This document shows, one piece after another, positions 1 to 64,000 of a stretch of 64,000 bases of DNA; position 1 is the first letter of the stretch; every line of letters begins with the position of its first letter. The notes under the pieces were generated by a model. It had not been told where the DNA came from. It did not search any database and saw nothing but the letters and a program-made list of their open reading frames with translations. Made by a program: the position numbers and the translations under genes. Source of the DNA: Leuconostoc mesenteroides subsp. mesenteroides (GTDB taxonomy: Bacteria > Bacillota > Bacilli > Lactobacillales > Lactobacillaceae); assembly GCA_009676745.1 (NCBI GenBank), contig CP046062.1:1349501-1413500 (forward strand), read 5' to 3'.

Positions 1-1500
1 GACAAAGATAATGGCTATGATATTTCTGATTATGAAGATATTAATGCAAAATTTGGTACGATGCAAGACTTTGATCGATTACTTCAGAAAGCCCATGACA
101 AAGGCATTAAACTTTTGATGGACTTAGTCGTTAATCACACATCAGACCAACACCAATGGTTCATTGAAAGTCGTTCCTCAAAAGATAATGATAAACGTGA
201 TTTTTATATTTGGCGTGATCCAGTTGATGGACGTGAGCCAAATAATTGGGGCTCGTTCTTTTCAGGGCCAGCATGGAAATTTGACGAAAAAACGGGGCAG
301 TATTACTTACATTTATTTGTGGAAGGACAGCCCGATTTGAATTGGGTAAATCCTGAAGTACGTCAAGCAGTATTTGATATGATGAATTTCTGGGTTGATA
401 AAGGAATTGATGGCTTCCGCATGGATGTTATTTCTTTGATATCAAAACCAGATGGTTTGCCAGACGGTGAGGTTCCTGAAGGCGGTGAGTATGGTAATGC
501 AGATAAGGCAGTAGCTAATGGTCCCCATGTTCATGAGTATTTGCAAGAAATGCGTGAAAAAGTGCTAAAGCGAGCTGATATGATGACTGTTGGTGAAGCA
601 TCTGGTGTTGATATCAATAATGCTATCAAGTATGCTAACACAGACGGATCAGAATTAAATATGGTTTTCCAGTTTGAACATATGGGACTTGATAATAACC
701 CAAATCCAGCTTTGGGAAAATGGTACAATCAAAAAGTTTCTCTAGTTGACTTGAAGGAAAACTTATCCAAGTGGCAAAATGATCTAGCCGGTAAAGCCTG
801 GAATTCGTTATATTGGGATAACCATGACCAACCAAGAGCGGTAAGCCGCTATGGAGATGACCGACCAGCGTACCGCGTGGTTTCAGCAAAGATGGTTGCA
901 ACCTTATTGCACTTTATGCAAGGAACACCATACATCTATCAGGGCGAAGAAATTGGAATGACCAATGCTTATAATTTGAAACGTGAAGATTTTGATGATG
1001 TTGAAATTAAAAATGCTTTTAAGTATTTAATTGACAAGGACCACTTGATCGACGAAGACACAATGTTGAAGTACGTACATGCGAAAGGACGAGACAATGC
1101 ACGCACGCCAATGCAATGGGACAGTACAGTCAATGCAGGATTTACAACAGGAACCCCTTGGCTTAAATTAAACAATAATTACGACACAATAAATGTTGAG
1201 CAAGCATTAGCTGATAAGGATTCTATTTTTTACTATTATCAAAAACTAATTCAATTGCGACATGATTTGCCAATTATCACTACTGGAAAGTATCAGTTGT
1301 TGGAACCAAATGACGAACAAGTCTATGCTTATCGACGTGTGGGAAATAACGAACAACTGCTTGTTATCAATAATTTTACTGACACAACCGTTACGCGAAA
1401 TTATAGTGTACCAGCAAATGCAAAAATTTTGATTAGTAATTACGATGATGACCAAGCGGAAACACTTCGTCCATATGAGTCTAAAGTCTATCAGTTTTAA
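1..1500 (+). CDS. GH13 alpha-glucosidase (oligo-1,6-glucosidase/dextran glucosidase type), 5' end outside window
   Basis: Hydrolyses alpha-glucosidic bonds of short oligosaccharides in the cytoplasm. The frame is open from base 1, which reads DKDNGYDISDY before the first in-window Met at 61, so about 40-60 N-terminal residues lie upstream. GH13 landmarks in order: MDLVVNHTS, GFRMDVI with the nucleophile Asp near 424, TVGEASG with the acid/base Glu, and NHDQPR with the transition-state Asp. The GFRMDVISLISKP context is typical of GH13 subfamily 31. It resembles the second GH13 enzyme at 11054-12763, so the two are paralogues. Its exact substrate (isomaltose, dextran fragments, sucrose) cannot be fixed from sequence. 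No terminator is evident before the next promoter. Confidence 0.9.
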   Translation, partial: DKDNGYDISDYEDINAKFGTMQDFDRLLQKAHDKGIKLLMDLVVNHTSDQHQWFIESRSSKDNDKRDFYIWRDPVDGREPNNWGSFFSGPAWKFDEKTGQYYLHLFVEGQPDLNWVNPEVRQAVFDMMNFWVDKGIDGFRMDVISLISKPDGLPDGEVPEGGEYGNADKAVANGPHVHEYLQEMREKVLKRADMMTVGEASGVDINNAIKYANTDGSELNMVFQFEHMGLDNNPNPALGKWYNQKVSLVDLKENLSKWQNDLAGKAWNSLYWDNHDQPRAVSRYGDDRPAYRVVSAKMVATLLHFMQGTPYIYQGEEIGMTNAYNLKREDFDDVEIKNAFKYLIDKDHLIDEDTMLKYVHAKGRDNARTPMQWDSTVNAGFTTGTPWLKLNNNYDTINVEQALADKDSIFYYYQKLIQLRHDLPIITTGKYQLLEPNDEQVYAYRRVGNNEQLLVINNFTDTTVTRNYSVPANAKILISNYDDDQAETLRPYESKVYQF

Positions 1501-1566
1501 AAGTAGTATCTTACCTTCTTCATAAAGGATATTAATTTTTTATTGAAAATTAATTTATTTAAGCTA

Positions 1567-1595
1567 TTGTAAACGCTTTCATTTTGATATATAAT
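1567..1595 (+). promoter_or_regulatory. Promoter with overlapping cre site for the beta-glucoside operon
   Basis: A -35 TTGTAA (1567-1572), a 17-base spacer and -10 TATAAT (1590-1595) form a good sigma-A promoter. TGTAAACGCTTTCA at 1568-1581 matches the CcpA cre consensus TGWNANCGNTNWCA at every fixed position and lies over the -35. This predicts catabolite repression by steric block. Confidence 0.85.
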
Positions 1596-1609
1596 AACAT
1601 TATAAAGTT

Positions 1610-1718
1610 GGATTGTAACTATCGTGATTTTAGCGATAGGCAAAACCAAATGATAAGGGAACTATACACCTCATAATATTGGATGGTGATAGGAAACTAT
1701 TATTTGGTTTTTTATTTT
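1610..1718 (+). promoter_or_regulatory. Ribonucleic antiterminator (RAT) plus overlapping terminator upstream of the antiterminator gene
   Basis: GGATTGTAACT...AGGCAAAACC (1610-1647) is the two-sided RAT signature bound by BglG/LicT-type CAT domains. Its 3' edge overlaps the left arm of a terminator, with AACCAAAT near 1645 pairing with ATTTGGTT near 1702 followed by a T tract to 1718. Binding of the antiterminator would keep the terminator open, so the regulator controls its own synthesis. Confidence 0.85.
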
Positions 1719-1737
1719 CAAAATATAGGAGCAGACC

Positions 1738-2598
1738 ATGCTGGTAAAAAGAATTTTTAATAATAATGTTCTACTAGCTGAGAATAATGAACAAGAATTG
1801 GTTATCGTCGGGCGCGGTGTTGGTTTCAAGCAAAAGATAGGTCAAACAGTTGATTCGAGTAAAATTGAAAAAACTTATTATCCGCAGGACGAAAATTGGA
1901 CGAGAATGTTTAACGAAATGGTTGATACGATTTCCTCGGACTATGTCGAAATCGCCTCACATATTATTTCAACTGCGGAAAAAAATTTAGGCTTGTCATT
2001 TGACGGATACTTGTTAATCGGACTAGCAGATCATATACAGTTTGCGGTAGAACGCCTACAAAAAAACTTACCCATTAAAAATGAACTATTATGGGAAACG
2101 CAGCACTTTTATCCTGATGAATATCGTATCGGTACACTCGCTGTAGACTTTATTAATGAACAAATGAGTGTGCAGTTACCTGAGGATGAGGTTGGCTTTA
2201 TTGCTTTGAAATTTGTTGAAAAACGTGCTGGTCCAAATTTCAATGAAAAAGCTACCAATATGACACAGCTCATTGAAAGTGCATTAACACTGATTCGTCA
2301 TGATTTACTACCTGATATTGATTCTTCTAATCTCAATTATCAGAGATTAATTGTTCATTTGCGTTTCTTCGTAGATCGATTATTAGATGAAAACCACATT
2401 CAAAAAGGAGAGAATAATTTTGATAACGTCATGTCGCAGCACTTGTCAGAGAGCCTGCAGAAACGTTACAAAAGTTCATACCAATGTGCACAACGTGTGA
2501 TTAATTATCTGGAGAAACAAACTAAACAAAAAACAGGAGTCAACGAACAAGTTTACCTAACGATGCATTTACAAAGGATTGTTGATTCTTCAATTTAA
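1738..2598 (+). CDS. BglG/LicT-family transcriptional antiterminator
   Basis: RNA-binding antiterminator that lets transcription read through RAT-linked terminators when a beta-glucoside is available. 286 residues, the normal size: an N-terminal CAT RNA-binding domain (LVKRIFNNNVLLAENNEQELVIVGRGVGF) and two PTS-regulated PRD domains carrying the expected histidines (ASHIIS, DHIQFA, FYPDEYRIG, RLIVHLRF, MHLQRI). A clear AGGAG lies just upstream of the ATG. RATs precede both this gene and the next one, so it probably acts on both. Phosphorylation of the PRDs by HPr and by the adjacent EII would set its activity. Likely named bglG or licT in relatives. Confidence 0.93.
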   Translation: MLVKRIFNNNVLLAENNEQELVIVGRGVGFKQKIGQTVDSSKIEKTYYPQDENWTRMFNEMVDTISSDYVEIASHIISTAEKNLGLSFDGYLLIGLADHIQFAVERLQKNLPIKNELLWETQHFYPDEYRIGTLAVDFINEQMSVQLPEDEVGFIALKFVEKRAGPNFNEKATNMTQLIESALTLIRHDLLPDIDSSNLNYQRLIVHLRFFVDRLLDENHIQKGENNFDNVMSQHLSESLQKRYKSSYQCAQRVINYLEKQTKQKTGVNEQVYLTMHLQRIVDSSI

Positions 2599-2603
2599 AT
2601 TAG

Positions 2604-2674
2604 GGATTGTAACTATTTAATTAGGCAAAACCCAAAAGATATCAGTTATGTGATATCTTTTGGGTTTTTATTTT
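2604..2674 (+). promoter_or_regulatory. Second RAT and terminator between antiterminator and PTS permease genes
   Basis: GGATTGTAACT...AGGCAAAACCC at 2604-2632 repeats the RAT core found at 1610. It overlaps a strong hairpin, cccaaaagatatca/tgatatcttttggg (2631-2663), with a T tract. Without antitermination only the regulator transcript would be made, and the permease and glucosidase would be cut off here. Confidence 0.88.
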
Positions 2675-2686
2675 ATAACATAGTGA

Positions 2687-6007
<3,321 letters not shown>

Positions 6008-6011
6008 AATT

Positions 6012-6044
6012 AAAAAACGACACGAATGAACAGTGTCGTTTTTT
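6012..6044 (+). terminator. Rho-independent terminator after the beta-glucoside operon
   Basis: AAAAAACGACAC pairs with GTGTCGTTTTTT around a 9-base loop. A-rich and T-rich flanks could make it work in both directions. Confidence 0.88.
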
Positions 6045-6159
6045 AATGAGGTAGTTATTTAGGTTGACTAACACATATTTGATAATTTACTAGGAACTAG
6101 TTTTATGTTAATATACTTATAAATAATAAGTGTGTCATTTTAATAAAAGAGGTGTATTT

Positions 6160-6615
6160 ATGAGTAAAGTTATAAGTTTGGTCGGTCAACAGTTAGATGC
6201 GTTATTGGAAAATGAAACGAATGTTGTTTCTAATCTAGCAAATGCTGCCGCCTTATTGTTTCAAAACTACGAGGATTTGAACTGGGCAGGTTTTTATATC
6301 TACAATAATGCTACTAAAGAGTTAGACTTGGGTCCATTTCAGGGTAAAGTAGCATGTATGCATATTCAGCCTGAATCTGGCGTAGTTGGGACGTCTTTTG
6401 CTAACGGAGAAAGCATTGTCGTACCAAATGTACATGATTTTGCTGGACACATTGCTTGTGATGCTGATAGTAATTCGGAATTAGTTGTACCCATATTTAA
6501 AGATGGACAAATTTATGGAATGATTGATATCGATTCACCATTATTGGATCGCTTTGGTGAGAAAGAAAAAAATGAAGTAGAAGAGCTTGCTGAAATCTTA
6601 GCAAATCATATTTAA
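6160..6615 (+). CDS. Free methionine-(R)-sulfoxide reductase (GAF domain)
   Basis: Reduces free methionine-R-sulfoxide, part of oxidative-stress repair. 151 residues, a single GAF domain with the family pattern NWAGFY...LGPFQGK, GHIACDADSNSE and DIDSP. C100 in HIACDA corresponds to the catalytic Cys and C66 in VACMHI to a resolving Cys. The third Cys that many homologues have in GVCGT is Val here (GVVGT). The frame is open from 6130, but the ATG at 6160 has the AAAAGAGG ribosome site and starts the domain correctly. Monocistronic, with its own terminator. Confidence 0.9.
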   Translation: MSKVISLVGQQLDALLENETNVVSNLANAAALLFQNYEDLNWAGFYIYNNATKELDLGPFQGKVACMHIQPESGVVGTSFANGESIVVPNVHDFAGHIACDADSNSELVVPIFKDGQIYGMIDIDSPLLDRFGEKEKNEVEELAEILANHI

Positions 6616-6632
6616 TTTGCATACTATACATT

Positions 6633-6665
6633 AAAGGCAACTGATTTCATCAGTTGCCTTTTTAT
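6633..6665 (+). terminator. Terminator after the fRMsr gene
   Basis: AAAGGCAACTGAT pairs with ATCAGTTGCCTTTTT. It lies between convergent genes and could serve both. Confidence 0.88.
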
Positions 6666-6688
6666 TTGGATAGAAAAGTATATTAGCG

Positions 6689-8251
6689 CTACTTATTTTT
6701 GAAAACATCTAGTATGTGGTATCTTTTGTAAATAACCAATAGTAGTAGACCACCTAGTGAGCCAACTAATACCAGAAAAATACCTGAACCAACTCTAGTA
6801 TCTGGAATAAAGCGGTTTAATAATAGACTTAGTCCAGTAAACAGGATTAATAACATCAATGAACTAATATATATAGTATTTAACACCTTCGTATTTAAAA
6901 AGTTAAGAAGATCAAAACGATGCTGAATATAGCTTCCCATCATAATAGTAATAATCACCAGAGAAATTAATGTTGATAATAGAGCACCTAAGGAGTTTGT
7001 CAAACCAATCATAATAGGTTGGCATAGAATTTTAACAATCATGCCCCAGCCAATTGCTCTAAGTGCTATGTTAGTTTTACTGAGTCCTTGCAAAATCATA
7101 GCTAGAACAGATGTCAATCCCATGAATAGAGCGATCACTGCTGAAATTTGTACCATTGGTATATATAAGCTTTCTGCAGCATAATTGCCATAAAATAGGA
7201 TGTAAACCGGCTTACTTAACGAGTACAGTGCTGCACAAGCTGGTAGGGTGATGGCACAAAATAATACATAAGATTGACTGACATACTTTCTTAGTATCAC
7301 ATGATTGTACCTGTTTTTCGAAATTAGGGGTAGAATAGTCGATGCAATTGAAACAGACAATGAAACCACAATCATAATCAGCTTATTACTATTAAAGTTG
7401 AATAAACCAAAAATTGTTTCGATTTTGTCGCTGGATAATGTAGTATTGAATTTTGACATCAATACGTGAAAGCTGAATTGATCTATCCATTGGTAGGCAA
7501 CTAAAAAACCGCCAATGATAACGAAAGGTAAGGACTGAACGACAATCCGTTTAAAACTGATGATTTCTGGTTCAGCATTTTCTTTAAGGAAATCACTAAC
7601 TAACGGTTGTTTTTTTGAAAGTGTGCAAAATAATAAGTAAATGGTTGCCACCCAAGCGCCAATAGATGCTGCAAATGTTGAATGTACAACTACAGTTATC
7701 CAACTACCATGCTGTAATTGTAAAATAACATATGCAGATCCTAACATATAAGCCACACGGACGATTTGTTCAATTACATCAGATTTGGCGATTTCAGCCA
7801 TCCTTAGCTCGCCTTGCAGTTGCCCACGTAAAACAGATAAAAATGGAAAAACTAATACAGCCCAAGAAAGAGATCGCAGTACAGGAACCAACTTTACGTC
7901 ACTAGCAGAAAGGATAGGGGCTAAAGACCATAATGCAACGCAACAAAGAAACCCTGCAATCCAACTTAGTCGTGTCGCGCTTTTCAAGAATTGCTGTTTG
8001 CTATTACCTTCAAGTCGTGCCGTGAATTTAGCAACAGCTGAAGGTAGTCCAGCGGTTGATAACATTAAGAAAAATTGATATAAATTATAGCCTTTACCCA
8101 TCAATGTGTTAGCTTGTAGCGATAGTGCGCCTAACATCATTGTCCAAGGAATAACATACAATGCACCTAAAGCTCTCGAAGTAATATTGCCAAAAGCTAG
8201 CCATGCGGTACCGTTGGTGAGTTGGTTTTGGGATGGATTTTTTTGTCTCAT
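6689..8251 (-). CDS. Polysaccharide/lipid II flippase of the MurJ (YtgP) type
   Basis: Multispanning MOP-superfamily exporter, probably flipping lipid-linked wall precursor across the membrane. 520 residues with about 14 hydrophobic segments. The N terminus (NGTAWLAFGNITSRALGALYVIPW...GYNLYQFFLMLSTAGLPSAVAKF) closely follows the Bacillus YtgP pattern. It stands alone on the minus strand, not within a polysaccharide cluster, which favours a housekeeping lipid II role over a Wzx. No clean ribosome site is seen before the ATG at 8251. Confidence 0.8.
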   Translation of the reverse strand: MRQKNPSQNQLTNGTAWLAFGNITSRALGALYVIPWTMMLGALSLQANTLMGKGYNLYQFFLMLSTAGLPSAVAKFTARLEGNSKQQFLKSATRLSWIAGFLCCVALWSLAPILSASDVKLVPVLRSLSWAVLVFPFLSVLRGQLQGELRMAEIAKSDVIEQIVRVAYMLGSAYVILQLQHGSWITVVVHSTFAASIGAWVATIYLLFCTLSKKQPLVSDFLKENAEPEIISFKRIVVQSLPFVIIGGFLVAYQWIDQFSFHVLMSKFNTTLSSDKIETIFGLFNFNSNKLIMIVVSLSVSIASTILPLISKNRYNHVILRKYVSQSYVLFCAITLPACAALYSLSKPVYILFYGNYAAESLYIPMVQISAVIALFMGLTSVLAMILQGLSKTNIALRAIGWGMIVKILCQPIMIGLTNSLGALLSTLISLVIITIMMGSYIQHRFDLLNFLNTKVLNTIYISSLMLLILFTGLSLLLNRFIPDTRVGSGIFLVLVGSLGGLLLLVIYKRYHILDVFKNK

Positions 8252-8325
8252 TTTATTATTGTAACACTAATCATTATTTCAATATATTAGTCGTCTCATT
8301 TTGAAAATGGATGACATAATGATAG

Positions 8326-9309
8326 TTACAAAGTTGTTATGCCTTTAACAAAATGAACTGGTAAGGTGATACGCTCGTGAGATGATGTAGTAGTAGTTTG
8401 ATTCATTTGTGATAATAATTTTTCTACTGATGATTTGGCGATTTCGGCAGTAGGTTGTTTAATTGAAGATAAAAAAATTTGTTGTCGTGAATAAATACGA
8501 GCACCATCAAATCCTATTATTTGTACATCTGTAGGTACATTAACGCCTTTTTGAGTTAGCAAAAAGTAAAAATCACTCGCGAATTCATCCGAATCAGAAA
8601 AAATACCGTCATAGTTAAATGTTGTATTTACAGTATTTTGATTAATAAACGTAGCAAAGTCGTCCACGAAATTGACAATATCACGCGTTACAAATCTTTC
8701 TACAGCAATATTGTGTTCGTGACAGTAATCAAAGAACCCCTGTTCGCGAATAGACGATATATTACGCACAGGTGCCTTTGAAATAAATAAAAGTTGTTTA
8801 GCGCCAGACTTAACTAGCGTTTCGCCCGCTAGCTGTCCTCCGGAATAATTATCTGAAACAACCAATGGAACTTGGTCGGAAACTTTTTTTTCAATTGAAA
8901 CGAGTGGTATATCTGTTGCAATCAAATTAGCTGCATCCGCGTAGGACATCGTGATTAATCCTGCAACTTTTTGCGTATTAGCCATCTGTATATATTCGAT
9001 TTCATCTTCTGATCGATTATTAGAGTTGCATAATATCATTTTATAGCCTTTTTTTTGCAACTCTTGCTGCATGTAGTAGCTTAATTCCGAAAAGAAAGGT
9101 GAATTGACTGTCGGAATGATAAAAACAACGAAATTTGATTGACTAGTTTTTAAAGAACGTGCTGTAGCATTTGGCACGTAGTTTAGTTCCGCTATGGCTT
9201 CTGCTATTCTTTTCTGTGTATTTGGCTTGGTTCTCTTCCCATTAATGTAATTAGACACAGATCCTCTAGAAACCTCAGCTAAACGAGCTACATCGTTCAT
9301 ATTAACCAA
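8326..9309 (-). CDS. LacI-family transcriptional regulator
   Basis: Sugar-responsive repressor. The N-terminal helix-turn-helix reads MNDVARLAEVSRGSVSNYINGKR, with the hinge helix LNYVPNATARSLKT, followed by a periplasmic-binding-protein-like effector domain; about 327 residues. I prefer the TTG start at 9309, which yields MVNMNDVARL and sits 9 bases from AAGAAGG; the frame also opens at 9315. It follows the glucosidase-symporter-small protein operon but is separated from it by a hairpin at 9342-9366, so it may be partly attenuated or have its own promoter. Its probable operator is the 20-bp palindrome at 12831-12850. Confidence 0.92.
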   Translation of the reverse strand: MVNMNDVARLAEVSRGSVSNYINGKRTKPNTQKRIAEAIAELNYVPNATARSLKTSQSNFVVFIIPTVNSPFFSELSYYMQQELQKKGYKMILCNSNNRSEDEIEYIQMANTQKVAGLITMSYADAANLIATDIPLVSIEKKVSDQVPLVVSDNYSGGQLAGETLVKSGAKQLLFISKAPVRNISSIREQGFFDYCHEHNIAVERFVTRDIVNFVDDFATFINQNTVNTTFNYDGIFSDSDEFASDFYFLLTQKGVNVPTDVQIIGFDGARIYSRQQIFLSSIKQPTAEIAKSSVEKLLSQMNQTTTTSSHERITLPVHFVKGITTL

Positions 9310-9341
9310 TTTCAAATACCTTCTTCAATAAATTATGTAAT

Positions 9342-9366
9342 AAAAAAGTGCCGACTGGCACTTTTA
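9342..9366 (-). terminator. Hairpin terminator between the small gene and lacI-type gene
   Basis: AAAAGTGCC-GACT-GGCACTTTT with a T run on the minus strand. It separates the sugar operon from the regulator gene and could limit read-through into it. Confidence 0.8.
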
Positions 9367-9372
9367 CAATGA

Positions 9373-9612
9373 TTATGGTGTAAACCTTCCTGATAACATT
9401 TTATCAAATAATTCTGACATTTGTTGTTGTTTCATATTTTCTATTTGTTGCACCTCTAAATGATTGAAGTCTTCTATCATGAAGTAGGCTTCTAAATAAA
9501 GCGTCAATTGATTTTTAATAAATCGTTGGTTTGTGATCTCATTTGGATGATTTGTGTTGTTTATCAGAGACATAGCAAACTCGTGTGGATTAATAGTAAA
9601 GTTTTTTTCCAT
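9373..9612 (-). CDS. Small hypothetical protein in the oligosaccharide operon (79 aa)
   Basis: Not recognised. A soluble, acidic and Asn/Gln-rich helical protein of 79 residues: MEKNFTINPHEFAMSLINNT at the start, then a likely amphipathic helix (NQRFIKNQLTLYLEAYFM, HLEVQQIENMKQQQMSELFDKML). The ATG at 9612 has AAAGGA 8 bases upstream and is preferred over 9621. It starts about 20 bases after the symporter stop and precedes the terminator, so it is the last gene of the glucosidase-symporter transcript. The position suggests a role linked to uptake or to the regulator, but nothing in the sequence proves one. Confidence 0.75.
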   Translation of the reverse strand: MEKNFTINPHEFAMSLINNTNHPNEITNQRFIKNQLTLYLEAYFMIEDFNHLEVQQIENMKQQQMSELFDKMLSGRFTP

Positions 9613-9632
9613 AATTGTCATCCTTTCTGTGA

Positions 9633-11036
9633 TTATTGAATACTATCTTCCAAATTTTCTCTAGCGTGTTTAGCATCAATATAACGTGTCATTTCTAATT
9701 CTTTTTCGGGAGTCAAACGATAGAAGAGTATTAGTATGAACGAAATAACAAGGGCGATTAAAGGCACCCAAACATAGTTTGCTTCGATACTAAACAGTGC
9801 TGCTGTCGACTGGGTTTTGTTTGGTACGTAGTGGCCAAGTGATAAAAGCATACCGGTAATTGCGCCACCAATACCCATGCCAAACTTAGCGGTAAAACTC
9901 GAGGCAGAGGTTACTATCCCTTCGGCACGAACGCCGTTTTTCCATTCTCCATAATCAACAGAATCCGCTAATAAAACGGCAATTAAGGCGCCAACGAAAC
10001 CATTTCCAAAGTTTCCGATAATCGTACCAATAATTACTAGTGGGATGTTCAAGAATTGTGCACCGAGGCCAAGGATTAATTGACCCAATATACTCAGACC
10101 TAGTCCTGATAGTAGTGTCTTCTTTTTTCCTATTTTCATAACAATTTTAGGTGTTAAGAATACAGAAACCAAACCAACAGCATTGAAGAATAAAGCCAAG
10201 GAAGCTAGCTCAGGTTTATCTAAGTTGTATTTAAAGAAGTAGATGGTTACCTGTCCTTTTGTCTGCATACCTAACCAATAAATAAAGTTTAAGCCAACAA
10301 CAATAACCCATGGCCAATTATTTTTAAGCGCTTTTAAGGATGTTTTAATTGGAAGTGCTTGTTGTGACTGACGGGTTTGTACATGTTCACGTAGATTGGC
10401 AAACACAACCAGGTAAATGACGAAGAATACTGCCGCTGCCATGACAGCAACCCAGAAAAAACCACGGCGTGGGTTATCTTCTCCTCCGAATAAGGTGACC
10501 AGTGGTAAGGCAATCACTGAAATCAGTGTTCCACCAAAGTTAGAAAATAGTGATCTGATTGTTGAGAGTAGAACACGCTCATTTGGATCTGTTGTCATAC
10601 TTGGCAAAATCGAAGTTAGTGGAATATTGACGGCTGAATATAAAACGTCAATACCAATATAGGTGACATAAGCCCAGACAATTTTCCAATTCATTGGTAA
10701 ATCTGGTGTTGTAAAACATAAAATTGTGAAGATTGTAAAAGGGGCATTAAACCAAAGAAAGTAGGGGCGGCTACGACCCCATTTTGTGTGCGTATGGTCG
10801 ATCATAATGCCCCAAAATGGTCCATCAAGTGCATCAATTACACGTGCAACTAACATCAATGTGCCGACAGCTCCGGCTGTGATACCAAAGACGTCAGTAT
10901 AGAAATACATTAAATATGTGCCGATTAAGCTAAATGTAAAACTACAAGCAAAATCACTAGCACCATAACTTAAACGTTCATTCCAAGGCAACTTTCCATT
11001 GCCTTTTTTTACTGTAACTGTTCCATTACTAGACAT
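9633..11036 (-). CDS. GPH-family sugar:cation symporter
   Basis: Glycoside-pentoside-hexuronide:cation symporter of about 467 residues with 12 membrane segments. Family landmarks are LSYGASDFACSFTFSLIGTYLMYFYTDVFGI at the N terminus and the DALDGPFWGIMIDHTHTKWGRSRPYFLW loop between helices 2 and 3. The C-terminal hydrophilic IIA-like domain of LacS is absent. Together with the glucosidase transcribed ahead of it, it would import an alpha-linked di- or oligosaccharide unphosphorylated. The ATG at 11036 has GGAAGG 8 bases upstream; the frame also opens at 11045. Confidence 0.9.
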   Translation of the reverse strand: MSSNGTVTVKKGNGKLPWNERLSYGASDFACSFTFSLIGTYLMYFYTDVFGITAGAVGTLMLVARVIDALDGPFWGIMIDHTHTKWGRSRPYFLWFNAPFTIFTILCFTTPDLPMNWKIVWAYVTYIGIDVLYSAVNIPLTSILPSMTTDPNERVLLSTIRSLFSNFGGTLISVIALPLVTLFGGEDNPRRGFFWVAVMAAAVFFVIYLVVFANLREHVQTRQSQQALPIKTSLKALKNNWPWVIVVGLNFIYWLGMQTKGQVTIYFFKYNLDKPELASLALFFNAVGLVSVFLTPKIVMKIGKKKTLLSGLGLSILGQLILGLGAQFLNIPLVIIGTIIGNFGNGFVGALIAVLLADSVDYGEWKNGVRAEGIVTSASSFTAKFGMGIGGAITGMLLSLGHYVPNKTQSTAALFSIEANYVWVPLIALVISFILILFYRLTPEKELEMTRYIDAKHARENLEDSIQ

Positions 11037-11053
11037 GTCATACACCTTCCTTT

Positions 11054-12763
11054 TTATAGATGCAACGTGGTTGAAGAAGTATACAAGTACACTCTGACTT
11101 CATATGGTTTTAATGTTTGATTGTCATTTGTTGGGTAATTTTCAACAAGTAACTTGCTTTCAGAGGGGACATCGTATCGGCGTGTGACCGAATGAGAAGT
11201 GAAGTTTGCAATGACGAACAAGGTTTCTTTTTTATTTTTCCGTGTGTAGGCGAAGACTTCCTTATCATCTTCGTTCCCTTTGAATAAATTGAAATCACCA
11301 TCTGTGATTACTGGCAAAGTATGGCGCAATTTGATCAACTTTTGATAAAAATAAAACAATGAATTTGGATTTGACAATTCATCTTCTGCGTTGATTGTTT
11401 GATAATTAGGGTTCACAGATAGCCAAGGTTTAACATGACTAAAGCCTGCGTAAATATTGTTGTTCCATTGCATCGGCGTTCTTGAATTATCACGTGACCG
11501 TGCACGAAGATATTTCATCATGTCTTCAGATGTAATAAGCTTTTCTTTGTTAACTAGCTCTTCATATGCGTTAATGGATTCCAAATCTTCATATTGTGAC
11601 AATTCCTGAAAACCAGCATTTGTCATTCCTAATTCTTCACCTTGGTATATATAAGGTGTCCCTTGCATGAAATGTAAAAGGGCAGCCAACATTTTTCCAG
11701 AAATTTCTCGATATTCTTCTGAGTCATTACCAAATCTTGATATAGCACGAGGTTGATCATGATTGTTCCAATACAAGCTATTCCACGCCTTACCATACAG
11801 CGACTTCTGCCATTTGGTCAAATTATCACGTAAATTTTGTAATGACACTTTTTTATCAGACCATTTTCCGAGCGCTGGGTTGTCGTTACCATCCAGGCTA
11901 ACATGTTCAAACTGAAAAACCATGTTTAGTTCTGTTCCGTTCAAATTTGCATATTTCTCTGCTTCTTTTGTGTCGACACCGATAGTTTCACCAACTGTAA
12001 TCCAATCATGTTTTTTCAAGACATGATTGTTCATTTCGGTTAGATAGTCATGAATATGAGGCCCATTGGCAACAACTTCAGCAGCATCACCATATAATTC
12101 TGAGCCATGTATTCGACCATCAGGTAATCCCGCTGGTTTTGAAATAAGAGAAATGACGTCCATACGAAAACCATCAATTCCTTTTGTAGCCCACCAATTC
12201 ATCATGTCGAATATTGAGTGTCTAAGTTCGGGATTATCCCAATTTAAGTCCGGCTGTTCTTTGGCAAATAAATGTAGATAATACTGTCCAGAGTTCTTAT
12301 CAAATGTCCAAGCAGGACCAGAAAAGAATGAACCCCAGTTATTTGGTTCATGACCATTAACTGGGTCACGCCAAATATAGTAATCTCGGTACTTATTGTC
12401 CGAATCTTTACTACTGATGCTCTTTTGGAACCACTCATGCTCAAAAGAACTATGGTTAACTACGAGATCCATCATTATTTTTAATCCACGTTGGTGGGCA
12501 CTGGCTAGTAGTTCTTCAAAATCGTGCATGTTGCCAAAAGTAGGGTTAATGCTTTTATAATCTGAAATATCATAGCCACCGTCAATATTTGAGGTTTTAT
12601 AGACGGGATTCAACCAGATAACGTCAACACCTAGTTTTTCGATATAGTCAAGACGATTTATTATGCCTCTCAAATCACCTATACCATCATCGTCACTATC
12701 TTGAAAACTTTTTGGATAAACTTGATATACAACAGCATTTTGCCACCACATTGTCTTATTCAT
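11054..12763 (-). CDS. GH13 alpha-glucosidase (oligo-1,6-glucosidase type)
   Basis: Intracellular alpha-glucosidase, 569 residues, intact paralogue of the truncated enzyme at window start. It opens MWWQNAVVYQVYPKSFQDSDDDGIGDLRGI, the standard GH13 start, and carries LVVNHSS, GFRMDVI (nucleophile Asp), TVGETIG (acid/base Glu) and NHDQPRA. The frame runs to 12796, but the ATG at 12763 follows AAGGAG at 5 bases and gives the family N terminus. First gene of a minus-strand operon with a GPH symporter and a small protein. Its promoter is covered by a LacI/CcpA-type palindrome. Confidence 0.93.
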   Translation of the reverse strand: MNKTMWWQNAVVYQVYPKSFQDSDDDGIGDLRGIINRLDYIEKLGVDVIWLNPVYKTSNIDGGYDISDYKSINPTFGNMHDFEELLASAHQRGLKIMMDLVVNHSSFEHEWFQKSISSKDSDNKYRDYYIWRDPVNGHEPNNWGSFFSGPAWTFDKNSGQYYLHLFAKEQPDLNWDNPELRHSIFDMMNWWATKGIDGFRMDVISLISKPAGLPDGRIHGSELYGDAAEVVANGPHIHDYLTEMNNHVLKKHDWITVGETIGVDTKEAEKYANLNGTELNMVFQFEHVSLDGNDNPALGKWSDKKVSLQNLRDNLTKWQKSLYGKAWNSLYWNNHDQPRAISRFGNDSEEYREISGKMLAALLHFMQGTPYIYQGEELGMTNAGFQELSQYEDLESINAYEELVNKEKLITSEDMMKYLRARSRDNSRTPMQWNNNIYAGFSHVKPWLSVNPNYQTINAEDELSNPNSLFYFYQKLIKLRHTLPVITDGDFNLFKGNEDDKEVFAYTRKNKKETLFVIANFTSHSVTRRYDVPSESKLLVENYPTNDNQTLKPYEVRVYLYTSSTTLHL

Positions 12764-12809
12764 AAGATCTCCTTCTCTATAATTGGAACGTTCCATTTAT
12801 TTACCACAT

Positions 12810-12850
12810 AGTATAAACCGAATAAGGCGTAAATGCAAGCGCTTACATTT
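12810..12850 (-). promoter_or_regulatory. Promoter and LacI/CcpA-type operator of the alpha-glucoside operon
   Basis: On the minus strand, -35 TTGCAT (12838-12833), a 17-base spacer and -10 TATACT (12815-12810). The -35 lies inside AAATGCAAGCGCTTACATTT (12831-12850), a 20-bp palindrome with one mismatched pair. The core resembles cre with one off-consensus base. The symmetry extends beyond a normal cre, which suits the local LacI-type regulator, or both proteins. Confidence 0.75.
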
Positions 12851-12904
12851 GGAAAAGAGATTTTATATTACAATGATGAAAATAGTATATTTAAATTGAA
12901 AAGC

Positions 12905-13070
12905 TAGTAATAATAATGTATAATTCGGGAGACAGTCTCTAGCCCATTTGCGGGACGGTTGCTGTTGTTAGTGGAGTAGAATACAAAACGATTGATATGT
13001 ATGTGCAATGAAATAAAGCATAATTAAAGATATTTTTTAAGTCTATGAAAACTAATGGTTATAAGTTAAA
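12905..13070 (+). promoter_or_regulatory. Leader of the exosortase operon with a GC-richer, possibly structured segment
   Basis: The divergent gap before the Firmicu-CTERM gene contains a block (about 12928-12990) that is clearly richer in G and C than its AT-rich surroundings, with short complementary segments such as GTAT-TTC near 12918 against GAATAC near 12978. It could be a 5' UTR structure. I do not recognise a known riboswitch class in it. No T-tract terminator precedes the gene. Confidence 0.35.
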
Positions 13071-13085
13071 GGGAGGTATCGTTAA

Positions 13086-13802
13086 TTGCGTTTCAAAAAG
13101 ATATTAATACTAGTTATTTTGTCAGTAAATTTATTGACAGTTGCCTTATTGTATCCAAGCCTAGTCAAGGCGGATACAGCAAATGATTACAATATTACAA
13201 TTGATGGTAATTTTTCGGATTGGGCAGACAAACCTAAAACGGACATCTTCTTTGACTATAACAATGGTAATGTTACCAAACAAGGTTCTTTTTTAGCTGA
13301 CGATAAGTATTTATATATTTATATTGATATGGATCCTTATAATCAGGGACATAATTACAGGTTTCAAGGAAGTGGTTGGAATGTCCAAGTTGGTAACAAT
13401 GTTACTAGTTTATCATTTTCAGTTGATGGCGGAATATGGTCTTTGCAACCTGGTTCGAAAGCCGGTATTTCTTCCGTTTGGGCTTGGAGTAATAATGACC
13501 CTGATAAATTATTTATTAACCAACAAATTCCAGGTGTTACAGGTTATGTGGCTTCTAAAAAAGCGAGTAATGGATGGGCATATCATGATCAGGCAGAGAT
13601 TAGAATTCCATTAAGTGGCTTTTTAAAAAATCCAGATATGGCGCAAAGCCTTATAATTTATGATACTGATAACATGGGACAACAAAAAGTAACGGTAACT
13701 GGTGCTAGTACAGGTGGAAATTTTATCGTTGTGAGTGGTTTTATTATGGCGATCCTATTAGTATTATCTGGCAAATTTTTAAAAAATAGAAAGAGGGGCT
13801 AA
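13086..13802 (+). CDS. Secreted Firmicu-CTERM protein with CBM9-like domain, putative XrtG substrate
   Basis: Exported surface protein, 238 residues. A signal peptide (about 1-30: basic MRFKK, hydrophobic core, cleavage near VKADT) is followed by a domain starting ITIDGNFSDWADKP, the pattern of CBM9/DOMON-like carbohydrate-binding domains. The C terminus is tripartite: a GASTGG motif, a hydrophobic stretch (NFIVVSGFIMAILLVLSG) and a basic tail KNRKRG. That is the Firmicu-CTERM sorting signal known to co-occur with exosortase XrtG. The start is TTG at 13086, 9 bases after GGGAGG. XrtG follows after 5 bases, its ribosome site lying in this gene's last codons. Confidence 0.87.
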   Translation: MRFKKILILVILSVNLLTVALLYPSLVKADTANDYNITIDGNFSDWADKPKTDIFFDYNNGNVTKQGSFLADDKYLYIYIDMDPYNQGHNYRFQGSGWNVQVGNNVTSLSFSVDGGIWSLQPGSKAGISSVWAWSNNDPDKLFINQQIPGVTGYVASKKASNGWAYHDQAEIRIPLSGFLKNPDMAQSLIIYDTDNMGQQKVTVTGASTGGNFIVVSGFIMAILLVLSGKFLKNRKRG

Positions 13803-13807
13803 TTTTT

Positions 13808-14380
13808 TTGAGTATCTTTTTATTAATTAGTGGTGTTATTTGGCTTTATGCTTTATCTGTTTTTAAAAGAGCGAATCTTCCAGCTTTTTATTTTATTGTA
13901 GGTAGTATAGGGCTATTTTTTATTTTATTTTTCTTTAGCAAACCTTACTTTATTTGGATAATGGCGCGAGCGGTTACGTTTGCTGTTTCTTTGGTCGCGC
14001 ATCCCTTAAATTTGGCTACTGTATATTTAGATTATGGTTTAATTGCTATTAATAATGGGTTTAACATGATTACAATGTCAATTGACTATGAATGTTCAGG
14101 AGTCATAGAAACAGCGGCATTCTGGGCCTTATTGGCGTTCTATCCAATGTATCAAGCTAAAGAAAAAGCTGTGCTAGCTTTACTAGGCCTTTTATGGATG
14201 TACGTTACTAATGTTATTAGATTAATTTTGATTGTATTGATTGTTCATACTTTTGGTGTGGATTATTTCTTTTTAGCGCATTCAATTATCGGCCGAATTG
14301 TTTTTTATATCTTTGCAGTTTTCTTTTACTACAAAGTATTTACATATGGTTATTTAGCAAAAAATAAAAAGAAGGTGTAA
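13808..14380 (+). CDS. xrtG: Exosortase family protein XrtG
   Basis: Membrane transpeptidase-like enzyme predicted to cleave the C-terminal sorting signal of the preceding protein. 190 residues, about 6-7 membrane helices. The exosortase triad is visible: C96 in DYECSGVIE, R138 in NVIRL and H158 in AHSIIGR. The TTG start at 13808 follows AGAGGGG. The stop abuts the ATG of the glycosyltransferase gene, indicating tight co-translation. The Firmicutes XrtG family is defined by this set of neighbours; to my knowledge its biochemistry is not established. Confidence 0.9.
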   Translation: MSIFLLISGVIWLYALSVFKRANLPAFYFIVGSIGLFFILFFFSKPYFIWIMARAVTFAVSLVAHPLNLATVYLDYGLIAINNGFNMITMSIDYECSGVIETAAFWALLAFYPMYQAKEKAVLALLGLLWMYVTNVIRLILIVLIVHTFGVDYFFLAHSIIGRIVFYIFAVFFYYKVFTYGYLAKNKKKV

Positions 14381-15727
14381 ATGAACTACGTATTTTTTTC
14401 AACGTTAAGTCAAATGGGATTCTGGATTACTTGGCTACTGGTTCCTATTTTAGTAGAAACAGTTCCGGCAATCTCATCTTTTCTAAAAATATTCTTTCAT
14501 ACAATTGGTCATTCAAAATCTGAAAAAAGTCCAACTTTTTGGCCTTTTATTTCAATTATTATTCCAGTATACAACTCTGAAGATACACTTTATGAATGCA
14601 TTCAGTCAGTGTGTCAATCAACCTATCCTATAGATAAAATTCAAGTCATAGTGGTAGATAATAAAAGTAAAGACCAAAGTTTCAAAGCATTTCAATCCGC
14701 ACAAAATAGTTTTCCAAAAATAAATATGCAGTGGATGAAAACCGAGCAAGGAAAAGCTCGTGCGCTAAACTCTGCGATTTACAATAGCTCAGGTACGTAT
14801 ATTATTAATATTGATAGTGACGGTATTTTAGAGCCTAATGCTTTAAGAAACTTAATCAAAAAGTTTGAAAGTGATATAACCATATCTGCTATGACAGGTA
14901 GTATATTGACACAAAAATCTTTGATTAAACGTACTAAAAATGTTGGATTGAAATGGTTGCAACGTTTAGAATATTTTGAGTATGCACAAGCCTTTATGTC
15001 AGGCAGGAGTATTGAATCACAAAACAATCATCTATATACCATGTCCGGTGCATTTTCAGGATTCCGAAAAGATGCCTTGATGAAAACCTTTATGTATGAC
15101 GTCTCAACTGTTGGTGAGGACATTGATATTACTTTTCAAGTTAGAGACAAAACGAATGGAAAAGTCGTTCTTTGCGCAGATGCTTTCTTTTTCGTTGACC
15201 CGATTGAAAGTTGGAATAAGCTATATATGCAGCGGCAACGTTGGCAGCGTGGTCAAATTGAAGTATCGAAAAAGTATTCTGGAAATCGTTTAGGATTAAA
15301 ATCATTTTTCTCAAATTTTTTGGTGAGAAGACTAATCATAGATCATACGTTTATGTTTCTAAAAACAATATGGATTTTCGCAAGCATTGCTCTCTTGTTT
15401 TTAAACTATTCACCCTTACTGCTGTTGCTATCATATGTTGCTATTTATCTTCTATATGTTTTCATGAGTATGATGGTTTTTGTTAATGTAAACATGATGT
15501 TAAAAAAATTTAGTGACGAGCGTAAATTTTATTTTTCATTATTCGATTGTATATTCTGGATACCTATATATAATTTTATTTTGTCTTGGATACGTTTAAT
15601 TGGTGTAATTAATACAGAATACCTTTCTGCTAAGTGGACTGCGAAAAATTATCATGAAGAATTCAAGACAGTAGGAACAATTGTTAAACAAGACTTTATT
15701 AAAATTAAAGGAGGTAGAAAAAAATGA
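14381..15727 (+). CDS. XrtG-associated processive glycosyltransferase (GT2)
   Basis: Membrane GT2 likely polymerising or adding sugar residues. 448 residues: an N-terminal helix, a GT-A domain (ISIIIPVYNSEDTL), the metal-binding DxD as D145-S-D147, ED at 246-247 in VGEDIDITF and QRQRW at 284-288, then three or four C-terminal membrane helices. The D, DxD, ED, Q-x-x-RW set is the signature of processive beta-glycosyltransferases such as cellulose or poly-GlcNAc synthases. Its ATG touches the xrtG stop and it overlaps the next gene by 4 bases. The product and acceptor are unknown; the operon suggests a glycan joined to the sorted protein. Confidence 0.87.
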   Translation: MNYVFFSTLSQMGFWITWLLVPILVETVPAISSFLKIFFHTIGHSKSEKSPTFWPFISIIIPVYNSEDTLYECIQSVCQSTYPIDKIQVIVVDNKSKDQSFKAFQSAQNSFPKINMQWMKTEQGKARALNSAIYNSSGTYIINIDSDGILEPNALRNLIKKFESDITISAMTGSILTQKSLIKRTKNVGLKWLQRLEYFEYAQAFMSGRSIESQNNHLYTMSGAFSGFRKDALMKTFMYDVSTVGEDIDITFQVRDKTNGKVVLCADAFFFVDPIESWNKLYMQRQRWQRGQIEVSKKYSGNRLGLKSFFSNFLVRRLIIDHTFMFLKTIWIFASIALLFLNYSPLLLLLSYVAIYLLYVFMSMMVFVNVNMMLKKFSDERKFYFSLFDCIFWIPIYNFILSWIRLIGVINTEYLSAKWTAKNYHEEFKTVGTIVKQDFIKIKGGRKK

Positions 15728-16104
15728 ATTTAGTAGGAACTTATCATTTGAAATATTATATTCATGCTACTCATGCAATTAGATGGGAAAATGGTGAAGG
15801 TGAAGAACATGCACATTCTTGGGAAATAGCAGTAGAGTTCCGTTCAACTAACGAAGATATGATTGTATTTGATAAAATTGAGGGCTCTTTAGATGAGCTT
15901 TTTAAAACATATTCTGGTAAATTTCTGAACAAGGTTGAACCTTTTACCACAATAGATCCTACTTTAGAAAACATAACAAAGTTCTTTTTTACGTTAGTAG
16001 CAAAGCAGATTTCACCAATGCATGCACAACTAAATAAAATTGAGATTGGTGAATCACCAATGAGATTTTACTATGTGACCCGAGATGATATGAGCGGTGA
16101 ATAG
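15724..16104 (+). CDS. XrtG-associated 6-pyruvoyl-tetrahydropterin synthase-like protein
   Basis: 126-residue protein of the PTPS/QueD fold found with XrtG loci. Probable Zn2+ ligands remain: H17 in ATHAIRW and H29/H31 in EEHAHSWEI. The C-terminal GESPMRFYYV resembles the Glu-containing end of PTPS. The catalytic Cys usual in PTPS and QueD is not seen in the expected place, so pterin or queuosine synthesis is unlikely; the substrate is unknown. Starts by ATGA overlap with the glycosyltransferase gene and ends 3 bases before the next ATG. Confidence 0.82.
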   Translation: MNLVGTYHLKYYIHATHAIRWENGEGEEHAHSWEIAVEFRSTNEDMIVFDKIEGSLDELFKTYSGKFLNKVEPFTTIDPTLENITKFFFTLVAKQISPMHAQLNKIEIGESPMRFYYVTRDDMSGE

Positions 16105-16107
16105 CAT

Positions 16108-17664
16108 ATGAAAGAGAAAATATTTTCTTTGGGAAATACTGCTATTCTAATTTTATTTTATTTACTCTTTGGTATTACCTATATTTCAGCGATTCTATCC
16201 GATAATTTTACTATCGGCGATAATTTAAAAAGAGGTACCACAACTACGTTGGGACTGCTTATTTTTCTTGGCATCATCTTATTGGTTATCAGTCTGATTT
16301 ATTTTGTACCTAAAGTCAAAAATTCTGTAATATTTATTTTTAAACAGCATAAAAATATTACATCAGTTGCATTATTTTTATTGCTAGTTTTAGTACAATT
16401 TTTATTTGTAACAGTCTTTCATCCTAAAATTGGTTGGGATCCATCAGCATTAATTAATACACTAGACAATGTAGATGATGTAAATAATAGAGCATATTTT
16501 AGTTTGAATTCAAATAACCTGCCCATTCTGTTGTTCATGTCATTTCTTTCAAATGTTTTTCAGTTGAAGACATGGTTATTTTTTGATTATCTGACCATAG
16601 TTATGGTTGATCTATCGATTGTTTTTTCGGTTGCTACCTCTTATATGGTTGACAGACGTTACTTTGCTGTTTCTTTGTATATTAATATCTTAGTATTCGG
16701 CTTTTTCCCTTGGATTGTTGTACCTTATACAGACACATGGGTTTTACCATTTGTATCAGCATTTTTGTTTTTCTATTTCAGCGCAAAGAGAGTGTCTAAA
16801 CTGTGGCAGAAAAATTTATTAATGGCACTCTTTGCTTTACTGGTGTGTGGAACGTATTTCATTAAGCCATCCGCAATTATTCCTGCTATCGCAATCGGTT
16901 TCGTTGAGGTGCTCAGCTTGCTGAAAGAACAACATATGTTGCTACCTAAGGTGCTCAAAAAAATTAGTACAGTTTTGGTAGTTATATTTTCTTTTATTTT
17001 TTTATACACGATAACCCAAAGTACAATTACGCAGCAGACATTGATTCACGTCAACCGTGATCGAGCTATTCCGGCGGTACACTTTATGAACATGGGCATT
17101 TCCGGTGAAGGTGGATATAATGCACAGGACACCTTAAAAATGGGTGAGTTAGCAACTAAATCTGAAAAAATTGCATATTCGCAAAAAATGTATGTTAAGC
17201 GGTTAAAAAAACTAGGTGTTATTGGCTATTTTCGTTTTATCATTCAAAAGCAAATAAACAATACTGCCGACGGCTCGTTTGCGTGGGGAAAAGAGGGACA
17301 TTTTATTCAAGGTGACCAGATTCCAAGATCCCATGGCTTAAAAAGGATGATAGAAAACTATCTGTATATTTATGGAGAAAATGTGGCCAACTTTCGTTTT
17401 ATTGCGCAATTTATTTGGTTAATTATCTTAAGCTGTATATTTTTTGGTTGGCATAATAAATCACATGCAACACAAATAATCAGACTAGGCATAACGGGAG
17501 CTTTTTTGTTTCTTCTTTTATTTGAAGGCGGTAGAAGTAGGTACATTATCCAATTTTTACCACTATTTTTATTGGGTGCTAGTCTCTTGGTTCATGATTC
17601 GAAACAAAATATTCAAAAAATTATGGATGCTACATTATTAAAAAGGACGAACAACGAAACATAA
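16108..17664 (+). CDS. XrtG-associated multispanning membrane protein (GT-C-like)
   Basis: 518 residues with about 11-12 membrane helices, last gene of the exosortase operon. The architecture, with an early extracytoplasmic loop containing HPKIGWDPSALIN and a long soluble segment near 320-420 before the final helices, fits the XrtG-associated family resembling GT-C glycosyltransferases. An Asp in the first loop (GWDPS) is where GT-C enzymes often place the catalytic acid. It may transfer lipid-linked sugar on the outer face, but this is inference. Confidence 0.78.
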   Translation: MKEKIFSLGNTAILILFYLLFGITYISAILSDNFTIGDNLKRGTTTTLGLLIFLGIILLVISLIYFVPKVKNSVIFIFKQHKNITSVALFLLLVLVQFLFVTVFHPKIGWDPSALINTLDNVDDVNNRAYFSLNSNNLPILLFMSFLSNVFQLKTWLFFDYLTIVMVDLSIVFSVATSYMVDRRYFAVSLYINILVFGFFPWIVVPYTDTWVLPFVSAFLFFYFSAKRVSKLWQKNLLMALFALLVCGTYFIKPSAIIPAIAIGFVEVLSLLKEQHMLLPKVLKKISTVLVVIFSFIFLYTITQSTITQQTLIHVNRDRAIPAVHFMNMGISGEGGYNAQDTLKMGELATKSEKIAYSQKMYVKRLKKLGVIGYFRFIIQKQINNTADGSFAWGKEGHFIQGDQIPRSHGLKRMIENYLYIYGENVANFRFIAQFIWLIILSCIFFGWHNKSHATQIIRLGITGAFLFLLLFEGGRSRYIIQFLPLFLLGASLLVHDSKQNIQKIMDATLLKRTNNET

Positions 17665-17689
17665 TAATTAAAATTTTGGTAGTATAATG

Positions 17690-17714
17690 TCACTGGTAAC
17701 AGTGGCTTTTTAAT
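17690..17714 (+). terminator. Terminator after the exosortase operon
   Basis: TCACTG-GTAA-CAGTGG hairpin followed by CTTTTTAA. Short stem, moderate strength. Confidence 0.65.
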
Positions 17715-17854
17715 TATGAAAGCGTAAAAATTAAAAGTATAATTATTTTATTTAAAAACACAAATACGGGTTAATGCTAGCAGATTTCAAATTGTATTTT
17801 GAAATGTTACGTTGATCTATGAGTTATCAAACGAAAAATGGAGAACATAAAGGT

Positions 17855-18676
17855 ATGACCAAACAAAAAATAGTATTAATAACTGGTGCTAGTAGCGGTA
17901 TTGGGTATCGAACAGCAGAAAAATTAAGTACACATGGCTTTAAAGTTTATGGTACAGCACGTCGAACCGAAAGAATCAGTCCATTGTCTTCTTTAGGTGT
18001 TATTCCTCTTGAGATGGATTTAACTGATGAACACTCAATTAAATCAGCCGTAGCAGAAGTTATCAGTCGAGATGGCCAAATTGATATTCTAATTAATAAT
18101 GCTGGATATGGTTCGTACGGTGCTATTGAAAATGTTCCTATTGAAGAAGCTAAAAAGCAATTTGAAACGAATTTGTTTGGCCTTGCTACGCTTGTTCAAC
18201 TGGTTTTACCACATATGCGCCATCAAAAATCTGGTCGTATCGTTAATATTTCATCCATGGCAGGACGTATGACAACATATATGGGTGCTTGGTATCATGC
18301 CACTAAGTATGCTTTAGAAGGGTTTAGCGATGCGCTACGAATGGAAGTGAAACCATTTGGTATTGATGTCATTCTTATTGAACCAGGCGGGATTAAAACT
18401 GACTGGGGAACTATTGCTGCAGAGAATCTTCGAAAAACTTCAGTTGATACACCCTATGCTGAGCATGCTTTAGCGGCATCCAAAAGAATGCATCAACTTT
18501 ATACATCTAATAAGCTGACAGATCCAAATGTAGTTGCTTCAACGATTGTAAAGTCAGTAATGACTAAACGACCAAAGCCTAGATACTTAGTGGGTTATGG
18601 TGCCAAGTTGTTGGTTAGTTTACATGCCATTTTGCCTACACGAATGTTTGATAAATTAATTCAAAAGGTTGTTTGA
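17855..18676 (+). CDS. Short-chain dehydrogenase/reductase
   Basis: NAD(P)-dependent oxidoreductase of about 273 residues, Rossmann motif TGASSGIG, NNAG, Ser in SSMAG and YHATK catalytic Tyr/Lys. The form resembles the classical SDRs often annotated as oxidoreductase or retinol-dehydrogenase-like; substrate unknown. The frame opens at 17819, but the ATG at 17855 has GGAGA upstream and gives the canonical N terminus. Single gene with no visible operon partner. Confidence 0.88.
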   Translation: MTKQKIVLITGASSGIGYRTAEKLSTHGFKVYGTARRTERISPLSSLGVIPLEMDLTDEHSIKSAVAEVISRDGQIDILINNAGYGSYGAIENVPIEEAKKQFETNLFGLATLVQLVLPHMRHQKSGRIVNISSMAGRMTTYMGAWYHATKYALEGFSDALRMEVKPFGIDVILIEPGGIKTDWGTIAAENLRKTSVDTPYAEHALAASKRMHQLYTSNKLTDPNVVASTIVKSVMTKRPKPRYLVGYGAKLLVSLHAILPTRMFDKLIQKVV

Positions 18677-18762
18677 ATTTAAGTTAACAACAAATAGACA
18701 GTTTCTAGAGAATGAGTGCTGACTTTTATCGTAGCATTGCCCGGTTGTGCATGAGAATTTAC

Positions 18763-18858
18763 ATTTTCTGTACAAAATTACATTTTCTGTACAGAAAATA
18801 ATTAAATTTATATACACAAATTGTAAGCGTTGACATATAATATAATTAAAGATATTTA
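18763..18858 (+). promoter_or_regulatory. Promoter, cre site and paired palindromic operators of the butanediol dehydrogenase gene
   Basis: TTGACA (18830-18835), 17 bases, TATTTA (18853-18858). A perfect-consensus cre TGTAAGCGTTGACA (18822-18835) overlaps the -35. Upstream lie a perfect 18-bp palindrome ATTTTCTGTACAGAAAAT (18782-18799) and, 19 bases earlier, a copy shortened by two bases (18763-18778). The paired sites look like operators for an unidentified dimeric regulator. Confidence 0.75.
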
Positions 18859-18898
18859 TGTCTTTCAAAATTTAAACTGATAGTTAAAAGGAGAAAAA

Positions 18899-19948
18899 AT
18901 GAAAGCAGCTGTATGGCATGGTGTTAAAGATGTTCGTGTGGAGGATGTTGAACTTAAACCAACAAAATCTAATGAGGTAGTAGTACGTGTTGCTTATGCT
19001 GGAATTTGCGGCAGTGATTTACACGAATACCTTGAAGGGCCCGTATTTATTCCCGTTGATCAAACAGATGAATTGACTGGTGGTCAAGCACCATTAACGA
19101 TGGGACATGAGTTTTCCGGTGTTATCGAAAAAGTAGGTCCCGATGTGGTTAACTTTAAAGTCGGAGATCACGTTTCAGTCAATCCAACTGTGACAAAGGG
19201 AATCTCTTCTGATGATTTGGATGTTTACGATGGCTATAGTTTTATTGGTTTAAGCACGGACGGTGGTTTCACATCATTCGTTAATGTACCAGAAGATAAC
19301 TTATACCATTTACCCGAAGAATTCTCATTGAAATTAGCAGCTACTATTGAACCAACGGCCGTTGCGGTCCAAGCTATCAAAGAAGCTGATCTTCGTTTTG
19401 GCGAAAAGGTTGTGATTTTTGGTGCCGGACCAATAGGTGTGTTGGTTGCTGCTGCTGCAAAGGCAGCGGGGGCCACTAAAATCGTGGCTGTAGATTTGTC
19501 AGAAGTTCGCTTGAAAAAGGCGCTTGCAATGGGTGCAACAGACGTAATTAATCCAAGTCAAGTACCTGATACTATCGCAGCTATCAAAGAAATTATTCCT
19601 GGGGGTGCTGATGCCTCATTTGAAGTTGCCGGGGTACAGCCAACTTTTGAACAGGCAATAGATGCAACACGTCCGCGCGGAAGTGTCGTTATTGTTTCAA
19701 TTTTTGCAAAGCCAATCAGTTTTAACCCAATGCAATTGATGAATGCAGGCGTTAAGTTGACTACAACAATTGCATATTCAAAAGAGACTTTCCAACAAAC
19801 TGTTGCCCTTGTTAGCAGTGGACAAATTAACGTAGAGCCAGTTATTACGGATATAATTTCATTAGACAATATTGTTTCTGATGGTTTTGAGTCATTAACA
19901 AGCGATAAGTCACAGGCCAAGATTTTGATTGAGTTAAATCAGGATTAA
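18899..19948 (+). CDS. Zinc-dependent 2,3-butanediol dehydrogenase-type alcohol dehydrogenase
   Basis: Medium-chain dehydrogenase, 349 residues, probably interconverting acetoin and (R,R)-2,3-butanediol with NAD(H). The catalytic zinc residues are C37 in GICGSDLHEYL and H70/E71 in GHEFSG. The nucleotide fold carries GAGPIGVLVAAAAKAAGA. The four-Cys structural zinc lobe normally after residue 95 is absent: that segment reads NPTVTKGISSDDLDVYDGYSF with no Cys. AAAAGGAG precedes the ATG. The cre and palindromic operators upstream indicate control by carbon source and a second regulator. A sorbitol or threonine dehydrogenase relative is possible, but CGSDLHEY and GFIGLS-type context favour butanediol dehydrogenase. 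Confidence 0.85.
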   Translation: MKAAVWHGVKDVRVEDVELKPTKSNEVVVRVAYAGICGSDLHEYLEGPVFIPVDQTDELTGGQAPLTMGHEFSGVIEKVGPDVVNFKVGDHVSVNPTVTKGISSDDLDVYDGYSFIGLSTDGGFTSFVNVPEDNLYHLPEEFSLKLAATIEPTAVAVQAIKEADLRFGEKVVIFGAGPIGVLVAAAAKAAGATKIVAVDLSEVRLKKALAMGATDVINPSQVPDTIAAIKEIIPGGADASFEVAGVQPTFEQAIDATRPRGSVVIVSIFAKPISFNPMQLMNAGVKLTTTIAYSKETFQQTVALVSSGQINVEPVITDIISLDNIVSDGFESLTSDKSQAKILIELNQD

Positions 19949-19974
19949 CTACTCCAACATACCTAAGTATACAA

Positions 19975-20022
19975 GTTGCTACTATCTTTTATTTTTGTTT
20001 AGGATAGCAGTGGCTTTTTATT
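19975..20022 (+). terminator. Terminator after butanediol dehydrogenase gene
   Basis: GCTACTATC pairs with GATAGCAGTGGC across a bulge, followed by CTTTTTATT. The remaining 20023-20340 is AT-rich with no ORF or recognised RNA element. Confidence 0.6.
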
Positions 20023-20350
20023 ATGAATTACACAGTTAACTTAGCTTTTAGAATTGATAACTAGTCATAGATAATACTTTTAAGAGTATGATTCATTTTA
20101 GGCTAACACCGATTTAGTCATGGTTTTAATGATTAAGATAATTAATTGAGTTACATGTTCAAAAATGTCATCTATACTTGGTTCGTACAAAAAGAATAAC
20201 CGATACTGGTTGTTAGCAATTAAAAAAGTTTATTTGTCAAAATATTTTCCTATCATTTACCCAGTATCAAGTAATAATATTTGGTTTAATCGCAATTTCC
20301 GGATGAAGTATAAAAAAGTTATTTGTGTAAAATAAAAGGAAACAAACAAC

Positions 20351-20857
20351 ATGTTAGAACAAAAAAATCATACAAAGCAAACTACTATTTTAGCAACCAT
20401 CATAGCTTTCAACATTGCATTATCATATCTTGTTAAGATACCTGTCCCAGCGACGAATGGATTTGTTAACTTAGTTGAAGCTGGAATATTTTTAGCGGCC
20501 TTAATTGGTGGTGCGCGCAGTGGGTTGATTGTCGGTAGTTTAAGTGGACTGCTGTTAGATTTGCTGGCTGGTTATCCCCAATGGATGATTTTTTCTTTAA
20601 TGATTCATGGAATAGAGGGCTTAATCGTAGGGTATTTTGGCTATAAGAAACATATTATTAGTCAAGTGATTGGCTTAATTATTGGATCACTGATTATGGT
20701 GATTGGGTATATGTTAGCTGGTGCTATTTTGTATAATTGGGCGACAGGGCTGGCCTCAATTGTCGGAAATATTGCACAAGCAGTGATAGGCTTAATCGTT
20801 GCATTAGTTGTTTTACCAGTATTTAAACGTCTGCCACATGTTGATCTAGAAATCTAA
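20351..20857 (+). CDS. ECF transporter S component (substrate unknown)
   Basis: Membrane substrate-binding subunit of an energy-coupling-factor vitamin transporter. 168 residues, about 6 helices: TTILATIIAFNIALSYLVKIPVPATNGFVNLVEAGIFLAALIGG is typical of S components, with the short A-x-x-x-A-like helix 1 that meets EcfT. The EcfA/A'/T module is not in the window and must be elsewhere. AAAGGA precedes the ATG. No riboswitch recognised upstream, so the vitamin (pyridoxine, HMP, folate or other) is not assigned. Confidence 0.8.
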   Translation: MLEQKNHTKQTTILATIIAFNIALSYLVKIPVPATNGFVNLVEAGIFLAALIGGARSGLIVGSLSGLLLDLLAGYPQWMIFSLMIHGIEGLIVGYFGYKKHIISQVIGLIIGSLIMVIGYMLAGAILYNWATGLASIVGNIAQAVIGLIVALVVLPVFKRLPHVDLEI

Positions 20858-20907
20858 GCTGTTTTGGCAATATTCAAACGGCACGATTTGATATAAAGAA
20901 TTTGAGG

Positions 20908-20949
20908 AGAAAAGATTCAACAACATAATGAATCTTTTCTCTTTTTTTG
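20908..20949 (+). terminator. Terminator after ECF S component gene
   Basis: AGAAAAGATTCA pairs with TGAATCTTTTCT, followed by CTTTTTTT. Confidence 0.88.
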
Positions 20950-21031
20950 TTGACTTCAGCAAAGAGTTGACGTTCTAACGGAAAAAACTGTGTTCATTTA
21001 AGTTGACAAAATAAAGTCAAAGGACTATTAT

Positions 21032-21045
21032 TGTAAGCGGTTACA
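21032..21045 (+). promoter_or_regulatory. cre site upstream of gnd
   Basis: TGTAAGCGGTTACA matches the CcpA cre consensus at every fixed position, about 100 bases before the gnd start. It predicts carbon-source control of the phosphogluconate pathway. Confidence 0.75.
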
Positions 21046-21143
21046 GGTAGTGGTTTATCGATTTTACTCGAGTAATGTTTTATGTAGCGTAGCAAATTAA
21101 TTATACAGAAATGGGTTTAAATTAAAGGAAAGTAGGCAATAAA

Positions 21144-22571
21144 ATGGAACAAGCAGATTTTGGTGTTGTTGGGTTAGCTGTAATGGGTCGTAACTTAGCG
21201 CTTAATATTGAGTCCAAGGGGTATCGAGTTGCTGTTTACAATCGTTCTCGCGAACGAACTGATGATTTAGTCCAAAAACATGACGATAAGGCATTTATTC
21301 CAAGCTATACTACAAAGGAATTTGTGGGGGTTATTAAAAAGCCACGCCGAATTTTGCTGATGGTGAAAGCTGGTAAGGGTACGGATGCTGTTATTGACGA
21401 ATTATTACCACATTTAGAAAAAGGCGATATGTTGATTGATGGTGGTAATACTTACTTTGAAGATACGATACGTCGTTCAGATAAATTAGCGCAAGAAGGC
21501 ATTAATTTTATTGGTATGGGTGTATCAGGTGGTGAACTAGGTGCTTTGCAAGGACCATCATTAATGCCAGGTGGTCAACGTGAAGCGTATGATTTGGTTG
21601 CTCCTATTTTGACACAAATTGCGGCAAAAGCTCCAGAAGATGGTAAACCAACTGTTACGTATATTGGTCCTAATGGTGCAGGACATTATGTCAAGATGGT
21701 GCATAATGGTATCGAATATGGTGATATGCAATTGATTGCAGAGTCTTATGATATTTTAAAGCGTGTCTTACATCTCAATCAAGAGCAATTATCTCAAACT
21801 TTTTCTGTTTGGAACGAAGGAGAATTGAATTCTTATTTAGTTGAAATAACTGCTGATATTCTAACTCGAAAGGATGATTTAGATACTGACAAGCCAATTG
21901 TTGATGTCATCTTAGACCGAGCTGGAAACAAAGGTACAGGTAAGTGGTCTTCCCAATCAGCGCTTGAAGTTGGAGCGCCACAATCGTTAATAACTGAATC
22001 AGTTTATGCGCGTTACATATCAGCAATGAAAGATGATCGTGTTGCGGCTTCAAAAATATTGAAAGGACCAGAATATTCGTTTTCTGGTGATGAGCAAAGC
22101 ACGATAGAGGATATTCGGAAAGCCTTGTATTTTGGAAAAATTATGTCGTATGCACAAGGATTTGATCAACTTCGTATGGCATCAGAGTACTATGATTGGC
22201 ATTTACCATTTGGAGAACTAGCGCAATTGTGGCGTGCAGGCGCGATTATTCGTGCCCAATTCCTACAACGCATTACAGATGCCTTTACAACACAAGTGGA
22301 TTTGCATAACTTGCTTTTGGATTCTTACTTCCAACGTATTGCCGAGGAATATCAAGATGCTGCCCGTCGTGTCGTAGCGATAGCTGTTACGGCCGGTGTG
22401 CCGACGCCTTCATTGTCTGCTGCTGTGGCTTACTACGATTCGTATCGTTCGGTTGTTTTACCTGCTAATCTTACACAAGCACAACGTGACTATTTTGGCG
22501 CTCATACCTATGAAAGAACAGATAAGCCTGCTGGAGAAATGTACCATTTTCCTTGGTATGACGAAGCATGA
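21144..22571 (+). CDS. gnd: 6-phosphogluconate dehydrogenase (decarboxylating)
   Basis: Oxidises 6-phosphogluconate to ribulose-5-phosphate and CO2, a central step of heterofermentative sugar metabolism. 475 residues, full length. N-terminal Rossmann motif [15 protein letters not shown], substrate motifs [21 protein letters not shown] and [22 protein letters not shown] with the catalytic Lys and Glu. A C-terminal tail [20 protein letters not shown] closes the active site of the dimer partner. Monocistronic between cre and terminator. Confidence 0.97.
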
Positions 22572-22605
22572 AAAAAAGACCGTCTTGGACGGTTTTTTTC
22601 ATGCA
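22567..22605 (+). terminator. Terminator overlapping the gnd stop
   Basis: GCATGAAAAAAA..CCGTC-TTG-GACGG..TTTTTTTCATGC, a long nearly perfect palindrome that begins within the last codon region of gnd. Confidence 0.9.
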
Positions 22606-22658
22606 CTTTCGTATTAAAATGTGCTACAATTCTCTACAAATATAATCTGAGAGGTAAA

Positions 22659-23642
22659 ATGATGGCAACAATTTTTCCTAAAAAATTACAAAAGGACGAT
22701 GAAATAAGAATCATATCGCCGAGCTCTTCAATCAAGCGAGTTGGTGGATTTGAACAAAATTTAGTGGCGAAAGAAAGATTAGAAAAATTAGGGTATAAAG
22801 TAACATTCGGAAACCATATACATGAAAATGATCTGTTTTATTCTAGCTCAATTACTGCTCGTGTTCAGGATTTACATCAGGCTTTTATTGATGATAACGT
22901 TTCGGTGGTGATGACGACAATTGGTGGTTTAAATTCAAACGAATTATTGCCTTATATTGATTGGGAAATAATTAGAAGCCACCCAAAATTGTTTGTTGGC
23001 TATTCGGACATAACAAGCTTACACAATGCAATTCGATCCCAGACAGGATTAGTAACATATTATGGACCATGTTACTCGTCTTTCAAAATGGACGAATTAC
23101 AGGCGTATCAAACAGATGAATGGATAAAAGCATTATGTCAGTCAGATTATGATTTACAACCAAGCAATATTTGGACAAGTGATATGTGGTTTGACCCCAA
23201 TATACCAAGAAAGCCAATGCCGAATGCGTGGCAGGTATATAACTCGGGTCAAGCAACGGGAATCAGTACTGGTGGTAACATACAAACGTATGGACTTCAA
23301 GCTGGGACAAAGTTTTTGCCTGCCGTCACAAAACCTATTATATTCATTGAACAAGCCGAGGGTGGTGAACCACTTGAATTTTCTAGAGAATTGTCTCAAA
23401 TACTCCAAATTCACCCAGATATTGCTGGACTAATTATTGGCAGGTTTCCAGTTGAAAATAAAATGTCAGAGTCTAACCTCCACAGCATATTAGCTAAATT
23501 TCCTGTTCTCAATACTATTCCAGTAGTTTATCATGTTGATTTTGGTCATACTCAGCCTATATTCACTTTTCCTCTGGGCGGATTAATTACTGTGCGTGCC
23601 CAAAACACTGGTGATATTACGATAGAAGTATTAAAAGGATAG
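22659..23642 (+). CDS. LD-carboxypeptidase family protein (peptidase S66, MccF/LdcA-like)
   Basis: Serine carboxypeptidase, 327 residues, either trimming murein tetrapeptides in recycling or giving self-immunity to microcin C-like compounds. Nucleophile Ser116 in VGYSDIT, then a C-terminal Glu/His pair in FIEQAEGG and VYHVDFGHTQP. The insertion between the nucleophile and the C-terminal domain resembles the MccF branch more than the short LdcA branch. GAGAGG precedes two adjacent ATGs (22659, 22662). Single gene. Confidence 0.87.
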   Translation: MMATIFPKKLQKDDEIRIISPSSSIKRVGGFEQNLVAKERLEKLGYKVTFGNHIHENDLFYSSSITARVQDLHQAFIDDNVSVVMTTIGGLNSNELLPYIDWEIIRSHPKLFVGYSDITSLHNAIRSQTGLVTYYGPCYSSFKMDELQAYQTDEWIKALCQSDYDLQPSNIWTSDMWFDPNIPRKPMPNAWQVYNSGQATGISTGGNIQTYGLQAGTKFLPAVTKPIIFIEQAEGGEPLEFSRELSQILQIHPDIAGLIIGRFPVENKMSESNLHSILAKFPVLNTIPVVYHVDFGHTQPIFTFPLGGLITVRAQNTGDITIEVLKG

Positions 23643-23777
23643 CATTTGCGTCAGAAATAAACATAATGAGGTAAACGTGATATAATTATAAAAGTATTAC
23701 ATTTCGTTGGGGGACTTGACTACATTTTTAATGACCGTTAAGTTAGAAATATATCTTAACTCAGGGGGTACTGGTTA

Positions 23778-24005
23778 TTGGGCAAAAATAATCGAAAAGT
23801 TGCTAACACATTGATTTATTTAACTTTTATTATTTGTATTTGGTTTATTTATTTTTTATTTACTGCTGCTATATTAGTTTTGTTTTGCAATGTTAGTCGA
23901 GCGGCTTTTCTAGCTATGATAATAGCTAGCATTCTAACAGTCATGTTTGTCATAATACAGACTTCATTTAAGCATTTGAACTCAGTCAATAAAGAAGATG
24001 ATTAG
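23778..24005 (+). CDS. Small two-helix membrane protein (75 aa), unknown
   Basis: Not recognised. Basic N terminus (GKNNRKVAN), two long hydrophobic helices separated by NVSRAAF, and a charged tail NSVNKEDD. TTG start at 23778 with CAGGGGG about 10 bases upstream. Preceded by a promoter-like TATAAT near 23680 and a leader containing GTTAAG/CTTAAC. Followed by a strong terminator, so it is transcribed alone. Confidence 0.65.
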   Translation: MGKNNRKVANTLIYLTFIICIWFIYFLFTAAILVLFCNVSRAAFLAMIIASILTVMFVIIQTSFKHLNSVNKEDD

Positions 24006-24010
24006 ATTGA

Positions 24011-24042
24011 AAAATCTGCCTGAAAAAGGCAGATTTTTTTTG
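24011..24042 (+). terminator. Terminator after the 75-aa membrane protein
   Basis: AAAATCTGCC pairs with GGCAGATTTTTTTT. Confidence 0.88.
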
Positions 24043-24089
24043 TCTTTTTTCAAGAAACAAAATAACTTTCTGGATGCTAATATTTTTGA

Positions 24090-24596
24090 CTAATTATTCA
24101 AGTCAATCCAGTATCGACAAAATAGCTTTCCTGTGCTGGGCTCTTTGATGATATTTTCAAGGACGCCACCATGAGCTTCAATCGTTTTGCGGCTAGCAGT
24201 ATTCCATTTTTCAGCGGTAACCAAGACGGGTGAAATTTTGCGTTGTTGATACATGTGTAGGGTTAATTCTAACATTTTCTTAGCTATTCCTTGTTGACGC
24301 CAAGCAGGGGCAACGCCGTATCCTATGTGTCCGCCAAATTGAAGCAAGTGTGCATTTAACTCCCATCGAGCTGATACACCACCTTTTATCAAACCATCCT
24401 CAATAAAGAAATAGTTACTGACGGGAACAAAGTTATTCATACTATTATTTTTCATTTGCGCTAGATTAGTTAAATATTCAGCGAAACTGACAGAAATAGG
24501 TTTGGCTACAGCAACAATTTCCGGTTCATTTATCCAACTGTTAATCCAGTCGTTGAAAATTTGTTCATCAGGTTGTTTTAATTCTCTAAAAGTCAT
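24090..24596 (-). CDS. GNAT-family N-acetyltransferase
   Basis: 168-residue acetyl-CoA-dependent acetyltransferase. The acetyl-CoA loop region is GGHIGYGVAPAWRQQGIAKKMLELTLH (Q/R-x-x-G-I-A), followed by the C-terminal VTAEKWNTASRKTIEAHGGVLEN, the family pattern. Substrate unknown; relatives are often called predicted acetyltransferases. Starts with ATG after AAAGG. Convergent with the small membrane protein gene. Confidence 0.87.
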   Translation of the reverse strand: MTFRELKQPDEQIFNDWINSWINEPEIVAVAKPISVSFAEYLTNLAQMKNNSMNNFVPVSNYFFIEDGLIKGGVSARWELNAHLLQFGGHIGYGVAPAWRQQGIAKKMLELTLHMYQQRKISPVLVTAEKWNTASRKTIEAHGGVLENIIKEPSTGKLFCRYWIDLNN

Positions 24597-24739
24597 TTTT
24601 TACCTTTGATTTAACCGTAGTTATTGAATATATTTACTAGTAATCTTATCACACGAATTTATTTATGTTGAATAATTATTATAAAAAGCAATTTTGTAAG
24701 ATAATTTCCGCAAGTATAAGGAAATCAATCTAATGGAAA

Positions 24740-24753
24740 TGTAAGCGCTTACT
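24740..24753 (+). promoter_or_regulatory. cre-like site upstream of the cellobiose operon
   Basis: TGTAAGCGCTTACT matches cre except for the last base. It lies about 35 bases before the first gene and probably overlaps the promoter, giving CcpA repression. Confidence 0.72.
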
Positions 24754-24766
24754 TGATAAAATATGA

Positions 24767-26224
<1,458 letters not shown>

Positions 26225-26238
26225 AAAGGAGAAGTACG

Positions 26239-26556
26239 ATGAAAAAAGCGTTAATTATTTGTGCAGCTGGTATGTCATCCTCCATGATGGCAAAAAAAAC
26301 AACTGACTATTTTAAAAATAAAAATATGGATATTGAAGTGGATGCAATTACTGCTACAGAAGGAGAAGATGCTATTCGTAATAGTGATTTTGATCTATTT
26401 CTAGTTAGTCCGCAGACAACAATGTATCTTGAAGGTTTTGAAAAGATTGGAGATGAGGTCGGTAAACCTGTCGTTTCTATCCCCTTTAATTCCTATATAC
26501 CCATACCAACAGGTATTGAGGGCATGGCGAACTTAGTAGAAGAAAATATTGGGTAG
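26239..26556 (+). CDS. celA: Cellobiose/lactose-family PTS EIIB
   Basis: Soluble phosphocarrier, 105 residues, receiving phosphate on C8 in LIICAAGMSSSMMAKK and passing it to the sugar on EIIC. The Cys-x-x-G-M-S-T/S loop is the EIIB(cel) signature. Good AAAGGAG before the ATG; the regulator gene follows within about 35 bases. Confidence 0.93.
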   Translation: MKKALIICAAGMSSSMMAKKTTDYFKNKNMDIEVDAITATEGEDAIRNSDFDLFLVSPQTTMYLEGFEKIGDEVGKPVVSIPFNSYIPIPTGIEGMANLVEENIG

Positions 26557-26591
26557 CAATATGCATGGTAAATGTTGCGCGAGGTGTGATG

Positions 26592-28583
26592 ATGAGGAAA
26601 AAAGAGCGTGATTTACTAATCTATTTAGTAGATAATTCAGACCGTTTCGTAACCAGTGACGAATTATCTACACTTTTGTCACTGACACCTAGAACAATTC
26701 GTAATTACATTAGGATTTTAAAAGAGACCTTGGTTTCACACGGCGCCCAACTTGATTCAAAACCTAGCATGGGTTATCGGTTGCACATATCTCATCCCGT
26801 TACATTTGACTTATTTTTAAATAAACACTATGAATTATCCCAGTGGCTAATTAGTGAGGACAGCAACAATATTTCAGACCGTCAAAAGTATATTTTGAAT
26901 AAACTTATTATTGAAAACCAAAAATTTTTGATTGACGATTTGGCTGAAAAATTATTTGTTACAAGGGCAACACTTTCAAAAGATTTATCGACCATTCGTA
27001 AATTGTTGATGCCATATCGAATCACTATCGAAAGCAAAGCTAATATTGGTATCTTCATTACGGGATTGGAGCGCGATAAGCGTCACTTTATTTTAGATTA
27101 CTTTTTCAGTCATAGTGAAAATTCTATTCAACATTATATGAAAAATAAATCTTTCTTTAAAGCCGTTAGTTTTGATCAAATTACGATTATAGTTCTTGAT
27201 GAATGTCGAGAAGCAGGTATTCATTTAACGGACTATACCATACAAAATATTGTTTTATATATTGCATTAAGTGTTCAACGCTTGAAATGCGGATTTGAAT
27301 TACAAGCTGCTCAAATAAACCTTAATCCTGAAATGAAAAATGTTCGCGAGGTTGCTAGAAAAATTTTTTCTCGTATTGAAAGTAGCTTGTTATTAAAATT
27401 TCCCGAAAGTGAAGTAGATTATTTAACTATTCAGTTAATAGCTCAAGGGAAAAACATTAATATACAAAATGATAGTTCATTGCAACGAGATGTAGACATG
27501 ATTTTGCAACGAATTGAATTAGAAACCGGTTATCCAGTTACTAAAGATTATGCGCTCAAGAAAAATATCATCGAACATCTAAAACCGATGGTAGTTCGTC
27601 TTGAGCAAAATATTCAATTAAAAAATCCTTTGCTACATGAAATAAAAGCAAATTATTTAACTGAGTTTATGGATACTAGGCGCTATATAGCATGGTCGTC
27701 ATATTTATCTCAGTTTGACATGAATGATGATGAAGTTGCTTATCTAGCACTTCATTTGATGGCAGCGGCGGAAAAATACAAAAATTTAAATAAACCAAGA
27801 GTTTTAATTATTTGCGCGACAGGGTACGGATCAGCACAATTACTCAATAATCGAATCGAAAAAGAATTTGGTATGTATTTAAACATTGTTGATATTAAAG
27901 GATATTATGCAGTTGATGACAGTACGTTAAGCAATGTTAATCTCATTATCAGTGCTATTGATCTGTCAACACGAGTGTTCAAAGTCCCAGTCATACAGGT
28001 CAGTATTTTTTTAAACGAAGCAGATATTCAAAAAATAAATGAATTTTTAGATAATGAGCAAGTCCGAAATAAATATATCACTGCAGAAAGAAAGCAACCA
28101 GGTAATAACGCTTTAAACCACTTTGATCAATTTATGGATCAATCAACTTTTAAAATATGGCAGTTATCACCTCATCGAAAAGAAGTACTACAAGAGTTAA
28201 CTAATATGTTGATGCCCAATGAATCTAACAAAGTAAAAGATGAATTTTTGGGACAAATCAATCAGCGTGAACAAATGAGCTCAATCGTCTTTAGCGATAC
28301 TATCGCTGTCCCTCATCCTGCTATGCCGATGAGTCGTGTGCCTAAAATTGCTATTGGCATTATACCAAACGGCATTAAATGGTCTGACGAGCATCCAAAT
28401 ATTCAGTTAGTTTTTCTGCTTTCACCATCTTATCTGAGTAATAAGGGTCTGACAGAAATCACACAGACAATTGTAAAATTCACAGAACATATGGATAAAC
28501 AGTATCAGTTGGTTTCATCAAAAAATTTTTCGGAATTTCGGCATCATTTTCTGTTAATGATGAAAGGAGGTAAGTATATATGA
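26592..28583 (+). CDS. PRD-containing transcriptional activator (BglG/LicR/MtlR family)
   Basis: DNA-binding activator of the cellobiose operon, about 663 residues. Two N-terminal helix-turn-helix units (RFVTSDELSTLLSLTPRTIRNYIRIL; FLIDDLAEKLFVTRATLSKDLSTI), two PRDs, an EIIB-like domain (LIICATGYGSAQLLNNRIE, Cys retained), and a C-terminal EIIA-like domain (DTIAVPHPAMPMS with the phospho-His). This is the LicR/CelR type. The ATG at 26592 is 5 bases after GAGGTG and is preferred; the frame opens at 26565. Placing the regulator inside the PTS operon allows direct sensing of EII phosphorylation. Confidence 0.9.
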   Translation: MRKKERDLLIYLVDNSDRFVTSDELSTLLSLTPRTIRNYIRILKETLVSHGAQLDSKPSMGYRLHISHPVTFDLFLNKHYELSQWLISEDSNNISDRQKYILNKLIIENQKFLIDDLAEKLFVTRATLSKDLSTIRKLLMPYRITIESKANIGIFITGLERDKRHFILDYFFSHSENSIQHYMKNKSFFKAVSFDQITIIVLDECREAGIHLTDYTIQNIVLYIALSVQRLKCGFELQAAQINLNPEMKNVREVARKIFSRIESSLLLKFPESEVDYLTIQLIAQGKNINIQNDSSLQRDVDMILQRIELETGYPVTKDYALKKNIIEHLKPMVVRLEQNIQLKNPLLHEIKANYLTEFMDTRRYIAWSSYLSQFDMNDDEVAYLALHLMAAAEKYKNLNKPRVLIICATGYGSAQLLNNRIEKEFGMYLNIVDIKGYYAVDDSTLSNVNLIISAIDLSTRVFKVPVIQVSIFLNEADIQKINEFLDNEQVRNKYITAERKQPGNNALNHFDQFMDQSTFKIWQLSPHRKEVLQELTNMLMPNESNKVKDEFLGQINQREQMSSIVFSDTIAVPHPAMPMSRVPKIAIGIIPNGIKWSDEHPNIQLVFLLSPSYLSNKGLTEITQTIVKFTEHMDKQYQLVSSKNFSEFRHHFLLMMKGGKYI

Positions 28584-28939
28584 AATCAGAAGACATCCAG
28601 GTTGTCGCTTTTGAAATTATTTTACATAGTGGCAATGCGCGCACAATGGTTCATAAGGCTTTTGCAGCCATGAAAGAAAAAAACTTCAAGCTATCTACTG
28701 AAAACCTCAAATTATCAAATGACGAATTACTACTAGCTCATAAATCGCAAACAAACTTATTACAAGAATATGCTGAGGGTAGTCATATTGATATGGAAAT
28801 TATATTAGTTCATGCACAGGATCACCTAATGACAACGATGACTTTACGTGAAATGGCCATTGAGATGCAGACTCTGTATGAGGAGGTACAGAACATTGAA
28901 AAAAGAAATCAAACGAAGGCCAAAAAAACTACAGGATAA
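28580..28939 (+). CDS. celC: Cellobiose/lactose-family PTS EIIA
   Basis: Three-helix phosphocarrier, 119 residues. Phospho-His H78 in ILVHAQDHLMTTMT with the conserved D81 that binds the trimer metal. Starts by ATGA overlap with the regulator stop, behind AAAGGAGG in the regulator's last codons, so the two are translationally coupled. Confidence 0.93.
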   Translation: MKSEDIQVVAFEIILHSGNARTMVHKAFAAMKEKNFKLSTENLKLSNDELLLAHKSQTNLLQEYAEGSHIDMEIILVHAQDHLMTTMTLREMAIEMQTLYEEVQNIEKRNQTKAKKTTG

Positions 28940-29450
28940 GAATCAAAGTTTAGAGCTCACAATCGAAAAAAATCGTACAGAAATGAGCCTTAAAAGTATG
29001 CAGTTTAACCGGTTCATGCTAATACGTTATGCCACAGCGTTCTTCTTGTTCGTAAATTTGTATTGGGCCATAATTATGTGGCAGACCTTAGTGGCACTAA
29101 TACCTGTTGTTTTAATGCTTATCGCTTTGCTAGCAATTATTGAACAAATTAAGTTGTTTGGACATCACACGAACCAACTGACTTATTCAAAAGTATTTTT
29201 CAGATCACAGCTTGTCGTTAATATCATTTTAATGATAAGCATCCCAACATCATTATTTACATTTTTTTACCAATTTATACAAAATACTGGTAGTAACCGC
29301 TTAGTGGTACTAATCTTGTTATTACTCAGTAGTAGCTTACTTCTCATAGTTAACAAAAGGTTAGGCTTGATTGCAACCAATCATGATAAATATTATGCGC
29401 GTTTGACAGCCTATCAGTCCGTTATTAAAAATAATAAGGAGATGAAATAA
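28896..29450 (+). CDS. Unrecognised membrane protein inserted in the cellobiose PTS operon (184 aa)
   Basis: A basic, charged N terminus of about 45 residues (KKEIKRRPKKLQDKNQSLELTIEKNRTEM), probably helical, followed by four hydrophobic segments. The start is TTG at 28896, 9 bases after AGGAGG inside the celC reading frame, so the gene overlaps celC by 44 bases. It lies between EIIA and EIIC, where no fixed PTS component is expected. I do not recognise a family. It could be an accessory to the permease or a membrane sensor. The overlap and operon position argue it is real. Confidence 0.72.
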   Translation: MKKEIKRRPKKLQDKNQSLELTIEKNRTEMSLKSMQFNRFMLIRYATAFFLFVNLYWAIIMWQTLVALIPVVLMLIALLAIIEQIKLFGHHTNQLTYSKVFFRSQLVVNIILMISIPTSLFTFFYQFIQNTGSNRLVVLILLLLSSSLLLIVNKRLGLIATNHDKYYARLTAYQSVIKNNKEMK

Positions 29451-29452
29451 TT

Positions 29453-30796
29453 ATGGAAAATGGACCTGTGTTTAACTTCCTACAAAAAGTGCTTTTGAAA
29501 CCAATGACCAAAGTTTCGCAATATAGAATTGTGAGGGCTATCATGGCTGCTGGTATGGCTTCAATTCCTTTTACAATTGTAGGATCTATGATATTAGTTT
29601 TGAATATATTGCCGACAGTATTTCCGTTCTTAAATGATTTTTTCGACGCAACATTCTTTAAATTTAGTGATTTGTACATGATTGCTAACACCGCAACTAT
29701 GGGTATTTTGGCGATGTATTTTAGTTTAGCAATTGGCTTTGAATTAACGCGTATTATTCAAACAGAAGATAAATTAAAAGTTGCACCATTAAATGGGGCA
29801 TTCTTATCACTATTTGCCTTCTTTATGTGCTTGCCAGAATTAGTTTTGAAAGGCGGAAAAATTGTTCTGCTTAATACCATATCCAAGGACGAGACAGTCA
29901 TCAATGGATTTAGAATGACTAGCACAATCGACCGTATTGGAACAAGTGGTATTTTCACCGCGATTATCATGGCCGTTTTAGCAGTTTGGTTATATTCATT
30001 CTGTGTGAAACACAATTGGACAATTAAAATGCCAGATGCTGTACCGGAAGGTGTATCAAGATCATTTACAGCATTAATTCCAACTTTTGTGATTGCTGTT
30101 GTTGTATTGGGAATTAATGGTTCCTTAGTATTACTCGGTACGGATATTTTCAAAATGATTGCAATACCATTTGGTTTCGTGACAAGTATGACGAGTACTT
30201 GGCTAGGTATTATGGTAATTGAATTCTTAATTCATGCCTTGTGGATTGTTGGTATTCATGGCGCTAATATTATTTCAGCGTTTATTACGCCTATCTTCTT
30301 AGCAAATATGGTAGCAAATTCAAATGGGGCTAACATACCGTTTGCTGGCGAGTTTAACAATTCTTTTGCTATCTTAGGTGGTTCCGGTGCGACACTCGGA
30401 TTATGCATATTTATTACTTTACTAGCACGTTCCGAACAGTTAAAAGTTTTAGGCCGAGCTTCAATCGTACCATCACTATTCAATATTAACGAGCCGTTAA
30501 TATTTGGCTTGCCAATTGTTTATAATCCTTATCTGGCTATTCCATTTTTCTTGGCACCAATGGTAACAGCTTCAGTTGCTTATGCAGCCATTAACTTCCA
30601 TATCATTCGACCAATTGTTATTCAAGCACCATGGCCATCCCCAGCCGGAATTGGTGCGTTCATTAGTACGGTTGATTGGAAAGCGGCAGTCTTAGCAATA
30701 ATCTGTGTCGTAATAGCTTTCATTATTTACTTACCATTTATCAAAATATATGACAATAAGTTGTACAATGATGAGCAGGGAAAAACACAAGTATAG
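29453..30796 (+). CDS. celB: Cellobiose/lactose-family PTS EIIC
   Basis: Membrane channel subunit, 447 residues with about 10 helices. Family motifs GVSRSFTALIPTF, HALWIVGIHGANI, FAILGGSGATLGLCIF and PSLFNINEPLIFGLPIVYNP contain the sugar-binding His and Glu. Starts 2 bases after the preceding stop. Last gene of the operon, followed by a terminator. Confidence 0.94.
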   Translation: MENGPVFNFLQKVLLKPMTKVSQYRIVRAIMAAGMASIPFTIVGSMILVLNILPTVFPFLNDFFDATFFKFSDLYMIANTATMGILAMYFSLAIGFELTRIIQTEDKLKVAPLNGAFLSLFAFFMCLPELVLKGGKIVLLNTISKDETVINGFRMTSTIDRIGTSGIFTAIIMAVLAVWLYSFCVKHNWTIKMPDAVPEGVSRSFTALIPTFVIAVVVLGINGSLVLLGTDIFKMIAIPFGFVTSMTSTWLGIMVIEFLIHALWIVGIHGANIISAFITPIFLANMVANSNGANIPFAGEFNNSFAILGGSGATLGLCIFITLLARSEQLKVLGRASIVPSLFNINEPLIFGLPIVYNPYLAIPFFLAPMVTASVAYAAINFHIIRPIVIQAPWPSPAGIGAFISTVDWKAAVLAIICVVIAFIIYLPFIKIYDNKLYNDEQGKTQV

Positions 30797-30812
30797 CCTT
30801 AATGGCGATGTA

Positions 30813-30856
30813 TAAAAATACCGGTCTGTATTTAGGTAGCAGATTGGTATTTTTAT
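30813..30856 (+). terminator. Terminator after the cellobiose operon
   Basis: AAAAATACC..CTG pairs with CAG..GGTATTTTTA around a mid-size loop. Confidence 0.72.
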
Positions 30857-30982
30857 ATTCTCAACTTGGACGATTTGCGACATTGAAATTTCAGCAGTAA
30901 GGTTATTACTTGATGATAAAGTTATGTGAAAAACAGAATGAATTATTGACATTTAATAAAAAAATTATGATACAATAGTGCA

Positions 30983-31060
30983 TGTGCTAGGGGCGCCAAA
31001 ATGGCTGAGAAGAACCCTTCGAACCTGAACTGATTAATATCAGCGTAGGAAAGTGCTACA
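30983..31060 (+). ncRNA. TPP riboswitch aptamer 1
   Basis: Contains the THI-box core: CTAGGGGCGCC, GGCTGAGA, ACCCTTCGAACCTGAAC, TGATTAATATCAGCGTAGGAAAG. The CTGAGA bulge and the GAACCTGA segment contact the ligand. A paired P1 is formed by TGT-GC and GC-T-ACA with a bulge. Followed by its own terminator at 31074. Confidence 0.96.
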
Positions 31061-31073
31061 TTTTTTAACGTAG

Positions 31074-31107
31074 CATTTTTCTCTGGTTGAGAAAAATGTT
31101 TTTTTAT
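31074..31107 (+). terminator. Riboswitch 1 expression-platform terminator
   Basis: CATTTTTCTC-TGGTT-GAGAAAAATG followed by TTTTTTT. TAGCA just before the stem can pair with TGCTA of the aptamer's P1, a plausible antiterminator switch. Confidence 0.88.
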
Positions 31108-31142
31108 TGCACAAAATGATTGAGCGAAAGGAATTTTGAAAA

Positions 31143-31160
31143 ATGAATAATAATCACTAG
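31143..31160 (+). other. Five-codon ORF between the riboswitches, likely leader-duplication relic
   Basis: ATG AAT AAT AAT CAC TAG with AAAGGA 10 bases upstream. The surrounding AAAGGAATTT...ATGAATAATAA resembles AAAGGAATTT...ATGATAATAAC at the start of the permease gene (31313-31335). Its last codons are the P1 strand of the second aptamer. Confidence 0.5.
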
Positions 31161-31235
31161 GGGCGTCGCGAAGACTGAGATGATGTATATCGGTCCCTTT
31201 GAACCTGATCTAGTTAATACTAGCGTAGGAAAGTG
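31155..31235 (+). ncRNA. TPP riboswitch aptamer 2
   Basis: CACTAGGGGCGTC, GACTGAGATGA, TCCCTTTGAACCTGATC, TAGTTAATACTAGCGTAGGAAAGTG. P1 CACT/AGTG is perfect. All conserved THI-box segments are present, so it should bind TPP independently of aptamer 1. Confidence 0.96.
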
Positions 31236-31270
31236 ACCAATGTTTGACAACGGTTTGTATTGTTGTCAGA

Positions 31271-31308
31271 AGTGTCCTTTTTTGTGTATTTAGGGACACT
31301 TTTTTTAT
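31271..31308 (+). terminator. Riboswitch 2 expression-platform terminator
   Basis: AGTGTCC pairs with GGACACT, followed by TTTTTTATT. TGACAAC/GTTGTCA at 31245-31268 forms an additional hairpin between aptamer and terminator. Confidence 0.88.
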
Positions 31309-31326
31309 TGGGAAAGGAATTTAATT

Positions 31327-32613
31327 ATGATAATAACAAGACGCAATCGCATTATCAATCATGGCCTAGCCGGAATACAACACGTGTTTGTTTCTAACGT
31401 ATGGTTAGATCCAATTTATGTGGCAGCTGCCGGAGGGCTCTCGCTGAGCTTATCAACTAATCTCGTGAACACAATTTTTATTGTTTCAGGATTAGTTACG
31501 CTTACACAAGCAACAAAATTAGTGAAATTGCCTATTGTTCAAGGACCGTCAGCTGCTTTTGACGCTTTAATGATTAGTGCTGGTAAAAACGGTCAGTTAG
31601 CAACAGCAAGTGGTTCAATTTTACTGAGTGCACTTATTGTATTTTTATTGTCGGTTACAGGGCCTATTAATAAACTGATCAAAGTATTAACACCGGCAAT
31701 TACGGGTACACTAATATTTCTTGTTGGTATTTCTTTAGCTGGATTCACACTATCTGAATTTTTAGGTGGTTATCCAGGGGATAAAGGCTTCTCTTCACCA
31801 ACAACACTTATTTTGTCTATTACTACAGCAACTATTGTGATGCTATTGTCAATATTTGGTAAGGGGTTTTGGAAGCGTTTTTCATTTTTAATCGCTTTAG
31901 TTGTTGGTGATATTCTAGCCGTTTCTTTAGGTGTTGTAGATTACAGCGTGTTATCCACGAAGCCATGGTTTGGCTTGCCTCATTTATTACCCTATGGACC
32001 ACTATCGTTTAATTGGGTTATGTTTTTGACATTTTTTATTGCTTATGTAGTGGCAGTGATAGAGGCTCTAGGAGTTTATCAGGCAGCTGGTGGTACTTTA
32101 AAAGAAAATATCTCACCAAGGCGCATTCAAAATGGGCTAATCGGAGAATCTGCGGGATCAATGTTTTCGTCCTTATTCGGAGGCTTTCCAACAACTGCGT
32201 TTGCACAAAATGTAGGGATTTTAAATCTAACTGGTAACATTTCGAGAATACCAGTAATTATTGCAGGAATTTTGTTTGTCGTATTAGGTTTCATTCCTAA
32301 AATTGGTGCGTTTTTAGCAATAACACCTAGTCCAGTGATTGGTGGCATATTTTTGCCAGCAGCAACAACTTTAATTTTGACTGGATTCAATATTTTGAAA
32401 AAAGCACCTGATAATCATGAGAATAACATGATTATTGGATTGTCTATCATACTCGCGATTGCTCTGCCTAACTACGCGACCGGTTGGTCAGGTGTGACGG
32501 GTGAACTATTATCTAACAGTATATTAGTTGGTGCGGTGTCTGCTATCATTTTACAAATTGCCTTAGTTAATTTGCCACGCTTGATAAAAAGTATAAGGGG
32601 ATCTCATGATTGA
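31327..32613 (+). CDS. NCS2-family permease under TPP control
   Basis: Nucleobase:cation symporter-2 type permease, 428 residues, about 12-14 helices. NCS2 features are GLAGIQHVFVSN near the N terminus, QGPSAAFDALMI, and the GLIGESAGSMFSSLFGGFPTTAFAQNVG segment that carries the family signature for xanthine/uracil/ascorbate permeases. The substrate-contact Gln/Glu positions are partly changed relative to xanthine permeases. Directly downstream of two TPP riboswitches and overlapping the next gene by 8 bases. Inferred substrate: a pyrimidine precursor of thiamine, possibly HMP or an oxidised form. Confidence 0.88.
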   Translation: MIITRRNRIINHGLAGIQHVFVSNVWLDPIYVAAAGGLSLSLSTNLVNTIFIVSGLVTLTQATKLVKLPIVQGPSAAFDALMISAGKNGQLATASGSILLSALIVFLLSVTGPINKLIKVLTPAITGTLIFLVGISLAGFTLSEFLGGYPGDKGFSSPTTLILSITTATIVMLLSIFGKGFWKRFSFLIALVVGDILAVSLGVVDYSVLSTKPWFGLPHLLPYGPLSFNWVMFLTFFIAYVVAVIEALGVYQAAGGTLKENISPRRIQNGLIGESAGSMFSSLFGGFPTTAFAQNVGILNLTGNISRIPVIIAGILFVVLGFIPKIGAFLAITPSPVIGGIFLPAATTLILTGFNILKKAPDNHENNMIIGLSIILAIALPNYATGWSGVTGELLSNSILVGAVSAIILQIALVNLPRLIKSIRGSHD

Positions 32614-33718
32614 AAACTCTAAAAAAATTCAAAGCGACATTATAACTTTCATCAACAAATATAAAGATTATCAAACAGATCAATACGAATTTGAATTTAA
32701 TCAACTAGCTATGCGTATTTTTGCATATCAATTTCAAAACAATGTACCATATAAAAAGTTTGCTCAATTACGAAACAAAAATCTCTTGACTGTAAAAAAC
32801 TGGCGTGAGTTTCCTTTAATCCCGATTCAAGCGTACAAAGAATTAACCCTGTCAACCGAAGATATTAATCAAGCAGCGGATATTTTTTATTCGAGCGGTA
32901 CAACGAATATGAATCATAGAAGCAAACATTATATTTCGAATTTAAATATTTGGGAGGAATCTATGCGGGTAGGATTCAGGAAAAACGTTTTGCCTAACAC
33001 GAATAAAATTCGAATATTTTCTTTGTTTCCGGGGATGACAGATAATCCTAACTCGTCTTTATCTCGTTACATATCAACTGCTATGCGGGAATTTGGTACT
33101 AAAGATAGCCATATATTCTTTGAAAATAACCAACTAAACTATTCGAAATTAATCACTGCTCTTCGAGAAGTGGAAAAAATACAAGAACCCATATTACTTT
33201 TAGGTGCTTCATTTTCTTATGTTCATTTAATAGCATATTTACAGCGACATCAACAGTCCTTTAATCTAGCAAAAGAAAGCATTGTTTTTGATACTGGTGG
33301 GTTCAAGGGCAAGTCAAGAGAAGTGAGTATGTCTGACTTATATGCTGAATTAGAGAGCACATTTCAGGTGAAACGTGAACAAATTATAAATATGTACGGC
33401 ATGACAGAAATCAGCTCGCAATGTTACGATCGAAATGTAAAAGATTATTCAGAAAATAAAACAGTTTATTTTGATAAAACAGCTCCTGCTTGGGTAAAAA
33501 CTCAGGTCTTGGACACTGAAACGTTACAGCCTGTTGCACAGGGTCAACGTGGGCTATTAGCATACTATGATTTGGCTAATTGGGATTCCTGTGTATCCGT
33601 TTTAACTGAAGATATTGTTACCCAAAATAACTATGGTTTCAACATTATTGGTAGGGCAAAAGGATCAGTGGCGAAAGGATGTTCCATTACTGCCGATGAG
33701 CTATTACAACTACAATAA
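32606..33718 (+). CDS. LuxE-like acyl-protein synthetase (acyl-AMP forming)
   Basis: Adenylate-forming enzyme that would activate a carboxylic acid and hold it as a thioester. 370 residues, as in LuxE. Motifs: YSSGTTNMNH (95-104, P-loop like), YGMTE (264-268), GRAKGS near the end. C359 in KGCSITADEL lies 12 residues from the C terminus, the position of the acyl-accepting Cys of LuxE. It overlaps the permease gene and is followed by a LuxC-like gene, recreating the LuxE-LuxC pair of fatty acid reductase without luciferase or LuxD. Substrate here is probably not a fatty acid, given the TPP riboswitch. Confidence 0.88.
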   Translation: MIENSKKIQSDIITFINKYKDYQTDQYEFEFNQLAMRIFAYQFQNNVPYKKFAQLRNKNLLTVKNWREFPLIPIQAYKELTLSTEDINQAADIFYSSGTTNMNHRSKHYISNLNIWEESMRVGFRKNVLPNTNKIRIFSLFPGMTDNPNSSLSRYISTAMREFGTKDSHIFFENNQLNYSKLITALREVEKIQEPILLLGASFSYVHLIAYLQRHQQSFNLAKESIVFDTGGFKGKSREVSMSDLYAELESTFQVKREQIINMYGMTEISSQCYDRNVKDYSENKTVYFDKTAPAWVKTQVLDTETLQPVAQGQRGLLAYYDLANWDSCVSVLTEDIVTQNNYGFNIIGRAKGSVAKGCSITADELLQLQ

Positions 33719-33729
33719 AGGTGTCAATA

Positions 33730-35196
33730 ATGTCTAATAAAGAAATGACAAAAATTAATATTTTTTATGTGCCAGGTAATATTATTTTTGATGATTTAAC
33801 CGAAAAGGTAGTTGAAAATGAAACACATCAACTTGTGTTGTGCTATCCAAAGATATCCGAACAAGAAATAAAAAAAATTACAAAAATAATAACGCACAAC
33901 CGTAATCATTACTTAAAGCATTTAACGGTAAATGAAATTATTGATATTATCGCTCGAGCGGCAGAAAAATGGACTAATCCAGCATATCATTTTCGTAAAA
34001 TAGCAGAGAAAGCAGTCCCTATGGTAACAGGTTATGATGTGGATCAATTTAGTTTAGAGATCAAAAACTTTATTCGCTTATTTCGGGAGAAAGAATTAAA
34101 ACGATTTGTTAATAGTGAGCTCGGTCAGTCAGGTACAGTACTGGATGATTTTCAACCAAACCTTTCCGGTGGCTTTTCAAAATTTTACGGACCGGATTTA
34201 ATATTTCAAATATTTTCTGGTAATGTGCCAGGTATACAATTATGGACACTTATCATGGGGTTACTTGTAAAATCACCAACATTGGGGAAAACTTCTTTTT
34301 CAGAGCCTATTATGCCAGCATTGTTTGTTCAAACGTTAGCTGAAATTGATCCGAAATTTGCGGATACGATTGCTATTATGCCATGGCATAGTGGTGAAAA
34401 ATTCGAGAAGCACTGCCTTGATTTGGCCGATACTATTATTGTATGTGGCAGTAAAGAAACAGTTACATCTGTAAAAAGTAAAGCATCATTAAATAAGCGG
34501 ATTTTAAGTTATGGGTACAAAATTGGTTTGGCAGTAGTGGGTAGGGAAACGCTGACACCAGATCGTTATGTCCAAGTCATTAAAGACTTAGTTGAAGATA
34601 TAACCACTTATGATCAACAAAGCTGTCTAGCTCCGCAGTCAATTTTCATTGAAAGAGGCGGAGCAATAACACCGCAAGAGTTTGCAAGTATCTTGTCCAA
34701 TGAGTTGGATAACTACCAAATTAAATATCCTCGTGCACCGATAAACGAATCAGATAAAATCGCTATCGAAAAGATGCGGCAAGAAGCTGAGATAACATCT
34801 ATAAAAAATGAAGCAACCTCACTATTTCGTAGTGACAATAGTACCGCATGGACTGTTATTTTACATAACAAAAATGGATTTAGCGCTTCTCCTTTAAACC
34901 GCTCAATTCATATTTTTATGGTTGATGATTTGACTGATTTACCACTTGCGCTCACGCCATATCAACAATATTTACAGTCAGCCGGAATTGCGGTTTCTCC
35001 GGATCGTTTGTTCTTATTGGCAAATATCTTGGGAAAAGTTGGCGTTAATCGAATGAGTGCCCTAGGAAAAATGAACCATGTTTCCAGTGGATGGCATCAT
35101 GATGGACACTTTAACTTATTGGATTTAGTTCGTGTGACAGACATTGAGCAGAGCTTAGAATGCTATAGTGAGCAGTTTGATCCAGATGTGGAGTGA
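33730..35196 (+). CDS. LuxC-like acyl reductase
   Basis: Aldehyde-dehydrogenase-fold reductase predicted to take the acyl group from the LuxE partner and reduce it with NADPH to an aldehyde. 488 residues. The catalytic Cys299 lies in DQQSCLAPQS, the LuxC active-site context. IFSGNVPGIQLWTLIMGLLVKSPTLGKTS matches the LuxC nucleotide-binding region. ATG at 33730 behind AAAGGTG is preferred over GTG at 33721. It follows the LuxE-like gene closely and precedes the SDR gene, so all three are likely one enzymatic unit. Confidence 0.88.
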   Translation: MSNKEMTKINIFYVPGNIIFDDLTEKVVENETHQLVLCYPKISEQEIKKITKIITHNRNHYLKHLTVNEIIDIIARAAEKWTNPAYHFRKIAEKAVPMVTGYDVDQFSLEIKNFIRLFREKELKRFVNSELGQSGTVLDDFQPNLSGGFSKFYGPDLIFQIFSGNVPGIQLWTLIMGLLVKSPTLGKTSFSEPIMPALFVQTLAEIDPKFADTIAIMPWHSGEKFEKHCLDLADTIIVCGSKETVTSVKSKASLNKRILSYGYKIGLAVVGRETLTPDRYVQVIKDLVEDITTYDQQSCLAPQSIFIERGGAITPQEFASILSNELDNYQIKYPRAPINESDKIAIEKMRQEAEITSIKNEATSLFRSDNSTAWTVILHNKNGFSASPLNRSIHIFMVDDLTDLPLALTPYQQYLQSAGIAVSPDRLFLLANILGKVGVNRMSALGKMNHVSSGWHHDGHFNLLDLVRVTDIEQSLECYSEQFDPDVE

Positions 35197-35207
35197 GGAA
35201 AATAAAA

Positions 35208-35975
35208 ATGTTATTGAAAAATAAAGTTGCGCTGGTGACGGGCGCCAGTCGAGAAATTGGGGCAGCTATTGCCAAAGAGTATGCGAAACAAGGCGCCTTT
35301 GTTATTATCAATTACCTGAGAAATACCAAAAAGGCTGACGCAGTTGTTTCAGAAATTATTTCAGATGGTGGCCAAGCCATTGCTATAGCATGTGATGTAC
35401 GTGATGAAAAACAAGTAAATAACATGCTGTACGATATTTTTGAAAATTTTAGTACGATTGATATCATTGTAAACAATGCGCTAAGTCAATATCGATTTGA
35501 TCCCAAGCATCGAAAAATGTTCGACCAACTGCAGTGGGTTGACTACCAAAATCAAATGGAAGGTAGTATAAAAGCGGTTTTAAATGTTACTCAAGGTGCT
35601 TTATCAAAATTAAAAACTAATAACAGTAGTCGAATTATAAATATGACTAGTAATTTAGTCAAATCGCCATCAATTCCCTATCATGATTATATTGCCGGAA
35701 AATCTGCACTTCTTGGATTGACGAGGACAATGGCTAGCGAGTTAGGCGCCTTTGGTATCCGAGTAAATGCTATCGCACCAGGATTGACATATCCAACAGA
35801 TGCTAGTCAGTATACACACCGTGATATTCGCGAAGCACTTATTGCGCAAACACCGACTAAACGTTTAACTACGCCAGGGGATGTGGCAGGTTCGGCCGTA
35901 TTTTTGGCATCCAATCTGTCAAACAATATGACCGGTCAATGCCTGTTCGTTGATGGTGGTCTAACGATGCTTTAA
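35208..35975 (+). CDS. SDR-family reductase of the TPP-regulated operon
   Basis: FabG-like short-chain dehydrogenase, 255 residues, candidate for reducing the aldehyde to an alcohol. Catalytic Ser148, Tyr161 and Lys165 (YIAGK) are present with normal spacing. Two departures: the coenzyme motif reads TGASREIG (Glu16 where Gly is usual) and NNAG is NNAL (89-92). Both lie near the cofactor and may tune it. ATG at 35208 behind GAGGAAAA is preferred; the frame opens at GTG 35193 overlapping the LuxC-like stop. No terminator before the thiW-like gene. Confidence 0.85.
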   Translation: MLLKNKVALVTGASREIGAAIAKEYAKQGAFVIINYLRNTKKADAVVSEIISDGGQAIAIACDVRDEKQVNNMLYDIFENFSTIDIIVNNALSQYRFDPKHRKMFDQLQWVDYQNQMEGSIKAVLNVTQGALSKLKTNNSSRIINMTSNLVKSPSIPYHDYIAGKSALLGLTRTMASELGAFGIRVNAIAPGLTYPTDASQYTHRDIREALIAQTPTKRLTTPGDVAGSAVFLASNLSNNMTGQCLFVDGGLTML

Positions 35976-36030
35976 TCAATATAATAATTAAAAAATAAAA
36001 ACGCAATGGATTATGAACAAAGAAAGCATA

Positions 36031-36540
36031 ATGAATAAAAATATTAAGTTAACAAAAATAATGGTCGTTACGATTATAATAGCGCTAGATATCACGTTAT
36101 CTCCAATTTTTAGAATTGAGGGAATGGCACCAATGTCCAGTGTCATGAATATTATTGCTGGTATAATTATGGGACCAGCATATGCAGTTGTTATGGCGGT
36201 AGTCACTGGAATAATAAGAATGGTAATGTTGGGTATACCACCATTAGCTTTGACTGGTTCGATTTTTGGAGCTTTTGGTGCGAGTATCTTGTATAAATAT
36301 GGCCGTAATATGTATTGGGCAATGTTTGGTGAATTTCTTGGGACCGGAATTATCGGATCACTAATTTCAGTTCCAGTGATGGGGTGGTTTACCGGACAAC
36401 AACAAAACTTGTACTGGCTTTTGTATACACCCCGTTTTGTAGGTGCAACCATAATTGGGTCAGCTATCGCTTATTTTATTTTAGTAAATTTGCTAAAAAT
36501 AAATACCTTTAAAGAAATTCAGAGATTGTTTATTGGGTAG
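36031..36540 (+). CDS. thiW: ThiW-type ECF transporter S component
   Basis: Membrane S subunit predicted to bind the thiazole moiety of thiamine. 169 residues, five or six helices. ALDITLSPIFRIEGMAPMSSVMNIIAGIIMGPAYAVVMAVVTGIIRM is the ThiW N-terminal pattern (SP..RIEG..PM....N...G...GP). I favour ATG 36031; the frame also opens at 36013, neither with a strong ribosome site. It ends the TPP-regulated operon, 55 bases after the SDR stop with no terminator between. It depends on an EcfAA'T module encoded elsewhere. Confidence 0.87.
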   Translation: MNKNIKLTKIMVVTIIIALDITLSPIFRIEGMAPMSSVMNIIAGIIMGPAYAVVMAVVTGIIRMVMLGIPPLALTGSIFGAFGASILYKYGRNMYWAMFGEFLGTGIIGSLISVPVMGWFTGQQQNLYWLLYTPRFVGATIIGSAIAYFILVNLLKINTFKEIQRLFIG

Positions 36541-36717
36541 CATAGTTATGAATATTTTGTATAGTGTAGGCTATGGTCCGTCATTATTCAACACTTAACA
36601 AAGAAATATTACAGGGTTACTTTTGTATACTAAATAACTTTAAAGTGCTCATTGTCAATTAGTTTGAAAATGTACGATAATTATTGTATAAAACAAAATA
36701 AGTGACTAAAGATCACC

Positions 36718-36800
36718 ATGAAGATAACAATTTTTGGTAAAGACCATAGGAGCTGATTTTGAAAAAGCTGGTAATGGTGAAGTAAAGAAACTATTTATAT
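36718..36800 (+). pseudogene. Remnant of an NAD(P)-binding oxidoreductase
   Basis: ATG at 36718 reads MKITIFGK, then after a small deletion and frame change IGADFEKAGNGEVKK. Joined, these give the beta-alpha-beta start of an F420-reductase/NADP-binding family protein with the glycine loop deleted. No further coding follows and a terminator lies at 36824. Confidence 0.5.
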
Positions 36801-36823
36801 ACTGCGGCATATCAGTTACTAAG

Positions 36824-36858
36824 AAAAAAGCAACTATTTTTAACATAGTTGCTTTTTA
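36824..36858 (+). terminator. Terminator
   Basis: AAAAAAGCAACTAT...ATAGTTGCTTTTT hairpin downstream of the oxidoreductase remnant. Confidence 0.85.
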
Positions 36859-36950
36859 TAGTACAATCATCCGAACAATACATATGCTTTAATTTTATTG
36901 TTCTAATAAATTTTTTCTTTTGTCTGGATTTTTGTCAAGATCAAAACTGC

Positions 36951-37137
36951 CTCAAGTAGCCATTGAGTCAATAGCTGGACGAATACTTTGGCAAAAAGGA
37001 GATAAACTATACCCTACTTTAAGCGGTACTACTGCAAAAACCTGACGACTAACGAATTCGTATTCTCCCATCTCTCTTAAACTTTAGGTTAACATCTTTT
37101 CATTGATACCAACAAAACTACTTTTTAGTTCTGGAAA
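36951..37137 (-). pseudogene. Remnant of an HxlR-family regulator
   Basis: Minus-strand translation from 37137 gives FPELKSSFVGINEKMLT, a stop and frame change, then SLREMGEYEFVSRQVFAVVPLKVGYSLSPF. This is the HxlR winged-helix pattern (GI..KMLT..LRE....G.V.R......P..V.YSLT). Start codon and N terminus are lost. It faces the oxidoreductase remnant, the usual divergent arrangement of such pairs. Confidence 0.7.
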
Positions 37138-37200
37138 ACATTTTGTTCCTTAAAGTAGTATAGATTTTATTCGACAATTTTTAATTTGAAGTGATATTAG

Positions 37201-37228
37201 TTGTCATATATGTCGTGCGCGATATAAT
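37201..37228 (+). promoter_or_regulatory. Promoter of the MarR operon
   Basis: TTGTCA (37201-37206), 16 bases, TATAAT (37223-37228). An imperfect inverted repeat ATaTgTCG-tgcg-CGAtAT lies in the spacer and could be the MarR operator. Confidence 0.6.
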
Positions 37229-37248
37229 ATTATTTAGGAGGTTACATT

Positions 37249-37716
37249 ATGGATAAAGATGAACATCTTTACGATGAATTGTGCTTATCAATATACAATA
37301 CAAATCGTTATTTTCATCATCTGTATGGTTATGTACTAGAAAAATATGAGCTATCATATTTGCAATATATGAGCTTACTGATTATTTATAAACAGAAATC
37401 GGTGAAATTAATGGATATCGGTGCCGAGCTTGAGTTGTCAAGTAATACATTAACACCTGTAATTGAGAAACTTGTCATTAAGTCTTGGGTTGTTAAAGCA
37501 CAGAGTTCGCAGGATAGACGTGTCAAAGTTTTAAACATTTCTGATCAGAAGGTAACCACTTTTGAACATATTTTGTCTGAGATAAAAAATATACGTGACA
37601 ACTTAATACATCAAAGTGGACGTCCAATCGGTGAAGTATTGCGAGACAATGAAGCCCTTAATCAGATTCTAAAAAATATGATACAAGAAAAAAGAGGTAT
37701 GAAAAATGAATTATGA
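37249..37716 (+). CDS. MarR-family transcriptional regulator
   Basis: 155-residue winged-helix repressor, close to the OhrR/SarZ-like group: LSYLQYMSLLIIYKQKSVKLMDIGAELELSSNTLTPVIEKLVIKSWVVKAQSSQDRRVKVLNIS. No conserved N-terminal peroxidatic Cys of OhrR is seen at about residue 15-22 (YDELCLSIYNTNRYF has Cys12), so redox sensing through that Cys is possible but not sure. AGGAGG precedes the ATG. It overlaps the flavoprotein gene by 11 bases and probably represses this operon. Confidence 0.9.
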   Translation: MDKDEHLYDELCLSIYNTNRYFHHLYGYVLEKYELSYLQYMSLLIIYKQKSVKLMDIGAELELSSNTLTPVIEKLVIKSWVVKAQSSQDRRVKVLNISDQKVTTFEHILSEIKNIRDNLIHQSGRPIGEVLRDNEALNQILKNMIQEKRGMKNEL

Positions 37717-39046
37717 TGTTATTTTTATTGGTAGTGGTCATGCTGCATGGCACGGAGCACAAACGTTAGCTCGTTCAGGAAAAAAAGTAGCCTTAGTGGA
37801 AGAAAATAAGGTTGCTGGTACATGTACAAATTTTGGTTGTAATGCCAAAATACTGTTAGATGGTCCAGCTGAAATGGTGCATCATTTGAAGCATTATCAC
37901 GGTATCGGAATTAATGACACGCCCAACATCATTTGGCCAGAATTGATGGCTTATAAGCACCAAGTGATTGATCCTTTATCGGATGGTTTAGCACACATGC
38001 TTTCTGTTGATGGAATTGATATTATTAATGGACATGCTAAATTTTTGAATAATGAAAAAATTGTTGTTGCTGATCAAGTTTATCAGGCTGAAAAATTTGT
38101 GATTGCTACTGGACAGCGACCCGCAAAACTACCAATTTCTGGTTCAGAATTTATGAAAGACAGTACAGATTTTCTAGACTTACCTGATATGCCAAAGTCC
38201 ATAGTATTTGTTGGCGCGGGTTATATTGCAATGGAATTTGCTTCAATTGCTCATGCTGCTGGGAGCGATGTTACTTTAATTGAATACGGGGACCATGCTT
38301 TAAATGGATTTGATAAGGTCTATTCTCAAAAAGTCGTTGAGGATATGACCGAGAAAGGTATCCATTTTACATTCAACCAAGCTGTTTCAAGTGTATCGTT
38401 ACTTGACAATGGACAATATCAAGTTGATACAGTGCAGGGAGAAACGTATCATGTTGACTATGTTATGGATACAACAGGTCGTGTGCCCAATATTGAAGAA
38501 TTAGCCTTAGACGACATTAATGTTTTGTATGATAAGCAAGGTATTGTAGTTAACGATCATTTACAAACTTCTGTTGACAATATTTACGCTAGTGGCGATG
38601 TGATTTCTAAAACAATACCAAGATTGACACCAACTGCTACTTTTGAATCGAATTATATTGCCAGCGTTTTACTAGGTAATCAGGAACCCATAAATTACTC
38701 TGTGGTGCCAACAGTAGCTTTTACATTACCTCGTGTAGCACAAATAGGGGTAACCGTCGACGAAGCGGCTAAGGATGAGAACCTACAGGTACATGAAATT
38801 CCTTATGGAAGAGTTATGCGATTTCAGACAAAGAACGATGTTCACGCAGCCATTAAAATCGTAGTCAATGAAAATAAGCAGCTAGTTGGTGCAGCTTTAA
38901 TCGGTGATTTTGCTCCAGAGGTTGTCAATGCATTAGTTCCTGTGATTAATCAGCAGTATACAAGTTCGGATATCAAATCGCAAATTTATGCGTTTCCAAC
39001 TGACTCAGGTATTATATTGCCAATGATTTCAAATTATTTAGCATAA
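37706..39046 (+). CDS. FAD-dependent pyridine nucleotide-disulfide oxidoreductase
   Basis: 446-residue class I flavin disulfide reductase. FAD-binding IFIGSGHAAWHGAQTLARSGKKVALVE, redox pair in GTCTNFGCNAKILL (C-x4-C), NAD(P) motif VFVGAGYIAMEFASIA, second FAD motif NIYASGDV and a C-terminal dimerisation domain. The closest described groups are mercuric-reductase-like and glutathione-reductase-like proteins of lactic acid bacteria. The final residues lack the HPT/HxxxxE dyad of true glutathione reductase (region reads AFPTDSGIILPM), so the acceptor is uncertain. Co-transcribed with MarR and the quinone-reductase-like gene. Confidence 0.88.
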   Translation: MNYDVIFIGSGHAAWHGAQTLARSGKKVALVEENKVAGTCTNFGCNAKILLDGPAEMVHHLKHYHGIGINDTPNIIWPELMAYKHQVIDPLSDGLAHMLSVDGIDIINGHAKFLNNEKIVVADQVYQAEKFVIATGQRPAKLPISGSEFMKDSTDFLDLPDMPKSIVFVGAGYIAMEFASIAHAAGSDVTLIEYGDHALNGFDKVYSQKVVEDMTEKGIHFTFNQAVSSVSLLDNGQYQVDTVQGETYHVDYVMDTTGRVPNIEELALDDINVLYDKQGIVVNDHLQTSVDNIYASGDVISKTIPRLTPTATFESNYIASVLLGNQEPINYSVVPTVAFTLPRVAQIGVTVDEAAKDENLQVHEIPYGRVMRFQTKNDVHAAIKIVVNENKQLVGAALIGDFAPEVVNALVPVINQQYTSSDIKSQIYAFPTDSGIILPMISNYLA

Positions 39047-39062
39047 TTAAGGAGATTTTATT

Positions 39063-40001
39063 TTGAAAGCAGCAGTCATTGATCAGTATGGTGGCAGAGA
39101 ACAGCTGAAAGTTATCGATATACCTGTTCCGACAATACAAGCAGACGAAGTTTTAGTAGAAAACATGGCCACAAGTATTAACCCAATCGACTATAAAGCG
39201 CGAGAAGGTTTTTTAAAACAGATGTTTCCATGGCAATTCCCAGTGATTCTAGGTTGGGACATCGCTGGTATAGTTGCTTCTACTGGATCTGAGGTAGCAA
39301 ATTTTAAAGTTGGAGATCCAGTGTTTTCTCGACCAGATATTGACACAAGAAGAATGAATGGTTCGTATGCAGAATATACAGCTGTTAAAGCGGATAAATT
39401 GGCACTAAAGCCAAATAATATTAGTTTTGTTGAGGCTGCTGCTGTTCCTTTAGCTGGGCTAACTGCCTTACAAATGCTGAGAAAACTTCAGTTATCATCC
39501 AATCAAAAAATATTAATTCAAGCTGGTGCTGGTGGCGTTGGTATTTATGCAATTCAACTGGCTAAAATGCTTGGTGCATATGTAGTAACAACTGCTAGCC
39601 AAAATAACCATGAATTTGTGAAATCTTTAGGGGCAGATTTTGTAATTGATTATCACAAAGACAATATTCAAGATTTGTTATCTGATTTCGATGCTGTGTT
39701 GGACACAGTTGGTGATGTTGATAATGGGATTGCTATTCTTAAATCCGGTGGACATCTTGTCACTATTTCCAACAAGTTAACTGATCAACAGAAAAAAACA
39801 TCAGACAAAACTGTGACAGAAGGGTGGTTAAACCCGAGCGGGCAAGATTTATCAATCTTAGCGTCGTATATCGCCAAAGGTGAGCTTCAAATTGTAGTGG
39901 ATTCTCTTTACCCATTAACTACAGACGGCATTCAATCAGCCCACGAGCGCAGCGAAACACACCATGCCCGAGGAAAAGTAGTTGTTCAAATTAAAGAGTA
40001 G
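39063..40001 (+). CDS. NADPH:quinone reductase-like zinc-free MDR oxidoreductase
   Basis: 312-residue medium-chain reductase without zinc ligands. NMATSINPIDYKAREG and GWDIAGIV at the N terminus, and nucleotide motif AGAGGVGIYAIQLAKMLGA. Probably reduces quinones or reactive enals. TTG start at 39063 with AAGGAG upstream. Third gene of the MarR operon, ended by the terminator at 40045. Theme: electrophile or oxidative stress. Confidence 0.9.
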   Translation: MKAAVIDQYGGREQLKVIDIPVPTIQADEVLVENMATSINPIDYKAREGFLKQMFPWQFPVILGWDIAGIVASTGSEVANFKVGDPVFSRPDIDTRRMNGSYAEYTAVKADKLALKPNNISFVEAAAVPLAGLTALQMLRKLQLSSNQKILIQAGAGGVGIYAIQLAKMLGAYVVTTASQNNHEFVKSLGADFVIDYHKDNIQDLLSDFDAVLDTVGDVDNGIAILKSGGHLVTISNKLTDQQKKTSDKTVTEGWLNPSGQDLSILASYIAKGELQIVVDSLYPLTTDGIQSAHERSETHHARGKVVVQIKE

Positions 40002-40044
40002 CAATAAATACTTGTTTATATTAGTTAAGTCTATATTACTGAAT

Positions 40045-40075
40045 TAAAAAAGCGCAGCTAGTGCTGTGCTTTTTG
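40045..40075 (+). terminator. Terminator between convergent genes
   Basis: AAAAAAGCGCAGC-TAGT-GCTGTGCTTTTT; suitable for both strands. Confidence 0.85.
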
Positions 40076-40086
40076 TGTATAGAATA

Positions 40087-40911
40087 TCACTTATAGTTTA
40101 GTTCTAGCATATGCTGATAATGTTGATAAAGAATAGTGAATCGATTAATATTGTGTTTATCCCACGGTTTCGGACGTCCACAAAAATGTAAAATAGACGT
40201 GTTAGTTATCACCCAGTTTGTATCAACCTGACCACGGCTCTTAGCAAAGTGAACGATATTATCTCGCGTATCAAAATTCCAAACTTCTTCCGGTATACTC
40301 AAGATTTGATCACCATATAAATAATTTAAAATATCCTGATCAGGAAGTACCAGCTCTTTGGCATGTTCCCTAATTAAATTTAAAATATCATCTTTATGAA
40401 CTTTTGCGCGCATTTTGTTTAAATCTAACAGCATCACACCGGAATTAAAGTATTCATTTTTAGTGCGCAGTCTAACATTGTTAATGGTTTGATTGATTCC
40501 CGTTAGCCCCAAATGACTTGCTGCTGCTATCATATTGCCTTTTAAGTCTATCGACCATAGTGCTTCAATTGGATTTAATATCAAAGTGTCAGGGTCTAAG
40601 TAAATAATGCGTTCTAAATCAGCTGGCAGATATTCAGCGCAAAGTAATCGATAATACATTTCCGTTGGATATTGTTTAAGCGTAGGGGCAGTTTGCCAAT
40701 AAGTTGCGTCAATCTTTAACGGATGAAAGTCATACGCCAATTTGTCTGTAAAACCTTTAAAATCATCGATTTCGGCTTTTGATATCGAGTCGTGTAGCAG
40801 CCAAATAGAAAACCTAGATTTAACATTTGTTTCTTTCAGCGATAAGAGCATGACTTTTAAGGGCTTTATGTAGGACTTGTCTAAAGTGACTAAAATGCTT
40901 ATTTCTTTCAT
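40087..40911 (-). CDS. Glycosyltransferase family 8 protein
   Basis: 274-residue GT8 enzyme using a UDP-sugar. LVTLDKSYIKPLKVMLLSL at the N terminus, the metal-binding YLDPDTLIL (DxD) and FNSGVMLLDL, then HFCGRPKPWD at the C terminus. These are the galactosyl/glucosyltransferase signatures of the family. Acceptor unknown, perhaps a wall polysaccharide or glycolipid. Stands alone. Confidence 0.92.
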   Translation of the reverse strand: MKEISILVTLDKSYIKPLKVMLLSLKETNVKSRFSIWLLHDSISKAEIDDFKGFTDKLAYDFHPLKIDATYWQTAPTLKQYPTEMYYRLLCAEYLPADLERIIYLDPDTLILNPIEALWSIDLKGNMIAAASHLGLTGINQTINNVRLRTKNEYFNSGVMLLDLNKMRAKVHKDDILNLIREHAKELVLPDQDILNYLYGDQILSIPEEVWNFDTRDNIVHFAKSRGQVDTNWVITNTSILHFCGRPKPWDKHNINRFTILYQHYQHMLELNYK

Positions 40912-40919
40912 TATTATGA

Positions 40920-41301
40920 GATCCTTATATCTGGCAGTTTATTGATAAAATACTTGCAATATAAATTATACAGTATCTATTCTCTATTAGAAGTACGAAA
41001 AAACAGAAGAAAGATGCAGAAAAACCTTTAATATAAGCATCAAGCCTAATTGATAGCCATTTTTAGACGACCATGATACACTTAAATTGTAATTGGAAAC
41101 TATCAACTAGCTGTGTCAGCCAAGAAGCAGCTAGTTGATAGTTCATCAATTCGAAAATAAACAATGTTACGACGCACTTATTTCAACTGTAGGTTTTAAA
41201 CGCGCCTTTTTTGCGTGCACGAAAGTTTTGGCTGAGAACACTCTAAATTTAAAAGCTCACACTCGAATTAATGCGAAGAACATTAGGAGAGTAAGAAAAC
41301 T
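40920..41301 (+). promoter_or_regulatory. Leader region of the Mn-type ABC operon with a 16-bp perfect stem-loop
   Basis: Promoter-like TTGATA (41050) and GATACA (41075). A perfect inverted repeat AACTATCAACTAGCTG (41098-41113) / CAGCTAGTTGATAGTT (41128-41143) with a 14-base loop lies just after the expected start. It lacks a T tract, so it is not a classic terminator. No known riboswitch class recognised in the remaining 160 bases. Confidence 0.5.
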
Positions 41302-42042
41302 ATGATTAAAGTCCGCGATTTGACGGTGGCCTATGATGGCACACCGGTTTTCACGAACCTATCAATTCAATTTGAGCCTGGTAAAATCACCGGTATCATC
41401 GGACCTAACGGTGCAGGAAAATCAACAATGATTAAAGGCATTTTAGGATTGATAAACAAGCAGAATGGTAAAGTTACATTACACGACGAGCCAATCGCAA
41501 AGCAGTTAAAAAAAATTGCTTATGTGGAGCAACGTGCTGCTTTAGATCTAACTTTTCCAATCAACGTTTTTGATACTGTTTTAACAGGCACGTACCCTAA
41601 TTTGGGGCTGTTTAATATTCCCGGCACGAAAGAAAAAGATGCCGCCAAAAAAGCATTAGAAGACGTTAAATTATCTACGTTTAGCCAACGACAAATTGGC
41701 GAATTGTCTGGTGGCCAATTGCAACGTGTTTTCGTTGCGCGTGCAATTGTTCAAAATGCTGATGTTATTATTTTAGACGAACCTTTTGTCGGTATAGATA
41801 TGAAGTCTGAAGCTGATATTATGGCTATCTTAAAACAATGGCGTACTGCAGGGAAAACCATTATTGTTGTACATCACGATTTGAATAAAGTAACAACTTA
41901 TTTTGATAATCTGGTGATTATCAATCACGGTATTACTGCATATGGGGCTACAGCCGATGTTTTCACAAAAGAAAACATTGCCTCTGCATTTAGTGGTGAT
42001 CTATCATCGATCTTGTTTGAAGAGGAGGATCAACATGCATAG
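41302..42042 (+). CDS. Mn2+/Zn2+-type ABC transporter ATP-binding protein
   Basis: 246-residue ATPase. Walker A GPNGAGKST, signature LSGGQLQR, Walker B VIILDEPF, switch His VVHHD. Family of MntB/PsaB/SitB-type metal importers. AGGAG before the ATG. First gene of a three-gene operon in the order ATPase, permease, binding protein. Confidence 0.93.
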   Translation: MIKVRDLTVAYDGTPVFTNLSIQFEPGKITGIIGPNGAGKSTMIKGILGLINKQNGKVTLHDEPIAKQLKKIAYVEQRAALDLTFPINVFDTVLTGTYPNLGLFNIPGTKEKDAAKKALEDVKLSTFSQRQIGELSGGQLQRVFVARAIVQNADVIILDEPFVGIDMKSEADIMAILKQWRTAGKTIIVVHHDLNKVTTYFDNLVIINHGITAYGATADVFTKENIASAFSGDLSSILFEEEDQHA

Positions 42043-42877
42043 TATTGAATTATTCATTGACGGACTAACAAAATATAATTTCTTGCAAACAGCACTAATT
42101 ACATCAATATTAGTTGGTATTATGTCAGGAATCATCGGATCCTTCATCATATTGCGAGGCATGTCTTTAATGGGTGATGCAATTTCGCACGCCGTATTAC
42201 CTGGCGTTGCGGTTGCATACATGCTCGGAATTAACTTGTTATTCGGTGCTTCTGTCTTCGGTATTTTAGCAGCATCATTAATTGGTGTTGTTACGATGAA
42301 GTCAAAGTTGAAAAATGATACAGCCATAGGAATTGTATTTTCTGCCTTCTTTGCATTAGGATTTATTCTTATCTCATTAGCAGAGTCTGCGACCAATTTG
42401 CACCACATTTTATTTGGAAACGTCCTAGCTGTTTCTGACAATGATTTAATTACTACTGCAATTGTGCTTGCCATAGTATTATTGTTTGTTGTTATCTTTT
42501 ATAAAGAGTTACTTATCACATCATTTGACAACACCTTTGCTAAAGCTTATGGTCTTAAAACTCAAATTATGCATTACGCTCTAATGCTTGTTTTGACGTT
42601 AGTGACGGTGACAGCTTTGCAAACGGTCGGAATTATCTTAATAGTAGCCATGCTAATTACACCAGCAGCTACAGCTTACTTATTAACGAATCGTATGTCT
42701 CATATGATGATTGTTGCTGCGGTCTTTTCTGTCATATCCTCGATTGTAGGGTTGTACCTAAGTTTCACATTTAACTGGGCATCAGGTCCAGCAATTGTTC
42801 TTACAGCAGCAATTTTCTTTACATTGGCCTTTATTTTTTCACCAAAACAAGGCATTGTCTTTAAAAGAAAGTCTTAA
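42035..42877 (+). CDS. Metal ABC transporter permease
   Basis: 280-residue ABC-3 family permease with 8-9 helices; GSFIILRGMSLMGDAISHAVLPGVAVAYMLG is the family signature. The frame opens at 41942, but ATG 42035 follows AGGAGG and overlaps the ATPase gene by 8 bases. Confidence 0.93.
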   Translation: MHSIELFIDGLTKYNFLQTALITSILVGIMSGIIGSFIILRGMSLMGDAISHAVLPGVAVAYMLGINLLFGASVFGILAASLIGVVTMKSKLKNDTAIGIVFSAFFALGFILISLAESATNLHHILFGNVLAVSDNDLITTAIVLAIVLLFVVIFYKELLITSFDNTFAKAYGLKTQIMHYALMLVLTLVTVTALQTVGIILIVAMLITPAATAYLLTNRMSHMMIVAAVFSVISSIVGLYLSFTFNWASGPAIVLTAAIFFTLAFIFSPKQGIVFKRKS

Positions 42878-42956
42878 ATCAAAGTAGTCTAAATTGAAAC
42901 AAAAAGAATTATCAAAGCCAGCGTATATTACGCAGAATATAGTGGAGAAATTGAAA

Positions 42957-43898
42957 ATGATTAAACGCTTGAGTATTATCGTAGTGGCCGTTGTTGTCAT
43001 ATTAAGTGGTGTGCTGTGGTTTGTTAATAGTAGTCAAGGCGGAAAAACAAGTCAACATGATAAGTTACAAGTTGTTGCGACAAACTCGATTATTGGTAAC
43101 ATGGTTGAGGAAGTTGCTGGTAATAAAGTCAACTTACATATCATCGTGCCACGTGGTACTGACCCGCACGAATACGAACCGCGTCCACAAGATATTTCAG
43201 CAGCACAAGAAGCTGATGTACTCTTTCACAATGGACTAAACCTTGAAACTGGGGGCTCTGGTTGGTTCAAAAAAATGTATCAAAATGCAGGAAAGAAAAT
43301 AGACAAGCAAGTGTTTGCTGTTTCAAAAGGCGTGGTAGCTAAGCATCTGACTGACAAAGGGAAGGAAAATGAATTAGATCCTCACGCTTGGTTGGATATG
43401 CAAAACGGTATCAAGTATGTTAAAAATATTGAAAAAGTATTAATTGCTCAAGATCCTGATAATGCTAGCACATATAAGAAGCGAACAGCAGCCTACGTTG
43501 AGAAACTATCTTCCTTAGATGAAAGTGCTAAAAATAAGTTCAATAATATTCCTGAAAATAAGAAATTATTAGTGACTTCTGAGGGTGCATTTAAATATTT
43601 CTCAGCAGCTTATGGTATCACACCAGCATTTATTTGGGAAATCAATACAGAGTCTCAAGGTACACCCGAGCAGATGAAACAAGTATTGGCGAAAATTAGA
43701 GCTACTAATGTACCTTCATTATTCGTGGAAAGTTCAGTGTCTCCTAAGGCAATGGAGAAGGTTTCTAAGGAAACTGGCTTACCTATTTATTCAAAAATTT
43801 ATACGGATTCTTTGGCTAAAAAAGGTCAGCCAGCGGATACTTATTACGGTATGATGAAATGGAACCTGGATAAGATTTCAGAAGGCCTGTCAAAGTAA
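42957..43898 (+). CDS. Mn2+/Zn2+-type ABC transporter substrate-binding protein without lipobox Cys
   Basis: 313-residue cluster A-I binding protein. Likely metal ligands: His in GTDPHEYEP, His in LDPHAWLD, Glu in VTSEGAFKYF and Asp in KIYTDSLA, matching the His/His/Glu/Asp set of PsaA/MntC-type Mn2+ proteins. There is no His-rich loop, which disfavours a Zn2+ scavenger. The N terminus MIKRLSIIVVAVVVILSGVL has no Cys where lipoproteins of this family carry the lipidated one, so it is probably held by an uncleaved helix or released. ATG 42957 follows GGAG; the frame opens at 42894. Confidence 0.9.
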   Translation: MIKRLSIIVVAVVVILSGVLWFVNSSQGGKTSQHDKLQVVATNSIIGNMVEEVAGNKVNLHIIVPRGTDPHEYEPRPQDISAAQEADVLFHNGLNLETGGSGWFKKMYQNAGKKIDKQVFAVSKGVVAKHLTDKGKENELDPHAWLDMQNGIKYVKNIEKVLIAQDPDNASTYKKRTAAYVEKLSSLDESAKNKFNNIPENKKLLVTSEGAFKYFSAAYGITPAFIWEINTESQGTPEQMKQVLAKIRATNVPSLFVESSVSPKAMEKVSKETGLPIYSKIYTDSLAKKGQPADTYYGMMKWNLDKISEGLSK

Positions 43899-43925
43899 AA
43901 TAAAAACAGTGTCAATCTTTTTTAT

Positions 43926-43965
43926 AAAAACGCCACAACTATTCAAACTGCTGTGGCGTTTTTAT
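43926..43965 (+). terminator. Terminator after the metal ABC operon
   Basis: AAAAACGCCACAAC pairs with GCTGTGGCGTTTTT (one mismatch region). Confidence 0.88.
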
Positions 43966-44115
43966 TGTTATTAAACTTTAGTTGGCTATCTTAAATAAAC
44001 ATTGTCAATGAACAAAAATAAGGCGTCATTTACTGATTTAGTTTGATGTCATGATACAATAAGCCAAATACAATAAACGACGAATGCTATCTGAACAATG
44101 AAAGGAAGAAATGCT

Positions 44116-44721
44116 TTGTTAAAAAAATGGTTAACTACTGTCTTGCTAGCTGTTATCACTTTATTGTTGATAATCATTGTATATTTGCTGTATTCTAATC
44201 ACAACAATACTAATACTCCAAGAAGAACCGACACTACTTTTAATGCTAGTTCTTCTAATGAAATTTCATCCAATGATGCCTTGCTAAGCCTAGCTAAAAT
44301 AAGAAGGATATTTTATAAAAGATATCCTAATACGTCTATCACGTCAATTGAATTAGAAAAAAATTTATCTTCGAAACATTATGATATTACAGGGGTAGAT
44401 GACAATACAGCGTATACATTAAAAATTCATGCTGATACTGGTAAAGTTATCGCTCACAACACCGAACAGTTGGATGCTGATGAAAAGAATGGTACTACTA
44501 AAAATAATGATGCTATAGCATTTGATAATATTATATCTCTAGAAAGTGCCGTAAATAAGGCCAAGGATGTTGCCGGCGGTGGCTCCTTAAAGGAATGGTC
44601 TTTGGAAAAAGATGATGGTCGCACTTATTGGGAAGTTACATTAAAGGACGAAAATTCTGATGTGACAGTTAAGCTTGATGCAAGTGATGGTCAAGTTATA
44701 GAAAAAGACGAAGATGACTAA
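44116..44721 (+). CDS. Membrane-anchored PepSY-domain protein
   Basis: 201 residues: one N-terminal membrane helix, a Ser/Asn-rich linker, and two PepSY repeats (KIRRIFYKRYPNTSITSIELEKN...YTLKIHADTGKVI and AVNKAKDVAGG...YWEVTLKDENSDVTVKLDASDGQVI). PepSY modules commonly inhibit or bind secreted proteases; function here unknown. I prefer TTG 44116, 8 bases after AGGAAG, over ATG 44098, which has no ribosome site. Confidence 0.8.
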   Translation: MLKKWLTTVLLAVITLLLIIIVYLLYSNHNNTNTPRRTDTTFNASSSNEISSNDALLSLAKIRRIFYKRYPNTSITSIELEKNLSSKHYDITGVDDNTAYTLKIHADTGKVIAHNTEQLDADEKNGTTKNNDAIAFDNIISLESAVNKAKDVAGGGSLKEWSLEKDDGRTYWEVTLKDENSDVTVKLDASDGQVIEKDEDD

Positions 44722-44842
44722 ATATTGCAAGACAATAGTAGTTAAAATTCGAAACATTCTTCATTAATTTTCAAGAAACCGTATGTTATAATGGATAGCA
44801 TCCAATAGACAATTCGTCAAAATTTAGGGGTAACGGGGAATA

Positions 44843-46078
44843 ATGAAGAAAAATAGAGATATGAATACGCCATCAGTTACTAAAAGCCGTATGGCGTTAT
44901 TTCATAGTAAAAAACGTAGCTCATCATTTAAATTGTATATCGTTTTAGCAGCGACTACTGTGTTACTATCTGCTTTTGGCTATGCTGCATACTATTTTTA
45001 TAGTTTAAATAACACGCTTAGTAAATCATTTTCATCAACAGGTCTGGATTCTGAAAAAAAAGCTACACAATTAATTCAGGATAAAAAGCCAGTATCTTTC
45101 TTAGTTTTGGGCACAGATATTGGCACAGACGGTGGATTTGGCACAGATCGTAGTCGTGTAGGCTTAACTGACTCTATGATGGTTGTAACTGTTAATCCCA
45201 AATCTGAGACAACTACTTTAATTTCTATTCCAAGAGATATCATGACATCTATTTCTGGTTTTGAGAGCAGTTTTCCTCAAAAATTGAATGCTGCCTATGC
45301 ATTTAAGACCGCTTCGGATAAGAATGTTTCGTTGGGGGATGGTGTAAGTACAACAATGGATACCATACAAAAAATGTTTAATTTTCCAATCAACTATTTC
45401 GCTATGGTCAACATGAGTGGGCTTGGGGATGTCGTCGAGCAACTTGGTGGTGTGCAAGTTAAGTCACCTTTAACGTTTGCCTTTAGCCAAGAAACTGCCC
45501 ACGAAAGTGGCAAAGATTTGTATCAGTTTACGGAGGGCGTTAGTACATTTAAGTACGCTGCTGATGGTGAAAATTTTAAAACCTATAGTAAAATGAATGG
45601 ACAGGCAGCCTTGGCGTTTTCTCGAATGCGATATCAAGATCCAAAGGGTGATTACGGCCGAACTGAACGACAACGCTTGTTATTGCAACAAATTATTAGT
45701 AGAGTTAAGCAAAATCCGACTCAAGTAGTTAATTTAAAATTCATAAATTCGACGACAAAAAACATTGCTTCTAATCTAAAATCGGAAGATATGTTGAAAT
45801 TAGGTACTAACTACCTTAATGCTTCAAAGCATATTGTTTCATATACTGTTCAAGGACAAGGTGAGACATTTGAAGGTATTTCATACCAACGTGTCACCAC
45901 TGCACAGCGACAAGCAATAACGGACAAAGTTAGAAGTAGTTTGAATTTAAAAGCAGCTACAACTGGAAATGAATTTGGTAGTCATATTACAGAAAATAAT
46001 TTAGCTCAAGTAGGTACCGCAGATCAATTGTATCCAGAAAACAATACTGACGAAAATATGCAGTTGCATGAAGAGTAA
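44843..46078 (+). CDS. LytR-CpsA-Psr family wall-polymer ligase
   Basis: 411 residues. A cytoplasmic basic N terminus, one membrane helix (about 35-55) and an LCP domain: FLVLGTDIGTDGG, DSMMVVTVNPKSETTTLISIPRDI and YGRTERQRLLLQQI contain the Arg/Asp residues that bind the polyprenyl pyrophosphate. It would attach teichoic acid or polysaccharide to peptidoglycan outside the membrane. Starts at ATG after AGGGG. Ended by a terminator. Confidence 0.92.
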   Translation: MKKNRDMNTPSVTKSRMALFHSKKRSSSFKLYIVLAATTVLLSAFGYAAYYFYSLNNTLSKSFSSTGLDSEKKATQLIQDKKPVSFLVLGTDIGTDGGFGTDRSRVGLTDSMMVVTVNPKSETTTLISIPRDIMTSISGFESSFPQKLNAAYAFKTASDKNVSLGDGVSTTMDTIQKMFNFPINYFAMVNMSGLGDVVEQLGGVQVKSPLTFAFSQETAHESGKDLYQFTEGVSTFKYAADGENFKTYSKMNGQAALAFSRMRYQDPKGDYGRTERQRLLLQQIISRVKQNPTQVVNLKFINSTTKNIASNLKSEDMLKLGTNYLNASKHIVSYTVQGQGETFEGISYQRVTTAQRQAITDKVRSSLNLKAATTGNEFGSHITENNLAQVGTADQLYPENNTDENMQLHEE

Positions 46079-46130
46079 ATGTAGCATTAGAAAAAGACAT
46101 GTTATTTAACGTTTCTTTTATAAACATAAT

Positions 46131-46162
46131 AAAAAGCAGCCTTGGGAGGGGGCTGCTTTTTG
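46131..46162 (+). terminator. Terminator after the LCP gene
   Basis: AAAAAGCAGCC pairs with GGCTGCTTTTT. The 250 bases beyond are AT-rich with no gene seen until the riboswitch. Confidence 0.88.
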
Positions 46163-46437
46163 GGAGAGAAAAGAATATTATCTTATAGGGAGAAAGAAAA
46201 TATATTCTTATTATAAATAGTGGAGTATACCTCTGTTAAGGTATGTAATTATAATACTGCGACAATGTTAAATGAATATAAAAATTTTTTACTTTTAGTT
46301 GCTTTACTTTACTTGTTGTTTTCGACAGGTTCTTTGTCCGATAAAAGATAAGAAAGAAATGAAATCACTATATTAGACAATAAAAAAATAGCATGATACA
46401 CTTGTACTATGAATTAATGTGTTTTTAATTTAACAAC

Positions 46438-46527
46438 CTTGCGGGAGTAGCGGCGCATGTGCGTGGGAAACTGACTTACTAGATTGTTTACTTTCTAGCG
46501 GCCAACCTTAAACAGCAAGACGCAAAG
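46438..46527 (+). ncRNA. yybP-ykoY (Mn2+) riboswitch
   Basis: Conserved GGGAGTAGC near the 5' end and CAGCAAGAC near the 3' end, joined by a closing stem CTTGCG/CGCAAAG. This is the layout of the Mn2+-sensing yybP-ykoY class, including the Lactococcus yoaB leader. It ends 31 bases before the ATPase start, and no strong terminator follows, which suggests translational control. Mn2+ binding would turn the gene on. Confidence 0.87.
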
Positions 46528-46558
46528 AATATTTTCTCTTAAAGGAGTGTATCAAAAT

Positions 46559-49249
46559 ATGAACACAAAGTCGAAAGAGGTAAATGACGACGTTCCGTTA
46601 TCGTCCTCAGCAAAGTCTTACCACCAGGAGTGGTCTAAGGTAGTCAAGGATTTACATGCCAATTATCCTAACGGCCTATCAGACAAAGAAGTAAAAGATC
46701 GCTTACAAAAAAACGGTTATAATGAGGTTAATCCAAAAGTTATTCCGAAGTGGTTGATTTTTTTACGGCAATTCAATAATGTTATTGTTTATATTTTAGT
46801 AGTAGCTGCATTGTTAACACTTTTTATGCAACACTATGCGGATTCAGTTGTTATTGCATTAGTTGTATTAATTAATGCGTTAATTGGCTATTTACAAGAA
46901 GTGAATGCTAGTAATGCATTAGATAAAATAAAAAATATGTTGTCTGTCGAAGCCACTGTTATTCGTGATGGGGAACGATTTGATGTTGCGGCTAGAGAAC
47001 TAGTACCTGGTGATTTAGTCTACCTAGAGGCTGGAGATAATGTTCCCGCCGATTTGCGAATTATAGATGCTGATAATTTGCGTATCCAGGAGTCGTCTCT
47101 AACAGGAGAGGCTGATTCCGTTCTCAAAAATGAAGCTATTTTGTCTGAAAATGTGCCATTGGCAGAGCGTAGTAATATGGCTTATGCATCGACAGCTGTG
47201 ACTAATGGTAGCGCTACAGGAATTGTAGTAAATACCGGTGTCCATTCACAGATTGGTCAAATTTCTCAAAGCGTTGCTGATGTTTCAGATAAAAAATCAC
47301 CATTAACAAGAGAATTAGATAGTTTAGGTCGTGGCATTTCTTGGCTAATTATCGCTGTGGCTATAATCATGTTTGCCTTGGGTTGGTTTTTAAAAATATA
47401 TGACTTATCTACCTTGATTATGGCTATTATTGCGATGATCGTCGGTGCAATGCCAGAAGGGTTACCAGCAGCTACGTCAATTATCTTAGCAACCGGTGTT
47501 CAAAAGTTAACCAAAAAGAACGCAATTGTGAAAACGTTACCCGCTGCTGAAACCTTAGGTGCAATAGACATTATTGCATCTGACAAAACGGGAACATTAA
47601 CGAAAAATGAAATGACCATTCAAGATATTATTATTGGTGAGAATCATTATACGATTACTGGGACTGGATATGAACCCGATGGTGATATTATTCTCGACAA
47701 CAAAATTGTCGATGCAACACAAGACAAAAATCTTGAAATGTTTTTAACAATGGGACACCAAGCGAATGATACTTTTTTAACCGAAGAAGCAGGTGTCTGG
47801 ACCATTAACGGTGAACCGACTGATGCTGCATTTCTCTCAGCTTACTACAAGGCTTTTGGACAAAAAACACCTAAATTAAAAGAGTTAGACCGTATTCCGT
47901 TCGATTCTGATTATCGATATATGGCTCGCTTAGTTGAAAACAAACATCAAGAGCGATTTGTCGCCATTAAGGGGTCGCCAGATAGATTATTCACATTAGC
48001 TCGGAAAGATTCAAATTTTGACTACGAGTATTGGACAAAAGTATCAGCAAAGTTTGCTAAATCTGGAAAACGTGTAATTGCTGTGGGATATGTTGATGTG
48101 GATTCAAACACGTCAGAAGTCCTTCACGAAACACTTGAAGCTCAAGGTGTGACATTCTTAGGATTAGCTGCTATTATTGATCCGCCACGTCCTGAGGTTG
48201 TTGATGCTATTAGCGACATGCGTGAGGCCGGTATTCGCGTCAAAATGATTACTGGCGATAGTCCTGATACAGCCAAAGCCATCGCGCAACAGCTTGGTTT
48301 GGCCGACAAAATTGAAGCTATTACTGGATCAGAAGTTGAAGCAATGACGGATAATCAGTTGGCTAAGGTTGTTACAAATTATGATGTCTTCGCACGAACT
48401 ACGCCACAAGATAAGTTACGTATTATATCTGCCTATCAAGAAACTGGATTGGTAACTGCCATGACTGGTGATGGTGTTAATGATGCACCAGCGTTAAAAA
48501 AGGCTGATATCGGTGTAGCAATGGGAATTAAAGGTACTGATGTTGCGAAAGATTCGGCGGATATGGTTTTGGCGAACGATGATTTTTCAACAATTAAAGT
48601 GGCTATCGAGCAAGGCCGACGTTTATATGATAATATTAGAAAAACGATCTTATACTTGTTACCTACAAGTTTTGCCGAAGGGTTGATAGTTGTCTTTAGT
48701 ATATTAATGCGCCAGCCAATGCCTTTAACTGCTACACAATTACTATGGATTAACTTGGTTTCTGCTTTGACGCTACAATTAGCATTTATATTTGAGCCAG
48801 CCGAACCAGGATTGATGAAACGCCCACCGCGGAAAACAACGGCCAAATTAATGAGTCGATACGATGTTTTCCAAATGGTTTATGTTAGTGTCATTATTGC
48901 AGCAGTAGCTCTTGTCGTTTTTGAACAGTTAGATGATATCACAGGTTTTTCTGTGGCAAGTACAATGGCTGTTAACATACTTATTTTTGGTAAAATTTTC
49001 TATATGTTTAATATCAGAACAGAGGCACCAGCGCTAAGTAAAACATTTTGGACGAATCCAATGGCGTTTGCGGCTATTGGTGCTATGATTATTTTACAGT
49101 TACTGTTTACGTATGTACCTTTTATGCAAGGTGTGTTTTCTACAGCTGCGTTATCACTTTCTGACTGGTTGTTCATCATCTCAACAGGTTTGATAGTTCT
49201 AATCGTAACAGAGTTAGATAAGTATCGTCGTATGATTGTAAACCGATAG
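46559..49249 (+). CDS. P-type cation ATPase (PMR1/YoaB-like), predicted Mn2+ exporter
   Basis: 896-residue P2-type ATPase. Phosphorylation site D342 in SDKTGTLTKNE, cation-binding PEGLPA (299-304), TGE in SLTGEADSV, KGSPDRL for nucleotide, and hinge MTGDGVNDAPALKKADIGVAMG; ten membrane helices. The type resembles Ca2+/Mn2+ ATPases; the Mn2+ riboswitch upstream indicates manganese export. The ATG at 46559 is chosen over GTG 46547, which touches the ribosome site AAAGGAG. Complements the importer at 41302-43898. Confidence 0.92.
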   Translation: MNTKSKEVNDDVPLSSSAKSYHQEWSKVVKDLHANYPNGLSDKEVKDRLQKNGYNEVNPKVIPKWLIFLRQFNNVIVYILVVAALLTLFMQHYADSVVIALVVLINALIGYLQEVNASNALDKIKNMLSVEATVIRDGERFDVAARELVPGDLVYLEAGDNVPADLRIIDADNLRIQESSLTGEADSVLKNEAILSENVPLAERSNMAYASTAVTNGSATGIVVNTGVHSQIGQISQSVADVSDKKSPLTRELDSLGRGISWLIIAVAIIMFALGWFLKIYDLSTLIMAIIAMIVGAMPEGLPAATSIILATGVQKLTKKNAIVKTLPAAETLGAIDIIASDKTGTLTKNEMTIQDIIIGENHYTITGTGYEPDGDIILDNKIVDATQDKNLEMFLTMGHQANDTFLTEEAGVWTINGEPTDAAFLSAYYKAFGQKTPKLKELDRIPFDSDYRYMARLVENKHQERFVAIKGSPDRLFTLARKDSNFDYEYWTKVSAKFAKSGKRVIAVGYVDVDSNTSEVLHETLEAQGVTFLGLAAIIDPPRPEVVDAISDMREAGIRVKMITGDSPDTAKAIAQQLGLADKIEAITGSEVEAMTDNQLAKVVTNYDVFARTTPQDKLRIISAYQETGLVTAMTGDGVNDAPALKKADIGVAMGIKGTDVAKDSADMVLANDDFSTIKVAIEQGRRLYDNIRKTILYLLPTSFAEGLIVVFSILMRQPMPLTATQLLWINLVSALTLQLAFIFEPAEPGLMKRPPRKTTAKLMSRYDVFQMVYVSVIIAAVALVVFEQLDDITGFSVASTMAVNILIFGKIFYMFNIRTEAPALSKTFWTNPMAFAAIGAMIILQLLFTYVPFMQGVFSTAALSLSDWLFIISTGLIVLIVTELDKYRRMIVNR

Positions 49250-49274
49250 TATATAAATAAAAGATATCATTTAG

Positions 49275-49317
49275 AAAATAGCAATCACAGCCTAACTGAC
49301 TGTGACTGCTATTTTAT
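49275..49317 (+). terminator. Terminator after the ATPase gene
   Basis: AATAGCAATCACAG pairs with CTGTGACTGCTATT. Confidence 0.82.
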
Positions 49318-49430
49318 TTGTTATGGAATCCATATAAAAGTCACTCTTTCCAAAAGAATTTTTAACTTAATTTAACCTTATATCGATATAATTAAACTAA
49401 TCATTAAACTACAAAGGGCAGGATCAAGCT

Positions 49431-49859
49431 ATGGTTAAAAATCCAAGTACAGAGTATACGTTTATAAAATCACAAATTGATTTGGTCATTCATAATATTG
49501 TTAGTAATAAATACAATGAGGAACTGACCTATTACGATGTTATATGGCTGCCGAACCAGTTGACTAATTCAAACAGTAAAGAGCTATGGCACCTATTCCA
49601 AGACAATCTAGAAAAACTTTCTTTTACAGCTATAAATACTGGTCTACCAAATCCGAATGCCGATGTTGATTTGGTAATTGTTAAAATGAATAGTGATGAA
49701 TTGAAGCCAAATGCGGTAAAATATTTTGAAGTCGGTAAGCGAAAAAATTATTTAACAACTCAATACCCAGATATAATGCACAAAGACAATGATACGTTAT
49801 TTCATGCTTGGGATAATGCTAACCATGCGTATCATTCAAATGAGATATCAGTTGTTTAA
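49431..49859 (+). CDS. Hypothetical protein (142 aa)
   Basis: Not recognised. Soluble protein with mixed helix/strand character; contains ELTYYDVIWLPNQLTN and VKYFEVGKRKNYLTTQYPD. Aromatic- and Asn-rich, no signal peptide or membrane helix. Own weak ribosome site (GGCAGGA). Monocistronic by position. Confidence 0.7.
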   Translation: MVKNPSTEYTFIKSQIDLVIHNIVSNKYNEELTYYDVIWLPNQLTNSNSKELWHLFQDNLEKLSFTAINTGLPNPNADVDLVIVKMNSDELKPNAVKYFEVGKRKNYLTTQYPDIMHKDNDTLFHAWDNANHAYHSNEISVV

Positions 49860-50016
49860 ATTTTAATTTCTATTCGAAAATATTATTGAATTAGGGTTTA
49901 TCTTAGAAATTGTACGGGAATAATTAAAAGCTCGATACAATACTTAAATCACGAATTGACAATTCGTAATTGTCCATTTAAACTTTACTTATAAATAATA
50001 AGTTGAGGAACAGAAT

Positions 50017-50673
50017 TTGTTCAATAAAAAATCAAGTTTATATTCTTTGCGCCTTTGTTTGTCTATTATTGGCACTATTATTATTGCCTTTGGGATTGTT
50101 TTATTCCGTTTGGCTAACTTGGGCATTGATCCAGCGACAGCAACAGATATTGGTATATCAAATACTTTCGATTGGAACTTGGGACACTATCAGCTAGCAT
50201 TTAATGCACTGTTATTCCTTGCCGTTTTGTTTTTTGATCAAACACAGTTTGGTGTCGGTACTTTAATCAATATGTCATTACCAGGATATATTATTGCTTA
50301 TTTTACACCGAAATTTGAACCTGTAGTTAGACATTGGTTTGGAACTTCTTCTTATCTTGAAAACATATTCTTATTTAGTACTGGTATGTTTTTATTCTCA
50401 TTAGGAATTGGTATATATACAAGTGTGAATCTTGGTGTTTCGCCGTACGATGCGGTTGCACCATTGTTTAACAAAAAAAAATGGGCTAGTTATCGTTTGA
50501 CAAGATCTGTTCAAGATTTGGTATTTTTTATAGTTGCCATTATATTTGGTGGGCCACTTGGTATTGGCACCTTTTTAATTGCTACATTAACCGGTTATAT
50601 TGTGCAATACTGGCGTCAGCTATTTAAAAAAATAAAATATTACACCAAAACTATTCCTCGTAAGCGCATCTGA
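50017..50673 (+). CDS. YczE/YyaS/YitT-family membrane protein
   Basis: 218-residue integral membrane protein with about 6 helices. The family repeat is present twice: GTIIIAFGIVLFRLANLGIDPATATDIG and LFSLGIGIYTSVNLGVSPYDAVAP. Function unknown. TTG start at 50017 after TGAGGA. A second family member is encoded on the minus strand at 58675. Confidence 0.8.
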   Translation: MFNKKSSLYSLRLCLSIIGTIIIAFGIVLFRLANLGIDPATATDIGISNTFDWNLGHYQLAFNALLFLAVLFFDQTQFGVGTLINMSLPGYIIAYFTPKFEPVVRHWFGTSSYLENIFLFSTGMFLFSLGIGIYTSVNLGVSPYDAVAPLFNKKKWASYRLTRSVQDLVFFIVAIIFGGPLGIGTFLIATLTGYIVQYWRQLFKKIKYYTKTIPRKRI

Positions 50674-51130
50674 ACAAGAAAATAAAAATAGTGATTTAAT
50701 ATGACCCTCTTCATTAATGGATAAGAATTAATTTTGATTTTCAAAAAGGCTTAAAAGTTAACAACACTTATTGACGAATCTATTTTTACGTTGAGTAGTT
50801 CTTTGCGTAAAAACAACGAAGAAAATTGATTTTAAAGATACCGTATTCAGTTTTGTCAAATACTGTGGTTTATTTTTAGTACAATTTTTTACAAAAAATA
50901 GAATCGATATATAGGATTTAAAGATTATATTTGCTAGAGAACAAACAAATATTCAAATGGTACTAAGAATGTGATCATTTTGAATTGGATACAATACAAT
51001 CTTCTAAAAAAGTGGTGATAGTTTAGTGGGAAGCGCAGTAATTGTTAGCCCAGTTGATCTCTGATTTTTCTCTAAAAAACGCTCAAATTATGACTTTTAA
51101 ATAGTAATTTATCTAGTTCTTATGTCCATT
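50674..51130. other. Intergenic region without a supported gene
   Basis: About 460 AT-rich bases between convergent genes. Several short peptide-like stretches are broken by stops. No RNA element, terminator with T tract or repeat recognised. Confidence 0.5.
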
Positions 51131-52000
51131 CTAAACTGTCACTTCTTTAATGGATTTAATTAATAAATATAAATTGAAAATATAAAATAAAGTAAACAAT
51201 GGAAAAATAATTACTTCTATAATTGAGGTTTTGAAGCTTCCTATTATCATAACAATAATCATAGCATCAATAGCTAATAACATTGTAACGTCTTTGATTA
51301 TGATAACTGTTGTTAATAAGTAGCCAAGATTTTTCTGTTTTATGAATAAAACCCCGCCAATAATAGTGATTGGGACTATGATGGCCAAATCTATTGCTTG
51401 AATGGGTAAAGTCGTATAATGCTCCAATCCCGAAGGAACACCACTAAAGGTCGTAGGAATGATTTTTCCAAGCCACATTAAACTAATGAGCAAACTGAAA
51501 AGTATAATAGATACACCAATCATTTTTCGGAATTTCAAATCTCTGAATAAATAAATGATTTCCTCTGAGTGGAATGAAGAAAAATTTAACGTAAAGGCAA
51601 AAAATGATAGGCTAAATATAGCTATGTAAACTAAAAATAAGGAATTGTACATAGCAACAAAACAATATGAGGCGTAAGTGTATAGAAAATATCCTAGGCT
51701 TCCAGTTACCAGAAATCTGCCTTTGACAGAGTTTCTATTTTGTAAGAATAAAGAGATACCCAGCGTGGGTATTGCAATTAACAATGTAACTATATCTTGA
51801 CCTCTCGCTTGCATGGCCATTGCCAGCGATTCGTTATGATATATGCCTTTACCATACAACTCAATAGATTCTTTGTGAACAGTTGAAATAATCATGCCCG
51901 TATTGATGCTATTGTGAGAAAAGATACCATATGCTCCTGATAGGCAAGACAGCATTATTATCAAAATAATCAGTACATTATTAATTTTTTTATAATTCAT
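51131..52000 (-). CDS. Unrecognised membrane protein (289 aa)
   Basis: About 8 hydrophobic segments over 289 residues. An N-terminal helix is followed by an outside loop containing YHNESLAMAMQARGQDIVTL, and the rest is helices with short loops. The ATG follows GGAG. I do not recognise a family. Divergent from the MarR gene at 52222 with about 220 bases between, and the 34-bp MarR palindrome lies in that space, so it might be a regulated target. Confidence 0.7.
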   Translation of the reverse strand: MNYKKINNVLIILIIMLSCLSGAYGIFSHNSINTGMIISTVHKESIELYGKGIYHNESLAMAMQARGQDIVTLLIAIPTLGISLFLQNRNSVKGRFLVTGSLGYFLYTYASYCFVAMYNSLFLVYIAIFSLSFFAFTLNFSSFHSEEIIYLFRDLKFRKMIGVSIILFSLLISLMWLGKIIPTTFSGVPSGLEHYTTLPIQAIDLAIIVPITIIGGVLFIKQKNLGYLLTTVIIIKDVTMLLAIDAMIIVMIIGSFKTSIIEVIIFPLFTLFYIFNLYLLIKSIKEVTV

Positions 52001-52162
52001 ATTTATTTCTCCGTAAAATGGGATGGCTACAAAGTAATTAGGCTATCATTGTGAGCATGAACGTCATTATGGATAATCGTCGCTTAATTATGGTATTTTC
52101 AAGTAGTATAGTTAGTTCCAGTATTATCCAATCGATAAAGATAGACAATTGCAAGAAAAGCT

Positions 52163-52196
52163 CGTTTACATTATAGCAACATGTTACTATAATGTA
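52163..52196 (+). promoter_or_regulatory. Promoter embedded in a 34-bp near-perfect palindrome (MarR operator)
   Basis: Arms TTTACATTATAG (52163-52174) and CTATAATGTAAA (52185-52196) are perfect, and the centre AACATGTT is also symmetric; only one base pair breaks the symmetry. -35 TTTACA (52163-52168) and -10 TATAAT (52186-52191), 17 bases apart, lie entirely inside. Confidence 0.85.
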
Positions 52197-52221
52197 AATA
52201 GGTCAAAAAGGAGCTAATAAT

Positions 52222-52704
52222 ATGGACATTAAAGATATGATTCAAAACTTTTCCGGTACAAGAGAAAAAGAAATCAGAGGAATTTTTGCTAGTATAATAA
52301 TATTACAAAATCGTTTACAGACAATCTTTGATAAATCAGATGATTTTCTTACACTGAAGCAATTTATGTTACTCACAATGATTATTTATTCTGATGATAA
52401 AACAACGTTCACAAGGCTAGGGGAACTTATAGGGTCTTCAAGACAAAATGTTAAAAATCTGGCAAAATGTCTTGAGGAAAAAGGTTTTATCATTATTGAA
52501 CATGAAGCTAAGAATAAAAGAAATACTGAAATAAAATTAACTCTAAAGGCAAAAAAGTATTCTGTAATCATTTCAGAAATGCATCAAAAAAAATTAAATA
52601 GTATATTTTCTGATTACACTGATGAAGAGATTCAGACATTTTACAAGATAATAATGAAATTGTACGGTGGAGTAACGAGAACCGAAGAGGAAATTAAGGG
52701 GTAA
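52222..52704 (+). CDS. MarR-family transcriptional regulator
   Basis: 160 residues, winged helix at TTFTRLGELIGSSRQNVKNLAKCLEEKGFIIIEHEAKNKRNTEIKLTLKAKKY. AAAGGAG before the ATG. Its promoter is a large palindrome, so autorepression is likely. Relatives near MATE pumps often respond to drugs; here a MATE gene follows after 330 bases of AT-rich DNA with no gene and no terminator seen. Confidence 0.88.
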   Translation: MDIKDMIQNFSGTREKEIRGIFASIIILQNRLQTIFDKSDDFLTLKQFMLLTMIIYSDDKTTFTRLGELIGSSRQNVKNLAKCLEEKGFIIIEHEAKNKRNTEIKLTLKAKKYSVIISEMHQKKLNSIFSDYTDEEIQTFYKIIMKLYGGVTRTEEEIKG

Positions 52705-53033
52705 AATTATTATACATTCAATAAAATACTAAAGGTATAAAATATGTACAGCTAATTTAAAATATGTTAAGATAACAACTATTGGACAATTTTACATAAA
52801 AAAATTAAAATATCTTCCAAAAGCTACTTGCTTTTATGTCTGACTTAGGTTGCGTTATTAAAAAATGGGTATAATATTTTCAAAAAATTTAAAAATTATG
52901 AAGCTAAATAATTATAATTATATAGCTGTATTTGAATTTGCAAAAAAAGCTAAACCCCGCAATTATCCAGCCAATACGAGTAAATTAACTATAACAATAT
53001 AATATTAATTAAAAAAATTATAGGAGTTTACTT
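52705..53033. other. AT-rich gap before the MATE gene
   Basis: No ORF or structured element supported. A TATAAT-like box occurs near 52871, so the MATE gene may have its own promoter. Confidence 0.4.
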
Positions 53034-54371
53034 GTGGAAGATAATTATTTAATCAAAAGGAATCCGAGTAGAGCATTATTGGTATTTTCGATACCTATTA
53101 TTCTAGGAGGGTTATTTCAGCAAGCATATACAATGGTGGACTCTGCCCTTGTAGGACAATTTGTTGGAGAAAAAGCGTTGGCTGCTATTGGCTCTTCCTT
53201 CGCTCTAACAACGGTCTTTATTTGTATTGCTATGGGTGGGGGTGTTGGCGCATCAGTAATCGTTTCTAAACATTTTGGCTCAAAAAATTATGTAAAAATG
53301 AAAGAAACAGTTTGGACTTCATTAATTAGTTTCTTGATTTTGAGTATAGTTCTCAGTATCTTTGGTATTATTTTTGGTGAACAGATATTACTTCTTCTAA
53401 ATACGCCAAGTGATGTTTTAAACATGGCACTTCTCTTTTTAAGAATTTATTTTGTTGGTTTACCTTTTCTGTTTATGTACAACATAATTGCTTCAATTTT
53501 CAACTCTTTGGGTAAATCCAAAATACCTTTATATTTTTTGATATTTTCGTCGATAGTTAATGTCATATTGGATCTGATTTTTATTATCCAATTCAATCTT
53601 GGTGTGCAAGGTGCCGCATGGGCAACCTTAATTGCGCAAGGTTTATCTGCCATTTTGTCCTTTTTTTACTTGGTTAAGCAATTGCAAAACTTCAATACAG
53701 AATATTATCATTTTTTTGATACGCATACTCTAAAAAAAATATCCAATATAGCTTTACCTTCAATATTTCAGCAGTCAACGGTATCAATTGGTATGCTATT
53801 GCTTCAATCCGTAGTAAATGGCTTTGGATCAGAGGTTTTAGCAGGGTATACTGCTGCAATGAGAATTGAATCATTGCTGATTGTGCCAATGGCAAGCTTA
53901 GGTACCTCAATTTCATCATTTGTTGCTCAAAATATTGGCGCAAATGATTATAAACGAGTATTGGCCGGATTTAAATCAGCAGCTATGATTATTATAATTT
54001 GTGCTTTGTTATGTTTCTTAATTATTGATATCTTCGATGAAAAATTAATTTTAATTTTCTTAGGTTCTAAAGGAACACAAACTGCTGTAAGTACAGGGTA
54101 TAAGTGTTTAAATTTTATGATGTATTTTTACGTTTTCTTTGGTTTTAAAAATATCACTGACGGGCTTCTTCGTGGAGCAGGGGACATGAAAATATTTACC
54201 ATTGCAAATATTATTAATCTTTTTATTCGAGTTTTTGGAGCAGTTACCTTTGCACCAATTTATGGCGTTGCAGTGGTTTGGTTTGCTGTGCCAGTTGGTT
54301 GGTTTGTCAATTGGGTTCTTTCATACGTACGTTATAAAAGTGGTAATTGGCAAAATTTGTTAGAAAATTAA
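53034..54371 (+). CDS. MATE-family efflux transporter
   Basis: 445-residue Na+/H+-coupled drug or metabolite exporter with 12 helices. Twin repeats start at ALLVFSIPIILGGLFQQAYTMVDSALVGQFVGEKALAAIG and LKKISNIALPSIFQQSTVSIGMLLLQSVVNGFGSEVLAGYTAAMRIE, the MATE/NorM signatures. GTG start at 53034 after TAGGAG. The upstream MarR may control it. Confidence 0.92.
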   Translation: MEDNYLIKRNPSRALLVFSIPIILGGLFQQAYTMVDSALVGQFVGEKALAAIGSSFALTTVFICIAMGGGVGASVIVSKHFGSKNYVKMKETVWTSLISFLILSIVLSIFGIIFGEQILLLLNTPSDVLNMALLFLRIYFVGLPFLFMYNIIASIFNSLGKSKIPLYFLIFSSIVNVILDLIFIIQFNLGVQGAAWATLIAQGLSAILSFFYLVKQLQNFNTEYYHFFDTHTLKKISNIALPSIFQQSTVSIGMLLLQSVVNGFGSEVLAGYTAAMRIESLLIVPMASLGTSISSFVAQNIGANDYKRVLAGFKSAAMIIIICALLCFLIIDIFDEKLILIFLGSKGTQTAVSTGYKCLNFMMYFYVFFGFKNITDGLLRGAGDMKIFTIANIINLFIRVFGAVTFAPIYGVAVVWFAVPVGWFVNWVLSYVRYKSGNWQNLLEN

Positions 54372-55309
54372 TATGCATCAAAAATTTTTTTTAAAATCTT
54401 AGAAAAAATCCTTAATCTTATTTGTATTTAATAATGAGTAGGTCAGTAGATTTTTAAAATTTGGCTAAGCAGTTGAAAGAGAGCGTTAGGAAACTTATTT
54501 TTACCGATAATGATGAATTAGAAACCACATATAATGTGGTTTTTTCATTATTACTCAGAAAATATCAGTGATAATGTACCATCGTACTGTTGGTACATTA
54601 TCACAATTTTTTTACAGTGCTGTGCTTAATATTTTCTAGAAAAGCCTAACTATTTATTAGGTACTCGATGACGTGTTCATTTAATCATCCATTTGCCATG
54701 ACCTGGCTTGCTGAGAACTAGGGTACATTAATAAAATAGACAAAGAGATATTTTTAAATCGCAATTTATCTTTAAATTAAGGGAATATTCAATTTTCAAC
54801 TTTTCAGCCTAGCAAATGGCACTTAACATGGTGCAGACGAATCTGGATTTTTTGACAATGCTGTACCATTAAAGTGATAATGATAGCTATTTTTTATATG
54901 GAGAAGAACAAACGCCTGAATAACCAACTAAATTACAGCTTAAAGCGGCTAAATATTTGTAGCGTATACCAGCTCTAAAGAAATTGATGCTATCCATCAA
55001 TCAATTTTCACTGCGTTATTGCTCATTGATCTTAAAAAAATTTGATAAAATCTCTGATACAGATATTCAATTTGTATAAAAAGGTTTAAATATAAAAATT
55101 AATAATTTAATAACAGTTAGTAAAGCATTAGAATTAAAAGATAACAAGCGTTAATATCAAAAGGCCTGTTATTTATTTTTTTCGATAGGTTAAATTAAAC
55201 CCACCACTAATTATGTTGATAAACCAAAAATAGTAGTTCTAATAAAGCCATTTTTAACTCTTTTGTGTTAATATAACTTATAAAATGAATTATTAAGTTA
55301 AGCGTATTT
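54372..55309. other. Long intergenic region with two hairpins and decayed coding traces
   Basis: Two hairpins: AACCACAT-ATA-ATGTGGTTTTTTC (54523-54546, terminator) and GATAATGTACCA...TGGTACATTATC followed by CACAATTTTTTT (54570-54612). From about 54840 to 55150 the plus strand shows peptide-like runs broken by stops (SKEIDAIHQSIFTALLLIDLKK; INNLITVSKALELKDNKR). I cannot name the lost gene. Confidence 0.45.
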
Positions 55310-55822
55310 ATGAAGAATAAACAAAACCATGTTCTTTTGACAACAATTTCCATTCTGCTAATTATTTTCTTAGTTAAAACTGGTCAAAAGATGATTGAAA
55401 CAAAAAACAAATCACAATCTGCCTTTGTAAGTATAACTTCTAACGAGGCGAGTTCATCAACAGAGATTAAAAATAGTGATGTCCAACATTCCACAGACCA
55501 ACGGCATGTTTTTTCTGTGCCTTATGGGAATGATATGATGCATGGGCATAATTCATCAAATGTTTTTTTCACAACGTGGAGCCTCGATGACTTTCAAAAA
55601 TGGATTGCAGCATATGAGAACTTGAGTTACACAGATAAAATGGCTGTTAAAAGTACATTTGGTACATCCTACACATTTGATAATATCAAAATCAACGACA
55701 ATATAGATGCGTCAAGTTTGAGTTTCAATATGCTTGTCCAACAGCGCTGGTTTTATTTCAATACGGTTGCGGATTTTATTGAAAAACATGGCAAGAATGC
55801 TGACCCAAATAACATTCAATGA
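55310..55822 (+). CDS. Membrane-anchored extracytoplasmic protein, unknown (170 aa)
   Basis: N-terminal membrane helix (VLLTTISILLIIFLV), a Ser/Thr/Asn-rich linker, then a soluble domain with SVPYGNDMMHGHNSS, TTWSLDDFQKWIAAYENLSY and FGTSYTFDNIKIND. No lipobox. Ends about 30 bases before a second small anchored protein. Family not recognised. Confidence 0.7.
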   Translation: MKNKQNHVLLTTISILLIIFLVKTGQKMIETKNKSQSAFVSITSNEASSSTEIKNSDVQHSTDQRHVFSVPYGNDMMHGHNSSNVFFTTWSLDDFQKWIAAYENLSYTDKMAVKSTFGTSYTFDNIKINDNIDASSLSFNMLVQQRWFYFNTVADFIEKHGKNADPNNIQ

Positions 55823-55855
55823 ATTGGATAATACTTTAGTAACAGGAGAACGGTG

Positions 55856-56266
55856 ATGGCAAAAAAGGTTTGGATTGGTATAACTATTTTGATACTTGCT
55901 ACAAGTACTATGTTTTTAATACAGAACCATAAGGAGAAAGAACGTATTCAATTGAAGCAAAAATCAAAAAAAATTAACCAGCAAGAGTGGTCAAAAGCCG
56001 ATTATGAAGATTTGTTAACGGGTGAAAACCTGTCAGCTGATAAACCTTACACTAGTAACCAGGTCAGTATGTATCTAAAAATTATTCACGATCATGGTAA
56101 GCCAATATCGAGAAAAACAGTTAAAAAAGACGATGTTATCGAAACAACAGCAAAATGGAGAAATATAAAAAATCAACCCAAAGAAACAGTTACGCTTGTG
56201 TTTCAAGGTACTGGTGATGAATCGTTGATTTTGATGCACAAAGAATCCACGGTATGGGCTAATTAA
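55856..56266 (+). CDS. Small membrane-anchored protein, unknown (136 aa)
   Basis: N-terminal helix (VWIGITILILATSTMFLI), a basic linker, and a small domain with KADYEDLLTGENLSADKPYTSNQVSMYLKIIHDHGKP and ETVTLVFQG, resembling DUF-type extracytoplasmic domains that carry a helix followed by strands. AGGAG before the ATG. Probably co-transcribed with the gene before it. A terminator follows. Confidence 0.7.
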   Translation: MAKKVWIGITILILATSTMFLIQNHKEKERIQLKQKSKKINQQEWSKADYEDLLTGENLSADKPYTSNQVSMYLKIIHDHGKPISRKTVKKDDVIETTAKWRNIKNQPKETVTLVFQGTGDESLILMHKESTVWAN

Positions 56267-56284
56267 AAACCTATATTGATAAAG

Positions 56285-56312
56285 ACTGGTATGAGATAAC
56301 CAGTATTTTTTT
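56285..56312 (+). terminator. Terminator after the two anchored proteins
   Basis: ACTGGT-ATGAGATA-ACCAGT followed by ATTTTTTT. Confidence 0.78.
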
Positions 56313-56453
56313 GAATGTTACAATGGCATAGATTTAACCTTATATTCGGGATATGAATATTTGAAATATATGATTGGTTAAAATTTGGTTGAAAAATGTT
56401 TAAAAGGTCAGTCTATGTTAAAATTTATAATAAAAAGAGGACAGATCAATAAC

Positions 56454-56939
56454 ATGGAATACGCAACAGAAAAAACTGCTTTAAGCTTACTCGATGAGCT
56501 CAGCATCCAATACGAAAGGATTGAACATAGTACAGTTTGGCATATGGATGACCAAAATTCACCAAAGGACCTGCCAAAAGTCAAAAATTTATTTTTAAAA
56601 CTTAAAAAAAGTAATCAATTTTATTTATATTTGACTACTGAAAAACCTGTTGATTTCAAGAGTTTGGCGACTCAGTTAGAAGTGAGTCGAAGTAAATTAA
56701 CCTTTGCTGATGAAGATGAGCTGGAAAATGTATTACATGTAGTATCTGGAATTGTGACACCGCTAGCGTTACCTTATGATAAAAATCATCTGGTTACAGT
56801 TTTACTAGATCATAGTTTACAAACATTACCGTCTGTTTCTGCTCATCCAAACGTTAATAATGCTACGTTAATTTTTTCTTATTCAGATTTACAAAAGATA
56901 TTAAATTCATTGGGGTATACACCATTAATCATTGAATAA
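56454..56939 (+). CDS. YbaK/ProX-family aminoacyl-tRNA deacylase
   Basis: 161-residue stand-alone editing domain that hydrolyses misacylated tRNA, most likely Ala-tRNA(Pro) as in ProXp-ala. Family features: HSTVWHMDD, KNLFLKLKKSNQFYLYLTTEKPVDFKSLATQL, SGIVTPLALPYDKNHLVTVLLD and VSAHPNVNNATLIFS. The ATG at 56454 follows AGAGGAC and is preferred; the frame opens at 56385. Ended by a terminator. Confidence 0.87.
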   Translation: MEYATEKTALSLLDELSIQYERIEHSTVWHMDDQNSPKDLPKVKNLFLKLKKSNQFYLYLTTEKPVDFKSLATQLEVSRSKLTFADEDELENVLHVVSGIVTPLALPYDKNHLVTVLLDHSLQTLPSVSAHPNVNNATLIFSYSDLQKILNSLGYTPLIIE

Positions 56940-57003
56940 GTCCTGGTTAAATCTTTCGTTATAAGTAATAATGTATCAAAATACATTATTAAAACAAGTA
57001 AGT

Positions 57004-57037
57004 AAAAAGTCTGATTAAAGCAATCAGACTTTTTTTG
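57004..57037 (+). terminator. Terminator after the deacylase gene
   Basis: AAAAAGTCTGATT pairs with AATCAGACTTTTTTT. Confidence 0.9.
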
Positions 57038-57137
57038 TTTAAAACTTAACTACTTGTTTATTTTCGTATAGGCTACCTAAAAACCTGTCATTAGTATATA
57101 ATAAAAACTATTGTTATGATAGATTGAGGAGAACATA

Positions 57138-57893
57138 ATGAGAAATATAGTGGCTTTATGTAAAGTCTATATGATTAATATAATAGATAATAAGTTTGCA
57201 TTTGTATATAATTTGTTGCTTCCAAGTATTTTCTTTATTTATAAAAATATCAATATTCCTTCTGCGACAAGTCATTTTAATGTTGCTACAGCAGAAGTAA
57301 TCGGAAATTTTTGGGCGTATATCATATTTGTAACAATACTCAACAATGTTGTCGTGTCATTGATTGTTCAACGAGAACAAGGTTTTTATAAGCAAATGCT
57401 GTTTATTGTTGGATCTAAAATAAAAATTCTCACTGCAATCTTTTTAGTTCAATTTGTAATCATTTGTGTTGAGCTTAGTATATTCAATATTTTGGTGATG
57501 GTAGTCGTACATCAACTAAGCTTTAAATTACTTTTTGCTGGAACGGTTGTTGCACTATTATCTGCTTTGCCAATCGCATTGATAGGTAGTATTTTACTGA
57601 TATTCAAAATTAAAATTGAGTCAGTTAACATACTACTTGGTTTAATATTATTTGGATTATTTTTTATAATGTCGGTGCCAACATCTTATTCAATTACTGG
57701 TATGCTCAACTTGTTTAATCCATTGAGCTTCGTGACTGAAATATCGATACAAGTACAAAACATAGTATTCAATACTGGAGGAGTTAATACTAGTATTTGG
57801 CTACAAGTGCTTCTTGTTAGTTTATGTTATGCAGTCATTGGTATTTATTCCATTTCCAAATTTTCTGTAAATGCGATTGCAAATAGAGTGTAA
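57138..57893 (+). CDS. ABC-2-type permease
   Basis: 251-residue membrane subunit with 6 helices. The pattern of a cytoplasmic start, a helix, a soluble loop, then five helices with QREQGFYKQMLF (the elbow-like coupling region) is ABC-2. AGGAG before the ATG; the ATPase gene starts 11 bases after its stop. The pair is an exporter of unknown cargo, such as lipid, peptide or drug. Confidence 0.85.
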   Translation: MRNIVALCKVYMINIIDNKFAFVYNLLLPSIFFIYKNINIPSATSHFNVATAEVIGNFWAYIIFVTILNNVVVSLIVQREQGFYKQMLFIVGSKIKILTAIFLVQFVIICVELSIFNILVMVVVHQLSFKLLFAGTVVALLSALPIALIGSILLIFKIKIESVNILLGLILFGLFFIMSVPTSYSITGMLNLFNPLSFVTEISIQVQNIVFNTGGVNTSIWLQVLLVSLCYAVIGIYSISKFSVNAIANRV

Positions 57894-57904
57894 GGAGAGA
57901 AAGT

Positions 57905-58495
57905 GTGGAAGTAAAGAATTATTCTGTGTCATTTGGTAGTCGTCAGCTCTCAACGCATGTAGATATAACATTTTCAAATAGTAAAATGAATATTGTTATG
58001 GGTGCTAACGGAACCGGTAAAAGTACGCTACTAGACTTTATAGCTGGCGTAGGACCCAAAGGAGCTGTTGGTCAAAAAGTAGAAATACCTGCCTATCAAG
58101 AAATTGCCTATCAACTACAACAAGTACATTTTTTCCCAACGCTGACAGTTGCGCAAACTATTGCATTTTATAGCAAGCTCAGTAACAAACCTAAATCGAA
58201 AATATATGAAAACGCACACACTGTGAGAAGTAATTTATTAAGCCCAATTTGGAATACTAAAATGGGGCAATTATCTGGTGGTGAACGACAAATTGTTTTA
58301 ACGTACGGTCAGTGTTTATTAAATAAAGAAGTTTACATTTTTGATGAGCCGACAAGTGGCGTAGATGAAACCAATGCATCCATTATTTTGAGTATGATCA
58401 ATGACCTGATTATCAATGATCACAAGATTGTCATTCTGACTTCTCATCATTCTGATCAATTAAAACAATTTGATTTAAACTTGATAACGTTGTAA
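57905..58495 (+). CDS. Compact ABC ATPase (196 aa)
   Basis: Walker A GANGTGKST, Q-loop QLQQVHFF, signature LSGGERQ, Walker B VYIFDEPTSGVD, switch His SHHSDQ. It lacks the C-terminal extension usual in DrrA/CcmA-type partners, so it is shorter than most. GTG start at 57905 after AAGGAGAG. Followed by a terminator. Confidence 0.9.
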   Translation: MEVKNYSVSFGSRQLSTHVDITFSNSKMNIVMGANGTGKSTLLDFIAGVGPKGAVGQKVEIPAYQEIAYQLQQVHFFPTLTVAQTIAFYSKLSNKPKSKIYENAHTVRSNLLSPIWNTKMGQLSGGERQIVLTYGQCLLNKEVYIFDEPTSGVDETNASIILSMINDLIINDHKIVILTSHHSDQLKQFDLNLITL

Positions 58496-58502
58496 TTTTT
58501 TG

Positions 58503-58526
58503 AAACATGGCAACATGTTTTTTTAT
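58503..58526 (+). terminator. Terminator after the ABC exporter
   Basis: AACATG-GCAA-CATGTTTTTTT. Confidence 0.8.
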
Positions 58527-58674
58527 TGAACAAAACAAGCATTTGTCCAACAATACATACTAATAGGCAATAAAATGGGGCCTTTTTACTTTAACAGTGA
58601 GTCCCATTTAGTAGTCAACGTTAATATTTTACCAATAACTAGTGTGGTATTTATTTGATTTAAAAGTGTTTTAA

Positions 58675-59361
58675 TTACTTATCTTTATTATCTAATCTTA
58701 CTGAAATAAATTTATTGGAAATGCTATTGTAAAAACTCACCAAATTACCAACTAAAATAACTGCAACTAACGTGCCTACTCCAATAATTGATATATTCCC
58801 AATAAATAATACACTAAGGGAAAGGGTTAATAAAATCATGATCAAATCAAAATAGACTTTTGTCTTACCAAACGAATTGTTGTTTTTTTCACTAATTATA
58901 TTGACTAAACCATCTGGCGGGTTTAATAAAAAATTTGAACGTATCATAATCACAACACCAAGTGCTGTTAACATATTAGCCAATAAAAGCACGAGTACCT
59001 TAAGGTTGATTGAAGTTAAGATTAAATATTTTAGGCCTATTTTAGTGTTGTAAAAATCAACAATGTTACCAAATAGAAACGCGACTATAAATTGGCTAAT
59101 AATTTTACATTCAAATTTTTTCTTGAGAATGAGTTGTATAACCACAAATATAGCAAAAATACCGGATGTAGATTCACCCAATGTGATCGGTAATATTGTT
59201 GAAATAGCGAGAGGCAACGCCACTAATGGGCTTGCTCCTAAGTGGCAAATAGTGAAAAAAACTGTGCCTAAAGATAAAATATTGAGTCCTATAAAATAAC
59301 TGAGAATCTTAAATTTTTTTGATATTATTGTTTTTATCATAGTGTATATAACCGCCATCAT
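58675..59361 (-). CDS. YczE/YyaS/YitT-family membrane protein
   Basis: 228 residues, about 6 helices. Family repeats: IGLNILSLGTVFFTICHLGASPLVALPLAIS and LTALGVVIMIRSNFLLNPPDGLVNIIS. Function unknown. The start is uncertain: ATG 59361 and the internal ATG 59340 both lack a strong ribosome site. It is divergent from the MerR gene. Confidence 0.8.
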   Translation of the reverse strand: MMAVIYTMIKTIISKKFKILSYFIGLNILSLGTVFFTICHLGASPLVALPLAISTILPITLGESTSGIFAIFVVIQLILKKKFECKIISQFIVAFLFGNIVDFYNTKIGLKYLILTSINLKVLVLLLANMLTALGVVIMIRSNFLLNPPDGLVNIISEKNNNSFGKTKVYFDLIMILLTLSLSVLFIGNISIIGVGTLVAVILVGNLVSFYNSISNKFISVRLDNKDK

Positions 59362-59479
59362 TTAGTCAAAAATGTTCGCTTTATTTACTAAGAACGTCAA
59401 GGTGCGCGTGCACCTGCTGAAAGAAATAATTTAATCAACATTCAGATTTTCTCTTACATTTTATTCCATTAAAAAATGG

Positions 59480-59512
59480 TATGATAATGTTACATCTTAG
59501 AGCACACTCTAA
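59480..59512 (+). promoter_or_regulatory. Promoter and MerR-type operator
   Basis: A -10 like TATGAT (59480-59485) or GATAAT (59483-59488) is followed by the palindrome TTAGAG-CACA-CTCTAA (59497-59512), a typical MerR half-site spacing, lying downstream of the -10 and before the gene. This fits autorepression. Confidence 0.65.
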
Positions 59513-59526
59513 CGCAAGGAGAAAAA

Positions 59527-59895
59527 ATGACCTATTCGATTAATGAGATGAGTGAACTAACAGGATTAAGCAAATATACGTTACGATATTATGAGAAAGA
59601 AAAATTAATACCATTGGTTAAGCGAAATAGCAGTGGTCATCGAATATATAATCAGAAGGACGTAGAATGGATTGAATTTTTAATTAATATCAAACAAACT
59701 GGTATGTCTATTGAAAATATAAGACAATTTGCAGAGATGAAGTTTGATCCAAAAACTATGTTACTAAGAAAGCAAATGTTATTAAGTCATCGAGATAGCA
59801 TCATCCAACAGGAAAAACAATTGCAAGATGCATTAGGTATGATTGACAAAAAGTTAGAATTATATCTAAGTATTGAGCAGAATGCTAAATTGTAA
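59527..59895 (+). CDS. MerR-family transcriptional regulator
   Basis: 122 residues. Winged helix TYSINEMSELTGLSKYTLRYYEKEKLIPLVKRNSSGHRIYNQKDVEWIEFL followed by the dimerisation coiled coil. No Cys cluster for metal sensing, so more like the AdhR/NmlR-type or general stress groups. AAGGAG before ATG. Target gene not obvious, possibly the divergent membrane protein. Confidence 0.92.
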   Translation: MTYSINEMSELTGLSKYTLRYYEKEKLIPLVKRNSSGHRIYNQKDVEWIEFLINIKQTGMSIENIRQFAEMKFDPKTMLLRKQMLLSHRDSIIQQEKQLQDALGMIDKKLELYLSIEQNAKL

Positions 59896-59980
59896 TCTTT
59901 TTTAATTTCAATGAAAGCAGTGTAACATGTGTAGCCTTTCAAAGCGTTTATTTATCGAAATTAGTACTATGACTTAATTT

Positions 59981-60043
59981 GTCATATATACTTGACATAT
60001 CAATAAAAAAATTCTAGACTAGTTTTAGTCACATATAAATGAC
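59981..60043 (+). promoter_or_regulatory. XRE promoter with two GTCA-N8-TGAC operators
   Basis: -35 TTGACA (59992-59997), 17 bases, -10 TAGACT (60015-60020). GTCA-N8-TGAC occurs at 59981-59996 over the -35 and again at 60028-60043 near the start site. Confidence 0.75.
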
Positions 60044-60056
60044 ATTGGAGTTCAGT

Positions 60057-60257
60057 ATGAATCGTATTAGAGCATATCGCAAAGCAAAAAAAATGTCGCA
60101 ATACGAATTAGCGCAAGCAATTGGGGTAGCGAGACAGACCATTAATTTGATTGAAAATGATAAGTATAATCCATCATTATCGCTTTGTTTAAAATTAGCT
60201 CATGTGCTGGAAACTGATTTAAATGCACTTTTCTGGGAGGAAGACAATGAAGACTAA
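60057..60257 (+). CDS. Short XRE-family HTH regulator (66 aa)
   Basis: A single helix-turn-helix domain: NRIRAYRKAKKMSQYELAQAIGVARQTINLIENDKYNPSLSLCLKLAHVLETDLNALFW, the Cro/YozG type. Autoregulation is likely through the paired GTCA/TGAC sites. ATG 60057 follows GGAG; the frame opens at 60039. Overlaps the next gene by 11 bases. Confidence 0.92.
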   Translation: MNRIRAYRKAKKMSQYELAQAIGVARQTINLIENDKYNPSLSLCLKLAHVLETDLNALFWEEDNED

Positions 60258-60771
60258 AGAAACATTAGCAACAAAATTAATCAAACGGTTTTATGGCGTT
60301 CAAGGGGTATTAGATGAATATCGACGGCAAGAACTTTATAAAATTGGTAATACCGGTTTTATGGTCATGTTTTATTATGCCTTAATTAGTAACTTTATTG
60401 TTTTATTCGTTTTTAGTCTCGATAATTACAAACATACAGAAGACATCTTAATGTGGTATATTAGCGCAAATATGATATTTTTAATTTGTGGCATTTGTGG
60501 GTATGTTATTTTTATGACAAAACGAAAGCATCTAATTGAAAATGAAGTAGAAGTACAAGATATTAAGAGTCAGAAAAGTCGTTTAATTTATGTATCAATA
60601 AGACAGGGTATTTTTTTTGGTATAGTCACTTTTATTCTTGATGGTATGATGTCTCCTCATTTTAGTGACTTAACATCGCAGCACGCAATATGGGCCCATA
60701 TTATTGAGGGTACTTTCTTTGGTGTAGGCATGTACTTTTTTCAAAGAATGAATTTAAAGAAAGTACAGTAA
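60247..60771 (+). CDS. DUF3278-like membrane protein
   Basis: 174 residues with four helices. A charged N terminus (KRFYGVQGVLDEYRRQELYKIGNTGFMVMFYYALI) is the pattern of the DUF3278 family, which regularly follows a short XRE regulator. ATG 60247 after GGGAGGAAG. The pair is probably one regulated unit; role unknown. Confidence 0.78.
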   Translation: MKTKETLATKLIKRFYGVQGVLDEYRRQELYKIGNTGFMVMFYYALISNFIVLFVFSLDNYKHTEDILMWYISANMIFLICGICGYVIFMTKRKHLIENEVEVQDIKSQKSRLIYVSIRQGIFFGIVTFILDGMMSPHFSDLTSQHAIWAHIIEGTFFGVGMYFFQRMNLKKVQ

Positions 60772-60774
60772 ATA

Positions 60775-61374
60775 ATGATTAGACAAAAATATCTTAAGCT
60801 TTTCATACTTATCTTTTTGGGTGGTATGATAGGCTATTTAATGCAGATAGCCCCGCATTTAAAGTATCAATGGAGTCAAAACATAATCACCTTTATGGCT
60901 ACTGATTTATGCTCTTGGGCAGTTATTACGTTGATAATCTGTTCATATTCTGATAGTTGGCAAGAGTCAGCTATGAATACGGTGGCTTTTATGTGGAGTA
61001 TGGTTATAACTTATTATGTTTTAAATCCACTAACTGTTGAAGGTAACGTACACTGGATTGTTTTAGCAATCTTAATGATGCCTATTGGGGCGGTAGGATA
61101 CTTTTACAAAACTAAAATAAGTGTGGCGTTATTATTTATTATCGGATGTTTTGTTGCTCTTACAATACAGATCATGACGATTATTAAAATGGTTATATTA
61201 AATCAAATGATTATACAAAATCAAGCAGGCATATCAATCATTGTTCATCAAACCTGGTTTGCTTACATAAATCGTATACTACTTGTTTTAATAACTATAT
61301 CTGGTATGTTTGTGGTAATTAACTATTGGCGAATTAAGTTAAAGAATAATAAACATGAAATCATTAATAACTAA
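60775..61374 (+). CDS. Membrane protein of the XRE/DUF3278 operon (199 aa)
   Basis: About 5-6 hydrophobic segments, 3 bases after the previous stop, so part of the same transcript. Family not recognised; loosely like DUF3021-type small membrane proteins but without a clear match. Confidence 0.68.
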   Translation: MIRQKYLKLFILIFLGGMIGYLMQIAPHLKYQWSQNIITFMATDLCSWAVITLIICSYSDSWQESAMNTVAFMWSMVITYYVLNPLTVEGNVHWIVLAILMMPIGAVGYFYKTKISVALLFIIGCFVALTIQIMTIIKMVILNQMIIQNQAGISIIVHQTWFAYINRILLVLITISGMFVVINYWRIKLKNNKHEIINN

Positions 61375-61558
61375 AAAAGATTATGATCGCTTAGTAAATC
61401 AACTATAGCTAAAGTATTTCTAACCATCACATGTCTATCTTTGTTTTATAATACGCCACAAACGTTTTATTTTTAGACCAATTACTATTTTGGTGTATGT
61501 TATACTAATTACAGCAAGCAAGTTAAGATGGTGGCTATCCTGAATGGAGGTGGTGCTT

Positions 61559-61576
61559 ATGGTGTTAAAACTATAA
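61559..61576 (+). other. Six-codon leader ORF upstream of the toxin peptide
   Basis: ATG GTG TTA AAA CTA TAA, behind GGAGGTGG. Such short leaders commonly precede holin-like toxin genes; its translation could affect access to the toxin ribosome site 20 bases further on. Confidence 0.5.
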
Positions 61577-61604
61577 ACCCAGATTCTAGGAAAGGAGATG
61601 CCTG

Positions 61605-61709
61605 GTGTCCGTATCGGATGCGCTACAATTAATGATTAGTTTTGGGATGCTTATCCTAACGCTAATTACTTTAGTTGTTGTGTTGATAAAAAACAGCACA
61701 AAAAAATAA
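61605..61709 (+). CDS. Putative holin-like toxin peptide (type I toxin-antitoxin)
   Basis: 34-residue hydrophobic peptide starting GTG TCC GTA (MSVSDALQLMI...), with one membrane helix and ending LIKNSTKK. This is the pattern of the holin-like toxin family of type I toxin-antitoxin systems. Ribosome site AAAGGAG 7 bases upstream; extended -10 TGTTATACT at 61498-61506. The toxin mRNA would end at the hairpin GGAGTCGTAG...CTACGGCTC (61782-61805, CTTTT). Overexpression of such peptides is known to disturb the membrane. Confidence 0.82.
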   Translation: MSVSDALQLMISFGMLILTLITLVVVLIKNSTKK

Positions 61710-61850
61710 CCATCTTATCTTTGGGGATAATGGTTATTTCTAAATAACATATTAAATGCCACCGTCGAAACGGGTTTGCTAGGAGTCGTAGTTACCGCTA
61801 CGGCTCTTTTCTATGTCTTTATTATAGCATAGCTTTTTACTTTGTCACAA
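61700..61850 (-). ncRNA. Predicted antisense antitoxin RNA
   Basis: On the minus strand TTGTGA (61850-61845), 18 bases, TATAAT (61826-61821) form a good promoter. Transcription from about 61814 would cross the toxin mRNA 3' region and stop at the hairpin AATAACCAT...ATGGTTATT with seven T on the minus strand (61738-61704). The convergent, terminator-sharing arrangement is that of Fst-type RNAI/RNAII pairs. Confidence 0.7.
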
Positions 61851-61934
61851 TTTTAATAATTTTATCGCTTGTTTATACGAACGTTTATGCAATAGATTAT
61901 ACGTACTTGACTGCAATTATAGTAGAGAAGATTA

Positions 61935-62831
61935 ATGTTTTCTTTGATTAACAAAGTGATACATTGGCCTGATCAGATAACAAGTATGGAGAAACAAAAT
62001 AATAATACAATCATATTTACTATTTTTGTTTCACGTTTTTTTAAATTGTTAGAAAAGATGCATGTAAGCCAAGCTGAATTTGAATTCTTACTTCTGGAAA
62101 ATAATGAGAACTATTTATCTAAACGTATCAAATTAATTGATAACCAAGCAATTACTAAAAAATTGATTCAAGATTTTTATAAAACAATAAAAAAAGACCA
62201 AACAGAAAAATGTGGAGATAATACGCCCGAATTTCTATTAATCTTAGCGAACAGTCTACTTTTGCTGTTAAATCAGGAGGTTAAGGAATGGCCTAGCCAT
62301 GAATTATATGTGTTAGCTAAACCAGTACGGGATTATTTACTTGGTGTTGAAACCTGGGGTATTTATGAATTACAAATATTCACATTAACATCATTCATGT
62401 TGCCAGCTGATATTTTATATTTATTAACAAAGTTAGCGATTAAACGAGTACAACTTTATGAACACTCATTATTAAACATTCAAACACGATTAATGCATGT
62501 CGTTTGGACATCATTTTCGACGTTGGTATATGAGCAGCCCGCATCAGCATATAAATTAATTAATATTGCCGAAAACTATTTAATGAATCATGTAGATGTA
62601 ACTGAAAAAATTACATTAATCTTCAATAAAGGTTGGTATGACATCGAGACTGGAAATATCACAAAAGGCGTTCGCCAATCTAATACAGCTATAGATATTT
62701 ATAATTCATTGGGTTATACGGAAAAAGCTAACAGTTTACGTACACAGCTAGAACATCATATAAAAAGACAAGAGGATAAAAAGCAAGGGTATAAATCTGA
62801 TGGATCACGAGTAATTTCAATATTCATTTAA
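61935..62831 (+). CDS. Rgg/MutR-like protein lacking most of the HTH domain
   Basis: 298 residues. From about residue 90 on it follows the Rgg/GadR/MutR C-terminal domain of TPR-like helices that bind peptide pheromones: WGIYELQIFTLTSFMLP, RVQLYEHSLLNIQTRLMHVVW, EKITLIFNKGWYDIETGN, STAIDIYNSLGY-like NTAIDIYNSLGYTEKANSLRTQL. The N terminus keeps only SMEKQNNNTIIFTIFVSRFFKLLEKMHVSQAEF, the second half of the usual HTH; helices 1-3 are missing and are not found in other frames upstream. So it is probably a decayed regulator or a peptide-binding protein without DNA binding. Confidence 0.7.
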   Translation: MFSLINKVIHWPDQITSMEKQNNNTIIFTIFVSRFFKLLEKMHVSQAEFEFLLLENNENYLSKRIKLIDNQAITKKLIQDFYKTIKKDQTEKCGDNTPEFLLILANSLLLLLNQEVKEWPSHELYVLAKPVRDYLLGVETWGIYELQIFTLTSFMLPADILYLLTKLAIKRVQLYEHSLLNIQTRLMHVVWTSFSTLVYEQPASAYKLINIAENYLMNHVDVTEKITLIFNKGWYDIETGNITKGVRQSNTAIDIYNSLGYTEKANSLRTQLEHHIKRQEDKKQGYKSDGSRVISIFI

Positions 62832-62950
62832 AACATCTTTATTTAATTTTTAAAAAACGGCTAATAGCTTTTTTTATATTTCAAACTAATCTGTGAAAAA
62901 AGTAAAAAATTCACCAAATTGAACAAAATATCACTACAAGAGAGGAAATT

Positions 62951-63006
62951 AAAAAATTAACCTGTGTAGACCCCGATAAAGCTCGAATCTACACAGGTTA
63001 ATTTTG
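62951..63006 (-). terminator. Terminator after the yjdF-like gene
   Basis: AATTAACCTGTGTAGA pairs perfectly with TCTACACAGGTTAATT; the T tract is on the minus strand, with partial use for the plus strand. Confidence 0.85.
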
Positions 63007-63010
63007 TGTA

Positions 63011-63439
63011 CTAATGACCTCTGCGTTTTTCTGATTTCTTTTTCTGCGATAATAAGTAACGTTGCTCTTTTATTTCTTGATGTTTTAATGATTTATGTTT
63101 CTTTTTTTCAAGTTTTTTAGCAGTCTGCGCTAGTTTAATAGCTTCTTGTGCTTTAGTGCTAAGCCCGGCTGTTAAAGCTTTCTTTGCTAAACGCTGCATT
63201 CTTTTAGGGCTGACCTTTTTTTGAATTCGCTCGTTATTTGCTATAGTCACTGTTTTAAAGTGAACATGATGCCAGTTTTTAATTAAAAGTTCATAAATTA
63301 AACTGTCTCGCGGTTCTGAAGTACCTAAATTTATTTTTGAAATTTCATAAATATCGCCAGTTCGTTGTTCAAAAATTCCAACATAAAAAGGTTGATCAAA
63401 AATAATGGTCAACGATAAAGAATTACTATTTTGGTACAT
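63011..63439 (-). CDS. yjdF: YjdF-like protein (DUF2992)
   Basis: 142-residue basic protein. YNSNSLSLTIIFDQPFYVGIFEQRTG... opens the domain, and the C terminus KALTAGLSTKAQEAIKLAQTAKKLEKKKHKSLKHQEIKEQRYLLSQKKKSEKRRG is the Lys-rich coiled end typical of YjdF. Its function is unknown; the gene is linked to a riboswitch that binds azaaromatic compounds in Bacillus. ATG 63439 follows AAGGAG; the frame opens at 63481, which would place coding inside the riboswitch. Confidence 0.88.
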   Translation of the reverse strand: MYQNSNSLSLTIIFDQPFYVGIFEQRTGDIYEISKINLGTSEPRDSLIYELLIKNWHHVHFKTVTIANNERIQKKVSPKRMQRLAKKALTAGLSTKAQEAIKLAQTAKKLEKKKHKSLKHQEIKEQRYLLSQKKKSEKRRGH

Positions 63440-63472
63440 GATTTTTCTCCTTAATTTACCGATAGAAAGAAG

Positions 63473-63555
63473 GACAACCAAGGAGGAGGTTTACTGAAAA
63501 CTATACATTTATGTCCGGACTACCAACCGCACAGTGTTTTTACTTTCTGGTTGTT
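63473..63555 (-). ncRNA. yjdF-motif riboswitch
   Basis: On the minus strand a closing stem ACAACCA / TGGTTGT encloses conserved-looking loops: AGAAAGTAAAAACACTGTGCGG, TAGTCCGGACATAAATG, GTTTTCAGTAAACCTCCTCC. Position directly before a yjdF gene and the size fit the yjdF RNA motif. No terminator lies between aptamer and gene, so translational control is likely. The class assignment rests on position and general layout. Confidence 0.72.
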
Positions 63556-63713
63556 ATTATAACACTGAAGATAAGTTAATCATATTTTTTTATTAAAAAT
63601 ATAAAAATTATTCAACAAAATAAGTAGAACAATAATGGCACAATCATCCTAGTTTTCAAATTTCAAAGAACGATTATTTATCAAAATCAGAGATCACTCA
63701 GGTGATGCCAATC

Positions 63714-63760
63714 AAAAAAACTCAAGCAAACTGTTTCAATAGCAGAGTAGAGGCTTGAGA
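63714..63760 (-). terminator. Terminator after the edge oxidoreductase gene
   Basis: CTCAAGC pairs with GCTTGAG around a 25-base loop; on the minus strand it ends with TTTTTTT. Confidence 0.65.
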
Positions 63761-63806
63761 TCAATCAAAATTTGTTATATACATTTTTTTAAATAAACTA
63801 GTTTAA

Positions 63807-64000
63807 TTACAGGCTAGATAATGCATCAGCAATCGGTGTGTTACCGTCGCTCATTCTAAAAACTTTTTTAATTGTTGAATCATGTTCAATCACATTAGCA
63901 AGTGTCCAAGCCACATTTTCAATTGAATTTTTAGATTTTGAAGCTGTATCGATGCTAATTTTGCCAGTTGCGGGACCATCAATTAAAGCTGTAGCTTGTA
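63807..64000 (-). CDS. NAD(P)H-binding SDR-like protein, 3' end only
   Basis: Minus-strand frame open to the window edge, 63 residues and stop: QATALIDGPATGKISIDTASKSKNSIENVAWTLANVIEHDSTIKKVFRMSDGNTPIADAL. The TALIDGPATGKI and VAWTLANVIEHDST segments match the C terminus of atypical SDR/NmrA-like NAD(P)-binding proteins (YwnB-like). The coenzyme domain lies beyond the window. Confidence 0.75.
   Translation of the reverse strand, partial: QATALIDGPATGKISIDTASKSKNSIENVAWTLANVIEHDSTIKKVFRMSDGNTPIADALSSL

Follow-up and report, generated by a model that had tools for sequence, protein, structure and literature searches.

An operon of five genes under two TPP riboswitches was found in the genome of Leuconostoc mesenteroides, in a 64,000-nucleotide stretch of DNA (the window). 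From sequence comparison, this operon is predicted to salvage the pyrimidine half of thiamine, and its acid is most likely 4-amino-2-methylpyrimidine-5-carboxylate, which would be reduced to HMP; we give this reading a probability of about 0.6. It also seems slightly favored that the relatives of the operon represent a widespread and undescribed route, in which the oxidized pyrimidine acid of vitamin B1 excreted by animals is returned to HMP through a thioester relay of LuxE and LuxC followed by an SDR, offsetting the loss of ThiC. The core of the sequence-only reading, an acid-reducing operon for the salvage of a thiamine precursor, is strongly supported by the genomic data: a same-strand TPP riboswitch lies upstream in 85 of the 87 places examined, and 13 of 86 units contain thi genes other than ThiW.

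Gene Organization and Control Elements

The five genes are encoded on the same strand (31327-36540, +) in the order of NCS2 permease, LuxE, LuxC, SDR, and ThiW. The first gene (31327..32613, +) encodes a transporter of the NCS2 (xanthine/uracil permease) family, which matches Pfam PF00860 (Xan_ur_permease) with the e-value 1.4e-74 and 251.5 bits against a gathering score of 27. It is followed by the genes for a LuxE-like acyl-AMP ligase/acyl-protein synthetase (32606..33718, +; PF04443, 8.6e-24, 84.6 bits against 24.9) and a LuxC-like acyl-thioester reductase (33721..35196, +, with a GTG start and an ATG at 33730; PF05893, 1.2e-99, 334.4 bits against 21). The SDR oxidoreductase (35193..35975, +) matches PF13561 (adh_short_C2, 3.2e-52). 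The last gene (36013..36540, +) encodes ThiW, an ECF S component and predicted thiazole importer (Pfam ThiW, 5e-44; NCBIfam TIGR02359, 156.9 bits against the cut-off 84.35).

The Rfam scan of the window revealed two TPP riboswitches ahead of the NCS2 permease gene. Aptamer 1 (30979..31068, +) and aptamer 2 (31149..31248, +) score 72.5 and 81.5 bits with RF00059, both above its gathering score of 54.3, and both are predicted to bind the ligand. A terminator-like hairpin with a U tract is present 3' of each aptamer, at 31050..31079 (+; fold -9.5 kcal/mol, z -2.8) and 31268..31303 (+; -14.1 kcal/mol, z -4.1), and binding of TPP would presumably switch the operon off. Neither hairpin is among the matches of the promoter/terminator consensus scan. 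That scan, which yielded 36 promoter-like matches against 27.2 expected and 3 terminator-like matches against 3.6 expected, was set aside. The coordinates and the Pfam and Rfam matches agree with the sequence-only reading, which described five co-directional genes behind two TPP riboswitches.

Distribution of the Module

Relatives of the module were collected by taking the best 80 of 439. LuxE, LuxC, and SDR of this subfamily were found together in Bacillota, Actinomycetota, Pseudomonadota, and one MAG labelled Flavobacteriales. Among 87 loci, all of which contain LuxC by construction, LuxE is present in 86 and SDR in 85, the exceptions being on cut contigs. In the contiguous units as cut by the ORF selection, the counts are 79/86 for LuxE and 80/86 for SDR.

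The 85 places with a TPP riboswitch consist of 84 of the 86 labelled by script and L061, which was established separately; the two others (L029 and L043) are both cut by contig ends. The distance from the aptamer end to the first gene has a median of 78.5 nt in 84 places. The weakest aptamers counted are those of L073 (28.3 bits, partial) and L060 (29.9 bits), while the weakest TPP row, L011 (14.6 bits, E 0.34), was left out of the scripted counts. The LuxC tree excludes L061, whose LuxC frame was unlabelled by the script, L043, whose LuxC is cut, and one duplicate.

In two even draws of 398 genomes each, a TPP riboswitch was found in all of the other module genomes, 10/10 in the class draw and 3/3 in the phylum draw. 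The class-draw genomes L092 and L093 seem to be the same as L090 and L080; thus, at least two of the ten are not independent of the 80 module genomes. In the phylum draw, the LuxC proteins of the module score at least 651 bits and the next LuxC 163 bits. One phylum-draw LuxC (G593) is interrupted by an in-frame stop. Relatives appearing mostly without TPP riboswitches had been named in advance as grounds for giving up the sequence-only reading, and the reverse distribution was observed. Judged from these sequences, the association between the TPP riboswitch and the module is beyond chance and is not a local oddity.

LuxE, LuxC, and SDR Proteins

The C-terminal Cys359 of LuxE, pointed out from the sequence alone, is present and is kept in 78 of the 80 proteins compared (250 aa or longer); it is a putative acyl acceptor. 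Cys302 of LuxC is conserved in all 86 proteins compared, and a Cys of the 7xc6 LuxC chain (PDB) aligns to it. This is the residue initially reported as Cys299, numbered here from the GTG start. The only PDB homologue detected by sequence is 7xc6, chain E for LuxE and chain A for LuxC.

Fatty acid reduction is the known function of LuxE and LuxC, and it could be supposed that the module reduces a fatty or unrelated carboxylic acid and is under TPP control by happenstance. Annotations in five records are in line with this: LuxC appears as acyl-CoA reductase, LuxE either as acyl-CoA synthetase or as long-chain fatty acid--CoA ligase, and its SDR neighbor as SDR family oxidoreductase or 3-oxoacyl-ACP reductase. 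The SDRs of three relatives (L007, L009, and L010) also pass the 3-oxoacyl-ACP reductase PRK08642 model NF006393 (296.5, 298.7, and 299.1 bits; cut-off 292), while the window SDR stays below it (274.4 bits). Against this stand the curated long-chain Lux models, whose cut-offs are far from reached (LuxE, 84.2 of 550 bits with NF052244; LuxC, 104.7 of 750 bits with NF052251), as well as the near-constant TPP riboswitch and the thi neighbors. No luxA, luxB, or luxD is among the labels of the neighboring genes that were given an identity. A fatty or unrelated acid is therefore very improbable as the substrate.

The window SDR carries the catalytic residues S153, Y166, and K170. Across 84 SDRs, Y166 and K170 are conserved in all, and the residue 153 is Ser in 56 and Thr in 28. 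The sequence-only reading was right in calling Ser-Tyr-Lys intact, but it overlooked a substitution in the cofactor motif. The window protein has TGASREIG at the Gly-rich motif TGxxxGxG and departs from it at the second Gly, which is replaced by Glu21 (codon GAA). Gly is present at this position in 83 of the 84 SDRs; Glu21 is unique to the window protein. Both Glu21 and the NF006393 matches of the three relatives are points against the pyrimidine reading. A thiamine-regulated reductase was reportedly named OarX by Rodionov and co-workers in 2002, and therefore, part of the SDR finding may have been flagged earlier. A search for OarX together with thiamin gave no match in the literature searched.

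Transporters

The best NCBIfam model for the NCS2 protein is a xanthine permease (320 bits, under the cut-off of 414), and the closest solved structures are uracil permeases. The importer alternates across module loci between NCS2, which is of nucleobase type, and an NMT1/THI5-type ABC system. Neither is found nearby in 11 of the 84 rows of the LuxC tree. The binding protein of the ABC system is distant from ThiY, and it also matches the SsuA model (8.5e-36, below its cut-off). Because of this second match, the THI5-type binding protein was rejected as proof of a pyrimidine substrate. Its top sequence match is PDB 4nmy, which we take to be a thiamine-bound protein and which was not used as evidence. 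ThiW is encoded in the same unit as the module in 10 of 86 cases, the window included, and in L014 it is the only labelled transporter. The SsuA-like binding protein, the rows without an importer, and the L014 locus count against the pyrimidine reading.

Thiamine Genes in Module Genomes

ThiM is encoded in 11, ThiD in 9, and ThiE in 9 of the 86 units. Two operons run on from thiazole-synthesis genes, thiG-thiH in L051 and tenI-thiO-thiS-thiG-thiF in L103. In L029, the module comes after a thiF-like fragment at the contig edge. The module genes adjoin thiD in some genomes.

Thiamine genes were counted in 80 genomes, a first set of 50 and a second of 30, which represent 79 of the 80 genome loci (L069 was left out) and the window's own genome; some are near-identical strains, such as three of Azospirillum brasilense. 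ThiG was scored as present above 300 bits, since every one of the first 50 genomes contains a match that exceeds the low Pfam cut-off of 23; those in G000, G001, G010, and G032 are weak and partial. ThiM below the cut-off (G031 and G033) was taken as absent, and fragments (ThiC of G041 and ThiM of G852) as present.

A check put forward from the sequence alone was whether genomes with the module lack thiC and keep thiD, thiE, and thiM. ThiD was found in 50/50 genomes tested, the first set, although it also serves de novo synthesis. The expectations on thiC and thiM hold only in part: thiC is present in 46/80 genomes (one a fragment), and thiM is absent in 19/80. A strict pairing of the module with the loss of ThiC was thus rejected. 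With thiC kept in so many genomes, which counts against the pyrimidine reading, the module would often supplement synthesis. ThiG is present in 69/80. The combination of absent thiC and present thiG occurs in 23/80 and the reverse in 0/80. Five genomes lack both thiC and thiM and keep thiG; all are MAGs outside the ThiD count, and only one is assembled as a single chromosome. The window's own genome is devoid of thiC and of a true thiG, and encodes thiM-thiD-thiE under another TPP riboswitch.

The asymmetry between thiC and thiG was rejected as stand-alone proof because the background is asymmetric as well: among 398 genomes of the class, a hand count of those without the module gave 92 with thiG and no thiC, and 13 with the reverse. 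Against this background, 0 reverse cases beside 23 has a P of about 0.05, although some of the 23 genomes belong to other classes and related genomes are not independent samples. Among thiG-bearing Bacilli, thiC is absent in 15/30 with the module, all from the first set, and 92/274 without it (Fisher P 0.11).

Two candidate acids had been left side by side in the sequence-only reading, and these counts favor the pyrimidine one. The other would be 4-methylthiazole-5-acetic acid, imported by ThiW and reduced to hydroxyethylthiazole for phosphorylation by ThiM. The ThiW genes in the window and nine other units, the L014 locus, and the ThiM genes in 11 units are consistent with it. The frequent absence of thiM, the prevalence of ThiG, and the five genomes with thiG and neither thiC nor thiM argue against it, as do the positions of the module behind thiazole-synthesis genes in L051 and L103 and the 76 of 86 units without ThiW. 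Thiazole acetate is improbable, and as the main substrate it was rejected as less likely on the thiC, thiG, and thiM counts.

A repair of the whole vitamin, from thiamine acetic acid to thiamine, would fit the TPP control and the thi neighbors, as any thiamine-yielding route does. It is also improbable: the NCS2 carriers are of nucleobase type, and continuing a thiazole-synthesis operon or adjoining thiD would be needless if thiamine were the product.

Proposed Pathway

We infer the substrate, direction, and chemistry of the salvage of pyrimidine carboxylate as follows. The acid would be imported by NCS2 in L. mesenteroides and often by the NMT1/THI5-type ABC system elsewhere. With ATP, it would form an acyl-AMP on LuxE and then a thioester on Cys359. 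The acyl group may move to Cys302 of LuxC, where reduction with NAD(P)H would yield the aldehyde, and the SDR would convert the aldehyde to the alcohol HMP. HMP would be phosphorylated by ThiD and joined by ThiE to thiazole phosphate, whose thiazole half probably comes from ThiW and ThiM in the window's genome.

The same genomic evidence applies to other routes on the thiamine pyrimidine and does not single out the acid: the substrate could be a different carboxylated pyrimidine, the operon could serve to remove a toxic analogue, or the product could be the aldehyde. The altered cofactor motif of the window SDR is in keeping with such routes. In 85 of 87 loci, however, the SDR accompanies LuxE and LuxC, which points to an alcohol product, and the 5-carboxylate is a documented catabolite of thiamine, a rat-urine metabolite according to a reference title in PMC7780320. 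Such variants are a minor possibility.

If reduction of the pyrimidine carboxylate to HMP is correct, an oxidized vitamer joins the usable precursors of vitamin B1. Predictions of auxotrophy would be corrected, as the acid could support growth where ThiC is missing from the genome. Three genes, whose names in the five public records either refer to fatty acid metabolism or are unspecific, would gain a role in vitamin metabolism, and the Lux acid reductase would represent a single branch within a family that also serves it. Cross-feeding could conceivably connect animals with such bacteria as Bifidobacterium and lactic acid bacteria.

Comparison with Known Systems

No link of LuxE or LuxC with thiamine metabolism was found in the literature searched, which covered incomplete result lists and few subscription papers. 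The HMP importers listed in PMC6593275 are ThiXYZ, CytX, and YkoEDC; NCS2 is absent from its importer table. Salvage of base-degraded thiamine through TenA/YlmB is outlined in PMC5627462. The module would resemble known HMP salvage in TPP-controlled pyrimidine import with ThiD as a later step, and one version of its importer is of NMT1/THI5 type, but it would add a redox step for an acid.

In the Lux system, the acid is activated with ATP and the thioester is then reduced. The module shares its two families with the LuxC-LuxE fatty acid reductase of bioluminescence (PDB 7xc6), and the catalytic Cys of LuxC is aligned. Its proteins are distant from that pair (profile E 4e-33 for LuxE and 5e-41 for LuxC) and below the curated Lux cut-offs. 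In contrast to Lux, the module has TPP control and an SDR for the alcohol, and no luciferase genes are among the neighbors identified.

Carboxylic acid reductases (CAR) convert an acid to an aldehyde with ATP and NADPH via an enzyme-bound thioester. CAR is a single protein with a phosphopantetheine arm, whereas the module has two proteins with conserved cysteines.

TPP-Controlled Operon and Thiamine Genes of Leuconostoc mesenteroides

Two TPP riboswitch aptamers were recognized in the window (positions 1349501–1413500 on contig C1; genome size 1.85 Mb), aptamer 1 at 30979–31068 (+; Rfam, 72.5 bits) and aptamer 2 at 31149–31248 (+; Rfam, 81.5 bits). Behind them, the genes for an NCS2 permease, LuxE, LuxC, SDR, and ThiW follow in this order at 31327–36540 (+). 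A predicted hairpin with a U tract lies behind aptamer 1 (−9.5 kcal/mol, z −2.8) and behind aptamer 2 (−14.1 kcal/mol, z −4.1); neither is among the matches of a simple terminator scan of the window. The NCS2 and LuxE genes overlap by 8 bases and the LuxC and SDR genes by 4 bases, while the gap is 2 bases between LuxE and LuxC and 37 between SDR and ThiW. Against the curated bioluminescence models, LuxE scores 84.2 bits (cut-off 550) and LuxC 104.7 bits (cut-off 750). These scores are far below the cut-offs, and thus the two proteins are relatives of Lux enzymes, not Lux enzymes themselves.

Behind ThiW, 37249–40001 encodes, one after another, a MarR/OhrR-like regulator, a disulfide-reductase-like flavoprotein, and a zinc alcohol dehydrogenase; the flavoprotein is under the cut-off of all 25 NCBIfam models listed for it. 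The window also includes an azaaromatic (yjdF) riboswitch at 63454–63553 (−), upstream of a DUF2992 (YjdF-like) gene at 63011–63481 (−), and an rli28-like RNA (Rfam RF01492, described from Listeria) at 61491–61671, ahead of an Rgg-type regulator gene at 61935–62831.

The same genome includes two more TPP riboswitches, one upstream of thiM-thiD-thiE and the other upstream of transport genes of YkoE/YkoF/YkoD/YkoC-like type. The search for ThiC in this genome yielded no candidates, and that for ThiG a single partial match of 25.8 bits (Pfam cut-off 23; true ThiG at least 320 bits). Therefore, the organism seems, as judged from its gene content, to make neither half of thiamine, while kinases for both are present.

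TPP Control of the Module in Other Genomes

The tblastn search with LuxC against plasmid records yielded 38 records. Plasmid-borne TPP with NCS2-LuxE-LuxC-SDR was found in L. plantarum and L. brevis, two TPP with ThiW-NCS2-LuxE-LuxC-SDR on a Niallia megaplasmid, TPP with LuxE-LuxC-SDR in Pantoea, and TPP with LuxE-LuxC-ABC-SDR in Azospirillum, an order identical in Priestia. The Rfam gathering score calls TPP in five of these six loci; the aptamer of the remaining one, Priestia, reaches 41.3 bits with a custom covariance model. The protein accessions of NCS2, LuxE, LuxC, and SDR are identical between the L. plantarum and L. brevis plasmids, and the LuxC of Lentilactobacillus parafarraginis is nearly identical to theirs, which indicates recent horizontal transfer of the module.

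Genome contigs were scanned with the LuxC alignment, and the best 80 of the 439 relatives were used. The custom TPP model, built from nine aptamers, of which seven come from module loci and so match by construction, was run on all 86 fetched loci. An upstream aptamer is present in 85 of the 87 places, the window counted; the other two (L029 and L043) are cut by the contig start. Only six aptamers carried into the scripts are located elsewhere. The median distance from aptamer end to first gene is 78.5 nt (84 of 86 script-labelled places; closest same-strand aptamer upstream). The distances are large at L045 and L060, where no LuxE came out of the ORF selection for the stretch from aptamer to LuxC. 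At L061, unlabelled by the script, the aptamer lies upstream of thiD and LuxE.

Two even genome draws were made as a test of selection bias in this association. In the class draw, the module LuxC was found at E 1e-60 in 11 of 398 genomes, and TPP was upstream in all ten besides the own genome (seven directly, three after flank retrieval), two of which seem to be already in the 80-genome set. In the phylum draw, it was found (at least 651 bits) in 4 of 398 genomes, the own included, and all three others have TPP; the LuxC of one of the genomes in this draw (G593) has an in-frame stop. The next-best LuxC, L110, scores 163 bits, with no TPP in its 1.5 kb flanks. A role of the module in thiamine metabolism is considered nearly certain.

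The neighbours of the L110 LuxC, named by eye, are homocitrate/isopropylmalate-synthase-like, ketoacyl-synthase-like, and carrier-like genes.

The LuxE-LuxC-SDR Trio and Its Predicted Chemistry

The 87 places were defined by LuxC; LuxE was found in 86 and SDR in 85, the misses (LuxE in L043; SDR in L073 and L081) being on cut contigs. The contiguous units, as cut by ORF selection, include LuxE in 79/86 and SDR in 80/86. The trio is one unit. Cys302 of LuxC is invariant (86/86), as are Tyr166 and Lys170 of SDR (84/84), and Cys359 of LuxE is present in 78/80, with one truncated frame and one Ser as the exceptions. The LuxE frame is truncated in Leuconostoc holzapfelii (L012:8873-9676) and split in a Lactobacillus MAG (L032:5410-6505), through decay or sequencing error.

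By analogy with the Lux mechanism, LuxE and LuxC of the module would activate an acid with ATP, relay it as a thioester from one cysteine to a second, and reduce it with NAD(P)H to an aldehyde, which the SDR would convert to the alcohol. Sequence searches of solved structures matched LuxE and LuxC to PDB 7xc6 alone, to its two chain types.

The window SDR, alone among 84 proteins, has Glu21 (codon GAA, 35253–35255) in its cofactor motif, in place of the second Gly; the L. carnosum SDR has Gly there. The residue may impair the window SDR or reflect a base error; alternatively, the last step may fall to a different dehydrogenase in this organism.

Importers

Among the 84 rows of the LuxC tree, NCS2 is nearby in 33, an NMT1/THI5-type ABC importer in 40, and neither in 11. 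The importer label requires at least nine changes on the tree; three Paenibacillus with the ABC type are nested in the NCS2 clade, with different gene order. The window NCS2 is closest to the xanthine permease model, under its cut-off, and to uracil permeases among solved structures. For the ABC binding protein, Pfam gives NMT1/THI5 (5.8e-52); it also resembles, distantly, ThiY and THI5 structures, as well as an SsuA model, under its cut-off. In one Arthrobacter, a sodium:solute symporter (SSF) family gene occupies the importer position (L046:7198-8685), possibly a third importer type.

Which Half of Thiamine Is Served

The sequence-only reading had proposed an acid of either half of thiamine; the importers described above, genome content, and operon context all bear on the choice. 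Among the 80 module genomes, 34 are without ThiC, 11 without ThiG, and 19 without ThiM; 23 are thiC− thiG+ and none is thiC+ thiG−. Five MAGs (L058, L062, L064, L070, and L077) are thiC− thiG+ thiM−, and the record that carries the L062 module, titled chromosome, equals its whole genome in size (4.15 Mb). Such a cell would make the thiazole, has no ThiM kinase for the thiazole alcohol, and has no ThiC for HMP, and thus a TPP-controlled acid reductase points to the pyrimidine. The module lies downstream of thiG-thiH in L051, of tenI-thiO-thiS-thiG-thiF in L103, of a thiF-like fragment at the contig edge in L029, of thiM-thiD-thiE in L020, L034, and L036, and of thiD in L061.

Several observations count against the pyrimidine: ThiC is kept in 46/80 module genomes, ThiW is within the module unit in 10/86 and is the only labelled transporter in L014, the SDRs of three relatives exceed the cut-off of a 3-oxoacyl-ACP reductase model, and the window SDR carries Glu21. 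The background is itself asymmetric (thiC− thiG+ 92 vs. thiC+ thiG− 13 by hand count in 398 class genomes), and therefore 0/23 gives only P ~0.05, with kinship ignored and other classes among the 23. Among Bacilli with ThiG, those that carry the module do not clearly lack ThiC more often (Fisher P 0.11). On balance, the module is likely to serve the pyrimidine half (probability about 0.8). The 5-carboxylate (4-amino-2-methylpyrimidine-5-carboxylate) is the simplest acid convertible to HMP by enzymes of these kinds, and its conversion to HMP is favoured as the specific reaction, with less confidence.

Comparison with Known Thiamine Salvage

A table of thiamine pathway variants of gut bacteria (PMC6593275) assigns CytX, ThiXYZ, and YkoEDC to HMP and ThiW with ThiU to thiazole; neither an acid reductase nor NCS2 is among the entries consulted. 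The word reductase is absent from the main text of a TPP regulon survey (PMC3766115). A literature search of limited reach found no link of LuxE or LuxC to thiamine metabolism. In five annotated records, LuxC is named acyl-CoA reductase, LuxE acyl-CoA synthetase or long-chain fatty acid--CoA ligase, and SDR SDR family oxidoreductase or 3-oxoacyl-ACP reductase, names that indicate no thiamine role. The enzymes are of known kinds; should the proposed pathway hold, it would be a new form of thiamine precursor salvage.
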